NCBI GenBank assembly: GCA_035489715.1
Contig: DATHAP010000004.1
Coordinates: forward strand, 1 to 51,017
DNA length: 51,017 bases
Reading direction: 5' to 3'
From: Actinomycetes bacterium
GTDB lineage: Bacteria > Actinomycetota > Actinomycetes > JACCUZ01
The position numbers were made by a program, and so were the translations under genes. This document shows positions 1-51,017 of the stretch, one piece after another. The notes under the pieces are model-generated. The model saw only the letters and a program-made list of their open reading frames with translations. It ran no database searches and was not told the origin of the DNA. The number at the start of each line of letters is the position of its first letter. Position 1 is the first letter of the stretch.

Positions 1-98
1 TCCGGAGTGACGCGGCCGCGGCACCCGGCGCTCAGGAGTGTGCACCTCTGCGCTTTTCGGAAGCGGCGTCACATAGGCTGACGGCACCAGAGCAGCAG

Positions 99-983
99 TC
101 AGCTTCCGACCCATCCCCCGAACCGTTCGGCTGTCACGTCAGGCACCTCGACGTGCGGGTAGTGGCCGGAGGGAACGCTGTCCAGCTCGGAGCCCGCGGC
201 GACCAGTGCCGCTCGAACTTGGTCAGTGTGCCGCCGGGAGCTGGCCGCCGCCTCCTCGTTCGGGGCGTACCGGTGCTCGGCGATCACCGTGACGGTCCGA
301 CACGAGCTGGCGGTGTAGGCCGGGATGAGCCGCAGTGCATCGAGGAAGTGGCCGATCTCGACGAAGCGGTCGATGGTGGGCGAGCTGTGCCAGCGCCCGT
401 CGTCGCCCAGCTGGAACGCCCGTCGGACCATCTCGCCGTCGCGGTCGAGGCGTAATCCGATCGCGGCGGCTTCCTCGACTTCCCGGCTGACCTCGGTTTC
501 GAGCCACTCGGCGTCGCCATCGTTCACCGAGGCCTCCGCCGACAGCTCCTCCTGTTGCGACTCCGGCTCCCTCTCGGTATCCAGGGCGAACCCGAGACCG
601 TCGACGTTGACGACCACGCGGTAGGCGCCTGGGCGAATGGCCCCGAGCGAGACCGCGAGCATGCCGCCGTAGGAGTGCCCGACCAGAGCGGGTCGGTCCA
701 GACTCAATCTCTGACGAACTTCGTCCACCGCGCCGAGGTCATGATCGAAGGAGTAGACGGGCGGCGCGGTGGAGGCTCCGTGAGACGGCAGATCGACCGC
801 AACCAAGCGGTACCGGTCTTGAAGGAGCGGCGCGACGCGCCCCCAGTGCGCCAGGTTGCCGCCCAGCCCGTGCACCAGCATCACCGCTGGCCCCCGGCCG
901 CCGAAGTCCCGGTACGCCACCCAGCTATCCCCATAGGGCATCGATCCGTCCGCCACGAGGTCTCCCCTGAGGATGGCCGCCAT
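99..983 (-). CDS. alpha/beta hydrolase (about 294 aa)
   Basis: Serine hydrolase of the alpha/beta fold; the substrate cannot be told from sequence. Visible are an HGLGGN oxyanion-type motif near the N-terminus, the nucleophile elbow GHSYGG, and a C-terminal GHYPHVE segment that supplies the probable catalytic His. There is no signal peptide, so it is probably cytoplasmic. The start at 983 is preferred because GAGGG lies 7 nt upstream; an ATG at 1007 in the same frame has its only strong Shine-Dalgarno (AGGAGG) 18 or more nt away. It lies on the same strand as, and 242 bp downstream of, the patatin-like gene, so the two lipid/ester hydrolases may be co-regulated, though the gap argues against a tight operon. 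The family assignment is secure; the exact reaction is unknown. Confidence 0.85.
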   Translation of the reverse strand: MAAILRGDLVADGSMPYGDSWVAYRDFGGRGPAVMLVHGLGGNLAHWGRVAPLLQDRYRLVAVDLPSHGASTAPPVYSFDHDLGAVDEVRQRLSLDRPALVGHSYGGMLAVSLGAIRPGAYRVVVNVDGLGFALDTEREPESQQEELSAEASVNDGDAEWLETEVSREVEEAAAIGLRLDRDGEMVRRAFQLGDDGRWHSSPTIDRFVEIGHFLDALRLIPAYTASSCRTVTVIAEHRYAPNEEAAASSRRHTDQVRAALVAAGSELDSVPSGHYPHVEVPDVTAERFGGWVGS

Positions 984-1131
984 CGTCCTGCCCTCGGCAT
1001 AGACCATCCGCGGCGCGCTGTCGAGTCACCTCCTGTCGGGCCGGCCGCCCGGGACGATCCGAACCAACGACCCGGACGTGGACCCGGGAACTGGCCGCGG
1101 GGCAGCCGCAGGGCGGCATGATGTGATTCCA

Positions 1132-1147
1132 GGCGCTCGGTAGCGCC
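1132..1147 (-). terminator. hairpin downstream of the patatin-like gene
   Basis: A perfect 6-bp stem (GGCGCT/AGCGCC) with a CGGT tetraloop lies about 80 bp past the patatin stop and about 150 bp before the hydrolase start. No U-tract follows, so intrinsic termination is only a possibility. Confidence 0.3.
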
Positions 1148-1224
1148 AGTCTGGACCTCGCTACAGAACTCGTGGGGAAGGGCTCGAGGCCGGCCTGATC
1201 CAGCACGAGGGCAGGCTCGTGGGC

Positions 1225-2214
1225 TCAGCGCCAGAAGTCGGCGAGCCGCTGGGCATGTTCGCCGCCTTGCTGGTAACCGGCTCGAGCGGCCGGCGGACGC
1301 AGCGAGAAATCCATCGCATCGGCGCCGAAGAGGTGCTCCGAGCCGCTGTCCGGGAAGATCGCTTCCACTCTGCTGCCTCCCGCGCTTAGCTCGTCGACCT
1401 GCGCGGCGAGCTGCATGCCCCACTCCGGAGGGTGCAGTGTTCTGCCGCCGAAGGGTGACAGCACCAGGATTCGCTCGTGTCCGGCTGCGAGATCGGCGTT
1501 CTCGTTACGTCGATAGCCGCCGTCGATGTATCTGTTGTTGCCGATCCGGTAGGCACGGCCACTGGAACAGCTGGCGGCGACGGCGTCCGCCAGGTCGACT
1601 CCGCTGTGGCGGTCGAACACGACCGGTTCACCGGTCTGGGCGTCGACCGCCGTGATGAGCACCGTTCGATGCGGCCAGATCGGACTTGGCAGGCGGGAAG
1701 CAACGGTGGCGCGCCACTGTGTGTGCCAGGAGCCGTCTGACGCCGCGTCCATGTCGACTGCCGACGCACCGACGCTGCGTCTCATGTCGGCCGCATCCTC
1801 AGCGGAGGCGATGAGCCTTTCCAGCCTCTTGAGGTGGTCTGCCACCGGCCTCGTCGGAGCGCGTCCTCGGTGAGGTCCGGCCGGATCGGTCCCCGGTCGG
1901 GGTTCCGCGGAGAGGATCGCGGCCAGCAGCTGCGGTGGGGTCGCACCAGCAACCTGGGCCGCGGCCGTCGAGCCGGCTGACGTCCCGATCGTCAGCTCGG
2001 CAGGGGTCACGTCCAGCCCGGCATCGAACAGGCCGGCGACGACGCCGATCAGCCACGCGTTGCCGGTCGATCCGCCGCCACCGAGGACCAATGCTCGCCT
2101 GCCCCCGGCGGGTATCCGGCCTGTCGCGTCGATCCGCGCCTGACCCTGGTCAGACCCCAGCGGGTCGGGCGCCGACGTCGAGATGGAGCGTGGAGGTACG
2201 GAAGGTGTGTTCAT
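1225..2214 (-). CDS. patatin-like phospholipase (about 329 aa)
   Basis: Probable lipid acyl hydrolase with a Ser-Asp dyad. The N-terminal part carries a glycine-rich oxyanion loop (LGGGGSTGNA), then the nucleophile motif GTSAG (G-x-S-x-G), and later DGGYRRNENAD, which contains the dyad Asp in the DGG context of the family. The third loop position is Ser-Thr instead of the common Arg, a common variation in bacterial patatins. Start: the frame is open to a TTG at 2232, but ATG 2214 has AAAGG 8 nt upstream and is the better start. There is no signal peptide. The protein resembles the RssA-type cytosolic group by length. It is divergent from the E1 dehydrogenase gene, with a possible 17-codon upstream reading frame between them (2266-2319). 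Confidence 0.88.
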   Translation of the reverse strand: MNTPSVPPRSISTSAPDPLGSDQGQARIDATGRIPAGGRRALVLGGGGSTGNAWLIGVVAGLFDAGLDVTPAELTIGTSAGSTAAAQVAGATPPQLLAAILSAEPRPGTDPAGPHRGRAPTRPVADHLKRLERLIASAEDAADMRRSVGASAVDMDAASDGSWHTQWRATVASRLPSPIWPHRTVLITAVDAQTGEPVVFDRHSGVDLADAVAASCSSGRAYRIGNNRYIDGGYRRNENADLAAGHERILVLSPFGGRTLHPPEWGMQLAAQVDELSAGGSRVEAIFPDSGSEHLFGADAMDFSLRPPAARAGYQQGGEHAQRLADFWR

Positions 2215-2265
2215 GGAGTCGCCTTTCACCAACCTGCGTGGCGGGCGCTCCTGGTTGCGACTACC

Positions 2266-2319
2266 TCAGCCGCACGATCGAGAAGGGCAGGGAGCACCCA
2301 CAGCGGACACTGTGTTCAT
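2266..2319 (-). CDS. possible 17-aa upstream peptide of the patatin gene
   Basis: A very short frame (17 codons plus TGA) starting at ATG 2319 with a near-ideal GGAGGTG seven nt upstream. The peptide contains two Cys and two Ser-containing turns and has no recognisable family. Its first codons, ATG-AAC-ACA, are the same as those of the patatin gene 50 bp downstream on the same strand. It could be a translated leader or a remnant of a duplicated 5' end. Support is only the strong ribosome site; it may be fortuitous. Confidence 0.25.
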   Translation of the reverse strand: MNTVSAVGAPCPSRSCG

Positions 2320-2429
2320 GGGGACTCACCTCCGTCGACGTACAGGATCGCCACGACGTTAGCAGGACGTACCGACCCGGAGTCGAGCGGGCGATGTCAG
2401 GCTTTCATCGATGACGAAGGGAGTGACCG

Positions 2430-4613
2430 GTGGCGGAACAGCTGGACGACCATGTGGTCCGAGCCCTCAGCACGGGAGCTCTCCCACGGGCAGCGCACCG
2501 CGACGCCCAGGCGGACGCGGCGCTGCTGTGGCCCCTGTTCGAGGCTCAGGTGCAGAGTCGCCATCTCGACTTCGCCCAGCGCTGGCTGCACGGCCAGGGC
2601 CAGGGGTACTACACCATCAGCTCCGCCGGTCACGAGAGCAACGCCGCTGTGGCCATGGCCTTGCGGCCCAGCGACCCGGCGCTGCTGCACTACCGCAGCG
2701 GCGGCTTCTACAGCGCTCGGGCGGCACAGGTACCGGGTTCCGCGCCGATCCAGGACGTGCTCACCGGTAGCGCGGCGTCGGTCGAGGACCAGATCTCGGG
2801 CGGGCGCCACAAGGTGTTCGGCAGCCGTGACCTGGCCGTCATCCCGCAGACCTCGACGATCGGCTCACACCTTCCGCGCGCCTTCGGCCTGGCCTTCGCG
2901 CTCGGCCAGCAGCTGGCGCCCGAGGCCGCCATCCCGTCGGACGCCGTCGTCGTCTGCAGCTTCGGCGACGCATCGGCCAACCACTCGACGACCGTCGGAG
3001 CACTCAACGCTGCGGGCTACTGCGGGCACCGCGGTCTCCCGATGCCGATCATCTTCGTCTGCGAGGACAACGGCCTCGGGATCAGCACCAGATCGCCGGA
3101 CGGATGGATCCGCCGGGCTCTCTCCACGCGCCCCGGCATCGAGTACCGGGAGGCGGACGGCGACGACCCGGTCCGCCTCCTCCAGGTGACACGCGACGTC
3201 GCCGACACGGTCCGCGCGGAGCGCCGTCCGGCGATCGTGCACCTACGGACCGTCCGCTTCCTCGGACACGCCGGATCCGATGCCGAGCTCTCCTACCGGT
3301 CCTCTCGTGAGGTCCTCGCCGACTACGCCAAGGATCCTCTGCTCGCGACGGCGACGGCCCTGACCGCCGCAGGCGCGGCAACTGCGGACGACCTGCTCGA
3401 GCGCTACGAGAACGTCCGAGCCGACGTGATGGCCTGCGCACGTGGGCTGGCCAACGGCGTGCCCCGCCTGACGTCGGCGCGCGAGGTCGCCGCGCCTCTG
3501 GCCACGCGCTCGCCGGAGCGGGCCCGTCAGGCAGCACTGACCCACGGCCCGGCCAGGGTGAAGGTGTTCGACGGGACGCTGCCCGAGGACTCGGCTCCGC
3601 TCACCCTCGCCCAGGCGATCAACGCAGCTCTGCGCGACGTCCTGGCCGCCTGGCCCCAGGCGTTGGTCTTCGGCCAGGACGTGGGAAGGAAGGGCGGCGT
3701 CTACGGCGTCACCCGACGGCTGCAGAAGCACTTCGGACACGGCAGGGTGTTCGACACCCTGCTGGACGAGCAGACGATCCTCGGAACCGCGCTCGGCGCA
3801 GCCCTTGCCGGGTGCCTGCCCATCCCCGAGATCCAGTACCTGGCCTATCTGCACAACGCCGAGGACCAGCTACGGGGAGAGGCTGCGTCGCTCAAGTTCT
3901 TCTCGAACGGCCAGTACGAGAACGGTCTGGTCGTTCGCATCGCCGGTCTGCCCTACCAGAAGGGATTCGGCGGGCACTTCCACAACGACAACTCCGTGGC
4001 CGTGCTCCGCGACATCCCAGGGCTCGCGCTCGCTGTCCCCAGCGGCCCTGCCAGCGCCCCTGCCCTGCTGCGGGAGTGTGTGGCGTTGGCGGCCACCGAG
4101 GGACGGGTCTGCGTCTACCTAGAGCCCATCGCGCTCTACCACGAGCGGGATCTGTACGACGTGGGGGACGGAGGCCTCCTGGCGCCGTACTCACCGCCGT
4201 CGTCCTGGGACGGCGGGCAGCAGGAACTCGGTCGCGCTCGGCTGATGCAGGAGGGACCCGATGTCCTGCTCGTCACCTTCGGCAACGGGGTGAGGATGAG
4301 CCTGCGCGCGGCTCGCCGACTCGCCGGACACTCGGTTCGCTGCTCAGTCCTCGACCTGCAGTGGCTCGCCCCCCTCCCGCTCGCTGACCTCGTCGCGGCC
4401 GCCCATCGGCATCCACGCGTCGTCGTAGTCGACGAGACCCGCTCGAGCGGCGGCGTCAGCGAAGGCGTCCTGGCTGCCCTGGTGGACGACGGATACGCCG
4501 GGCGGATGGCGCGCGTCACCAGCAGTGACACCTACATCCCCCTGGGTCCAGCGGCCGATCATGTACTGCTCTCGGAGGACCAGGTCGTCCGATGCGTACG
4601 GGCAATCATGTGA
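2430..4613 (+). CDS. 2-oxoacid dehydrogenase E1, fused alpha and beta subunits (727 aa)
   Basis: Thiamine-diphosphate-dependent decarboxylating component of a branched-chain/pyruvate-type 2-oxoacid dehydrogenase. The alpha part (about residues 20-370) has the TPP/Mg site as GDASANHSTT followed by CEDNGLGIS, the family's GDG...N motif in a variant form. The beta part (about 390-727) is a transketolase-like pyrimidine-binding and C-terminal domain, with PEIQYLAYLHNAEDQL and GGHFHNDNS segments. In most bacteria alpha and beta are separate genes; here they are one chain. The start is GTG with AAGGGAG six nt upstream. No E2 or E3 gene is adjacent, so it must pair with distant components or act alone. 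The substrate is undetermined; branched-chain 2-oxoacids are the most likely guess. Confidence 0.85.
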   Translation: MAEQLDDHVVRALSTGALPRAAHRDAQADAALLWPLFEAQVQSRHLDFAQRWLHGQGQGYYTISSAGHESNAAVAMALRPSDPALLHYRSGGFYSARAAQVPGSAPIQDVLTGSAASVEDQISGGRHKVFGSRDLAVIPQTSTIGSHLPRAFGLAFALGQQLAPEAAIPSDAVVVCSFGDASANHSTTVGALNAAGYCGHRGLPMPIIFVCEDNGLGISTRSPDGWIRRALSTRPGIEYREADGDDPVRLLQVTRDVADTVRAERRPAIVHLRTVRFLGHAGSDAELSYRSSREVLADYAKDPLLATATALTAAGAATADDLLERYENVRADVMACARGLANGVPRLTSAREVAAPLATRSPERARQAALTHGPARVKVFDGTLPEDSAPLTLAQAINAALRDVLAAWPQALVFGQDVGRKGGVYGVTRRLQKHFGHGRVFDTLLDEQTILGTALGAALAGCLPIPEIQYLAYLHNAEDQLRGEAASLKFFSNGQYENGLVVRIAGLPYQKGFGGHFHNDNSVAVLRDIPGLALAVPSGPASAPALLRECVALAATEGRVCVYLEPIALYHERDLYDVGDGGLLAPYSPPSSWDGGQQELGRARLMQEGPDVLLVTFGNGVRMSLRAARRLAGHSVRCSVLDLQWLAPLPLADLVAAAHRHPRVVVVDETRSSGGVSEGVLAALVDDGYAGRMARVTSSDTYIPLGPAADHVLLSEDQVVRCVRAIM

Positions 4614-4650
4614 GGTGATGGCGGCAGCTCTTCCGATCCCTCCAGCCCGG

Positions 4651-5493
4651 TCACCTGGTGGCGACGTCCAAGGGATCGAGATCCGACCGCAGAACCCTGA
4701 CGACGCCGGCGTCCCAGTCCACGGTTTCCACTGCATCCCAGGGCAGGTAGCCGGCGTTGCGGTGAATGCGGCGCACGATGCGGCGCAGCAGCCAAGGGCC
4801 TTGCCGGGCGCGGCGGTCGTAGCCGAGCATGGAGCCGACGTGACGGCCGTCGACGACCAGGCCGTCGACCACCAGACGCGGCAAGACGCCCTCGACACCG
4901 GACGTCGGCGCGAGGCGCACATCGGCGAGGAAGCCGAGCCGGACCCCGTCAGGTCCGAGGACCGGAAGCCCGAGCAGGTGCACCATCCGCCTTCGCCCTG
5001 CCACGTCGTCGTCGGCTCGCTCGCGCGCCTGTCGCGCCTCCATGGTCGGCGGGTGCTGCTCGCTCGGTTCGTCCTCGTCGGAGGCGAGCGGGAGCCGCCC
5101 GACGACGTGCTCACGGACCCACCGCTCCGAGCCGTCGACGCCGAGCCCGGCGGTGCGGCGGCCGACGTGGACGGCGCTGTCGACCCGGACCAGGTCGCCC
5201 ATCGGGATCCTCCCGGGTCGCGGCTGCTCCGCCGGGTGCAGCCGCGACCAGACAGCGACCATCCACTCGCCCAGGCGGCCGTGCATGCGGGGTCCGAGCG
5301 CGCCAGGACCGGTCAGGACCGCGGAAAGGGTGATCCGACGGTCGGCGCCCTCGGCGACCTCGAGGTCGTCGACCTTGGCCACCAGTCGGCCGTCCGGGTC
5401 GACCAGCTGGCGATCCAGCAGGTGCAGCGCCGCGTCGTACCGACGGCCCGCCACCACCGGGGACGCCGCTATCGGATCCTTGCCGGCTGCCAT
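4651..5493 (-). CDS. PRC-barrel-like protein coupled to NRAMP transporter (280 aa)
   Basis: Last gene of the NRAMP cassette. Two stretches look like PRC-barrel repeats: residues about 15-70 (a LLDRQLVDPDGRLVAKVDDLEV stretch, quoted here in part as DPDGRLVAKVDD) and about 145-215 (VLGPDGVRLGFLADVRL). The second is followed by an Arg-rich segment and YLPWDAVETVDW, which matches the way PRC-barrel domains end. There is no signal peptide or membrane span, so it is cytoplasmic. PRC-barrel domains are often found with MgtE-N or CBS domains beside divergent NRAMP proteins in actinobacteria, which suggests a regulatory or gating role; this is inference. The ATG overlaps the transporter's TGA (TGATG), implying translational coupling. 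Confidence 0.75.
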   Translation of the reverse strand: MAAGKDPIAASPVVAGRRYDAALHLLDRQLVDPDGRLVAKVDDLEVAEGADRRITLSAVLTGPGALGPRMHGRLGEWMVAVWSRLHPAEQPRPGRIPMGDLVRVDSAVHVGRRTAGLGVDGSERWVREHVVGRLPLASDEDEPSEQHPPTMEARQARERADDDVAGRRRMVHLLGLPVLGPDGVRLGFLADVRLAPTSGVEGVLPRLVVDGLVVDGRHVGSMLGYDRRARQGPWLLRRIVRRIHRNAGYLPWDAVETVDWDAGVVRVLRSDLDPLDVATR

Positions 5494-6722
5494 CACATGC
5501 CTGCCTTCGTGACCAGCATCAACGGGAGGGCGGAAACCGCTGCGACGAGGATGATGACGAGGTACAAGGAGCCGAGGCCGTTCGCGAGCCGGCCGTTGAC
5601 CCGGTCGCCCATGTAGTCGGGGTCGTTGGCCACGACCAGGATCGGGAAGTACGTCAGCGGCAGCGCCACCGCCGAGAACACGACGGAGTACTCCGTAACC
5701 TTGATGGGGTCGACCGTCGTCAGCAGCAGGGCGGCAGCGACGATGCTGCAGAGCAACAGCGTCGCGTGGAACCGGCTGGCCTGGGCGGGCCGCACGTACT
5801 TGCCCCACTGCCAGCCGAAGTACTGCGAGATGCTGTAACCGACCGAGAGCCCGGTTTCGCAGGCTGCGCCGTACGTTGCCGCGAAGAACCCGAGCAGCGC
5901 GACGGCGAGACCGAGCTTTCCGAGTGCCACGGCCACCGGCAGGCCTACCTGGGCGAGGGTGTCCACCTCGATCCCCGCGGGCTGCAGGACGAGCGCCGTG
6001 CTGGCGGCGATGGCGACCGACAACAGGCCGCCGAGTGGGAACCCGACGAACACGTTGGCGCGCATCGTCGCGAGGTCCCTCGTGCCCCAGTGCTCCTCGA
6101 CGCCGCCGGAGGAGAAGAAGAAGACCTCGTACGGCGTCATCGCAGCACCGAAGAGCGCGACAGCGTAGTACGCGTACGTCGGCAGCCCCTCGCCGGCGGG
6201 CTTGGTCGGGTGCGTCGCCTCGTGCCACAAGGCGGCGTAGTCGGGCCCGAGACGCCACACGGCGACAGCAAAGACGACCAGTGCCAGCCCCATTAGACCG
6301 AAGACGTTCTCGATGAGCGAGAATCTCGCCCGCCACAGGACTACCCAGACCGCGGCGGCCACCAGCGGCACCCACAGCAGCTCGTTGACGCTGCTCGCCA
6401 GCTCGAGCGCCAGGGCGACGCCGCCGATCTCGGCGACGAAGGTCAGCAGGGTCACCGCCATCGACGCGAGCAGGTTCGCCAGGCCGACGCGGGGCCCGAG
6501 CCGCTCCCGGACCAGGTCGAAGGTCGCGCGGCCACTGACGGCGGCGACGCGGCCGCTCATCTCGGCGAACACGCAGATGCCGACGACGCCGACGGCGACC
6601 ACCCAGACGAGTGACAGCCCGAACCGGGCGCCCACGAGAGCGTTGGTGACCAGATCTCCGATGTCGACGAAGCCGCCGATCGCAGTGAGGACCCCGAGGG
6701 CGACGGCGAAGTACTTCTTCAC
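5493..6722 (-). CDS. divergent NRAMP (SLC11)-family metal transporter (409 aa)
   Basis: Polytopic inner-membrane protein with about 11 hydrophobic spans and the NRAMP fold signature in altered form. In TM1 the canonical DPGN metal motif reads DIGD (FVDIGDLVTNA). In TM6 the canonical MPH reads TPY (AAMTPYEVFFFSS). Loss of the TM6 Met and TM1 Asn removes key soft-metal ligands of Mn/Fe transporters. Divergent SLC11 members that lost this Met include Mg2+ (NRMT) and Al3+ (NRAT) transporters, so a hard-cation substrate is plausible but not proven. The start is GTG with GAGGAG eight nt upstream, overlapping the lipoprotein stop by 4 bp (GTGA). Downstream it overlaps the PRC-barrel gene. Confidence 0.85.
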   Translation of the reverse strand: MKKYFAVALGVLTAIGGFVDIGDLVTNALVGARFGLSLVWVVAVGVVGICVFAEMSGRVAAVSGRATFDLVRERLGPRVGLANLLASMAVTLLTFVAEIGGVALALELASSVNELLWVPLVAAAVWVVLWRARFSLIENVFGLMGLALVVFAVAVWRLGPDYAALWHEATHPTKPAGEGLPTYAYYAVALFGAAMTPYEVFFFSSGGVEEHWGTRDLATMRANVFVGFPLGGLLSVAIAASTALVLQPAGIEVDTLAQVGLPVAVALGKLGLAVALLGFFAATYGAACETGLSVGYSISQYFGWQWGKYVRPAQASRFHATLLLCSIVAAALLLTTVDPIKVTEYSVVFSAVALPLTYFPILVVANDPDYMGDRVNGRLANGLGSLYLVIILVAAVSALPLMLVTKAGM

Positions 6723-7165
6723 GACAGGCGCTCCTCGGCACGCGCCAGGTCACCCGCGACGCCGCGCAGCTCCTCCGCCGCGTCGCCGGTACCGACCGGG
6801 TCGCTGCGCCGGGCGGCGATGCGTGCGTGGCCGACGGCGTCCTCGGCGTCGGACAGTAGACCGGCGATCGCGTCGCGCAGCTCGTCGTCACCGCGTGGCG
6901 GCTGGACGGAGCGGAACGTCGTCGCGATCGAGCCGACCGCCTCCTCGTTCGCGGTCAGGGTCTCATCGGCGTACGGGGTGAAGATGCGGTGCCGCGAGAG
7001 CAGCTGCAGGACGAGCCGCGCCGTCTGCACCTCGCTGGTCGCGGCCCGCACCGAAGTGACGGCCTTGTCGCTGTACGAGTCGTGGCCGGTCGCCGGCGTG
7101 ACACAGCTGGCGAGGAGCAGTGCAGTCACGCTGAGGCCGGCAACCCGGCGGCCCGGGCCGGTCAC
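6719..7165 (-). CDS. lipoprotein, NRAMP cassette (148 aa)
   Basis: Unrecognised family. The N-terminus, MTGPGRRVAGLSV with a basic n-region and hydrophobic core, ends in the lipobox LLASC, giving Cys21 as the lipidated residue. The mature part is about 128 residues, largely helical and rich in Ala, Glu and Asp, with no Cys and no obvious ligand motif; it is likely an extracytoplasmic helical bundle. GTG 7165 is preferred because it overlaps the upstream 30-codon gene's stop (GTGA) and places the lipobox at the usual distance; the frame is open further upstream to 7261, but that extension would be an untypical Arg-rich leader. The stop overlaps the transporter start by 4 bp. It probably acts as an accessory or sensor subunit of the transporter (inference). 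Confidence 0.75.
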   Translation of the reverse strand: MTGPGRRVAGLSVTALLLASCVTPATGHDSYSDKAVTSVRAATSEVQTARLVLQLLSRHRIFTPYADETLTANEEAVGSIATTFRSVQPPRGDDELRDAIAGLLSDAEDAVGHARIAARRSDPVGTGDAAEELRGVAGDLARAEERLS

Positions 7166-7254
7166 CGGCGTCCACTCAGCAAGAAGTAGCCGAGGACCCC
7201 GAGCAGGACGAGGAGCTCGAGCCATCCGAAAGCGAGCGCGAAACCGTCGGTCAC
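7162..7254 (-). CDS. 30-aa single-span membrane peptide, first gene of NRAMP cassette
   Basis: A short gene: MTDGFALAFGWLELLVLLG followed by a further hydrophobic stretch and the C-terminus SGRR. Residues about 5-27 form one transmembrane helix with a positively charged C-terminal end. The GTG start has AGGAAAG nine nt upstream, and the TGA overlaps the lipoprotein's GTG (GTGA), the same coupling seen at the other junctions of the cassette. Such small hydrophobic peptides are known as modulators of other transporters; here the role is inferred only from position. No family is recognised. Confidence 0.65.
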   Translation of the reverse strand: MTDGFALAFGWLELLVLLGVLGYFLLSGRR

Positions 7255-7269
7255 CGGACACGTCTTTCC

Positions 7270-7291
7270 TGCCGGCGTGCAGGAGCCGGCA
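7270..7291 (-). promoter_or_regulatory. inverted repeat before the NRAMP cassette
   Basis: TGCCGGC(8 nt)GCCGGCA, a perfect 7-bp inverted repeat placed just upstream of the ribosome site of the 30-codon gene. It could be an operator or a leader hairpin. No known riboswitch was recognised. Confidence 0.35.
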
Positions 7292-7404
7292 TCGGGCGGT
7301 TACCCGAGAAGCCGGGGATCATGCCGACTGGCGGGGACTGCGCTCGACCGGATGGTTTCCCCCGTCCCCCCGTATCTCCAGTGCAGGAAGACTGGTCAGG
7401 CCAG

Positions 7405-7410
7405 TACGGT
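7405..7410 (+). promoter_or_regulatory. -10 box (TACGGT), probable leaderless start
   Basis: TANNNT hexamer 7 nt before ATG 7418, with no Shine-Dalgarno sequence between. No convincing -35 is visible. Confidence 0.35.
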
Positions 7411-7417
7411 CCCGCTC

Positions 7418-7876
7418 ATGACCGGGGAAGACTTCGTGCCAGCCGGGTTCGATCCGCCGACCTCACTCGCCACCGACGGTTTCCACCTCGAACCGCTAGG
7501 GCCGGAGCACAACCAGGCCGATCATGCTGCCTGGACGTCGAGCATCGAGCACATCCGCTCGACCCCCGGCTACCCGGACGGGAACTGGCCACCACCTGAC
7601 GGGATGACGCTCGAGCGGAACCTCAGCGACCTCCGGCGCCACGCCGACGACTTCGCGCGCGGCGCCGGCTTCACCTTCACCGTCCTCGACCCGGGCGACG
7701 ACGACGTCATCGGTTGCGTCTACCTGTACCCGTCGCCCTCCGAGGACTGGGACGTCACGGTCCAGTCCTGGGTGCGGGCGGACAGAGCAGAGCTCGACGG
7801 ACCACTCGCAGACGCCGTCGCACGCTGGCTCAAAACCGACTGGCCCTGGAAGCGCGTCGATCGCTGCGGCCGCTGA
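7418..7876 (+). CDS. GNAT-like N-acetyltransferase (152 aa)
   Basis: Small protein with a GNAT-like layout: an N-terminal strand FHLEPLGPEHNQADHAAW, a central FTFTVLDPGDDDVIGCVYLYP strand pair (quoted here: DDDVIGCVYLYP) and a following SWVRAD segment. The usual acyl-CoA pyrophosphate loop (Q/R-x-x-G-x-G/A) is not clearly present, so catalytic activity is uncertain. The substrate is unknown. ATG 7418 is chosen over the longer open frame from 7277 because it is preceded by a -10-like TACGGT at leaderless spacing, and the upstream extension has no family-like sequence. It faces the helicase gene; a palindrome lies between the two stops. Confidence 0.6.
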   Translation: MTGEDFVPAGFDPPTSLATDGFHLEPLGPEHNQADHAAWTSSIEHIRSTPGYPDGNWPPPDGMTLERNLSDLRRHADDFARGAGFTFTVLDPGDDDVIGCVYLYPSPSEDWDVTVQSWVRADRAELDGPLADAVARWLKTDWPWKRVDRCGR

Positions 7877-7881
7877 GGCTG

Positions 7882-7895
7882 CCGGGCGCGCCCGG
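7882..7895. terminator. GC-rich palindrome between convergent genes
   Basis: Perfect 14-bp palindrome CCGGGCGCGCCCGG, able to form a short stem with a CGCG loop. It lies between the GNAT and helicase stops and could serve both strands; there is no U-tract. Confidence 0.3.
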
Positions 7896-7912
7896 ACCGG
7901 AGCGAGCGGGCT

Positions 7913-10039
7913 CTATCCCTGCCGGTCGGTGAGGGCGTCGGTCAACAGGGCCATGAGCGCCTCGCGCTGGACGTCGGTGGAGGAGGCGACCTCCTCGTCG
8001 GAGCCATCGAGGGCCCGCGCGGCGAGGCCCGCCTTGGCATCGATCAGCAAGGCGATCCTGGCGTCCATCGTCTGGGCGGCGATGATCCGCCACGCGGTGA
8101 CGGGCTCGGTCTGGCCGATGCGATGGAGGCGGTCGATCGCCTGGGTCTGCTCGGCGTTGGTCCAGGACAGCTCGGCGAGGACGACGTTGCTCGCGACCTG
8201 GAGGTTCAGTCCCACACCGGCGGCGGTCAGCGAGCAGATCACGACGTGCACGTCGGGGTCGTTGACGAACGCGTCGATGTTGCGCTGACGCACGGCGGAG
8301 GTCTGGTTGCCCCGGACCGAGGCGGTGCGGATGCCTCGAGACTCCAGCAGCTCGGTGGCGGCGTCCATCACGTCGATGTGCTTGGCGAAGAACACGACCT
8401 TGCCGGCGCTGCGGGAGAGCTGGGCGGCGTAGTCGGCAGCCAGAGTGGCCTTTGCCTGGCCGATCCGGCGGACCATCGCGAAGACGTTCTCGCCGGAGGA
8501 CGACTCCCCGGCGTCCGCGAGCTCCCAGCCCGCGACCTTGCCGACAAGCTCCCGGTCGATGCCTTCGACGGTCTCGTCGGGGAACCGTTCCGCGCGGGCG
8601 GCCACGGCAGCGTCGTAGCGACGGACGAGCCGCTGGGCGAGCTCCTGCTCGGCACGGCGGATGGAGAGGGCGGCGGCCGGCTCGAGCTCGACCGGCAGGT
8701 CGGCGATCCGCCGGGAGGGGATCTCGCCGGCGACGTCGACCTTGCGCCGCCGTACGACACCGAGATCGATGACGGCCTGACGGGCAGCCGGGTAGAAGCC
8801 GAGGTCGGCCGGCGTGAGCCCGGTCTCCTCCAGCGTCGAGAGCAGCTGCGGTCCAGGTGCCTTCTCCCCGACCCAGCCGAGGAACTGCCAGATCGGGCGG
8901 AAGTCGTCGATGTCGTTGATCAGCGGGGTGCCGGTGAGCGCCATCATCAGGGGCCGCGTGATCCGCTGGCGGATCAGGTCGGCGATCTCGCGGACGTGCT
9001 GGGAGCGCTGCGACTTCTCGTTCTTGATGAAGTGCGCCTCGTCGACGATCATCCCGCGGAAGCCGTGGGTGGCCATCCAGCCGACGTGACGGTCCAGCAC
9101 GTCGTAGTTGACGACGACGATGTCGGCGAACCCGTCGATGGTCTCGCCGCTGCCGTGCACCACGGTGACGGTGCGCGAAGGGGTCCAGATGTCGACCTCA
9201 CGGGCCCAGTTGGTCTTGACCACGTTGGGCACCACGCACAGCAGCGGGTAGGCGCCGGCAGCCTGCGCGGCGAGCAGCGCCTGGGCGGTCTTGCCGAGCC
9301 CCGGCTCGTCGGCCAGCAGGAACGTGCGGTGCCCGCCGGTCGCCGCTGCGAGCAGCCGTGCCTGGTGCGGCATCAGCTCGAGCCCCGGTGGGAGCCGGAC
9401 CGAGGTCATCGGCTCGGGCAGCTCCATGCACGACGACGCGCCCGGCTCGGGGTGCTCGAACGAGTTGAGCAACGGCCCGATCAGCTCCCAGCCCGCTAGG
9501 CGCCGCTGGCGAAGACGGCGCTGCTCGACGCCGCTGAAGTCGGGCGCGAGGAACGGGTTGGCCAGCTGCGCGCTCATCACCGACTGCGGAGCCACCGAGC
9601 CCTCCCGGCGGACGGCAGCCGCGGCCGGTCTCGGTTTCTCGACCTCGGGGTCGGGCTCCAGCCCGCCCCTGACCTGCATCTCGCGCTTCAGCCTCCGCGC
9701 CGCGTCGCTGACGTCAGCATCGTCGCCGAGCAGGCTCAGCAGGAAAGGCTCGCGGGCCGCGGTCTGGGCCAGGATCGTCGCGATCCCGTCCAGCCGCTTC
9801 AGCTGCGCCTCGCGCTCCGCCTCCCTGGAGCCGGCGGCCTTGACCCGGGCGCGCTCCTCCCGCACCAGCAGCGCGATGGCCTGGAACTTCGCCGGCTGGG
9901 TGCGGCCGCGCTGCACACCCGTCTCGACCTCACGCACCGCCTTGGCGAGGACAGGCAGGATGCCGTCGTTGTCGCGGGGACGACGTTGCCCACGCTTGTC
10001 TGTCCCGGGTGGCCCGGAACGCTGCTGGCGTTGTGCCAA
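7913..10039 (-). CDS. SNF2-family DEAD/DEAH-box ATPase (about 708 aa)
   Basis: Superfamily 2 translocase. Motif I is DEPGLGKT, motif II DEAH, motif III LTGTP; the C-terminal RecA lobe has the SNF2-type AGVGLNL and QAIDRLHRIGQ (motif VI with arginine fingers). About 240 N-terminal residues are charged and largely helical, with no recognised domain. This resembles bacterial stand-alone SNF2 ATPases (HepA/RapA-like in the motor only); no SWIM, nuclease or HNH domain is seen. It probably acts on double-stranded DNA or its protein complexes; the target is unknown. TTG 10039 is chosen because AGGGAGA lies about 6 nt upstream; the frame stays open to 10288, but that extension is Arg-rich and low-complexity. 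The 10040-10330 interval holds no other convincing gene. Confidence 0.82.
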   Translation of the reverse strand: MAQRQQRSGPPGTDKRGQRRPRDNDGILPVLAKAVREVETGVQRGRTQPAKFQAIALLVREERARVKAAGSREAEREAQLKRLDGIATILAQTAAREPFLLSLLGDDADVSDAARRLKREMQVRGGLEPDPEVEKPRPAAAAVRREGSVAPQSVMSAQLANPFLAPDFSGVEQRRLRQRRLAGWELIGPLLNSFEHPEPGASSCMELPEPMTSVRLPPGLELMPHQARLLAAATGGHRTFLLADEPGLGKTAQALLAAQAAGAYPLLCVVPNVVKTNWAREVDIWTPSRTVTVVHGSGETIDGFADIVVVNYDVLDRHVGWMATHGFRGMIVDEAHFIKNEKSQRSQHVREIADLIRQRITRPLMMALTGTPLINDIDDFRPIWQFLGWVGEKAPGPQLLSTLEETGLTPADLGFYPAARQAVIDLGVVRRRKVDVAGEIPSRRIADLPVELEPAAALSIRRAEQELAQRLVRRYDAAVAARAERFPDETVEGIDRELVGKVAGWELADAGESSSGENVFAMVRRIGQAKATLAADYAAQLSRSAGKVVFFAKHIDVMDAATELLESRGIRTASVRGNQTSAVRQRNIDAFVNDPDVHVVICSLTAAGVGLNLQVASNVVLAELSWTNAEQTQAIDRLHRIGQTEPVTAWRIIAAQTMDARIALLIDAKAGLAARALDGSDEEVASSTDVQREALMALLTDALTDRQG

Positions 10040-10330
10040 CGAGACTCTCCCTAGCTGTGCTCTGGCGTCGACCGGCTCAGCCGGCCGGGAATCCCGGGCC
10101 TCGCAGAGCCCCCTCCCGCCGTCGAACGGCCCGGCGACGGCCCCGGTCCGGCTCCCACGCGCGAGGGGCCCCACGCGCGCGATCAGCGCCGCGCACCGAC
10201 GGGTCGAGACGACTCGGCGAGAACCAGAGGCCGCCGAGCTGGGAAGAGGTCTTCCGCAAGACGCCCCACGAGTCAGTGCTGCTGCCATGCTACCCGAGCG
10301 CGCCCGGCACGACCGGGCAGCGCGGCCGGG

Positions 10331-10651
10331 TCACCCGGCGACGAGCCGGACCAGGGCGGCGGTGAGGGCGGCGACCCCGACCACCACGAGGAACGGCGCG
10401 CGCAGCACGATCGCCACCACCGCCGCACCGACGCCGGCGACCCGGGCGTCCACGACCAGCTCGGTCCCGGTGGCGAACGTCTGCACCGCTGCCAGGGCGG
10501 CGAGCAGCGACACCGGCAGCAGGGCGGACACCCGGGCGGCCAGCGGGTGCTCCAGCAGCCGGGCCGGAGCGAGCAGGCCGAGCAGCTTGAGGCCGTAGCA
10601 GCCGGCCGCGGTCACCAGGATGGCGACCCAGAGGGTTGCGCCGTCGCTCAT
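10331..10651 (-). CDS. azlD: AzlD-family branched-chain amino acid exporter small subunit (106 aa)
   Basis: Small membrane protein with about four hydrophobic spans and typical AzlD length. It begins MSDGATLWVAILVTAAGCYG and has an LLP...AALAAV core found in the family. It forms the two-component AzlCD exporter with the upstream gene, expelling branched-chain or other hydrophobic amino acids. The ATG overlaps the azlC stop by 4 bp (ATGA), so the two subunits are translationally coupled. Confidence 0.88.
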   Translation of the reverse strand: MSDGATLWVAILVTAAGCYGLKLLGLLAPARLLEHPLAARVSALLPVSLLAALAAVQTFATGTELVVDARVAGVGAAVVAIVLRAPFLVVVGVAALTAALVRLVAG

Positions 10652-11466
10652 CGCCCACCCTCCTCAGCAGGTCGGTGCCCCTCGGGCGCCTCGGACCCCT
10701 CGGGCGCCCCGTGGTGGTCCCGCTCCGACGCGTCGACGTACGGCTGCTCGCGGTGCCGCAGCACCATGACGACCGGCACGCCGGCGGCGACCAGCACCGG
10801 CAGCCCGGCCGGCACCAGCGGCACGGCGACGAGCGCCACCGCCGCGGCCAGCACAGCCGCGGTCCACTCGGTGGGGCCGCGCAGCCGCGGGGCGAGCAGC
10901 GCGAGGAACGCCGCCGGAGCCGCGGCGTCCAGCCCGTAGTCCCGCGGGTCGCCCACCGCCGACCCGACGACCGCCCCGACCAGCGTGCCGAGGTTCCACA
11001 GCAGGAAGATCGCCAGCCCGGTGACCCAGAAGCCCAGCTGCCCGGCCCGGCGGCCACGGTCCTCGTTGGCGAGGGCGACGGCGGTCGACTCGTCGATGGT
11101 CAGCTGGGCAGCGACCAGCCGGCGACCGCCGCTGACTCGGAGCAGCGGGACCAGCCGGACGCCGTACAGGCCGTTCCGCGCACCCAGCAGGACCGCCGAG
11201 GCGGCGCCGGACATCGGGCTGCCGCCGCCGGCCACGACGCCGACGAAGGCGAACTGCGAACCGCCGGTGAAGACGAGCACCGACAGCGCACAGGTCTGGA
11301 CGATGCTCAGCCCGGCCGCGACGCCGAGCGCGCCGATGGACAGCGCATAGGCGCCGGAGGCCACGCCGACGCCGAGCCCGGTGCGCACCACCGACGCGCG
11401 CACCGTGCGCCAAGAGGCTTCGGTCGGCTCGGTCGGCTCGGTCGGCTCGGTCGGCTCGGTGCTCAC
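10648..11466 (-). CDS. azlC: AzlC-family branched-chain amino acid exporter large subunit (272 aa)
   Basis: Polytopic membrane protein with the AzlC signature: GVAAGLSIVQTCALS, FTGGSQFAFVGV and GARNGLYGVRLVPLL segments, followed by the LTIDESTAVALA conserved stretch. The N-terminus has four in-frame Thr-Glu-Pro units encoded by a 9-bp tandem repeat, then a short helix before the first span. The C-terminal tail of about 30 residues is hydrophilic (PEGSEAPEGH). The start is GTG 11466, overlapping the TGA of the upstream GNAT gene (GTGA). Order GNAT-azlC-azlD with overlaps at both junctions indicates one transcript. Confidence 0.88.
   Translation of the reverse strand: MSTEPTEPTEPTEPTEASWRTVRASVVRTGLGVGVASGAYALSIGALGVAAGLSIVQTCALSVLVFTGGSQFAFVGVVAGGGSPMSGAASAVLLGARNGLYGVRLVPLLRVSGGRRLVAAQLTIDESTAVALANEDRGRRAGQLGFWVTGLAIFLLWNLGTLVGAVVGSAVGDPRDYGLDAAAPAAFLALLAPRLRGPTEWTAAVLAAAVALVAVPLVPAGLPVLVAAGVPVVMVLRHREQPYVDASERDHHGAPEGSEAPEGHRPAEEGGR
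11425..11460. repeat. four 9-bp tandem repeats in azlC 5' end
   Basis: Unit CGGCTCGGT repeated four times exactly, preceded by a partial copy (CGGT). On the coding (minus) strand it encodes TEP repeats, so unit gain or loss keeps the frame. Confidence 0.95.
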
Positions 11467-12005
11467 GCGTCCTCGAGGGAGGTCCGCAGCCGCACCTGCT
11501 CGACGACGACCGCGGAGTCGCCGCGCAGGTCGAGCGTCCGGACGGCGCCATCGGGTGCCCAGCCGGCCCCCTCGAGGAAGGTCCACAGCCCCCGCTCCGG
11601 CTCGCCGAGCCAGACGTGCAGGTGGCTGAACCCCAGCTCGCGCATCACGTCGGCGGAGGCGTTGAGCAACCGGCTGCCGTGCCCGCGGCCCTCCTCGTCG
11701 GGATCCACGCAGAAGACGTGCAGCTCCGCATCAAGGCGGGGGACGAGGTCCGGGTCGGTGGCCGGTGACAGAGCAGACACCCCGACCAGGCGTACGTCGT
11801 CCAGCGCGACCAGCAGGCGGTTCCGCTCGGCGGGCGGGCTCGCGATGGCGGCGGCCCAGGTGTCGACGCCCTCCTGGCCGGCCACCTCCGCCAGGATCTC
11901 GGCCGGCAGGACGTCGGCGTAGACGTGGGCCCACACGGCGCCCTGCACCCGGGCGATCCCCGTCGCGTCCCCGGTCACCGCCCGGCGCACGCTCGCGTCG
12001 GCCAT
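11463..12005 (-). CDS. GNAT-family N-acetyltransferase (180 aa)
   Basis: Good GNAT fold: N-terminal [16 protein letters not shown], a central [20 protein letters not shown] with the acyl-CoA loop [11 protein letters not shown] (motif A, R/Q-x-x-G-x-G), and C-terminal [11 protein letters not shown] as motif B. The acceptor substrate is unknown; the pattern resembles the broad RimI/YhbS-like group. ATG 12005 is used because GGGAGG lies 9 nt upstream; an ATG at 12014 directly abuts that sequence and would have no spacer. It is divergent from thyA, sharing a very short intergenic region, and is the first gene of the azlCD transcript. Confidence 0.85.
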
Positions 12006-12025
12006 GACAGGCATCCTCCCAGCCG

Positions 12026-12031
12026 TAGAAT
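12026..12031 (+). promoter_or_regulatory. -10 box (TAGAAT) of thyA
   Basis: TANNNT hexamer; the expected transcription start falls near 12038-12039, at or just before a GTG. Translation may begin there (leaderless) or at GTG 12051, which has GGAGG 5 nt upstream. Confidence 0.4.
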
Positions 12032-12050
12032 GCGAGCCGTGGAGGCACCC

Positions 12051-12845
12051 GTGGACACCCAGTACGAAGACCTCCTGCGCCACGTCCTGGAGACCGGCAC
12101 CGCCAAGTCCGACCGCACCGGCACCGGTGCCCGCTCGGTGTTCGGCCACCAGATGCGCTACGACCTGTCGGCCGGCTTCCCGCTGATCACGACCAAGCGG
12201 GTGCACCTCAAGTCGATCGTCCACGAGCTGCTGTGGTTCCTGCGCGGCGACTCCAACGTGCGCTGGCTGCAGGAGCGCGGCGTCACCATCTGGGACGAGT
12301 GGGCGCGGCCCGACGGCGAGCTCGGCCCGGTCTACGGCGTGCAGTGGCGGTCCTGGCCGACCCCCGACGGCGGCCACGTCGACCAGATCAGCAACGTGCT
12401 CGACCAGCTGCGCACCGACCCCGACTCGCGGCGGATGATCGTGTCGGCCTGGAACGTCGCCGAGGTCCCGCAGATGGCGCTGCCGCCGTGCCACCTCCTC
12501 TTCCAGTTCTACGTCGCCGACGGGCGGCTGTCCTGCCAGCTCTACCAGCGCAGCGCCGACCTGTTCCTGGGCGTGCCGTTCAACATCGCGAGCTACGCGC
12601 TGCTGACCCACATGGTCGCCCAGCAGGTGGGCATCGACGTCGGCGACTTCGTGTGGACCGGCGGCGACTGCCACATCTACGACAACCACGTCGAGCAGGT
12701 CCGGGTGCAGCTGTCGCGGGCGGCCTACCCGTTCCCGGAGCTGCGGCTGAAGCCGGCGCCCTCGCTCTTCGACCACACCTACGAGGACGTCGAGGTCCTC
12801 GGCTACCAGCACCACCCGGCGCTGCGCGCGCCGGTCGCGGTCTGA
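12051..12845 (+). CDS. thyA: thymidylate synthase ThyA (264 aa)
   Basis: Converts dUMP and methylenetetrahydrofolate to dTMP and dihydrofolate. Clear ThyA signatures include [20 protein letters not shown] (folate and phosphate-binding Arg region), [11 protein letters not shown], and the catalytic loop [12 protein letters not shown] with the nucleophile Cys, then [18 protein letters not shown]. The length of 264 aa equals E. coli ThyA. GTG 12051 gives [16 protein letters not shown], which aligns with the MTPYEDLL-type start of mycobacterial ThyA; alternatives are GTG 12039 (leaderless) and ATG 12030. It is followed directly by dfrA, which recycles the dihydrofolate it makes. Confidence 0.97.
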
Positions 12846-12865
12846 CCCGGACCACGGCGCTCGAC

Positions 12866-13375
12866 GTGGCCGTCGGCCTGGTCTGGGCACAGGCCCGGGG
12901 CGGCGTGATCGGGGTCGACGGCGGCCTGCCCTGGCACCTGCCCGAGGACCTCGCCCGCTTCCGGGCGCTGACCATCGGCGGCACCGTCGTCATGGGGCGG
13001 GCCACCTGGGAGTCGCTGCCCGCCGCGGTCCGTCCGCTGAGCGGCCGGCGCAACGTCGTGCTCAGCCGCCGGTCCGGGTTCCTGGCCCCCGGCGCGACGG
13101 TCGCGGCCTCCCTCGAGCAGGCCCTGGCCGCCGCGACCGGCGACGTGTGGGTGATCGGCGGGGCGAGCGTCTACCGGGCCGCCATGCCTCTGGCCGACGT
13201 CGCGGTCGTCACGGAGATCGACGCGGCGTACGACGGGGACACCCTGGCCCCGGAGCCCGGCCCCGACTGGGAGCCGGTCGAGCGCGAGCCGGCCGAGGGC
13301 TGGCTGGAGTCGCGGACCGGCCTGCGCTACCGCGTCACCCGCATGGTCCGCCGGACGGCCCAGCGGAAGGTGTAA
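12866..13375 (+). CDS. dfrA: dihydrofolate reductase (169 aa)
   Basis: NADPH-dependent reduction of dihydrofolate to tetrahydrofolate. It starts MAVGLVWAQARGGVIG, matching the MVGLIWAQ start of mycobacterial DHFR, then GGLPWHLPEDLARF (substrate site, with Asp/Glu of the active site), VVMGRATWESLP and VIGGASVYRAAMP (NADPH-binding GG). GTG 12866 was chosen by this homology; no strong Shine-Dalgarno is visible, and a CTG overlapping the thyA stop is a less likely option. The tight thyA-dfrA arrangement couples dTMP synthesis with folate recycling. Confidence 0.95.
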   Translation: MAVGLVWAQARGGVIGVDGGLPWHLPEDLARFRALTIGGTVVMGRATWESLPAAVRPLSGRRNVVLSRRSGFLAPGATVAASLEQALAAATGDVWVIGGASVYRAAMPLADVAVVTEIDAAYDGDTLAPEPGPDWEPVEREPAEGWLESRTGLRYRVTRMVRRTAQRKV

Positions 13376-13484
13376 CGGCCGGGCCGTCCCGGTCGATGTG
13401 ACGGACGGGCCCCGTCGCTGCCCGAACCCCCGAGCGGGTGGCGGCGGGGTTCCTGCACGCCCCGGCCAGGCGCGGCCCTCGGGG

Positions 13485-13490
13485 TAGCGT
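13485..13490 (+). promoter_or_regulatory. -10 box (TAGCGT) of dapA, probable leaderless start
   Basis: TANNNT hexamer 7 nt before the dapA ATG with no Shine-Dalgarno between. This fits leaderless initiation. Confidence 0.45.
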
Positions 13491-13497
13491 GGCGCCC

Positions 13498-14397
13498 ATG
13501 ACGAGCGCGGCGGACGCCTTCGGGCGGGTCCTGACGGCGATGGTCACCCCCTTCCGGTCCGACGGGTCGCTGGACCTCGACGCCGCCCAGGCGCTGGCCG
13601 CCCACCTGGTCGACCACGGGCACGACGGGCTGGTGGTCAGCGGGACGACGGGGGAGTCGCCCACGACCAGCGACGACGAGAAGGACCGGCTGCTCCGTGC
13701 CGTCCTCGAGGCGGTGGGCGGCCGGGCCCGGGTCGTCGCCGGCACCGGCACCAACGACACGCACCACACGGTCGAGCTCTCGCGCGCGGCGGAGAAGGCC
13801 GGTGCCCACGGCTGCCTGGTCGTGACGCCGTACTACAACAAGCCTCCGCAGGCTGCCCTGGTCGCGCACTTCCGGGCGACCGCCGACGCGGTCGGCATCC
13901 CGGTGATCCTCTACGACATTCCGGGCCGCACCGGCACCCCGATCGAGTACGACTCGCTGGTCGCCCTCGCCGGCCACGAGCGGATCCTGGCGGTGAAGGA
14001 CGCCAAGGGCGACCTCTTCGAGGGCTCGCGGGTGATGGCGGAGACGGGCCTCGCCTACTACTCCGGCGACGACCCGATGAACCTGGCCTGGCTGACCTAC
14101 GGCGGCACCGGCGTCATCAGCGTCGTCGGCCACCTGTACGGCGACGACTACACCGCGATGGTAGCCGCCGTCGACCGCGGTGACCTGGCCGGCGCGCTGG
14201 AGATCCACCGCCGGCTGATCCCCGCGGTCCGGGCGATCATGGACAAGTCCTCGCAGGGGGCGATCCGGGCCAAGGCCGCGCTGCAGTCGGCCGGCCTGAT
14301 CCCCGAGCGCACCGTACGACCGCCCCTGCTGCCCGCCGGCGACGACGACGTGACCCGGCTCGCGACGGCCCTGGCGGCCGTCCGGTCCGCTTCGTGA
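13498..14397 (+). CDS. dapA: 4-hydroxy-tetrahydrodipicolinate synthase DapA (299 aa)
   Basis: Condenses pyruvate with aspartate semialdehyde, the first committed step of lysine and meso-diaminopimelate synthesis. TIM-barrel protein with LTAMVTPFRSDGSLD, the GTTGESPT phosphate-like loop, YYNKPPQAAL, VILYDIPGRTGT (catalytic Tyr) and ILAVKDAKGD (Schiff-base Lys). Length is typical. The ATG is at the end of a leaderless-type promoter. The stop overlaps the rnj GTG by 4 bp, so dapA and rnj form one operon, a common actinobacterial pairing. Confidence 0.97.
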   Translation: MTSAADAFGRVLTAMVTPFRSDGSLDLDAAQALAAHLVDHGHDGLVVSGTTGESPTTSDDEKDRLLRAVLEAVGGRARVVAGTGTNDTHHTVELSRAAEKAGAHGCLVVTPYYNKPPQAALVAHFRATADAVGIPVILYDIPGRTGTPIEYDSLVALAGHERILAVKDAKGDLFEGSRVMAETGLAYYSGDDPMNLAWLTYGGTGVISVVGHLYGDDYTAMVAAVDRGDLAGALEIHRRLIPAVRAIMDKSSQGAIRAKAALQSAGLIPERTVRPPLLPAGDDDVTRLATALAAVRSAS

Positions 14398-16079
14398 GCC
14401 ACCCGCACCCCGAGCTCGGTCCCCCGCCGGAGCTCCCCGAGGGCGGGCTGCGCGTCGTCGCCCTCGGCGGCCTCGGCGAGGTCGGCCGCAACATGACCGT
14501 CTTCGAGTACGACGGCCGGCTGCTCGTCGTCGACTGCGGGGTGCTCTTCCCCGAGGACTACCAGCCCGGGGTGGACCTGATCCTGCCCGACTTCGACTAC
14601 ATCCGGGACCGGCTCGACCGGGTCGAGGGCATCGTGCTCACCCACGCCCACGAGGACCACATCGGCGGCGTGCCCTACCTGCTGCGGGAGCGCGCCGACA
14701 TCCCGGTGGTCGGCTCCCGGCTGACCCTCGCCATGGTCGAGGCCAAGCTGCAGGAGCACCGGATCAAGCCCTACACGCTGGAGGTCCGCGAGGGGCAGCG
14801 GGAGCGGATCGGGCCCTTCGACTGCGAGTTCGTCGCGGTCAACCACTCGATCCCGGACGCTCTGGCGGTCGCGATCCGCAGCCCGGCCGGTCTGGTCCTG
14901 CACACCGGCGACTTCAAGATGGACCAGCTCCCGCTGGACGGCCGGATCACCGACCTGCGGGCCTTCGCCAGGCTCGGTGACGAGGGTGTCGACCTGCTGC
15001 TGTCGGACTCCACCAACGCTGAAGTCCCCGGCTTCACCACGCCGGAGCGCGACATCACCCCGGTCCTCGACCGGGTGTTCGCCGAGGCGCGCAAGCGGGT
15101 CATCGTCGCGTCGTTCGCCAGCCACGTGCACCGGGTCCAGCAGGTGCTCGACGCGGCCGTGAAGCACCGCCGAAAGGTCGCGTTCGTCGGACGGTCGATG
15201 GTCCGCAACATGGGCGTGGCCCGCGACCTGGGCTACCTGGAGGTGCCCGGCGGCCTGGTCGTCGACGTCAAGGCGCTCGACGACCTGCCCGACGACCAGA
15301 TCGTCCTGGTGTGCACCGGGTCGCAGGGGGAGCCGATGTCGGCCCTGTCGCGCATCGCCAACCGCGATCACCCGATCCGCATCGGCGAGGGCGACACCGT
15401 GATCCTCGCGTCCTCGCTCATCCCGGGCAACGAGAACCCGGTCTACCGGGTCATCAACGGGCTGTCCCGGTGGGGCGCCAAGGTCGTGCACAAGGCGAAC
15501 GCCCTGGTCCACGTGTCCGGGCACGCGTCCGCCGGCGAGCTGCTCTACGTCTACAACCTCGTCCGCCCGAGCAACGTGATGCCGGTCCACGGCGAGTGGC
15601 GGCACCTGCGCGCCAACGCCGATCTCGCCGTCCTCACCGGCGTGCCGCGTGACCGCACGGTCCTGGCCGAGGACGGGGTCGTCGTCGACCTGGTCGACGG
15701 CCGGGCGAGCATCGTCGGCACCGTGCCCTGCGGCTACGTCTACGTCGACGGGTCGAGCGTCGGCGACGTCACCGACGCCTCGCTCAAGGACCGCCGGATC
15801 CTGCGCGACGAGGGCTTCATCTCGGTCGTGGTCGTCGTCGACTCCGTCACCGGCAAGGTCTCCGGCGGTCCCGAGATCCACGCCAGGGGGTTCGCCGAGG
15901 ACGACTCCGTCTTCGACGACGTACGGGCCAGGATCGAGGACGCTTTGGAGCGCGCTGGCGCCGAGGGCATCGGTGACACCCGCCAGCTCGAGCAGCTGGT
16001 GCGCCGGACGGTCGGCCGCTGGGTGAGCGACACCTACCGGCGCCGGCCAATGATCATCCCGCTCGTGGTCGAGGTCTGA
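14394..16079 (+). CDS. rnj: ribonuclease J (561 aa)
   Basis: Metallo-beta-lactamase/beta-CASP ribonuclease with endo- and 5'-3' exonuclease activity in mRNA decay and rRNA maturation. Metal ligands appear in HAHEDHIGG, with later VNHSIPDAL, HTGDFKMDQ and DSTNAEVPG. The beta-CASP region has ASFASHVHRVQQ, GRSMVRNM, TGSQGEPMSAL and HVSGHASAGEL, and MPVHGEWRHL completes the core. Length 561 fits actinobacterial RNase J. GTG start overlaps the dapA stop. Its last 26 bp overlap, in antisense, the end of the SpoIIE-type gene. Confidence 0.96.
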   Translation: MSHPHPELGPPPELPEGGLRVVALGGLGEVGRNMTVFEYDGRLLVVDCGVLFPEDYQPGVDLILPDFDYIRDRLDRVEGIVLTHAHEDHIGGVPYLLRERADIPVVGSRLTLAMVEAKLQEHRIKPYTLEVREGQRERIGPFDCEFVAVNHSIPDALAVAIRSPAGLVLHTGDFKMDQLPLDGRITDLRAFARLGDEGVDLLLSDSTNAEVPGFTTPERDITPVLDRVFAEARKRVIVASFASHVHRVQQVLDAAVKHRRKVAFVGRSMVRNMGVARDLGYLEVPGGLVVDVKALDDLPDDQIVLVCTGSQGEPMSALSRIANRDHPIRIGEGDTVILASSLIPGNENPVYRVINGLSRWGAKVVHKANALVHVSGHASAGELLYVYNLVRPSNVMPVHGEWRHLRANADLAVLTGVPRDRTVLAEDGVVVDLVDGRASIVGTVPCGYVYVDGSSVGDVTDASLKDRRILRDEGFISVVVVVDSVTGKVSGGPEIHARGFAEDDSVFDDVRARIEDALERAGAEGIGDTRQLEQLVRRTVGRWVSDTYRRRPMIIPLVVEV

Positions 16080-18627
16080 CCGCGCGCAGGGCCAGCACCG
16101 CCACGTCGTCGCGTGCTGCGGTCGCCGCGAAGTCCGCGACCGCCCGGCCCAGCCGCCGGGCCACCCCGGTGGCATCGAGGTCCGAAGCCCCGGCCAGCAC
16201 CGCCAGGACCCCGTCCTCGCCCAGCATCCGGCCGGTCGTGGAGCTGTCGCGGCGCTCGGTGACCCCGTCGGTGAAGCAGACCAGCGTGTCGCCCGGCCCG
16301 AGCCGGAGGGTGTCGACCACCGTCTCGGCCTTCGCGAAGACGCCGAGCAGGTCGCCGGCCCGCCCCACCGCGGTCGTCGTGCCGTCCACCCGCAGCACGA
16401 CCGGCGCCGGGTGGCCGGCCGACGCGAACCGCACGTCGAGGCTGCCGTCCGGCCGAGGTGTCGCCTCCCCGTAGACGAGCGTCACGAAGCGGGCCCGGCT
16501 GCCCTCGGCGAGGACGGCGTCGTTGAGCTCGGCCAGCACCTGGGGGATGTCGTCGCCGCGGCGGCCGAGCAGCCGCAGCGCGGTCCGGGCCAGCCCGGTG
16601 ACCGCCGCGGCCTCCGGCCCCTTGCCGCAGACGTCTCCGATGGCGAAGGCGAACCGGCCGCCGGCCACGGTGCCGGCGGGGTCCAGGGCGAACACGTCGT
16701 AGAAGTCGCCGCCGACCTCGTTTCCCCGGCCCGAGGCCTCGTAGACGACTCCCACGTCGACGCCGGGCAGCACCGGCAGCTCGGGTGGCAGCAGGCTGCC
16801 CTGCAGGGCCCGGCTGGCCGCGGTCCGCTCGGCATAGAGCAGCGCGTTGTCCAGCGCGAGCGCCGCCCGCGGTGCCAGGTCGCCGAGGAGGTGCATCTCG
16901 CGGGTGGACTCGGGCTGGCCGACGGCGAGCGTGCCGAGCGTGCGCCCGCGCGCCACCAGCGGCGCGACCTGCCCGCCGGCGGCGGCGATCGCGGCGGCCC
17001 CGGCCGTCAGCCCGGCGACCGGCCGCGGGAGCCAGCGCGCCGAGCCGCGGACCGGGGGCTCGGGTGGCAGCACGGCGTCGAGGTATGCCCTCAGGTCGGC
17101 CAGCCGCTCCTCGTCCTCGTGCCAGACGGTCGCGAGCGTGCTCCGACCCGACTCGTCGACGAGGTGCACCGCCGACCAGGGCCCGAGCCGGGGCGTCACC
17201 AGCTGGGCGACGAGGGCCAGCGCCATCTCGGGGTCGAGCGTGCCGGCCAGCAGGTCACCGGCCTCCGCGAGGAAGCCCAGCCAGCCGTGCCGCCGTCGCT
17301 CGATCTCGGTGACCCGGGCGCTCTGAACCGCCAGGGCCACGGCGTCGACCGCCCGCTGCAGGGTGGCGCCCGCCTCGCTGCCGAACGCCGAGGGCTGGTG
17401 CGACGTCACGCCGATCGACCCGATCGAACGGCCTTCCGCGAGCACCGGTACCGCGACCAGCGAGCGCACGCCGGCCGCGCGCAGCCAGCCTTCGGTGCCG
17501 GACCGGAAGTCCGGGTCGGCGTCATAGGTGTCGCCGAGGTCGTCGTGCACCACCGGCATCAGGTCGCGGGCGACCCGGGCCGCGACGCCGTGCGCCGCGC
17601 CGTCGGGCACCAACGGGCCCGGCGGCGGCAGGCCGACGAGCGCCCGGGCCTCGAGCGCGTCGTCGTCACCGGACACCAGCAGCGCGTAGGCGCCGTCGCC
17701 GCCGAGAGCGTCGCGGGCCCACCCCGCCGTACGCTGCAGCAGGGCGCCGAGCTCCAGCCGGACCAGTGACTCGGGCGACAGGGCGAAGGGGCCAGCGGGC
17801 AGCGCGGACGACGCCGGCCCGGTGGGCCGCGAGCCGCCGGGGACGTCGGCCAGCAGCGCCCGCAGGCGGTGGTCGACCAGCACGACGACGGTGCCCGGGA
17901 GCCCGTCGGGGCCGGTGGTGGTGCGCACGTGACGGACCTGGACCCGCCGGGTGCCGCCGTCGGGAAGCAGCACCGGGTAGGACCCCTGCCACCGCGGGGA
18001 CGCCGACGCGGCGACGACGGTCGCCACCTCGTCGGGCTCGCACAGCGACAGCCACCGCCGCCCTACCAGCTCGTCGCCGGACGGCCGCCCGAGCAGGCCG
18101 GCGGCGGCGTCGTCGGCCCAGGACACGACGCCGTGCGGGTCGAGACGCACCGTCCCGACGCCGGCCACCAGGTCCGCGTCCTCGACGGTCGGCGCCCTCG
18201 TGCGGGGCGCGGGCACGGCGCCGACGGGCAGCGCCAGCCGGAACCAGACCCGCTTGCTGGTCGAGGTGTAGTCCACGCCCCACATCTGCGCGAGCGAGGA
18301 GGTCAGGAAGAGCCCACGGCCGCCCTCCAGCTCCTCGTCCACCGTCACCGCCGGTTGTGGAAGCGTCCGTGTCGGGTGGTGGTCGGTGACCGAGACCTCC
18401 ACGGCGTCGCCGAGCAGCTGGGCCGCCACCTCGAAGTCGGTCCCGGCGTGCAGCACCGCGTTGGTCGCGAGCTCGCTGACGAGCAGGGTCGCGTCATCGG
18501 TCAGCTCCTCCGCCGCCCAGCCCGCGAGGGCCGCCGCGACCATCCCGCGCGCCGCCGCGACGGACGGTTCCGCGGGGGGCAGCGTCACGGCGTTCCGTGC
18601 GCTCGCCCCGACGGGAGGAGTGGTCAC
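16054..18627 (-). CDS. SpoIIE-type PP2C phosphatase with RsbW-like ATPase, PAS and GAF domains (857 aa)
   Basis: Multi-domain cytosolic signalling protein. Domains in order: HATPase (about 20-135; N-box [12 protein letters not shown] and the EGGRGLFL box), PAS-like (about 160-270), two GAF-like sensor domains (about 325-465 and 470-620), and a C-terminal PPM/SpoIIE phosphatase (about 635-850) with [45 protein letters not shown] and [11 protein letters not shown], which hold the metal-binding Asp residues. Such proteins control anti-sigma-factor antagonists by partner switching; the ATPase part may add an anti-sigma kinase-like function. GTG 18627 follows a GGGGAAA site. It is divergent from the poly-HAMP kinase across 99 bp and convergent with rnj. 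Confidence 0.9.
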
Positions 18628-18685
18628 GTTTCCCCGCTCGGGTGAGGGACGGGAGCGCACACATGGTGACAGACTTGCGCCGCTT

Positions 18686-18705
18686 CGGGGGCCGCCAGGC
18701 CCCCG
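18686..18705 (+). promoter_or_regulatory. strong hairpin in the phosphatase/kinase divergent region
   Basis: Perfect 8-bp stem CGGGGGCC/GGCCCCCG with a GCCA loop, a short distance upstream of the GGGAGG ribosome site of the kinase and inside the 99-bp divergent region. It could act as an operator or a leader structure. Confidence 0.45.
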
Positions 18706-18726
18706 TCCGGTGCTCCGGGAGGGCCG

Positions 18727-24942
<6,216 letters not shown>

Positions 24943-25776
24943 ATGCCCGGGCGAGCCGAGTCGGAGCGGGAGGCCGTGGAGATCGCCCTGCTCCTCGAGG
25001 GCGTGTACCAGCACTACGGCTTCGACTTCCGGCAGTACGCCAAGGCGTCGCTGCGCCGGCGCCTGTGGCGCCGGGTGCACGCGGAGGGGCTGCAGACCAT
25101 CAGCGGACTGCAGGAGCGGGTGCTGCACGACCGGTCGGCCATGGAGCGGCTGCTGCTCGACCTGTCCATCAACGTCACGTCGATGTTCCGCGACCCGGGG
25201 TTCTTCGCCTCGTTCCGGCAGCACGTGGTGCCCTCGCTGCGGACCTATCCCTTCCTGCGGATCTGGAACGCCGGCTGCTCGACCGGCGAGGAGACGTACT
25301 CGCTGGCGATCCTGCTGCGCGAGGTCGGGCTCTACGACCGGTCCCGCATCTACGCGACCGACATCAACGAGGCGGTCCTCGTCTCCGCCGCGGAGGGCAT
25401 CTACCCGGTCGCGAAGATGCAGGAGTTCACCGAGAACTACCTCGCAGCCGGCGGGTCGCGGTCGTTCTCGGACTACTACCGGGCGGCGTACGGGCGGGCC
25501 CAGCTCGACCGCTCGCTCTCGGACAACATCGTCTTCGCCGCCCACAACCTGGTGTCCGACCGCTCCTTCAACGAGTTCCACGTCGTCGTCTGCCGCAACG
25601 TGCTCATCTACTTCGACCGGACCCTGCAGGAGCACGTGCACCGGCTGTTCCTCGACAGCCTGGTGCCCTTCGGCGTGCTGGCGCTGGGCCGGAAGGAGAC
25701 GCTCGCGCACAGCGGGGCGGCGGAGCGCTTCGACGTCGTCGATGACCTCGAGCGCATCTACCGGAAGCGCCCGTGA
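24943..25776 (+). CDS. cheR: CheR-type protein-glutamate methyltransferase (277 aa)
   Basis: S-adenosylmethionine-dependent methylation of glutamates in a coiled-coil signalling protein. The N-terminal helical domain has the family's NVTSMFRDPGFF; the SAM site is NAGCSTGEETYSLA; ATDINEAVL and VVVCRNVLIYFD complete the CheR core. No TPR or pentapeptide-binding tail is present. The ATG follows the kinase TAG with no spacer, and its TGA overlaps the next GTG by 4 bp. With no chemoreceptor gene here, the poly-HAMP kinase is the natural substrate candidate (inference). Confidence 0.93.
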   Translation: MPGRAESEREAVEIALLLEGVYQHYGFDFRQYAKASLRRRLWRRVHAEGLQTISGLQERVLHDRSAMERLLLDLSINVTSMFRDPGFFASFRQHVVPSLRTYPFLRIWNAGCSTGEETYSLAILLREVGLYDRSRIYATDINEAVLVSAAEGIYPVAKMQEFTENYLAAGGSRSFSDYYRAAYGRAQLDRSLSDNIVFAAHNLVSDRSFNEFHVVVCRNVLIYFDRTLQEHVHRLFLDSLVPFGVLALGRKETLAHSGAAERFDVVDDLERIYRKRP

Positions 25777-26357
25777 CGACCTCCGCCCCGGTCCGCCTGG
25801 TGGTGGTGGGCGGCTCGTGGGGCGGGGCGGCCGCCGCCACCGCGTTGCTGCGCGCGCTGCCCGTGCCTCTGCCGGTGCCGGTGCTGCTCGTCCTGCACCG
25901 CTCCCGCAGCTCGGAGGCCGCGGTGCTCGAGCGGGTGCTGGAGCGCGACACCGGTCACCCGGTGCGCGAGGTCGGCGACAAGGACGAGCTGGGCGCGGGC
26001 ACCGTGCACCTCGCGCCGCCCGACTACCATGTGCTCGTCGAAGGAGGCTCCGTGTCACTGTCGGTGGAGGAGCACGTCAATCACAGCCGCCCGTCGGTGG
26101 ACCTGGCCTTCGAGTCCGCGGCCGACGAGCACGGGGCGGCGCTCGTGGCCGTCCTCCTGTCCGGTCTCGGCCGGGACGGCGCTCGCGGCATCGCCGCGGT
26201 GCACCGGGCGGGCGGACGCACCCTGGTCCAGGACCCCGCCGACGCGGGGCGCGCCGACATGCCGGACGCCGCGATAGCGACCGGGGCGGTCGACGAGGTG
26301 GCGCCGGTCTCCGAGCTGGGGCCGCGCGTCGCAGCCCTCGTCGGGCCGACGTCGTGA
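25773..26357 (+). CDS. cheB: CheB-type methylesterase catalytic domain, no receiver (194 aa)
   Basis: Removes methyl groups (or deamidates Gln) on receptor-type helices. Only the C-terminal catalytic domain of classic CheB is present. The triad appears as Ser in VGGSWGG, His in VLHRS and Asp in SGLGRDGARG; APPDYHVLVE and HVNHSRPSVDLAFES are further family segments. The missing N-terminal receiver means that its activity is not set by phosphorylation in cis. It is embedded by GTGA overlaps between cheR and the receiver gene. It antagonises the adjacent CheR. Confidence 0.9.
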   Translation: MTTSAPVRLVVVGGSWGGAAAATALLRALPVPLPVPVLLVLHRSRSSEAAVLERVLERDTGHPVREVGDKDELGAGTVHLAPPDYHVLVEGGSVSLSVEEHVNHSRPSVDLAFESAADEHGAALVAVLLSGLGRDGARGIAAVHRAGGRTLVQDPADAGRADMPDAAIATGAVDEVAPVSELGPRVAALVGPTS

Positions 26358-26989
26358 CCGCTGCCGGCGCCGCGCGGGCCAACATCCTCCTGGTCGACGA
26401 CCGGCCGGAGAACCTCCTCGCGCTCGAGGCGATCCTGTCATCGCTCGACCAGACCCTGGTGCGCGCCACCTCCGGGGAGGAGGCGCTCAAGGCACTGCTG
26501 GGCGACGACTACGCGGTGATCCTGCTCGACGTGCAGATGCCGGGCATGGACGGCTTCGAGACGGCGTCGCACATCAAGCGCCGCGAACGGACCCGTGACA
26601 TCCCGATCATCTTCCTGACCGCGATCAACCGGGAGCCCCAGCACGCGTTCCGCGGCTACTCGGCCGGAGCCGTCGACTACCTGGCCAAGCCGTTCGACCC
26701 CTGGGTGCTGCGGGCCAAGGTGTCGGTCTTCGTCGAGCTCTACCTGAAGAACCGGCAGCTGCGCGAGCAGGCCGAGATGCTGCGCAGCCAGCTCGACGAC
26801 CCGTCGCGAGACGCGCTGCGCCGCGACCTCGCCGACCGGCTGCACGCGGTCGAGGACCAGGTCGAGCTGCTCACCCTGCAGGCCAAGGTCACCATCGACC
26901 CCACGGTCCCCGACCAGGTGGTCGAGCTGGCCCAGCGGGTGGCCCGTCTGCGCGAGGGCGTCGAGGCGCTGCGTCCCCGCGACCTCTGA
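26354..26989 (+). CDS. receiver protein with C-terminal coiled coil (211 aa)
   Basis: Response regulator without a DNA-binding output. The receiver (about 10-128) has ILLVDDRPENLL (acidic pair), ILLDVQMPGMDGFE (phospho-Asp), IIFLTA (Thr) and DYLAKPFDP (Lys). Residues about 135-205 are heptad-like and charged, so probably a coiled coil that binds a partner. GTG overlaps the cheB TGA by 4 bp. It is the last gene of the kinase-cheR-cheB unit and may shuttle phosphoryl groups from the hybrid kinase or gate the divergent phosphatase. Confidence 0.92.
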   Translation: MTAAGAARANILLVDDRPENLLALEAILSSLDQTLVRATSGEEALKALLGDDYAVILLDVQMPGMDGFETASHIKRRERTRDIPIIFLTAINREPQHAFRGYSAGAVDYLAKPFDPWVLRAKVSVFVELYLKNRQLREQAEMLRSQLDDPSRDALRRDLADRLHAVEDQVELLTLQAKVTIDPTVPDQVVELAQRVARLREGVEALRPRDL

Positions 26990-26994
26990 CTTCT

Positions 26995-27008
26995 CGTCCG
27001 GCGGGACG
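26995..27008 (+). terminator. short hairpin after the signalling operon
   Basis: CGTCC/GGACG stem with a GGCG loop beginning 6 nt after the receiver stop. The stem is only 5 bp, and there is no U-tract. Confidence 0.25.
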
Positions 27009-27125
27009 GCCCGGGCGATCCGCCGCCGCCGTACGGCCTCCACCCGACTGCTGCTGGCCTCGCACAGTCCGGCGACTCGACGGCGTGTTGCCGCTGTGAC
27101 AGCTGGTGCCGGCGTGACTGACGGG

Positions 27126-27131
27126 TAGCCT
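27126..27131 (+). promoter_or_regulatory. -10 box (TAGCCT) of ftsK, probable leaderless start
   Basis: TANNNT hexamer 6 nt before ATG 27138; no Shine-Dalgarno between. No -35 at normal spacing is evident. Confidence 0.45.
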
Positions 27132-27137
27132 CGCGGC

Positions 27138-29687
<2,550 letters not shown>

Positions 29688-29712
29688 GCGGGGTCATCCG
29701 GACGGCGCAGCA

Positions 29713-29753
29713 TGATCACTCAGGGTGAGGGCGTGGCTGGTCGACAGTGATCA
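29713..29753. promoter_or_regulatory. inverted repeat between ftsK and the RodZ-like gene
   Basis: TGATCACT (29713-29720) and AGTGATCA (29746-29753) form a perfect 8-bp inverted repeat with a 25-nt spacer. A -10-like TAGACT follows at 29761-29766. It may be an operator or a stem-loop in the leader of the next gene. Confidence 0.4.
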
Positions 29754-29841
29754 GGGCCCCTAGACTGAGGGCTCTTCCTGTGCTCGTCAGCCGGTCTCCT
29801 GCCGCGGAACCGGGGCGGGTCGCGGACCGGGAGGAGAGCGC

Positions 29842-30597
29842 GTGTCGATCGGCCAGACCCTCGCCTCGGCGCGGGAGAAGGCAGGCCTGACCGTCGAGCA
29901 GGTCGCTGCAGCGACCCGCATCCGGCGGACCCTGGTGATGGACATCGAGCGCGACGACTTCGCCTCCAGCGGCGGCGACTTCTACGCCCGCGGGCACATC
30001 CGGACGATCGCCCAGAAGGTCGGGACCGACCCGACGCCCCTGCTCGCGGAGTTCGACGCCGCCCGCCCCGAGGCCGCTCCGCCGCGGGCGACCGACGTGT
30101 TCGAGTCCGAGACCGCGGCCAGACCCGAGCGCCGTGGTCCCAACTGGACCGCGGCGATGGCCCTGGCCGTCGCGGTAGTCCTGGTGTACGGCGTCGTCCA
30201 GGTCGTGACGAGGGACTCGACGACGCCCACCGACGGCCTCTCGGGGCCCGGCGGCGGCGCGACGACCACCTCAGCGCCCGCGAAGACCTCCTCGAGCCCG
30301 ACGCCGACCGGCGACGGCAGCGCCGTCGCGCAGGCGCCACGCACCAAGGTCACCGTCGTGGTGCGGGCGCGGGACACCAGCTGGGTGCAGGCCACCACCG
30401 CGAGCGGCGAGGAGCTCTTCCAGGGGCTGCTCGAGGACGAGAGCCGCACCTTCACCGACCGCCAGCGGGTCAACCTGGTGATCGGCAACGCCGGCGCCGT
30501 CACGCTCACGGTCAACGGCACGTCCATCGGGTCGCCCGGCCCGCCGGGTGCGGTCGCCCGGGTGCACTTCACCCCGCAGGACCCCGCGGCCGGCTGA
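29842..30597 (+). CDS. RodZ-like helix-turn-helix membrane protein (251 aa)
   Basis: Cell-shape or envelope-associated protein of the RodZ architecture: N-terminal HTH_25-type domain (SIGQTLASAREKAGLTVEQV, DFYARGHIRTIAQ), one membrane span at about 105-123, a Thr/Ser/Pro/Gly-rich linker, and a C-terminal DUF4115-like beta domain (about 165-245; RARDTSWVQATTASGEELFQ). The GTG start is preceded by GGGAGGA. Its position after ftsK is conserved in actinobacteria. RodZ in rods links MreB to the wall machinery; no MreB gene is in this window, so the partner here is unknown. Confidence 0.85.
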   Translation: MSIGQTLASAREKAGLTVEQVAAATRIRRTLVMDIERDDFASSGGDFYARGHIRTIAQKVGTDPTPLLAEFDAARPEAAPPRATDVFESETAARPERRGPNWTAAMALAVAVVLVYGVVQVVTRDSTTPTDGLSGPGGGATTTSAPAKTSSSPTPTGDGSAVAQAPRTKVTVVVRARDTSWVQATTASGEELFQGLLEDESRTFTDRQRVNLVIGNAGAVTLTVNGTSIGSPGPPGAVARVHFTPQDPAAG

Positions 30598-30646
30598 GCA
30601 GGGGCAGCACGAGCGTACGAGAGGCCGACCGGCCGTCCCGGGCAAC

Positions 30647-30652
30647 TAGGCT
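30647..30652 (+). promoter_or_regulatory. -10 box (TAGGCT) of rimO, probable leaderless start
   Basis: TANNNT hexamer 6 nt before ATG 30659; no Shine-Dalgarno is present. Confidence 0.5.
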
Positions 30653-30658
30653 CTGCCC

Positions 30659-32062
30659 ATGTCCCACGCCCGCCGGCGCGTGGCGCTGGTCACCCTCGGG
30701 TGCGGGCGCAACGACGTCGACTCCGACGAGCTGGCCGGGCGCCTCGCGGCGGACGGCTGGGACCTGGTCGCCGACGCCACCGACGCGGACGTCGCGGTGG
30801 TCAACACCTGCGGCTTCGTCGAGGCGGCCAAGAAGGACTCCATCGACACGGTGCTCTCCCTCGCCGACCTCAAGGGGGACCTCCAGGAGAGGGGCCGCAC
30901 CCAGGCGGTGGTGGCCGTCGGGTGCCTCGCCGAGCGGTACGGCCGCCAGCTGGCCGAGTCGCTGCCCGAGGCGGACGCCGTGCTCGGCTTCGACGACTAC
31001 CCGGAGATCTCCGCGCGGCTGCAGTCGGTCCTGGCCGGCGAGCCCCACGTCCCCCACGCGCCGCAGGACCGGCGGCGGCTGCTGCCGGTCACCCCCGTCG
31101 ACCGCGCGGCCGTCGACGCCCCGCCGGTGCCACGAGTGCGCACGACCGGCGGCCCGGTCGCCGCACTCAAGCTCGCGTCCGGCTGCGACCGGCGGTGCAG
31201 CTTCTGCGCCATCCCGACCTTCCGCGGCTCCTTCGTGTCGCGCCGCCCGTCCGACGTGCTGGCCGAGGCACACTGGCTGGCGCAGGACGGGGTCCGCGAG
31301 CTGGTGCTCGTGAGCGAGAACTCGACGTCGTACGGCAAGGACCTCGGCGACCTGCGTCTCCTCGAGGCACTGCTCCCCGAGCTGGCCGCCGTCGACGGGG
31401 TCCTTCGGGTGCGGGTCAGCTACCTGCAGCCGGCCGAGATGCGGCCCGGGCTGCTCGAGGTGATCGCGTCGACGCCGGGCGTGGCGCCGTACTTCGACCT
31501 GTCGTTCCAGCACTCCAGCGCCGCCGTCCTGCGACGCATGCGCCGCTTCGGCGACACCGAGCGCTTCCTCCACCTGGTCGAGCGGATCCGCGCAGCGGCA
31601 CCGGAGGCGGGCATTCGCTCCAACGTGATCGTCGGCTTCCCCGGCGAGACCGACGACGACCTTGCCGAGCTCGAGACGTTCCTCACCGGGGCGCGGCTCG
31701 ACGCGGTCGGCGTGTTCGGCTACAGCGACGAGGACGGCACCGAGGCTGTCGGGCTGGACGGGCACCACGAGGACGACGTCGTGCGCGAGCGGGTCGAGCG
31801 GGTCAGCCGACTGGCCGACGAGCTGGTCGCGCAGCGGGCGGAGGAGAGGGCCGGCGAGGCGCTCGACGTCCTGGTCGAGTCACTGGACCCCGTCGGCGGC
31901 GTCGCCGAAGGCCGGGCCGCGCACCAGGCACCCGAGGTCGACGGCTCCACCACGGTGCGCGGTCTCGAGGTCCTGCCCCGCATGCCGCGCGTCGGCGACC
32001 TGGTGCGCGCCAAGGTCGTGGGGTCCGACGGCGCCGACCTGCTGGCGGAGGTGCTCGCGTGA
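30659..32062 (+). CDS. rimO: ribosomal protein uS12 methylthiotransferase RimO (467 aa)
   Basis: Radical-SAM enzyme that methylthiolates the conserved Asp of ribosomal protein S12. The UPF0004 N-terminal domain has [22 protein letters not shown] and VGCLAERYG (three Cys for the auxiliary cluster). The radical-SAM domain has [17 protein letters not shown] (CxxxCxxC). [13 protein letters not shown] is typical, and a TRAM domain closes the protein (about 400-467). ATG at a leaderless promoter; the stop overlaps pgsA by 4 bp. Confidence 0.96.
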
Positions 32063-32673
32063 CGGCGCCGGTGCCGGCCGCCGCGAGCAGCTGGAACGTC
32101 GCCAACGCCCTCACCGTGCTGCGGCTGGTGCTGGTGCCGGTCTTCCTGGTCGCGCTGTTCCAGGACGGCGGTGACTCGGCGGCCTGGCGGGTGGGCGCGT
32201 TCGTCGCGTTCGCGGTCGCGTCGGTGACCGACCGGATCGACGGTGAGCTGGCCCGGCGGCACAACCTGGTCACCGACTTCGGCAAGATCGCCGACCCGAT
32301 CGCCGACAAGGCGCTGACCGGCGCCGGCCTGATCGGGCTGTCTGTCCTCGGCGAGCTGCCGTGGTGGGTGACCGCCGTCATCCTGGTCCGCGAGGTCGGC
32401 GTGACGGCGCTGCGGCTCGTCGTCATCCGGCACGGCGTGATGCCGGCCAGTCGGGGCGGCAAGGTCAAGACGATGTTGCAGAGCCTGGCGATCGGTCTGC
32501 TGGTGCTGCCCACCACCGGCTGGCTCGAGGACGTGGCGCTGCTCGTCATGGCGGTCGCCGTCCTCGTCACGGTCGTCACCGGGGTCGACTACGTCCTGCG
32601 CGCCCTCCGGCTGCGCCGCACCAGTGCCCGCACGACGGCGCGCAACGAGGCCCGGCGGGCCAGCAGGGCATGA
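32059..32673 (+). CDS. pgsA: CDP-diacylglycerol-glycerol-3-phosphate 3-phosphatidyltransferase (204 aa)
   Basis: Integral membrane enzyme making phosphatidylglycerol phosphate for PG and cardiolipin. The CDP-alcohol phosphotransferase motif is complete: [11 protein letters not shown] followed by [10 protein letters not shown] (D-x2-D-G-x2-A-R-x8-G-x3-D-x3-D). There are about five to six membrane spans and an Arg-rich C-terminal tail. The N-terminus [17 protein letters not shown] is typical. GTG overlaps the rimO stop, and the TGA overlaps cinA ATG, giving a tightly coupled rimO-pgsA-cinA run. Confidence 0.95.
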
Positions 32674-33191
32674 CGGAGCCGACCGCACACGGCCTCGACG
32701 GGGCGCGACGGCTGCACGAGCTGCTGCTCGCCCGGGGCGAGACCCTGGCGGTGGCCGAGTCCCTCACCGGCGGAGCGCTGGGCGCGGCCCTGACGTCGGT
32801 GCCGGGCGTCTCGGCGACGTTCCGCGGCGGCGTGGTGGCCTATGCGACCGACCTCAAGGCGGCGCTGCTCGGCGTCGACGCCGGCCTGCTGGCCGAGCGG
32901 GGGCCGGTCGATCCCGACGTCGCCGCCGCCATGGCCACGGGGGCACGGGCCCGGCTCGGGGCGACGTACGGCCTGGCCACCACCGGAGTCGCCGGACCCG
33001 ACCCCCAGGCCGGCCACCCGCCGGGCGAGGTGCACCTGGCCGTCGCCGGCCCCGGCGGCACCCGGCACGAGCGGCTGCAACTGGTCGGCGACCGGGCGGC
33101 GGTGCGGGCGGCCACGGTGCGCCGTGCGCTGCTGCTGGCCGCCGAGGCGGTCAGTGGGGAAGCCGGGGAAGCCGGGGAAGCAGACGACTGA
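32670..33191 (+). CDS. cinA: CinA C-terminal family NMN deamidase-like protein (173 aa)
   Basis: Stand-alone CinA C-terminal domain (PncC-like), which in other bacteria deamidates nicotinamide mononucleotide in NAD recycling. Signatures: TLAVAESLTGGALGAALTSV, GGVVAYATDLKAALLGV, and ATTGVAGPDPQAGHPPGEVH. There is no N-terminal MoaB-like domain. The C-terminus ends in a GEAGEAGEA tract encoded by three 9-bp repeats. ATG overlaps the pgsA stop (ATGA). Confidence 0.92.
   Translation: MTEPTAHGLDGARRLHELLLARGETLAVAESLTGGALGAALTSVPGVSATFRGGVVAYATDLKAALLGVDAGLLAERGPVDPDVAAAMATGARARLGATYGLATTGVAGPDPQAGHPPGEVHLAVAGPGGTRHERLQLVGDRAAVRAATVRRALLLAAEAVSGEAGEAGEADD
33156..33182 (+). repeat. three 9-bp tandem repeats at the cinA 3' end
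   Basis: GGGGAAGCC, GGGGAAGCC, GGGGAAGCA, encoding GEA units in frame just before the cinA stop. Confidence 0.93.
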
Positions 33192-33285
33192 TTACAGAGT
33201 TACAGTGGGTCGCAGCCCCCGATGTCCGCTCCGGCGGGTACGGTGGCGACCTGATCGAGAAGGCCGGTCCTGAGGGAGGTGCCCC

Positions 33286-33624
33286 ATGGTGCTGCTCCGC
33301 CGACTGCTCGGCGACGTCCTGCGGGAGCGCCGCCGGGAGCAGGGCCGCACCCTGCGCGAGGTGAGCGCATCCGCCCGGGTCTCCCTGGGCTACCTCTCCG
33401 AGGTCGAGCGCGGCCAGAAGGAAGCCTCCTCCGAGCTGCTCGGCTCGATCTGCGAGGCCCTCGACGTGCCGCTGTCGACCGTGCTGCGCGACGTGAGCGA
33501 CCACCTCGCCCTCGTCGAGCAGGTCGACGGCATCGCGGCCGGGTCCGCGCCGGCGCCCGAGCCGGTCCCGCTGCCGGCCCCGGCTGCCGACGGCCCGCTG
33601 CACGTCACCAACGTCGCCGCCTAG
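33286..33624 (+). CDS. clgR: ClgR-type XRE transcriptional regulator (112 aa)
   Basis: Activator of clp protease and other proteostasis genes in actinobacteria. A Cro/C1 helix-turn-helix at about 12-65 has [37 protein letters not shown] and [10 protein letters not shown]. The Ala/Pro-rich tail ends VAA; in Streptomyces and relatives C-terminal Ala residues target ClgR to ClpP, so feedback degradation is likely. Start is ATG with GGGAGGTG seven nt or less upstream. The preceding 94 bp hold a -10-like TACGGT and allow separate transcription from cinA. A strong hairpin follows. Confidence 0.92.
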
Positions 33625-33670
33625 CGCGGGTTTGCGCCTGCCTCAGCATCGGGTAGGGACTCTCAGTCGC

Positions 33671-33711
33671 ACGCCCGTCCTCCCCACGTCAACGGGGGGT
33701 TGGACGGGCGT
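33671..33711. terminator. bidirectional terminator between clgR and nei
   Basis: ACGCCCGTCC (33671-33680) pairs perfectly with GGACGGGCGT (33702-33711); an inner CCCC/GGGG pair extends the stem. It lies between two convergent genes. Confidence 0.8.
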
Positions 33712-33729
33712 TCGGCATTCTCGGTCCGC

Positions 33730-34584
33730 TCAGGGCCGGTGGCGGCTGCGCCCGGCAGGCCGGTCGGCGGGCCGCACGGCGGCGACGGGCGCCGGCGCCG
33801 GGCCGCGCTGGCAGGTGGGGCACCAGTAAGAGATCCGCTGGTACGGCGCTCGACCCTGCTCCGCGGACGCGACCGGGGTGCCGCACCGCAGGCACGGCCG
33901 GCCGCTCCGCTCGAACACCCAGTGCTGACGGCCCCGGCGGAGGTCACCGGTCGTCACCTGCGACACGGTCTGCTTGTTGGCCTCGAGCAGCCGGGCCGCC
34001 CGGTCGACCAGCCGGGGCAGGTCCGGCACCGCACCCACCCGGGTCCACGGGGTGATGCCGTCCAGAAAGAGCGACTCGCTCTTGTAGAGGTTGCCGATCC
34101 CGGCCAGGTTGCGCTGGTCGAGCAGCGCCTCGCCGACCTCCCGGTCCGGGTCGCCGGCCAGCCGGCGCACGGCCTCGGCGACGTCCCAGTCCGGGCCGAG
34201 GACGTCCGGCCCGAGGTGCCCGACCGCCTCGCGCTCTCGGTCTCGGGGGAACAGCTCCACGACGGGCAGCCGGTAGCCGACGGCCTGCCAGCCGGCGTTC
34301 TCCAGCAGCACCCGCACCTGCCACTCGGGCCCGCCGCGCCACCGGTCGCCGGGCCGGTAGAGGTGCCAGGAGCCGTCCATCCGGAAGTGCGTGTGCAGGG
34401 TGAGGTCGTCGCCGATGCGGGTCAGCAGGTGCTTGCCGCGGCTCACCACCTCGGTCACGGTGCGCCCTGACAGGTCGACCGTCGCGAGCTGCGGGACCCG
34501 GAAGTCGCTGCGGGTCAGCGGCTGACCGGCCAGCGCGTCGTGCAGCCGCCGCCCGGCCAGCCAGACGGTGTCTCCCTCGGGCAT
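33730..34584 (-). CDS. nei: Nei/Fpg-family DNA glycosylase-AP lyase (284 aa)
   Basis: Base-excision repair of oxidised pyrimidines (Nei type). The mature N-terminus PEGDTVW supplies catalytic Pro and Glu; Lys in SRGKHLL is the conserved helper. The helix-two-turn-helix is LLDQRNLAGIGNLYKSE, and the C-terminal zinc finger has CLRCG and WCPTC. MPEGDTVW is the Nei1-like start of mycobacteria, unlike Fpg's MPELPEV. ATG 34584 is fixed by this; the frame is open further upstream. The last 20 residues after the finger are basic and Pro-rich. Confidence 0.93.
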   Translation of the reverse strand: MPEGDTVWLAGRRLHDALAGQPLTRSDFRVPQLATVDLSGRTVTEVVSRGKHLLTRIGDDLTLHTHFRMDGSWHLYRPGDRWRGGPEWQVRVLLENAGWQAVGYRLPVVELFPRDREREAVGHLGPDVLGPDWDVAEAVRRLAGDPDREVGEALLDQRNLAGIGNLYKSESLFLDGITPWTRVGAVPDLPRLVDRAARLLEANKQTVSQVTTGDLRRGRQHWVFERSGRPCLRCGTPVASAEQGRAPYQRISYWCPTCQRGPAPAPVAAVRPADRPAGRSRHRP

Positions 34585-34629
34585 GGTGTGCCCATCGTCT
34601 CCGACCGGCCGGGGATCATGCCTCCGGGG

Positions 34630-34980
34630 AGTCCTGTCGGTCGCTGATGCGTCCGGCGCTCGAACGCCTGGACGACACCGCCGACCACGAAGCACAGCGC
34701 ACCGGCGAACGTCCCAGCTCACCGTCGGACTGCCCGGGCGACGCCCTCGGCGAAGGCGGCGACCAGGCTGACCGAGAAGAACAGCGTTCCGACGAACAGC
34801 ACGGCCGCTCTCAGCCAGCCGAGGCGTCGCGCGTCGGCTCGCCACCACTGCCGGCGCGGCGAGCTGAGCATGCCTGCCGCCGTCATCGATGTGCGTGGGG
34901 CTGTTGGACGCCTGCAGCACCGACAGGTAGCCGCCGAGGCTGTAGAAGACACCACGGACCAGGCATGTTGAGCCAGTCAG
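34630..34980 (-). pseudogene. frameshifted remnant of a small YrhK-like membrane protein
   Basis: Three overlapping pieces in three different minus-strand frames line up like one membrane protein: VFYSLGGYLSVLQASN (about 34902-34950), then WWRADARRLGWLRAAVLFVG plus TLFFSVSLVAAFAEG (about 34725-34845), then TFAGALCFVVGGVVQAFE (about 34655-34715). Together they resemble the C-terminal part of actinobacterial YrhK-domain proteins. No single frame is intact, and an N-terminal half is missing. At least two frameshifts are needed, so it is probably decayed rather than a sequencing slip. It fills the otherwise empty 34585-35038 interval. Confidence 0.55.
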
Positions 34981-35038
34981 TCGGAGGGCCGTCGCGTGAC
35001 AGTAACGACCGGGAGCTCCCTCGGGGGCCGCATCGCTC

Positions 35039-36544
35039 CTACGCCTGACGCAGCGCGGCGATGACCTGCCCCATCCGGGCCACCGACTGCGGGTCGCCCA
35101 CGTCGACCAGCCGCACCATCACCTCTGCCACGCCGGCATCCGCGAGAGCACTGAACCGCTCGACGTGGTCGTCCACCGTCCCCGCGTGCACGGTCGCGGC
35201 GTAGCTCTCCGCGCTGCGCCGGCGCGGCCGGTGCGTCTCGACGAGTCGCGCCACGTGGCTGTCGTCGTCGCCGACCAGCGCGGTGGTGAGGTGGGTGAGC
35301 GCAACCTGGTCCGGGTCGCGTCCGACGTTCGCGCAGTGGTCGCGCAGCACGGCTGCCTTGCGACGTACGGTGTCGAGGCCGCCGAACACGTTGGCCGCAT
35401 CGGCGAGCTCCGCCGCGAGCCGCAACGTGCGGCGCTCCCCGGCACCGCCGACGAGGAGCGGCACGTGCTCCTGCAGCGGCCTCGGGTAGCAGAGCGCCTG
35501 GGGCACGTCGAGCACCCGGCCGTGGAACGGCTTGCTGCCCGGGCCCCACATCACGGGCAGCAGGCGCAGCGCGTCCTCGAGCAGCACGTAACGATCGGCG
35601 ACCGGCGGCAGCGCGATGCCGAGGGCGGCCTGCTCGGCGGCGAACCAGCCGAGGCCCAGCCCGCACACCGCCCGTCCGCCGCTCAGCACGTCGAGCGTGG
35701 CGACCGTCTTGGCCAGCAGCGGGACGCTGCGGTGGGTCACGGCGGCGACCAGGGCACCGAGCCGGACGCGCTCGGTGCACGCCGCGAGGTAGGCCAGTGT
35801 CGTGAAGCTCTCGAGCATGTCGTCGAACGGCCGACCCACCTGAGGGATCTGGCGGAAGTGGTCCATGACGTAGACCGCGTCGAAGCCGGCTGCCTCGGCG
35901 GACGTCGCGACCTCGCGTAGCCAGCCCCGCATCGCCGGCGCGCCGCCCGGGGCGGCGAACTGCGACAGGTGCAGCCCGAAGCGCAGTCCTGCCGGCGGGA
36001 CCGCGGCGCGCACCGGCGGAGCCGGCCGGGTGCCCGGCCGGCTCCACGGCTCGGCGAACGGCGCGGCCACGACCCGCACCGGCTCCGGCGCGATGACGTC
36101 GGCGAACCCCTCCGACCCCAGCGCCTCCCGGACCGCGGGCCAGGCGCGCAGCTGCCCGGCCATTACGTCGGCCGGGATCCGCTTGGTCCGTGAGCGGTTG
36201 CGCTGGCGGCACTCCGCGGCCGGGATGTCGAAGGCGACCGCCACGCACGGCACCCCGGCCGCCCGGGCCAGCTTGCGCCACGCTGCTCGCCGGCCCCCGT
36301 CGAGGCCCAGCGTGTCGACGACCGTGGTGAGGCCGCGGCCGACACGCAGCGCCACGATGTCGTCGAGCAGCCGCAGCGCGTCCGCGCTCGCGGTCACGTC
36401 GTCCTCGCCGGCACCGACGACGGCGCGCAGCCGGTCGCTGCTCACCACCGCCTCGGGCGCGAAGTGGGCGGCGGCCCAGGTGGACTTCCCCGAGGCCCCT
36501 GGCCCGACCAGGACGACCAGGCACGGCGCGGGGAGGCGGAGCAC
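35039..36544 (-). CDS. fusion of PNKP-like P-loop kinase and LLM-class flavin/F420 oxidoreductase (501 aa)
   Basis: Two unrelated enzymes in one chain. Residues 1-165: P-loop kinase, VVLVGPGASGKSTWAAAHF (Walker A), VVSSDRLRAVVG and VVDTLGLDGGRRAAW, then RQRNRSRTKRIP lid, closest to the kinase domain of bacterial polynucleotide kinase/phosphatases. After a Pro-rich linker (about 170-190), residues about 195-501 are a luciferase-like monooxygenase fold: LRFGLHLSQF, AEAAGFDAVYVMDHF, GALVAAVTHRSVPLLAKTVA, GRAVCGLGLGWFAAE, VPLLVGGAGERRTLRLAAE; this looks like the F420-dependent actinobacterial group. GTG with GAGGG five nt upstream, one nt after the osmC stop. Cofactor and substrate are inferred. 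Confidence 0.88.
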   Translation of the reverse strand: MLRLPAPCLVVLVGPGASGKSTWAAAHFAPEAVVSSDRLRAVVGAGEDDVTASADALRLLDDIVALRVGRGLTTVVDTLGLDGGRRAAWRKLARAAGVPCVAVAFDIPAAECRQRNRSRTKRIPADVMAGQLRAWPAVREALGSEGFADVIAPEPVRVVAAPFAEPWSRPGTRPAPPVRAAVPPAGLRFGLHLSQFAAPGGAPAMRGWLREVATSAEAAGFDAVYVMDHFRQIPQVGRPFDDMLESFTTLAYLAACTERVRLGALVAAVTHRSVPLLAKTVATLDVLSGGRAVCGLGLGWFAAEQAALGIALPPVADRYVLLEDALRLLPVMWGPGSKPFHGRVLDVPQALCYPRPLQEHVPLLVGGAGERRTLRLAAELADAANVFGGLDTVRRKAAVLRDHCANVGRDPDQVALTHLTTALVGDDDSHVARLVETHRPRRRSAESYAATVHAGTVDDHVERFSALADAGVAEVMVRLVDVGDPQSVARMGQVIAALRQA

Positions 36545-36545
36545 C

Positions 36546-37019
36546 TCAACCCTCGATGCGTGTCTCGACGGGCGTGGCCAGCTCGACCGTGCGGCCGACG
36601 GTGCACAGTCGGTCGTGCGAGCGGCGCACGGCGTCCGGGAGGACCGCGCGCGCCGCGTCGCCTCGGGATCCGTCGGGGAAGGCGACCCGGAAGGTGACCG
36701 TGACGTCGGACAGCCGGTTGCCGTCGTCGTCGCGCACCTTGAGGGCCTCGACCAGCACGGCGAAGGCGTTCGGCTCCGCCCGGCGGCTGGTGAGGGCGTC
36801 GACGTCGGCGGCGGTGCAGGCCGCGATCGCCGCGAGCAGCAGCTCGGTCGGCGTGAAGTGCCCGTCGTCGCCGTGCCCGACAGTCAGGCTGCCATCGCGG
36901 ACGTTGCGCGCGTGCAGCACTCCGGCCGGGTCGCGGTCGACCGTGACCGTGCGGTAGCCGGGGTTCGCCGTCGGGGGGCCGGTGTCTTCGCGCACACGCC
37001 GGAGACTGCCAGACGCCAT
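36546..37019 (-). CDS. OsmC-family peroxiredoxin-like protein (157 aa)
   Basis: OsmC/Ohr-fold thiol protein, likely reducing organic hydroperoxides or protecting against electrophiles. The two family Cys are present in AAIAACTAADVD and DRLCTVGRTVE. Start ATG 37019 (a GTG six nt upstream is equally open); no strong ribosome site. It is divergent from the ABC operon, with about 30 bp between starts, and one nt separates its stop from the downstream fusion gene, so both are cotranscribed. Confidence 0.88.
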   Translation of the reverse strand: MASGSLRRVREDTGPPTANPGYRTVTVDRDPAGVLHARNVRDGSLTVGHGDDGHFTPTELLLAAIAACTAADVDALTSRRAEPNAFAVLVEALKVRDDDGNRLSDVTVTFRVAFPDGSRGDAARAVLPDAVRRSHDRLCTVGRTVELATPVETRIEG

Positions 37020-37039
37020 GGCCACCGGGGAATGATCGC

Positions 37040-37045
37040 TAGGCT
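37040..37045 (+). promoter_or_regulatory. -10 box (TAGGCT) of the ABC operon, probable leaderless start
   Basis: TANNNT hexamer 6 nt before ATG 37052, in the divergent osmC/ABC gap. No Shine-Dalgarno is present. Confidence 0.45.
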
Positions 37046-37051
37046 GCCCAG

Positions 37052-37972
37052 ATGCCGTCGCTCGTCGTCACGGAGTCGCTGACGAAGCGGTACGGCGCCA
37101 GGGTGACCGCCTTGGCCGATCTCCACGTGGAGGTGCCCGAGGGCGTGACCGGCCTGGTCGGCGCCAACGGGGCCGGCAAGTCGACGCTGATCAAGATCCT
37201 GCTCGGGCTCCTGCCGGCCACGTCGGGCAGCGCCCGGGTGCTCGACCTGGACGTGGCGACCCAGGGGCAGCGGATCCGTGAGCTGGTCGGTTACATGCCC
37301 GAGCACGACTGCCTGCCTCCGGACGTCACCGCCACCGAGCTGGTCGTGCACCTGGCGCGGATGTCCGGGCTGCCCACCAACGCCGCCCGCGAGCGGGCTG
37401 CGGACACGCTGCGCCACGTCGGCCTGTTCGAGGAGCGCTACCGGCCGGTCGGCGGCTACTCGACCGGCATGAAGCAGCGGGTCAAGCTCGCTCAGGCCCT
37501 GGTGCACGACCCGCAGCTGGTGCTGCTCGACGAGCCGACCAACGGGCTCGACCCGGCCGGTCGCGACGAGATGCTGCGCCTGATCCGCCGGATCGGCACC
37601 GTGTTCGGCATCTCCGTCGTCGTCACCTCGCACCTCATGGGTGAGCTGGAGCGCGTCTGCGACCACGTCGTGGTCATCGACGGCGGCCGCCTGATGCGTT
37701 CGGCCGCGACGTCGACGATGACCGCCCTGACCCAGGACGTCGTCGTCGAGGTCACCGAGCGCGGTGCCGACGTCGAGGCCCGGCTGGCCGCGGCGGGCGT
37801 CGCGGTGCGTCGCCAGGGCGAGGTGCTCCACCTGGTGCTGACCGACGACGGCACGTATGACCTGGTCCGCGACGCGGTCGCCGACCTCGGCATCGGTCTG
37901 GTGCGGCTGCAGCGCGGCCGCCAGCACATGCTGGACATGTTCCGGGACGCTCCGGTGGGTGCTGCCCCGTGA
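37052..37972 (+). CDS. ABC transporter ATP-binding protein 1 (306 aa)
   Basis: Nucleotide-binding subunit of an ABC-2 type transporter. Walker A GANGAGKSTL, signature YSTGMKQRVKLAQAL (the LSGGQ position is degenerate), Walker B LVLLDEPTNGLDP, and switch His in TSHLMGE. A C-terminal domain of about 80 residues follows. GTGA overlap with the permease. First of two ATPase/permease pairs; the substrate is unknown, with lipid, peptide or antibiotic export as the usual roles for this layout. Confidence 0.92.
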   Translation: MPSLVVTESLTKRYGARVTALADLHVEVPEGVTGLVGANGAGKSTLIKILLGLLPATSGSARVLDLDVATQGQRIRELVGYMPEHDCLPPDVTATELVVHLARMSGLPTNAARERAADTLRHVGLFEERYRPVGGYSTGMKQRVKLAQALVHDPQLVLLDEPTNGLDPAGRDEMLRLIRRIGTVFGISVVVTSHLMGELERVCDHVVVIDGGRLMRSAATSTMTALTQDVVVEVTERGADVEARLAAAGVAVRRQGEVLHLVLTDDGTYDLVRDAVADLGIGLVRLQRGRQHMLDMFRDAPVGAAP

Positions 37973-38852
37973 CCGTGCCGCGCGAGACCGGCGCCATCCA
38001 CGACATCGGCTACCGCCACTACACCGGGCCGCGTCTGGGGGCCGCCTACATCGCTCGCTCCCTGACGGTGCACAGCCTGCGTGGCGCCTTCGGCCTCGGG
38101 CGGGCCACCCGCTCGAAGGTCGTGCCGTTCCTGCTACTCGCGGCGATGGTCGTCCCGGCGTTCGTCATCGCCCTGGTCGTCGTGCTGGGCGGCGCCGACG
38201 AGCTGCCGCTGGAGTACACCTCCTACGCGGTGCGCCTCGGGGCAGTCCTGACCATCTTCGTCGCAGCCCAGTCCCCGCAGGCGGTGTCGCGGGACCTGCG
38301 GTTCCGGCTGGTCGCCCTCTACTTCGCCCGGCCGATCTCGCGCGCGACGTACGTCCGGTCGAAGCTCCTCGCGATGTCCGCGGCGCTGTTCGGCTTCCTC
38401 ACCGCGCCGCTCGTCGTGCTGTACGTCGGCGCGCTGCTCGGCGAGCTCGACGTCTGGGACAACACGGTCGGGTTCCTCAAGGGCGTCGCCGGGGCGGCGA
38501 TGTTCGCCGTCGTCCTCGCGTCGGTCGGGCTGGCCATCGCTGCCTGGACACCGCGGCGCGGCATCGGGGTCGCGGCGATCGTCACCGTGCTGACGCTGCT
38601 CGGGGGCATCTCCGCCATCGTCTCCGGCGTCGCCGAGGAGCAGGGCCAGGACACCCTGGCCGGCTGGGCCGGGCTGATCTCACCGGTCTCCATCGTCGAC
38701 GGTGTGCAGGTCTGGTTGCTCGACTCGTCGGCCGCTGTCGTCGCCGGCCCGCCGGGCACGTGGGGCGGGCCGGTCTTCGCGCTCGTCGCGGTCGCCCTCG
38801 TGGCGGCCTGCTACCTGCTGCTGATGCGGCGATACCGGGCGGTGACCGACGC

Positions 38853-38856
<4 letters not shown>
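37969..38856 (+). CDS. ABC-2 type permease 1 (295 aa)
   Basis: About six membrane spans. The N-terminus has DIGYRHYTGPRLGAAYIARS and ATRSKVVPFLL, typical of this permease group, then EYTSYAVRLGAVLTIFVAAQ. GTG overlaps the ATPase stop, and its TGA overlaps the next ATPase start (GTGA). It pairs with ATPase 1 or 2. Confidence 0.88.
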
Positions 38857-39761
<905 letters not shown>

Positions 39762-39783
39762 GCCGGATGACCCAGGTGCCTCG

Positions 39784-40521
39784 GTGAACTCCACGATCGC
39801 GTCGCTGACGCTGCGCACCCTGCTCGGCCGGCGCCGGGCCTGGCTGCTGGTGGTGCTGCCGGCGGCGCTGCTGCTGATGTCGCTCCTGCTGCGGCTCACC
39901 GTGGGCCAGGACGACCGCACCGATGCAGCCGTGGTGGTGCTGGGAGCCTTCGCGATCGCGACCGTCGTCCCGCTGCTCGCGCTGATCGCCGGCACCGGCG
40001 CGCTCGGCGGTGAGATCGACGACGGTTCGATCGTCTACCTGCTGAGCAAGCCGTTGAACCGGCACGTCATCGTCACCACGAAGCTCGCCGTGTCGGCAGC
40101 GGTGGTCACCCTCTTCGGAGCGCTGCCGGTGCTGCTGTCCGGACTGGTGCTGGTCGGAGGAGCGGACCGGCTGGCGATCGCGTACGGCGCCGGGGCCTTC
40201 GTCGCCGGGGTCACCTACTGCGCGGTGTTCTTGCTGCTGTCGGTGCTCACCCGCAACGCGGTCGTCATCGGCCTGGTCTACGCGCTGGTCTGGGAGGCCG
40301 GCGTGGGCAACGTGCTGCCCGGCGCCCAGGCCCTGAGCATCCAGCAGTGGTCGCTCGCGGTGACCAGGGCGATCGTCGGCGGCGACCGGGCCGACGCGCT
40401 CGAGCTGACCGCGGCGGTACGCCCCCAGGTCGCTGTGGTCGCCCTTGTCGTCGTGCTGGTCGGGGCGACCTACCTGGCCGGCCGGCGGCTGCGCAGCCTG
40501 CGTCTGACCTTCGCCGGCTGA
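39784..40521 (+). CDS. ABC-2 type permease 2 (245 aa)
   Basis: About six membrane spans with GGEIDDGSIVYLLSKPLNRH, the cytoplasmic loop typical of ABC-2 permeases, and LLLSVLTRNAVVIGLVYALVW. GTG 39784 starts 22 bp after ATPase 2. Last gene of the four-gene operon. Confidence 0.88.
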   Translation: MNSTIASLTLRTLLGRRRAWLLVVLPAALLLMSLLLRLTVGQDDRTDAAVVVLGAFAIATVVPLLALIAGTGALGGEIDDGSIVYLLSKPLNRHVIVTTKLAVSAAVVTLFGALPVLLSGLVLVGGADRLAIAYGAGAFVAGVTYCAVFLLLSVLTRNAVVIGLVYALVWEAGVGNVLPGAQALSIQQWSLAVTRAIVGGDRADALELTAAVRPQVAVVALVVVLVGATYLAGRRLRSLRLTFAG

Positions 40522-40578
40522 CGACACCCGCCGGCCAATCGGGTCGACACCGTCGGTGGGCTCCGGTTGGGTTGCCGG

Positions 40579-40971
40579 GTGAGCATCCGCTGGCAGTGCA
40601 TCTGCGTCGACTCGACGGACCCGGCCCGCATCGCGCCGTTCTGGGAGCAGGCCCTGGGCTGGCGCCGCACCTACGACTCCGCGGACGAGGTGGTCCTGGA
40701 GCCACCTGCGGGCAGCGCCGAGGACGGCGTGGCGCCGGACCTCCTCTTCCTCCGGGTCCCGGAGGAGAAGTCGGTGAAGAACCGCCTGCACATCGACCTG
40801 CGCCCGGACGACCAGGCGGCCGAGGTCGCCCGCCTCGAGGCGCTCGGTGCCGTCCGGGTGGACGTCGGCCAGAGCGCGGCGGAGAACGTCACCTGGGTGG
40901 TGCTCGCCGACCCCGACGGTAACGAGTTCTGCGTGCTCCGGGCGCTGACCCCGGAGGAGCTCGCCGAGTAG
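40579..40971 (+). CDS. VOC/glyoxalase-superfamily protein (130 aa)
   Basis: Single VOC-type betaalphabetabetabeta module repeated: SIRWQCICVDSTDPARIAPF, ALGWRRTYDSADEVVLEPP, then KNRLHIDLRPDDQAAEVARL and WVVLADPDGNEFCVL. The His, Glu and Asp positions that bind metal in glyoxalases are partly present (HID, DPDGNEF). Function is unknown. GTG 40579 matches the domain start; a TTG at 40567 is also open. Confidence 0.78.
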   Translation: MSIRWQCICVDSTDPARIAPFWEQALGWRRTYDSADEVVLEPPAGSAEDGVAPDLLFLRVPEEKSVKNRLHIDLRPDDQAAEVARLEALGAVRVDVGQSAAENVTWVVLADPDGNEFCVLRALTPEELAE

Positions 40972-40983
40972 CAGTCGGCTCCG

Positions 40984-41961
40984 CTACCCGTCGGGCTCGG
41001 CGGCCGCCTGCTCCGCTCGCTTGCGCCGCTTGCCTTCGTGCATCGCGGCGACCCGGGCGACCGGGACGGTGTGGCCCTCCTCCACCAGGCCGGCGTCGAG
41101 CACCTGCGGCTCCGGCATCAGGTCGGACCACGGATCGGTGTCGCCGACGAGTGTCGGCACGGAGGTGATCGTGAAGTCGGCCGGGGTCACGTCGTCGAGG
41201 TCGTCCCAGGCGACCGGGAACGACACGGTCCCGCCTGGCCTCGCCCGAGGGCTCCAGGCGGCCACCACTGTCGCGCCGCCGGAACGGGTCGAGTCGAGGA
41301 ACACCTTGCCGCCGCGCTCCTCGACGACGAACGCCGTCGTCGTCAGCTGCGGGTCGAGCCGCTCCGCGCGGGCCGCGATGGCCCTGGTCGCGGCCGCCAC
41401 GTCGGCCGCCCCTGCGCCAGGGGAAAGTGGGACCACGACGTGCACGCCCTTGGCCCCGCTGGTCTTGACCACGGCGGCCATGCCCGCCTCGGTCAGCACC
41501 TCTCGCACCAGCCGGGCCGCCGCGACCGCCTGGCCGAACGCCGCCGAGCCCGCCGGCGGGTCCAGGTCGACGACGAGGTGGGTGGGGCAGTCGGCCTCCG
41601 TGCCGCGGAACAGCGTCGGGTGGTACTCGACCGCGCGCTGGTTGCCGAACCACAGCAACGTCTCCCGGTCGTCGCAGACCGGGTAGTGCACGACCTTCCT
41701 GCCGTCCTGCGTCGGCACGTCGAGCGTCCGGACCGACTCCGGCGCGTAGGCCGGCAGGTTCTTCTGCATGAAGGCCGGCTGTCCTGGCCGGACGCGTATC
41801 ACGCTGAGCGCTCGGCCGGCGAGCACCGGCACCAGCCGGTCGGCCATCTGGTCCAGGTAGTCCACCAGGTCGCGCTTGGTCTCGCTGCCGTCGCTGGTGA
41901 GCGGCTGGTCGAGATTCGTCAGCCGTACGCCGTCGCGCTCCTCCTCGACCACGCCGGCCAT
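40984..41961 (-). CDS. ligD: stand-alone LigD polymerase domain (325 aa)
   Basis: Archaeo-eukaryotic primase-type polymerase of bacterial non-homologous end joining. TNLDQPLTSDGSETKRDLVD at the start, then PAFMQKNLPAYAPESV, YHPTLFRG and the catalytic LVVDLDPP (DxD), TSGAKGVHVVVPL and VAWDDLDDVTPADFTI. No ligase or nuclease domain is fused and no ku gene is nearby. ATG 41961 overlaps the preceding stop (TGATG) with GAGGAGG 7 nt upstream; ATG 41964 is the alternative. The C-terminal tail is a short Lys/Arg-rich helix. Confidence 0.93.
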   Translation of the reverse strand: MAGVVEEERDGVRLTNLDQPLTSDGSETKRDLVDYLDQMADRLVPVLAGRALSVIRVRPGQPAFMQKNLPAYAPESVRTLDVPTQDGRKVVHYPVCDDRETLLWFGNQRAVEYHPTLFRGTEADCPTHLVVDLDPPAGSAAFGQAVAAARLVREVLTEAGMAAVVKTSGAKGVHVVVPLSPGAGAADVAAATRAIAARAERLDPQLTTTAFVVEERGGKVFLDSTRSGGATVVAAWSPRARPGGTVSFPVAWDDLDDVTPADFTITSVPTLVGDTDPWSDLMPEPQVLDAGLVEEGHTVPVARVAAMHEGKRRKRAEQAAAEPDG

Positions 41962-42425
41962 CATCGCCCTCCTCTGCCGTCGATGCGGCGGTGGACGAGG
42001 TCGAAGTCGGTCTCGTAGGGCTGACCGGCCTCTGCGAGCTGCCACCGGCCGGTGATGGTCCGGCCGTCGTCGCTGAACGTCGCGGTGAACCGCTGAGCGA
42101 AGGGCTCGCCCTCGCGCTGCAGCGTCCAGTGCCCGTCCCCGAACGTCATCTGGTAGATCCGGCAGACGCCACGGTCGTCGGTGTAGACCTGGACGTAGCT
42201 GCCGTTCGCGGCGTCGCACCCGATGACCGAGACCGTGTCCGGGGCTTCGGGCAGATCGACGGTGGTCCGCTGCACCAGGTGCTGCCCGGACTCGTGCCAC
42301 TCGACCGACATCCGGCCCTCACCCGGCCACCGCTTCCCGTCCGCGCCGGTGGCCTCGATGCTCCATGTTCCGACGAGCGGCTCGAGGGCACGTAGTGCGT
42401 GCTCGGCCGTCGGCTGATCCATCAT
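41961..42425 (-). CDS. lipocalin-like DUF1579-type protein (154 aa)
   Basis: Small beta-rich protein: LEPLVGTWSIEATGADGKRW, VEWHESGQHLVQRTTV, YTDDRGVCRIYQMTF, ATFSDDGRTITGRWQL. This strand pattern, with GTW at the N-terminus, is typical of DUF1579/lipocalin-like proteins of unknown function. Start ATG 42425 with GGAAGG nearby. It is translationally coupled to the LigD polymerase gene by TGATG, an unexplained pairing. Confidence 0.72.
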   Translation of the reverse strand: MMDQPTAEHALRALEPLVGTWSIEATGADGKRWPGEGRMSVEWHESGQHLVQRTTVDLPEAPDTVSVIGCDAANGSYVQVYTDDRGVCRIYQMTFGDGHWTLQREGEPFAQRFTATFSDDGRTITGRWQLAEAGQPYETDFDLVHRRIDGRGGR

Positions 42426-42589
42426 GTGCCCCTTCCGTACGATGCGTTCGACGTGGTCATCCCCAGGTTGGACCCGGGCACGCGCGCGAACTCATCGCAG
42501 TCGGCGTGCCAGGTGAGGTGCACGTGACCGGCACCCGACTCGTGTGCTGAGGGCTCATGTGCGGGTGGGCTCGGGTCGCCGGACGTCGG

Positions 42590-44134
42590 TCAGGTGCGGC
42601 GGTGCGGGATGACGGCGCCGCCGGGGGCCGAGCCGAGTCGGCCGGGTCGGGACTCGCACCGAGCGGCGGCGATCGCCGCGTCGAGAGTGAAGCGGTGGTG
42701 CTGGCGGGGTCGCTGCTGGGGGTCGATGGAGGTCGGGGGCACCAGCTGCGGGTAGCCGTTGGATGCGAGGCACATCGCCCAGCCCTGGCGGTGGACCATC
42801 CGGTGGTGGAAGCCGCACAGCAGTGCTGCGTTGTCCAGGTCGGTCCGGCCGCCCTGGATCCACCACCACATGTGGTGCAGGTGGCAGGCGCTGGGTGGCT
42901 GGTCGCAGCCGGGTGCCACGCAACCGCCGTCACGTAGCGCCGTCGCTCGGCGCTGGGCGCGGTTGAAGACGCGGTAGGCCCGTCCGAGGTCGAGGACCTC
43001 CGACGCGGTGCTGAGGACGGCGGGGACGACCAGGGCGTCGCAGGCCAGCATCCGTAGCGCGGCGGCGGACATCGCGATCCCGGTGTCCAGCCGTCCGGCC
43101 TTGGCCAGCCCGGATCGCAGCCCGTCCACCGTGGTGGTCACCGTGAGCACGGCGGTCGCCGGCGCCGGGCCCGGCCGGCCGCAGGATCCGCACAGGTCGG
43201 GCGCCGACCCACCGCGTGCTGCGCCCGCCGCCGGACCGGGCAGCGGCTCCTGACCGTCGATCTCCGGTTCGTCCTCGACCAGGTCAACCAGCTCGTCGGA
43301 GTGCGCGGGTGGGGTTGGGGCGCCGGCGGCTGCGGTGAGGAGGTCGACGAGGGCGTCGCCGAGGCGTTCGGAGCGGGTCCGGGTGTCCTCCAACCCGTCG
43401 GTCCCGGCATGCGGCTGGCCGTTCTTGCGCATCCACTGCTGCAGCGCGGCCTGCCCGATCGTGCCGGGCTCGAGGATCGCCAGCACCCGCCCACGGCGGC
43501 GGGTCACGCTCAGCAGGCTGCGCTCGGCGTCCTGGGCTTGGGCCTCGGCCCGCTGCTGCTCCCGGGCGAGCGCCTCGGCGTCGGCCGGGTCGTCCACCGA
43601 CGGTGCTGCGGTGAGCGCCTCGACCAAGGCCCGGCCGGCGCGCTCCAGGTCCGGCGTGGCCAGGGCATCGCACTGCGCGACCATTAACCGACCCGCCGCC
43701 GTCCGCTCGCCATCGGCGACCCCCGGGAACGTCTCGACGGTGTCCAGCACCCGGGTCAGCACCTCGCCCTGCTCGACAGTCACCGCCCCGGTCGCCAACG
43801 CCTCGGTGACCACGGCGTGGCGACCCAGCGCCTCCGCGGCCCGGACCCGTGTGTTGCCGTCAGCCCGGGACAGCCGGAACCGGTCACCCAGCCAGCGCAC
43901 AAGCGTCGACGCCTGCGTGCCGGCCTTCAGGTCCCGCGACCCTGCCTCGGCCAGCAGTACCGCCTCCAGGGCGGCGGTGTGGGCCTGCAACCGCACCAGC
44001 GCCGACAACCCGGACTCCACGTCAGCGTCACGGAGCTGCCACACCGAGTCCAAGCCGCCAGCCGCTGTGGCCATCAGCTCGACCGCCGCGTGCACGTCCG
44101 TCACCACCGATCGGGTGAGGGTCGTGCGCTCCAT
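42590..44134 (-). CDS. DUF222/HNH endonuclease-domain protein (514 aa)
   Basis: Actinobacterial 13E12-repeat family member. The DUF222 domain covers about residues 30-360, with LVRWLGDRFRLSRADGNTRV and QALQQWMRKNG-like stretches; the C-terminal HNH (about 415-480) has CHLHHMWWWIQGG, TDLDNAALLCGFHHRMVH. These genes are multicopy in many actinobacteria and may be linked to mobile or defence functions, unproven. ATG 44134 lies at leaderless spacing from a TAGGTT box. No flanking repeats were seen. Confidence 0.9.
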   Translation of the reverse strand: MERTTLTRSVVTDVHAAVELMATAAGGLDSVWQLRDADVESGLSALVRLQAHTAALEAVLLAEAGSRDLKAGTQASTLVRWLGDRFRLSRADGNTRVRAAEALGRHAVVTEALATGAVTVEQGEVLTRVLDTVETFPGVADGERTAAGRLMVAQCDALATPDLERAGRALVEALTAAPSVDDPADAEALAREQQRAEAQAQDAERSLLSVTRRRGRVLAILEPGTIGQAALQQWMRKNGQPHAGTDGLEDTRTRSERLGDALVDLLTAAAGAPTPPAHSDELVDLVEDEPEIDGQEPLPGPAAGAARGGSAPDLCGSCGRPGPAPATAVLTVTTTVDGLRSGLAKAGRLDTGIAMSAAALRMLACDALVVPAVLSTASEVLDLGRAYRVFNRAQRRATALRDGGCVAPGCDQPPSACHLHHMWWWIQGGRTDLDNAALLCGFHHRMVHRQGWAMCLASNGYPQLVPPTSIDPQQRPRQHHRFTLDAAIAAARCESRPGRLGSAPGGAVIPHRRT

Positions 44135-44140
44135 CCCCCG

Positions 44141-44146
44141 AACCTA
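44141..44146 (-). promoter_or_regulatory. -10 box (TAGGTT) of the DUF222 gene, probable leaderless start
   Basis: On the minus strand, TANNNT ends 6 nt before ATG 44134, with no Shine-Dalgarno. Confidence 0.45.
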
Positions 44147-44330
44147 GACAGTGGGTCGGACGCAAACCCCGACGCCGAGCGAGACCTGCAATCCCTTGTG
44201 GACAACAGGTTCTGTCCACAGGTTGAGTCACGAGTCGCGCAGCCGCGCAGCCGGCGGTCAGCGCGCAGGTGGAACGACTCTCCTGGCGCGGCGGGGAGTG
44301 CCGCGAAGGTCGGGCGGGTACTCCGGTGCC

Positions 44331-44855
44331 ATGAGTGAGCGCAGCAGCATCGACGTCCTGCGCACCGGGCTCGACCAGGTCGAGACGCTGATCGCGGCGG
44401 TCAGCCCGGACGACGGCGGCCGCTCCACGCCCTGCCCCGAGTGGTCGGTGCGGGACCTGGTCGACCACCTCGTCCTGGCGCCGCAGAAGTTCGCCCTGAT
44501 GACCCGTGGCGAGGACGTCGACTGGTCGGCGCCCACGCCGCACGAGGGCGACCCGGTGGCGGCGTTCCGCGCTCACGCGGACGAGCTCCGCGCCGCCGTG
44601 GACGCCGACCCAGGTGCGCCGCCCGGACCAGACTGGCAGTGCGCCGAGATCGCCGTGCACACCTGGGACCTCGCCACGGCGCTGCACCGGCCGACCGCCG
44701 ACCTGGACCCCGACGTGGCGGAGCGCGGGCTGGCCTTCATGCAGGCTTCGCTGAACGACGACAACCGCGCGCCGGCCTTCCGGACCGAGCAGCCCGCACC
44801 GGACGGTGCGGACGCCTACGCACGGGCTGCTGCGTTCGCCGGGCGCAAGGTCTAG
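44331..44855 (+). CDS. TIGR03086/maleylpyruvate isomerase-like DinB-fold protein (174 aa)
   Basis: Helical-bundle protein of the mycothiol-associated DinB/MDMPI group. TPCPEWSVRDLVDHLVLAP has the first metal-binding His, and IAVHTWDLATALHRP the second and third. Members often use mycothiol, the actinobacterial thiol; the substrate here is unknown. ATG 44331, divergent from the DUF222 gene. Confidence 0.82.
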   Translation: MSERSSIDVLRTGLDQVETLIAAVSPDDGGRSTPCPEWSVRDLVDHLVLAPQKFALMTRGEDVDWSAPTPHEGDPVAAFRAHADELRAAVDADPGAPPGPDWQCAEIAVHTWDLATALHRPTADLDPDVAERGLAFMQASLNDDNRAPAFRTEQPAPDGADAYARAAAFAGRKV

Positions 44856-44888
44856 TCGGCCGCCCGGCAGCATGGCCAGGATGTGCCG

Positions 44889-45368
44889 GTGACGTACCCA
44901 CCGCCGCGGTACCAACAGCCGGACCCGCAGCACAGCGCGACCTATCGCGGGGCCGACGTTGCCCCTGAGCTGGTCTACCCGAACGGCACGACGATCTCCT
45001 ACCTCGCGACCGGCGCGTCGACGGGCCGCCTGTTCGGCATGTACCGCTGGCAGTGCGGCCCCGAGGAGACCGGCCCGCGGGCTCACTACCACCGCTCGAT
45101 CGCCGAGTCGTTCTACGTGCTCACCGGAGTCATCCAGATATTCGACGGTGACCGATGGGTCGACGCCGAGCCCGGCGACTGGGTGCACGTGCCGCCGGGC
45201 GGGGTGCACGCCTTCCACAACCGGTCCGGCGAGCCGTCCTCGATGCTGCTGCACTTCGCCCCAGGCGCACCGCGCGAGGGCTACTTCGAGGGCCTGGCCC
45301 GGCTCGACCGGATGAGCGAGGACGAGAGGACGGCGTTCTACGCGGAGCACGACAACATCTGGGTCTGA
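44889..45368 (+). CDS. cupin-domain protein (159 aa)
   Basis: Single cupin barrel. The metal-binding motif appears as RAHYHRSIAESFYVLTG (H-x-H...E) and GDWVHVPPGGVHAFHN (second His). Function unknown; cupins of this size include small dioxygenases and sugar-binding proteins. GTG 44889 has AGGA 7 nt upstream; GTG 44883 is the alternative. A hairpin follows the stop. Confidence 0.82.
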   Translation: MTYPPPRYQQPDPQHSATYRGADVAPELVYPNGTTISYLATGASTGRLFGMYRWQCGPEETGPRAHYHRSIAESFYVLTGVIQIFDGDRWVDAEPGDWVHVPPGGVHAFHNRSGEPSSMLLHFAPGAPREGYFEGLARLDRMSEDERTAFYAEHDNIWV

Positions 45369-45387
45369 CTGCCCGCCTGCTGGGCAG
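45369..45387 (+). terminator. hairpin after the cupin gene
   Basis: CTGCCC(7 nt)GGGCAG begins at the base after the cupin stop. A 6-bp stem without U-tract. Confidence 0.45.
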
Positions 45388-45426
45388 AGGGCTGCCAGCC
45401 GGACGGACATCGGCCAGACTGCTGCC

Positions 45427-45822
45427 ATGACCGTGCTGCTCGCCTACGTCCCCACGCCCGAGGGCGACGCCGCCGTGACCGCCGCTGTCGAGGAGGCGCG
45501 GCGACGGGCGACCGACGCCGTCGTCGTCCACGTGCCCCGCCCTGCCGACGCCGGCACCTCGCCGTACTCGGTCGAGCAGGTCCTCGACGCGGTCCAGCAG
45601 CGCTTCGCGACGGCAGGGGTCGCGGTGTCGGTGCGCGAGGTTCCGACCGGCGCGGACACAGCCGACGCCCTCATCGACGTGGCCCGGGAGACCGGCGCCG
45701 ACGTGGTCGTCATCGGGCTGCGACGACGTACCGCCGTGGGAAAGCTCGTCCTCGGCAGCACGTCGTCACGACTCCTCCTCGGCCTGGAGTGCCCGATCCT
45801 GGCCGTCAAGGCGACTGCGTGA
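45427..45822 (+). CDS. universal stress protein, UspA family (131 aa)
   Basis: Single USP domain. TVLLAYVPTPEGDAAVTAAV begins it; the ATP-binding glycine motif is IGLRRRTAVGKLVLGSTSSRLL (G-x2-G-x9-GS-type, here with Arg-rich spacing). It is probably nucleotide-binding and stress-linked; the partner is unknown. Its TGA overlaps the GTG of the broken GNAT gene. Confidence 0.87.
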   Translation: MTVLLAYVPTPEGDAAVTAAVEEARRRATDAVVVHVPRPADAGTSPYSVEQVLDAVQQRFATAGVAVSVREVPTGADTADALIDVARETGADVVVIGLRRRTAVGKLVLGSTSSRLLLGLECPILAVKATA

Positions 45823-46362
45823 CGGGTGGCATTACCGTCCGGCCCGCATCGAGGACGACCTGCCGGCACTCACCCGCATCTACAACCACTACGTCGAGCA
45901 GACGTCGCGACGTTCGACGTCGAGCCGTTCACCGTCGACGCGCGGCGGACGTGGTTCGAGCACTACGCCGAGACCGGGCCGCACCGGCTGCTCGTCGCGC
46001 AGGTCGAAGGGCAGGTCGACGGGCAGGTCGCCGGCTACGCGACGAGCGGACCGTTCCGGCTGAAGCCGGCCTACGCCCGGACCGTCGAGACCACGGTCTA
46101 CCTCGACCCGACGGCGACCGGGCGAGGTGTCGGGTCGCTGCACTACGGCGAGCTGCTCGACCTCGTCACCGCCGAAGGGATGCACCGCGCGTACGCCGGC
46201 GTGGCCCTGCCCAACGACGCCTCCGAGGCGCTGCACCGGCGCCTCGGCTTCCGCGACGCCGGCACCTTCACGGACGTGGGCTGGAAGCAGGACCGCTGGG
46301 TCGAGGTGCGCTGGTACGAACGCGCGCTGCCCTGGGACACCGCTGCGCGGTCGGGCGATTGA
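45819..46362 (+). pseudogene. GNAT (phosphinothricin-type) acetyltransferase with two frameshifts
   Basis: The expected N-terminus is split over three frames: MTGGITVRPA from GTG 45819, then RIEDDLPALTRIYNHYVEQT in a second frame, then ATFDVEPFTVDARRTWFEHY from about 45905 in a third, which runs intact to the stop through GRGVGSLHYGEL (acyl-CoA loop), NDASEALHRRLGFRDAG and VEVRWYERAL. Each shift equals loss of one base, near 45850 and 45900. The rest is a typical PAT/Bar-like enzyme. Two nearby single-base losses suggest decay, though sequence errors in GC-rich DNA are possible. The GTG overlaps the usp stop. Confidence 0.75.
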
Positions 46363-46518
46363 TCCTTGGATCGAGCCTGCTGTGCGAGGCCGCTGAGCTT
46401 GGCTCCATCGCGACGGCTGACTCCGCCCCCGGTAGATGCCGCACGTTGCCAACGCCTTGCCCGTCACGGGCTTCAACGAGATGACAATTCGGCCTATCAT
46501 GCGCTTGGGGGTGGTGCC

Positions 46519-47079
46519 GTGGCTGATGACGCCAGGAACTTCTGGCAGACGGCGCCGGGGATGATCACAGCCATTGCAGCTTTGATCACCGCGGTCGGAG
46601 GTGTGCTGGGCATTCTGGTCCAGAACGACGTCATCGGGCGTGACAGTGACGGCACGAGCACGCGCGATGTCTCTGAAGCGACGAGCACGCACCGGAGTGA
46701 TCGCGCAGCACCCACGAAGTCGCCCGCACATTCGACGGACGAGTCGGCCCTGATCCCGTGGGTCGAGGCCACGGCCACCCTGGTGCGCCGGGACGGGACG
46801 TCAACGGATGTGAAGGCGTCCACGGTCGGCCTGGCCTGCAACACCGAAGTCGTCGGATTCGAGAACGGTCAGGATGTCAGCCTCGAACTGGTGCGCAGCA
46901 TCGAGATCGACGCGGTCTATGCGGAGAACTCAAGTGCCGACGCAGTTGTCACGCTGCTCGACGGACGAGAGTTGACGGACCCGGTCGACACGTGGAACTG
47001 CCCCGTTACGGGCACCAACGAGCTCGGGTTCGTCGAGATCCGGCTCGAGGACATCGCGCGCATCGAGTTCAAGCGCTAG
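46519..47079 (+). CDS. hypothetical single-span protein, atypical composition (186 aa)
   Basis: No family recognised. The N-terminus FWQTAPGMITAIAALITAVG with GVLGILVQND forms one membrane span; residues about 40-70 are a Ser/Thr/Asp-rich linker, and residues about 75-186 a beta-rich domain with two Cys (VGLACNTEV, TWNCPVTG) that could form a disulfide. The sequence is noticeably less GC-rich than neighbours, with more A and T at third positions, as in acquired genes. GTG 46519 is chosen because it directly precedes the ordered part; the upstream open frame has no ribosome site. Confidence 0.6.
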   Translation: MADDARNFWQTAPGMITAIAALITAVGGVLGILVQNDVIGRDSDGTSTRDVSEATSTHRSDRAAPTKSPAHSTDESALIPWVEATATLVRRDGTSTDVKASTVGLACNTEVVGFENGQDVSLELVRSIEIDAVYAENSSADAVVTLLDGRELTDPVDTWNCPVTGTNELGFVEIRLEDIARIEFKR

Positions 47080-47118
47080 CACTCGTTGCTGTCCGGAGAT
47101 GAAGAGTCGATCGGGCCG

Positions 47119-48390
47119 TCAGCGCGGCAGGTAGGTGTCCAGGAACTCGTTGCCGAAGACGTCGTCGGGGTCGAGCTCGCGCCGCAGCCGGCGGGCGAGG
47201 TCGTGGCGGGGGTACGTCGCGGCCAGGGCACCGGGGTCGGTGCCGAAGACCTTGCCCCAGTGCGGTCGCGCCCCGAACGGCGCCAGCACGCCCTCCAGAG
47301 CCTCGACCACCGGCAGCACCGCATCGGGCTCGGGGCGCCAGGTGAAGTGCACGGCGAGGCTCTCCCGGCCGTACGACGGGCTCAGCCACAGGTCGTCGGC
47401 CGCGATGCTGCGCAGCTCGGACACCAGCAGCGGCGGCCGGACCCGCTCGTGCAGGGCACCGACCGCCTCGAGGACGGCCGCCGCGTCCGACCGGTCCACG
47501 AGGTACTCGGTCTGCAGCTCCTCGCCGGCACTGGGCGTGTGGTCGAGCCGGAAGTGGGGCAGCCGGGTGTGCCACGGACCACGCACCCCCACCTGCTCGG
47601 TCGTCGCCTCGGCCGGCATCCCGCGCACCGGGTGCCGCGGCGCCTTAGCCGTCCTCGAGCCCAGCCAGCCGTCGGGCATCGGGCGGCGGTCCCCGTCCGT
47701 GCGCTGCTTGACCCACACCTGCTCCGCGCCGCGCGGGTCCCACGTCGTGAAGATGCTGACGCTGTCGCCGGCCGCCAGGACCTCGTCGAGGTTGTCGCGC
47801 ATCGCCGCGGCCGGAAGGTCGTCGTGGATCACCTGCACCACGTCGTACGTCGGCTGCACCTCGAGGGTCACAGCGGTGACGACGCCGACCGAGCCCAGGG
47901 CGACGACCGCACCGGGGAACCACGCGGTGGACCGGTCGACGTGCAGCTGCTCGCCGGACGGCAGCACCAGGTCGAGCGCTCGGACGGCGGTGGCCAGTGC
48001 GCCGTTGCGGTCGCCGGACCCGTGTGTGCCGGTGGCCAGCGCGCCGGCGATGCAGATGTGCGGGAGCGACCCCAGGTTGTGCAGCGCGAGGCCGGCCTCG
48101 TGCAGCTGCGGCGCGAGCTCGCCGTAGCGCAGGCCGGCAGACACCGTGACCGACCTGCCGTCAGTCGCGACCTCGACCCGCGGCGGCAGGCCGGCCAGCG
48201 ACAGCAGGTCGCCGTCGGTGTCGGCGACCCGGCTGAAGGAGTGGCCGCTGCCGAGCGGCCGCAGCCGGGAGCTCGCGGCCACGAGCTCCTGCAGCTGGTC
48301 CATCGACCGCGGCTGCAAGACCCGCTGCGCCGCGAACGTGACGTTGCCAGCCCAGTTGCGGAGTGGGCCGTCGGCACCGGGGGCGGTCAT
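47119..48390 (-). CDS. FAD-dependent alditol oxidase-like protein (423 aa)
   Basis: VAO-type flavoprotein like AldO/xylitol oxidase and L-gulonolactone-type oxidases. NWAGNVTFAAQRVLQPRS at the N-terminus, RPLGSGHSFSRVADTDGDLL (His for covalent FAD), GALATGTHGSGDRNGALA, and a C-terminal HFTWRPEPDAVLPV and PRHDLARRLRRELDPDDVFG-type ending DTYLPR. It likely oxidises a polyol to aldose with H2O2 release; the exact substrate is open. Length fits AldO (about 418). ATG overlaps the Lhr stop (ATGA). Confidence 0.88.
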   Translation of the reverse strand: MTAPGADGPLRNWAGNVTFAAQRVLQPRSMDQLQELVAASSRLRPLGSGHSFSRVADTDGDLLSLAGLPPRVEVATDGRSVTVSAGLRYGELAPQLHEAGLALHNLGSLPHICIAGALATGTHGSGDRNGALATAVRALDLVLPSGEQLHVDRSTAWFPGAVVALGSVGVVTAVTLEVQPTYDVVQVIHDDLPAAAMRDNLDEVLAAGDSVSIFTTWDPRGAEQVWVKQRTDGDRRPMPDGWLGSRTAKAPRHPVRGMPAEATTEQVGVRGPWHTRLPHFRLDHTPSAGEELQTEYLVDRSDAAAVLEAVGALHERVRPPLLVSELRSIAADDLWLSPSYGRESLAVHFTWRPEPDAVLPVVEALEGVLAPFGARPHWGKVFGTDPGALAATYPRHDLARRLRRELDPDDVFGNEFLDTYLPR

Positions 48391-51017
48391 GCCCGGAGCC
48401 TGAGGCCCCGTGGCGTCGCGTGGAAGCCGGCCTCCTCGAGTGCACGTCCGAGGGGCGAGTCGAGCACTCCGGTGCCGTCTGCCCGCTCGACGGTCAGCCG
48501 GCCGAGATGCCCCTCTCGGACCGCGAGGGACAGCGCGTCCACAGCCGGCTGCAGCGCGGTCTGCGCCTCGGTCCAGGTGAGCAGGGTGCGCCCGCCACGC
48601 TCGACGTAGAGCACCACGTGGCCGTCGACGAGCACGACGAGGGCACCGGCCTTGCGTCCCGGCCGGTGGCCGGCGTCGGTCCGGTCGGCGCCTGCTTCCT
48701 GCTTGCCGGGACGGGCCGGCCAGCCGACGGCGGCACCGAACGGGTTGGCCGGGTCGGTGGCGGCGAGCACGACCGCTCGCGGTCCGGTCGCGTCGGTGCT
48801 GCTGCCCGGCCGGGGCGCACCCCACTGCTCGGCGGCCGGCGGCTCGGCCGCCCGCTCCAGTGCCGTCGCGGTCGCGCGCACCCGGTCGACCGCCCCCGGC
48901 TGGGCGAACTGCGCCGCCCCGAGGCCCTCGACGAAGTAGCCGCGCCGGGCCCGACCTGCCTCTTCGAACCCGGCCAGCACCCGGTAGACCGCGGCGAAGC
49001 CGCCGGTCACCCGCTCGGCCATCACCGCGCCGCGGGTGAGCACGCCGTGCCGGTCGAGCAGGACCTCGGCCAGCGTGTGCGCGCGCCGGGTCGGGTCCGG
49101 CTCGACGTCGGGCAGCCGGGACCACCGGCCGGCCGCCGTCGGCGGGCCGGTGCGGCTCGGCATCGGGGGGCGGCCCGCCATGCCCGGCCGGGGGCGCCCG
49201 TAGCGTCCGCGAGGGGTCGCAGCGCGGGTCCGGTGCGCGCCGCCACCGCGGCCGCGCCCGCCGGCAACAAGCTGCCGGAGGGGGCTGAGCGTGTCGTTGG
49301 TGAGGTGACCGGACCAGACGAGGTCCCAGAGCGCGGCGACCAGGGTCTTGTCGTCGGTCGAGCCGACCGCGTCGGAAAGGCCGCGGAAGAAGTAGGCGCC
49401 GCCACCGTCGAGGGTCGCCAGGAGGGCCTCGTGCAGCGGCGTGGCCACGGCGTCGGCGTCCGGCTCCGGGAGCGTCAGCTGCGCCGCGTCGGCCAGGTGC
49501 AGCGAGACCCAGCCGTCGCTGCCCGGCAGCGCGCCGTGGCCGCGCCAGACGACCTCGCCGGCGGCGCACAGCTCGTCGAGCATCGCGGGCGAGTAGCCGA
49601 CCACCCGGGCCGGCAGCACCAGCGACTCCAGCGCCGAGGCCGGGACCTGGGCACCCTGCAGCTGCTCGGCCACCCGCAGCACGCCCTCGGCCCCGCGCAG
49701 CCGGCCGCCGACGTGCTGCCAGGCGGGCAGGAACGCCGACAGCGCCTCGACCGGCACCGCCTCGACCTCCTTGCGGAGGCTGGCCAGCGACCGGCGCCGC
49801 AGCGTCCGCAGCACCTCCGCGTCGCACCACTCGTGGCCGGACCCGCCTGGCAGGAACTCGCCCGACACCACCCGCCCGGCGGCGGCCAGCCGGTCCAGCG
49901 CCGCACCCACGACGGCCGGACCCAAGGCGTAGCGCTCGGCCACCGTCGCGGCGTGGAAGGGGACGTGGGTGCGCGCGTAGCGGGCGACCAGGTCGCCGAC
50001 CGGGTCGCGCGCGGGCTCCAGGAACGCACCCGGCACCCCCACCGGCAGCGGGGTGCCCAGGGCGTCGCGCAGCCGCGCCGCGTCCTCGACGGCGGCCCAG
50101 CGCTCCTCGCCGGCGACGCGCACCCGGATCGCCCGCCGGGCCTCCTCGAGGGCAGCCAGCCACCCGGGTGTCGCGCCGCGCTCGACCGCCTCGGAGGTGC
50201 TGAGCGGGCCAAGGATCCGCAGCAGGTCGGCGATCCCCTCGACGTCACGCGCCCGCCGGTCCTCGGAGAGGCGCTGCAGGTCCTGGGCCAGCACGTCGAT
50301 GGCCTGCTGGTCGAGCAGGTCGCGCAGCGCGCCGTAGCCCTGCTGGCCGAGCAGCTCGGCGAGCAAGGTGGCGTCCAGCGACAGCGCCTGGGCGCGTCGC
50401 TCGGCCAGCGGCGAGTCGCCCTCGTAGAGGAACTGCGCGACGTAGCCGAAGAGCAGCGACCGGGCGAACGGCGACGGCTGCTGGGTCTCCACCTCGACGA
50501 AGCGCACGGTCCGCGACTCGACGTCGCGCATCAGCTGCACCAGCCCCGGCACGTCGAAGACGTCCTGCAGGCACTCGCGCATCGTCTCGAGCACGACCGG
50601 GAACGACCCGTAGTCGCTCGCCACCGACAGCAGCTGCGCGGACCGCTGCCGCTGCTGCCACAGCGGCGTCCGCCGGCCCGGGTCACGGCGGGGCAGCAGG
50701 AGCGCGCGCGCCGCGCACTCCCGGAACCGCGAGGCGAAGAGCGCCGAGCCGCCCACCTCGGCGGTGACCAGCGGCTCGACGTCGTCGGGCTCGACCACCG
50801 CCGTGCCGACGGCCTCGGGTGCACCCCCGTCGTCGAGCTCCACGTCGGGCAGCCGTAGCACGATGCCGTCGTCGGAGTGCATGGCCTGCACGTCGACGCC
50901 GTAGCGCTCCCGCAGCCGCGCCGACACGACCAGCGCCCACGGGGCGTGCACCGGCGCACCGAAGGGGGAGTGGATAGCCACCCGCCAGTCGCCCAGCTCG
51001 TCACGGAAGCGCTCGAC
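48387..51017 (-). CDS. lhr: Lhr-type ATP-dependent helicase, C-terminal part (partial)
   Basis: The reading frame continues past the right edge of the window, so about 877 codons of the roughly 1500-aa protein are present. Visible are the end of the helicase core region (DELGDWRVAIHSPFG, RYGVDVQAMHSDDG) and the long Lhr C-terminal domain with winged-helix modules (LVSVASDYGSFPVVLETMRE, RYARTHVPFHAATVAERYAL, WDLVWSGHLTNDTLSPLRQL). Lhr is a 3'-5' DNA/RNA-DNA helicase induced by DNA damage in mycobacteria. Motifs I and II are outside the window. Stop overlaps the downstream flavoprotein start. Confidence 0.93.
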   Translation of the reverse strand, partial: VERFRDELGDWRVAIHSPFGAPVHAPWALVVSARLRERYGVDVQAMHSDDGIVLRLPDVELDDGGAPEAVGTAVVEPDDVEPLVTAEVGGSALFASRFRECAARALLLPRRDPGRRTPLWQQRQRSAQLLSVASDYGSFPVVLETMRECLQDVFDVPGLVQLMRDVESRTVRFVEVETQQPSPFARSLLFGYVAQFLYEGDSPLAERRAQALSLDATLLAELLGQQGYGALRDLLDQQAIDVLAQDLQRLSEDRRARDVEGIADLLRILGPLSTSEAVERGATPGWLAALEEARRAIRVRVAGEERWAAVEDAARLRDALGTPLPVGVPGAFLEPARDPVGDLVARYARTHVPFHAATVAERYALGPAVVGAALDRLAAAGRVVSGEFLPGGSGHEWCDAEVLRTLRRRSLASLRKEVEAVPVEALSAFLPAWQHVGGRLRGAEGVLRVAEQLQGAQVPASALESLVLPARVVGYSPAMLDELCAAGEVVWRGHGALPGSDGWVSLHLADAAQLTLPEPDADAVATPLHEALLATLDGGGAYFFRGLSDAVGSTDDKTLVAALWDLVWSGHLTNDTLSPLRQLVAGGRGRGGGAHRTRAATPRGRYGRPRPGMAGRPPMPSRTGPPTAAGRWSRLPDVEPDPTRRAHTLAEVLLDRHGVLTRGAVMAERVTGGFAAVYRVLAGFEEAGRARRGYFVEGLGAAQFAQPGAVDRVRATATALERAAEPPAAEQWGAPRPGSSTDATGPRAVVLAATDPANPFGAAVGWPARPGKQEAGADRTDAGHRPGRKAGALVVLVDGHVVLYVERGGRTLLTWTEAQTALQPAVDALSLAVREGHLGRLTVERADGTGVLDSPLGRALEEAGFHATPRGLRLRA

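Follow-up and report, generated by a model that had tools for sequence, protein, structure and literature searches.

In soil actinobacteria, an Nramp-related transporter with an altered metal site is encoded in a conserved gene unit together with a lipoprotein and a tandem PRC-barrel protein. Transporters of this type, referred to here as the DIGD clade, are widespread in actinobacteria and, judging from alignment and phylogeny, apparently constitute a further, seemingly undescribed clade of PF01566 with its own invariant site. Profile comparison shows the PRC-barrel protein to share homology with the PRC portion of PRC-MgtE_N-CBS proteins whose genes adjoin those of NRMTs. Most work on NRAMP proteins treats them as transporters acting alone; the DIGD clade offers a natural test case for the way in which ion selectivity is determined by the NRAMP site.

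Organization of the gene unit

The window, a stretch of 51,017 nucleotides of actinomycete DNA, contains four overlapping genes, all on the minus strand, as are the features located below. They encode a single-helix membrane peptide of 30 amino acids (MTDGFALAFGWLELLVLLGVLGYFLLSGRR; positions 7162–7254, GTG start), a lipoprotein of 148 amino acids (6719–7165), an Nramp-related transporter of 409 amino acids (5493–6722), and a tandem PRC-barrel protein of 280 amino acids (4651–5493). The genes are joined by a GTGA overlap between peptide and lipoprotein (7162–7165), a second GTGA between lipoprotein and transporter (6719–6722), and a TGATG between transporter and PRC protein (5491–5495). The first-pass annotation had described exactly this overlapping cassette, its coordinates and its junctions; its anatomy was correct, and more general than one window could reveal. 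The PRC-barrel identity that it proposed is right at the family level, as PF05239 (PRC) matches 32 of 66 family members, the window's own copy lying below the Pfam threshold.

Conservation and distribution

Homologues were collected in a scan with one genome per species, from which the best 80 of 437 related stretches were retained. These show 65–77% identity in the best segment and, together with the window protein, give an alignment of 81 sequences. The loci in this best-80 set span Intrasporangiaceae, Nocardioidaceae, Streptosporangiaceae, Kribbellaceae, Mycobacteriaceae, Microbacteriaceae, Cellulomonadaceae, Frankiales, and others. Residues D20, I21, G22, D23, and E98 are invariant in all 81 sequences, and T196, P197, Y198, E199, E289, and E344 in all 80 of the same set that cover them. 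Because the motif residues are invariant across the family alignment, the altered site reflects more than chance. When 396 genomes were drawn from the phylum, full-length matches of at least 50% identity were separated from matches of 23–32%, which were NRMT-like proteins and other family members.

The partner genes are similarly stable. A profile made from these loci located the lipoprotein gene immediately upstream of that of the transporter at 78 of 79 loci, with the identical 4-nt overlap at 65. Both PRC modules lie downstream in 77 of 77 loci, in one ORF in 51 of them and in separate ORFs in the remainder. Ten independently found loci (L083–L092) weigh more, since the partner profiles were built from the main locus set; here PRC was present in 10/10 and the lipoprotein in 9/10. 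Absence of the partners from homologous loci had been put forward as the observation that would count against the cassette, and what was seen is near-constant presence of the lipoprotein and the PRC protein. The proposed four-gene order thus holds for these two partners, while the peptide was recovered at only 29 of 78 loci.

Phylogenetic placement

The transporter belongs to PF01566 (Nramp), with a profile score of 160.3 bits against a cut-off of 29.8, an E-value of 8.6e-47 and coverage of positions 2–356 of 357. Its closest solved relative is EleNRMT (PDB 7qia; 2.5e-32). In a maximum-likelihood tree of 61 proteins, the DIGD clade, the NRMT-like proteins (including EleNRMT), and the canonical Nramps (including DraNramp and BfraNramp) were each split off at 100/99. 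With the root at the midpoint, the DIGD clade and the NRMT-like proteins are sister groups (98/92 for the split), so that the transporter falls outside the NRMT clade itself. At the base of the DIGD clade are two relatives, L093, a deeper partial sequence with 38–39% identity, and L090, with 50% identity, DMGS on TM1 and Asp at the E344 position.

Cellier divided PF01566 into three clades, namely Slc11, an orphan outgroup, and NRMT. The orphan outgroup resembles the transporter in being non-canonical and in having Tyr at the H232 position. The single outgroup-like sequence in our tree, L109 (TM6 VPY), which was assigned to the outgroup by a motif match, groups away from the DIGD clade. It differs from the transporter on TM3 and on TM6, having Val at the Met position where the transporter has Thr, and it lacks the TM1 Asp. 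Because the outgroup is represented by this one sequence, the DIGD clade is likely, but not proven, to be separate from it. One genome (G038) encodes canonical, NRMT-like, and DIGD transporters together, which suggests that the DIGD clade has a separate role.

Metal site and proton pathway

Alignment with DraNramp (D56-P-G-N59 and M230-P-H232) bears out the earlier reading of DIGD in place of DPGN on TM1 and of TPY in place of MPH on TM6. The canonical Slc11 site is absent, and DIGD/TPY is found throughout the family. In the window, TM1 carries D20-I-G-D23 (6654–6665), aligned with Dra D56/N59, and TM6 carries T196-P-Y198-E199 (6126–6137), with T196 at the position of M230 and Y198 at that of H232. 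Published signatures are DxxN-A/CxxM for canonical Nramps, DxxG-TxxA/T for NRMT, and DxxN-AxxT for NRAT, whereas the DIGD clade has DxxD-AxxT, its TM6 reading AxxT-P-Y-E. It therefore departs from the NRMT signature, and it shares AxxT with the plant Al3+ transporter NRAT, but the second TM1 ligand is Asp instead of Asn; phmmer similarity to the solved NRAT was also weaker and partial.

Two further acids are specific to the DIGD family by invariance and alignment, E289 on TM8 (5856–5858) and E344 on TM10 (5691–5693). The E289 position is occupied by Val or Thr in canonical and by Val or Ile in NRMT-like proteins compared, while the E344 position is hydrophobic in the former and nearly so in the latter. 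E344 stands one turn ahead of the position of Q378, where the transporter has V347. In a structure of DraNramp M230A, H232 is flipped and contacts the TM8 carbonyl of G330. Since E289 adjoins the position of this contact and E344 lies a single turn away from that of the lost glutamine, both acids may be close to the ion.

Among the proton-pathway positions, D131, H232, H237, R352, and R353 are replaced in the alignment of the DIGD clade, and E134 is retained as E98 on TM3 (6429–6431). The loss resembles that in EleNRMT, which is proton-uncoupled, and, in part, that in BfraNramp. In common with canonical Slc11/MntH proteins (DraNramp, clades A–C), the transporter has the fold family and the D56, A227, T130, and E134 positions, whereas the positions of Q378, Q89, H237, D131, and R352/R353 are all replaced.

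At DraNramp positions 59, 230, 232, and 381 the DIGD clade has Asp, Thr, Tyr, and Ser (S350), respectively. In the deep mutational scan of DraNramp, M230A/S/T scored best of all single mutants for Mg2+ import, H232Y appeared in Mg2+-importing variants mostly in combination with L381 or C382 changes (L381N, C382S), and N59D retained moderate Mn2+ import. EleNRMT carries both Mg2+ and Mn2+, and one NrmT relative, from A. capsulatum, acted as a transporter of Mn2+. Conversion of the EcoDMT site to NRMT residues brought no Mg2+ transport, from which it follows that the ion is not fixed by motifs alone. The first-pass statement that the usual selectivity ligands are lost is thus right in that the site is non-canonical clade-wide. 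A loss of Mn2+ transport, on the other hand, does not follow from the motifs, because N59D DraNramp, EleNRMT, and A. capsulatum NrmT all handle Mn2+.

The PRC-barrel protein and its link to NRMT partners

The PRC protein is predicted to be cytosolic, and its AF2 model (pLDDT 87) contains two barrels, with 8qzo (CdpB1/CdpB2) as the best fold match by Foldseek (4.6e-6). Module A (5083–5445) bears the signature LLDRQ.VD..G....KVDDLE, in which, across the family, Q29, D42, and G62 are conserved in 62/62, D27 in 61/62, and D43 in 60/62 sequences. Module B (4678–4995) has a G224-Y225 pair in 47/47.

Shin et al. described, alongside NrmT genes, a companion gene with homology to the N-terminal domain of MgtE, whose product they speculated might exert feedback regulation from the cytoplasm; such a linked MgtE_N partner has been described for most of the NRMT group. 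At 13 of 15 NRMT-like loci, the PRC profile of the cassette matched the gene immediately upstream of the transporter gene, with E-values from 2.9e-4 to 1.8e-12, and in one of the two loci lacking a match the contig ends at that spot. Seven of the NRMT-adjacent genes were scanned for domains, giving PRC in 7/7, MgtE_N in 6/7 (two just under the cut-off), and CBS in 4/7. Comparison of the cassette PRC and NRMT-partner profiles by hhalign gave a probability of 96.4% and an E-value of 1.3e-9, the module A signature LLDRQ-VD--G----KVDD corresponding to LL[DN][RK]QIVD--G-K-VRV-D in the NRMT partners. The host genome also encodes a stand-alone PRC-PRC-MgtE_N-CBS-like protein, which the cassette profile ignored, finding only its own gene genome-wide at E<=10; generic PRC similarity is therefore an unlikely cause of the link.

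The cassette and the NRMT system are thus alike in the PF01566 transporter that has lost canonical proton-pathway residues and kept the TM1 Asp and TM3 Glu, and in the neighbouring gene, which in both encodes a tandem PRC module of common descent. They differ in the site signature, in the TM10 Gln, which is lost in the cassette, and in the partner, which has MgtE_N and CBS in NRMT systems and consists of PRC only in the cassette. The lipoprotein profile had no match in the NRMT-like loci searched, and neither PRC nor the lipoprotein was matched in the canonical NRAMP loci searched, which had short flanks. Within the open-licence literature, no publication connecting PRC barrels to NRAMP proteins came to light. 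Tandem PRC modules thus appear to be a common companion of Nramp-related transporters, including the solved EleNRMT type, and PRC proteins become candidate regulators for an NRAMP branch with none established.

The lipoprotein

All 55 of the 55 lipoproteins have the lipobox cysteine, Cys21 (LLASC in the window; 7103–7105), preceded by G, A, or S, and a signal peptide. The AF2 model of the lipoprotein has a mean pLDDT of 92.1 and four long helices, predicting a four-helix bundle after the lipobox. Matches to PsbQ, TarH-like, and cytochrome c' folds fell short of significance (best E 0.013) and say no more than "four-helix bundle". Matches to NCBIfam toxin subunits (E 0.035–0.19; 12–14 bits against cut-offs of 175–204) are noise; they begin in the region of the signal peptide. 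Nor does the lipoprotein look like a metal-binding protein, as, barring the lipobox cysteine, no His/Cys column reaches 50% and one acidic column reaches 75%.

Transported ion and possible mechanism

We favour, with about even confidence, the reading that the transporter imports a hard divalent cation, either or both of Mg2+ and Mn2+, is not proton-coupled in the canonical manner, and is regulated from the cytosol by the PRC protein. Under this reading the ion, an absence of proton coupling, a sensing function, and contacts among the proteins are inferred as follows. Oxygen ligands provided by D20, D23, T196, and a backbone carbonyl near A193 would form the site by which the LeuT-fold transporter takes up Mg2+, Mn2+, or both, and uptake would proceed without canonical proton coupling. 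The tandem PRC protein would dock on the inner face and tune transport to the internal ion level, in the manner of the related PRC-MgtE_N-CBS proteins, which are thought to do likewise for NRMTs. The four-helix lipoprotein, outside the membrane, might stabilize or gate the outer face, and the membrane peptide would be an optional accessory. Points for Mg2+ are the NRMT sister clade, the admission of Mg2+ by Thr at the Met position in DraNramp, and the PRC link; the suggestion in the first-pass annotation of a multi-subunit Mg2+ transporter is, on these comparisons, a plausible candidate reading. Counting against the favoured reading, besides the EcoDMT result, are the loss of the TM10 Gln that is important in EleNRMT and DraNramp, the failure to find a Mg2+ or Mn2+ riboswitch, and, for the sensing role, the lack of the MgtE_N/CBS sensor part in the PRC protein.

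The gene content of the host draws attention to Mn2+. In this 98.5% complete genome the cassette transporter is the sole PF01566 protein, and neither a canonical MntH nor a ZnuA/MntC-type binding protein was found, while CorA is encoded, a combination that favours Mn2+ over Mg2+ in this host and keeps Mn2+ a serious competitor. The clade could thus be mainly an importer of Mn2+, possibly Fe2+, that uses a different site and substitutes for MntH in some hosts, in keeping with the Mn2+ transport of the three proteins discussed above. We nevertheless regard this as rather unlikely, since a site that has lost the Met ligand normally no longer discriminates against Mg2+ and Ca2+, which are far more abundant, and since a strong canonical-type NRAMP is also present in 5 of the 12 DIGD-carrying genomes sampled. 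With carriers both with and without strong canonical matches, a plain replacement of MntH is rejected. The four acids D23, E199, E289, and E344 are invariant in the DIGD clade, and none of the canonical and NRMT-like proteins compared has them; they could instead point to a different substrate, for example Ca2+, a monovalent ion, or one of the trivalent ions Al3+, Fe3+, or a lanthanide. The TM6 signature shared with NRAT would fit Al3+, and an NRAMP gene has been reported beside the lanthanide-dependent XoxF3 in Acidobacteria. However, no context gene indicates Ca2+, trivalent, or monovalent ions, and the absence of a PQQ alcohol dehydrogenase above the cut-off in 12 DIGD-carrying genomes speaks against a lanthanide link through XoxF; we consider a different ion quite improbable.

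Near-constant partners and frequent stress- or regulator-type neighbours would also suit a membrane protein that acts as a receptor or sensor instead of a working importer, with the PRC protein and the lipoprotein as signalling parts. This is very improbable, as the ion-site residues are fully conserved, the sister clade transports, and the domain scan of the family revealed no recognized output domain in the PRC protein. A bolder form of the importer reading is that the cassette is the first obligate multi-component NRAMP system, in which a DxxD transporter would work only in the company of an extracytoplasmic lipoprotein and of a PRC gate in the cytosol, and in which the extra buried acids would serve an ion other than Mg2+/Mn2+ or a different coupling; we judge this unlikely.

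Neighbourhood and membrane peptide

Frequent neighbours of the unit are genes which we take to be of the stress or regulator type, namely sigma-factor-like, ANTAR-like, and SDR genes. SigB/F and SigH/R promoters were each seen in 1 of 66 upstream regions and are unconvincing; with no stress promoter enriched, this neighbourhood is merely context. No relevant Rfam family reached the gathering score in the window or in 19 other loci, where a single tRNA was the only hit, so that no Mg2+ or Mn2+ riboswitch was found; two weak matches upstream in the window were at chance level.

The membrane peptide was recovered in about a third of the loci by a motif around [DE]G..L..[AG]W...LL.RR; comparable hydrophobic short ORFs were seen at 3 of 405 control positions. 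Its codon-position variation is weakly coding-like, and its support comes from the amino-acid motif and the position. Being lineage-limited, it cannot be an essential subunit across the family. In several Nocardioides its place is taken by a DUF6328-like membrane protein.

Gene neighbourhood of the cassette

Stress-type genes often surround the cassette, lying approximately 1–4 kb upstream of the transporter gene (L014, L016, L029, L036, L045, L048, and other loci). From reading their sequences, we take these upstream neighbours to be a GSP39-like SDR, PAS/GAF-ANTAR regulators, and a DUF6328-like membrane protein; in some further loci the neighbours presumably include, on the same grounds, a SigB/F-like sigma factor. 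In the window, a single ORF on the plus strand (2430–4613) is convergent with the cassette; judged by eye, its product resembles a fusion of the alpha and beta parts of 2-oxoacid dehydrogenase E1.

Related transporters and PRC proteins

The canonical, NRMT-like, and DIGD transporters are found together in one genome, G038 (L084, L108, and L112). The TM1 Asp has been described as universal in SLC11 proteins; an NRMT-like subgroup (L094, L095, L096, L097, and L101) carries GASG on TM1, with Gly replacing Asp. The host genome (G000) lacks an NRMT-like transporter and encodes a stand-alone PRC-PRC-MgtE_N-CBS-like protein on contig C16 (L123:934–2268), with no NRAMP gene adjoining.

Cassette copies and a locus labelled Acidobacteria

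Contig4 of Cellulomonas sp. HZM contains the cassette twice, in opposite orientation and with approximately 124 kb between the copies (L071 and L072). The two appear to be identical, and the pair could reflect either a duplication or an assembly effect. The cassette of L034, from a MAG labelled Acidobacteria, shares 72% identity with that of the window and is enclosed by Nocardioidaceae sequences in the tree; this could be due to either transfer or a mis-binned contig.
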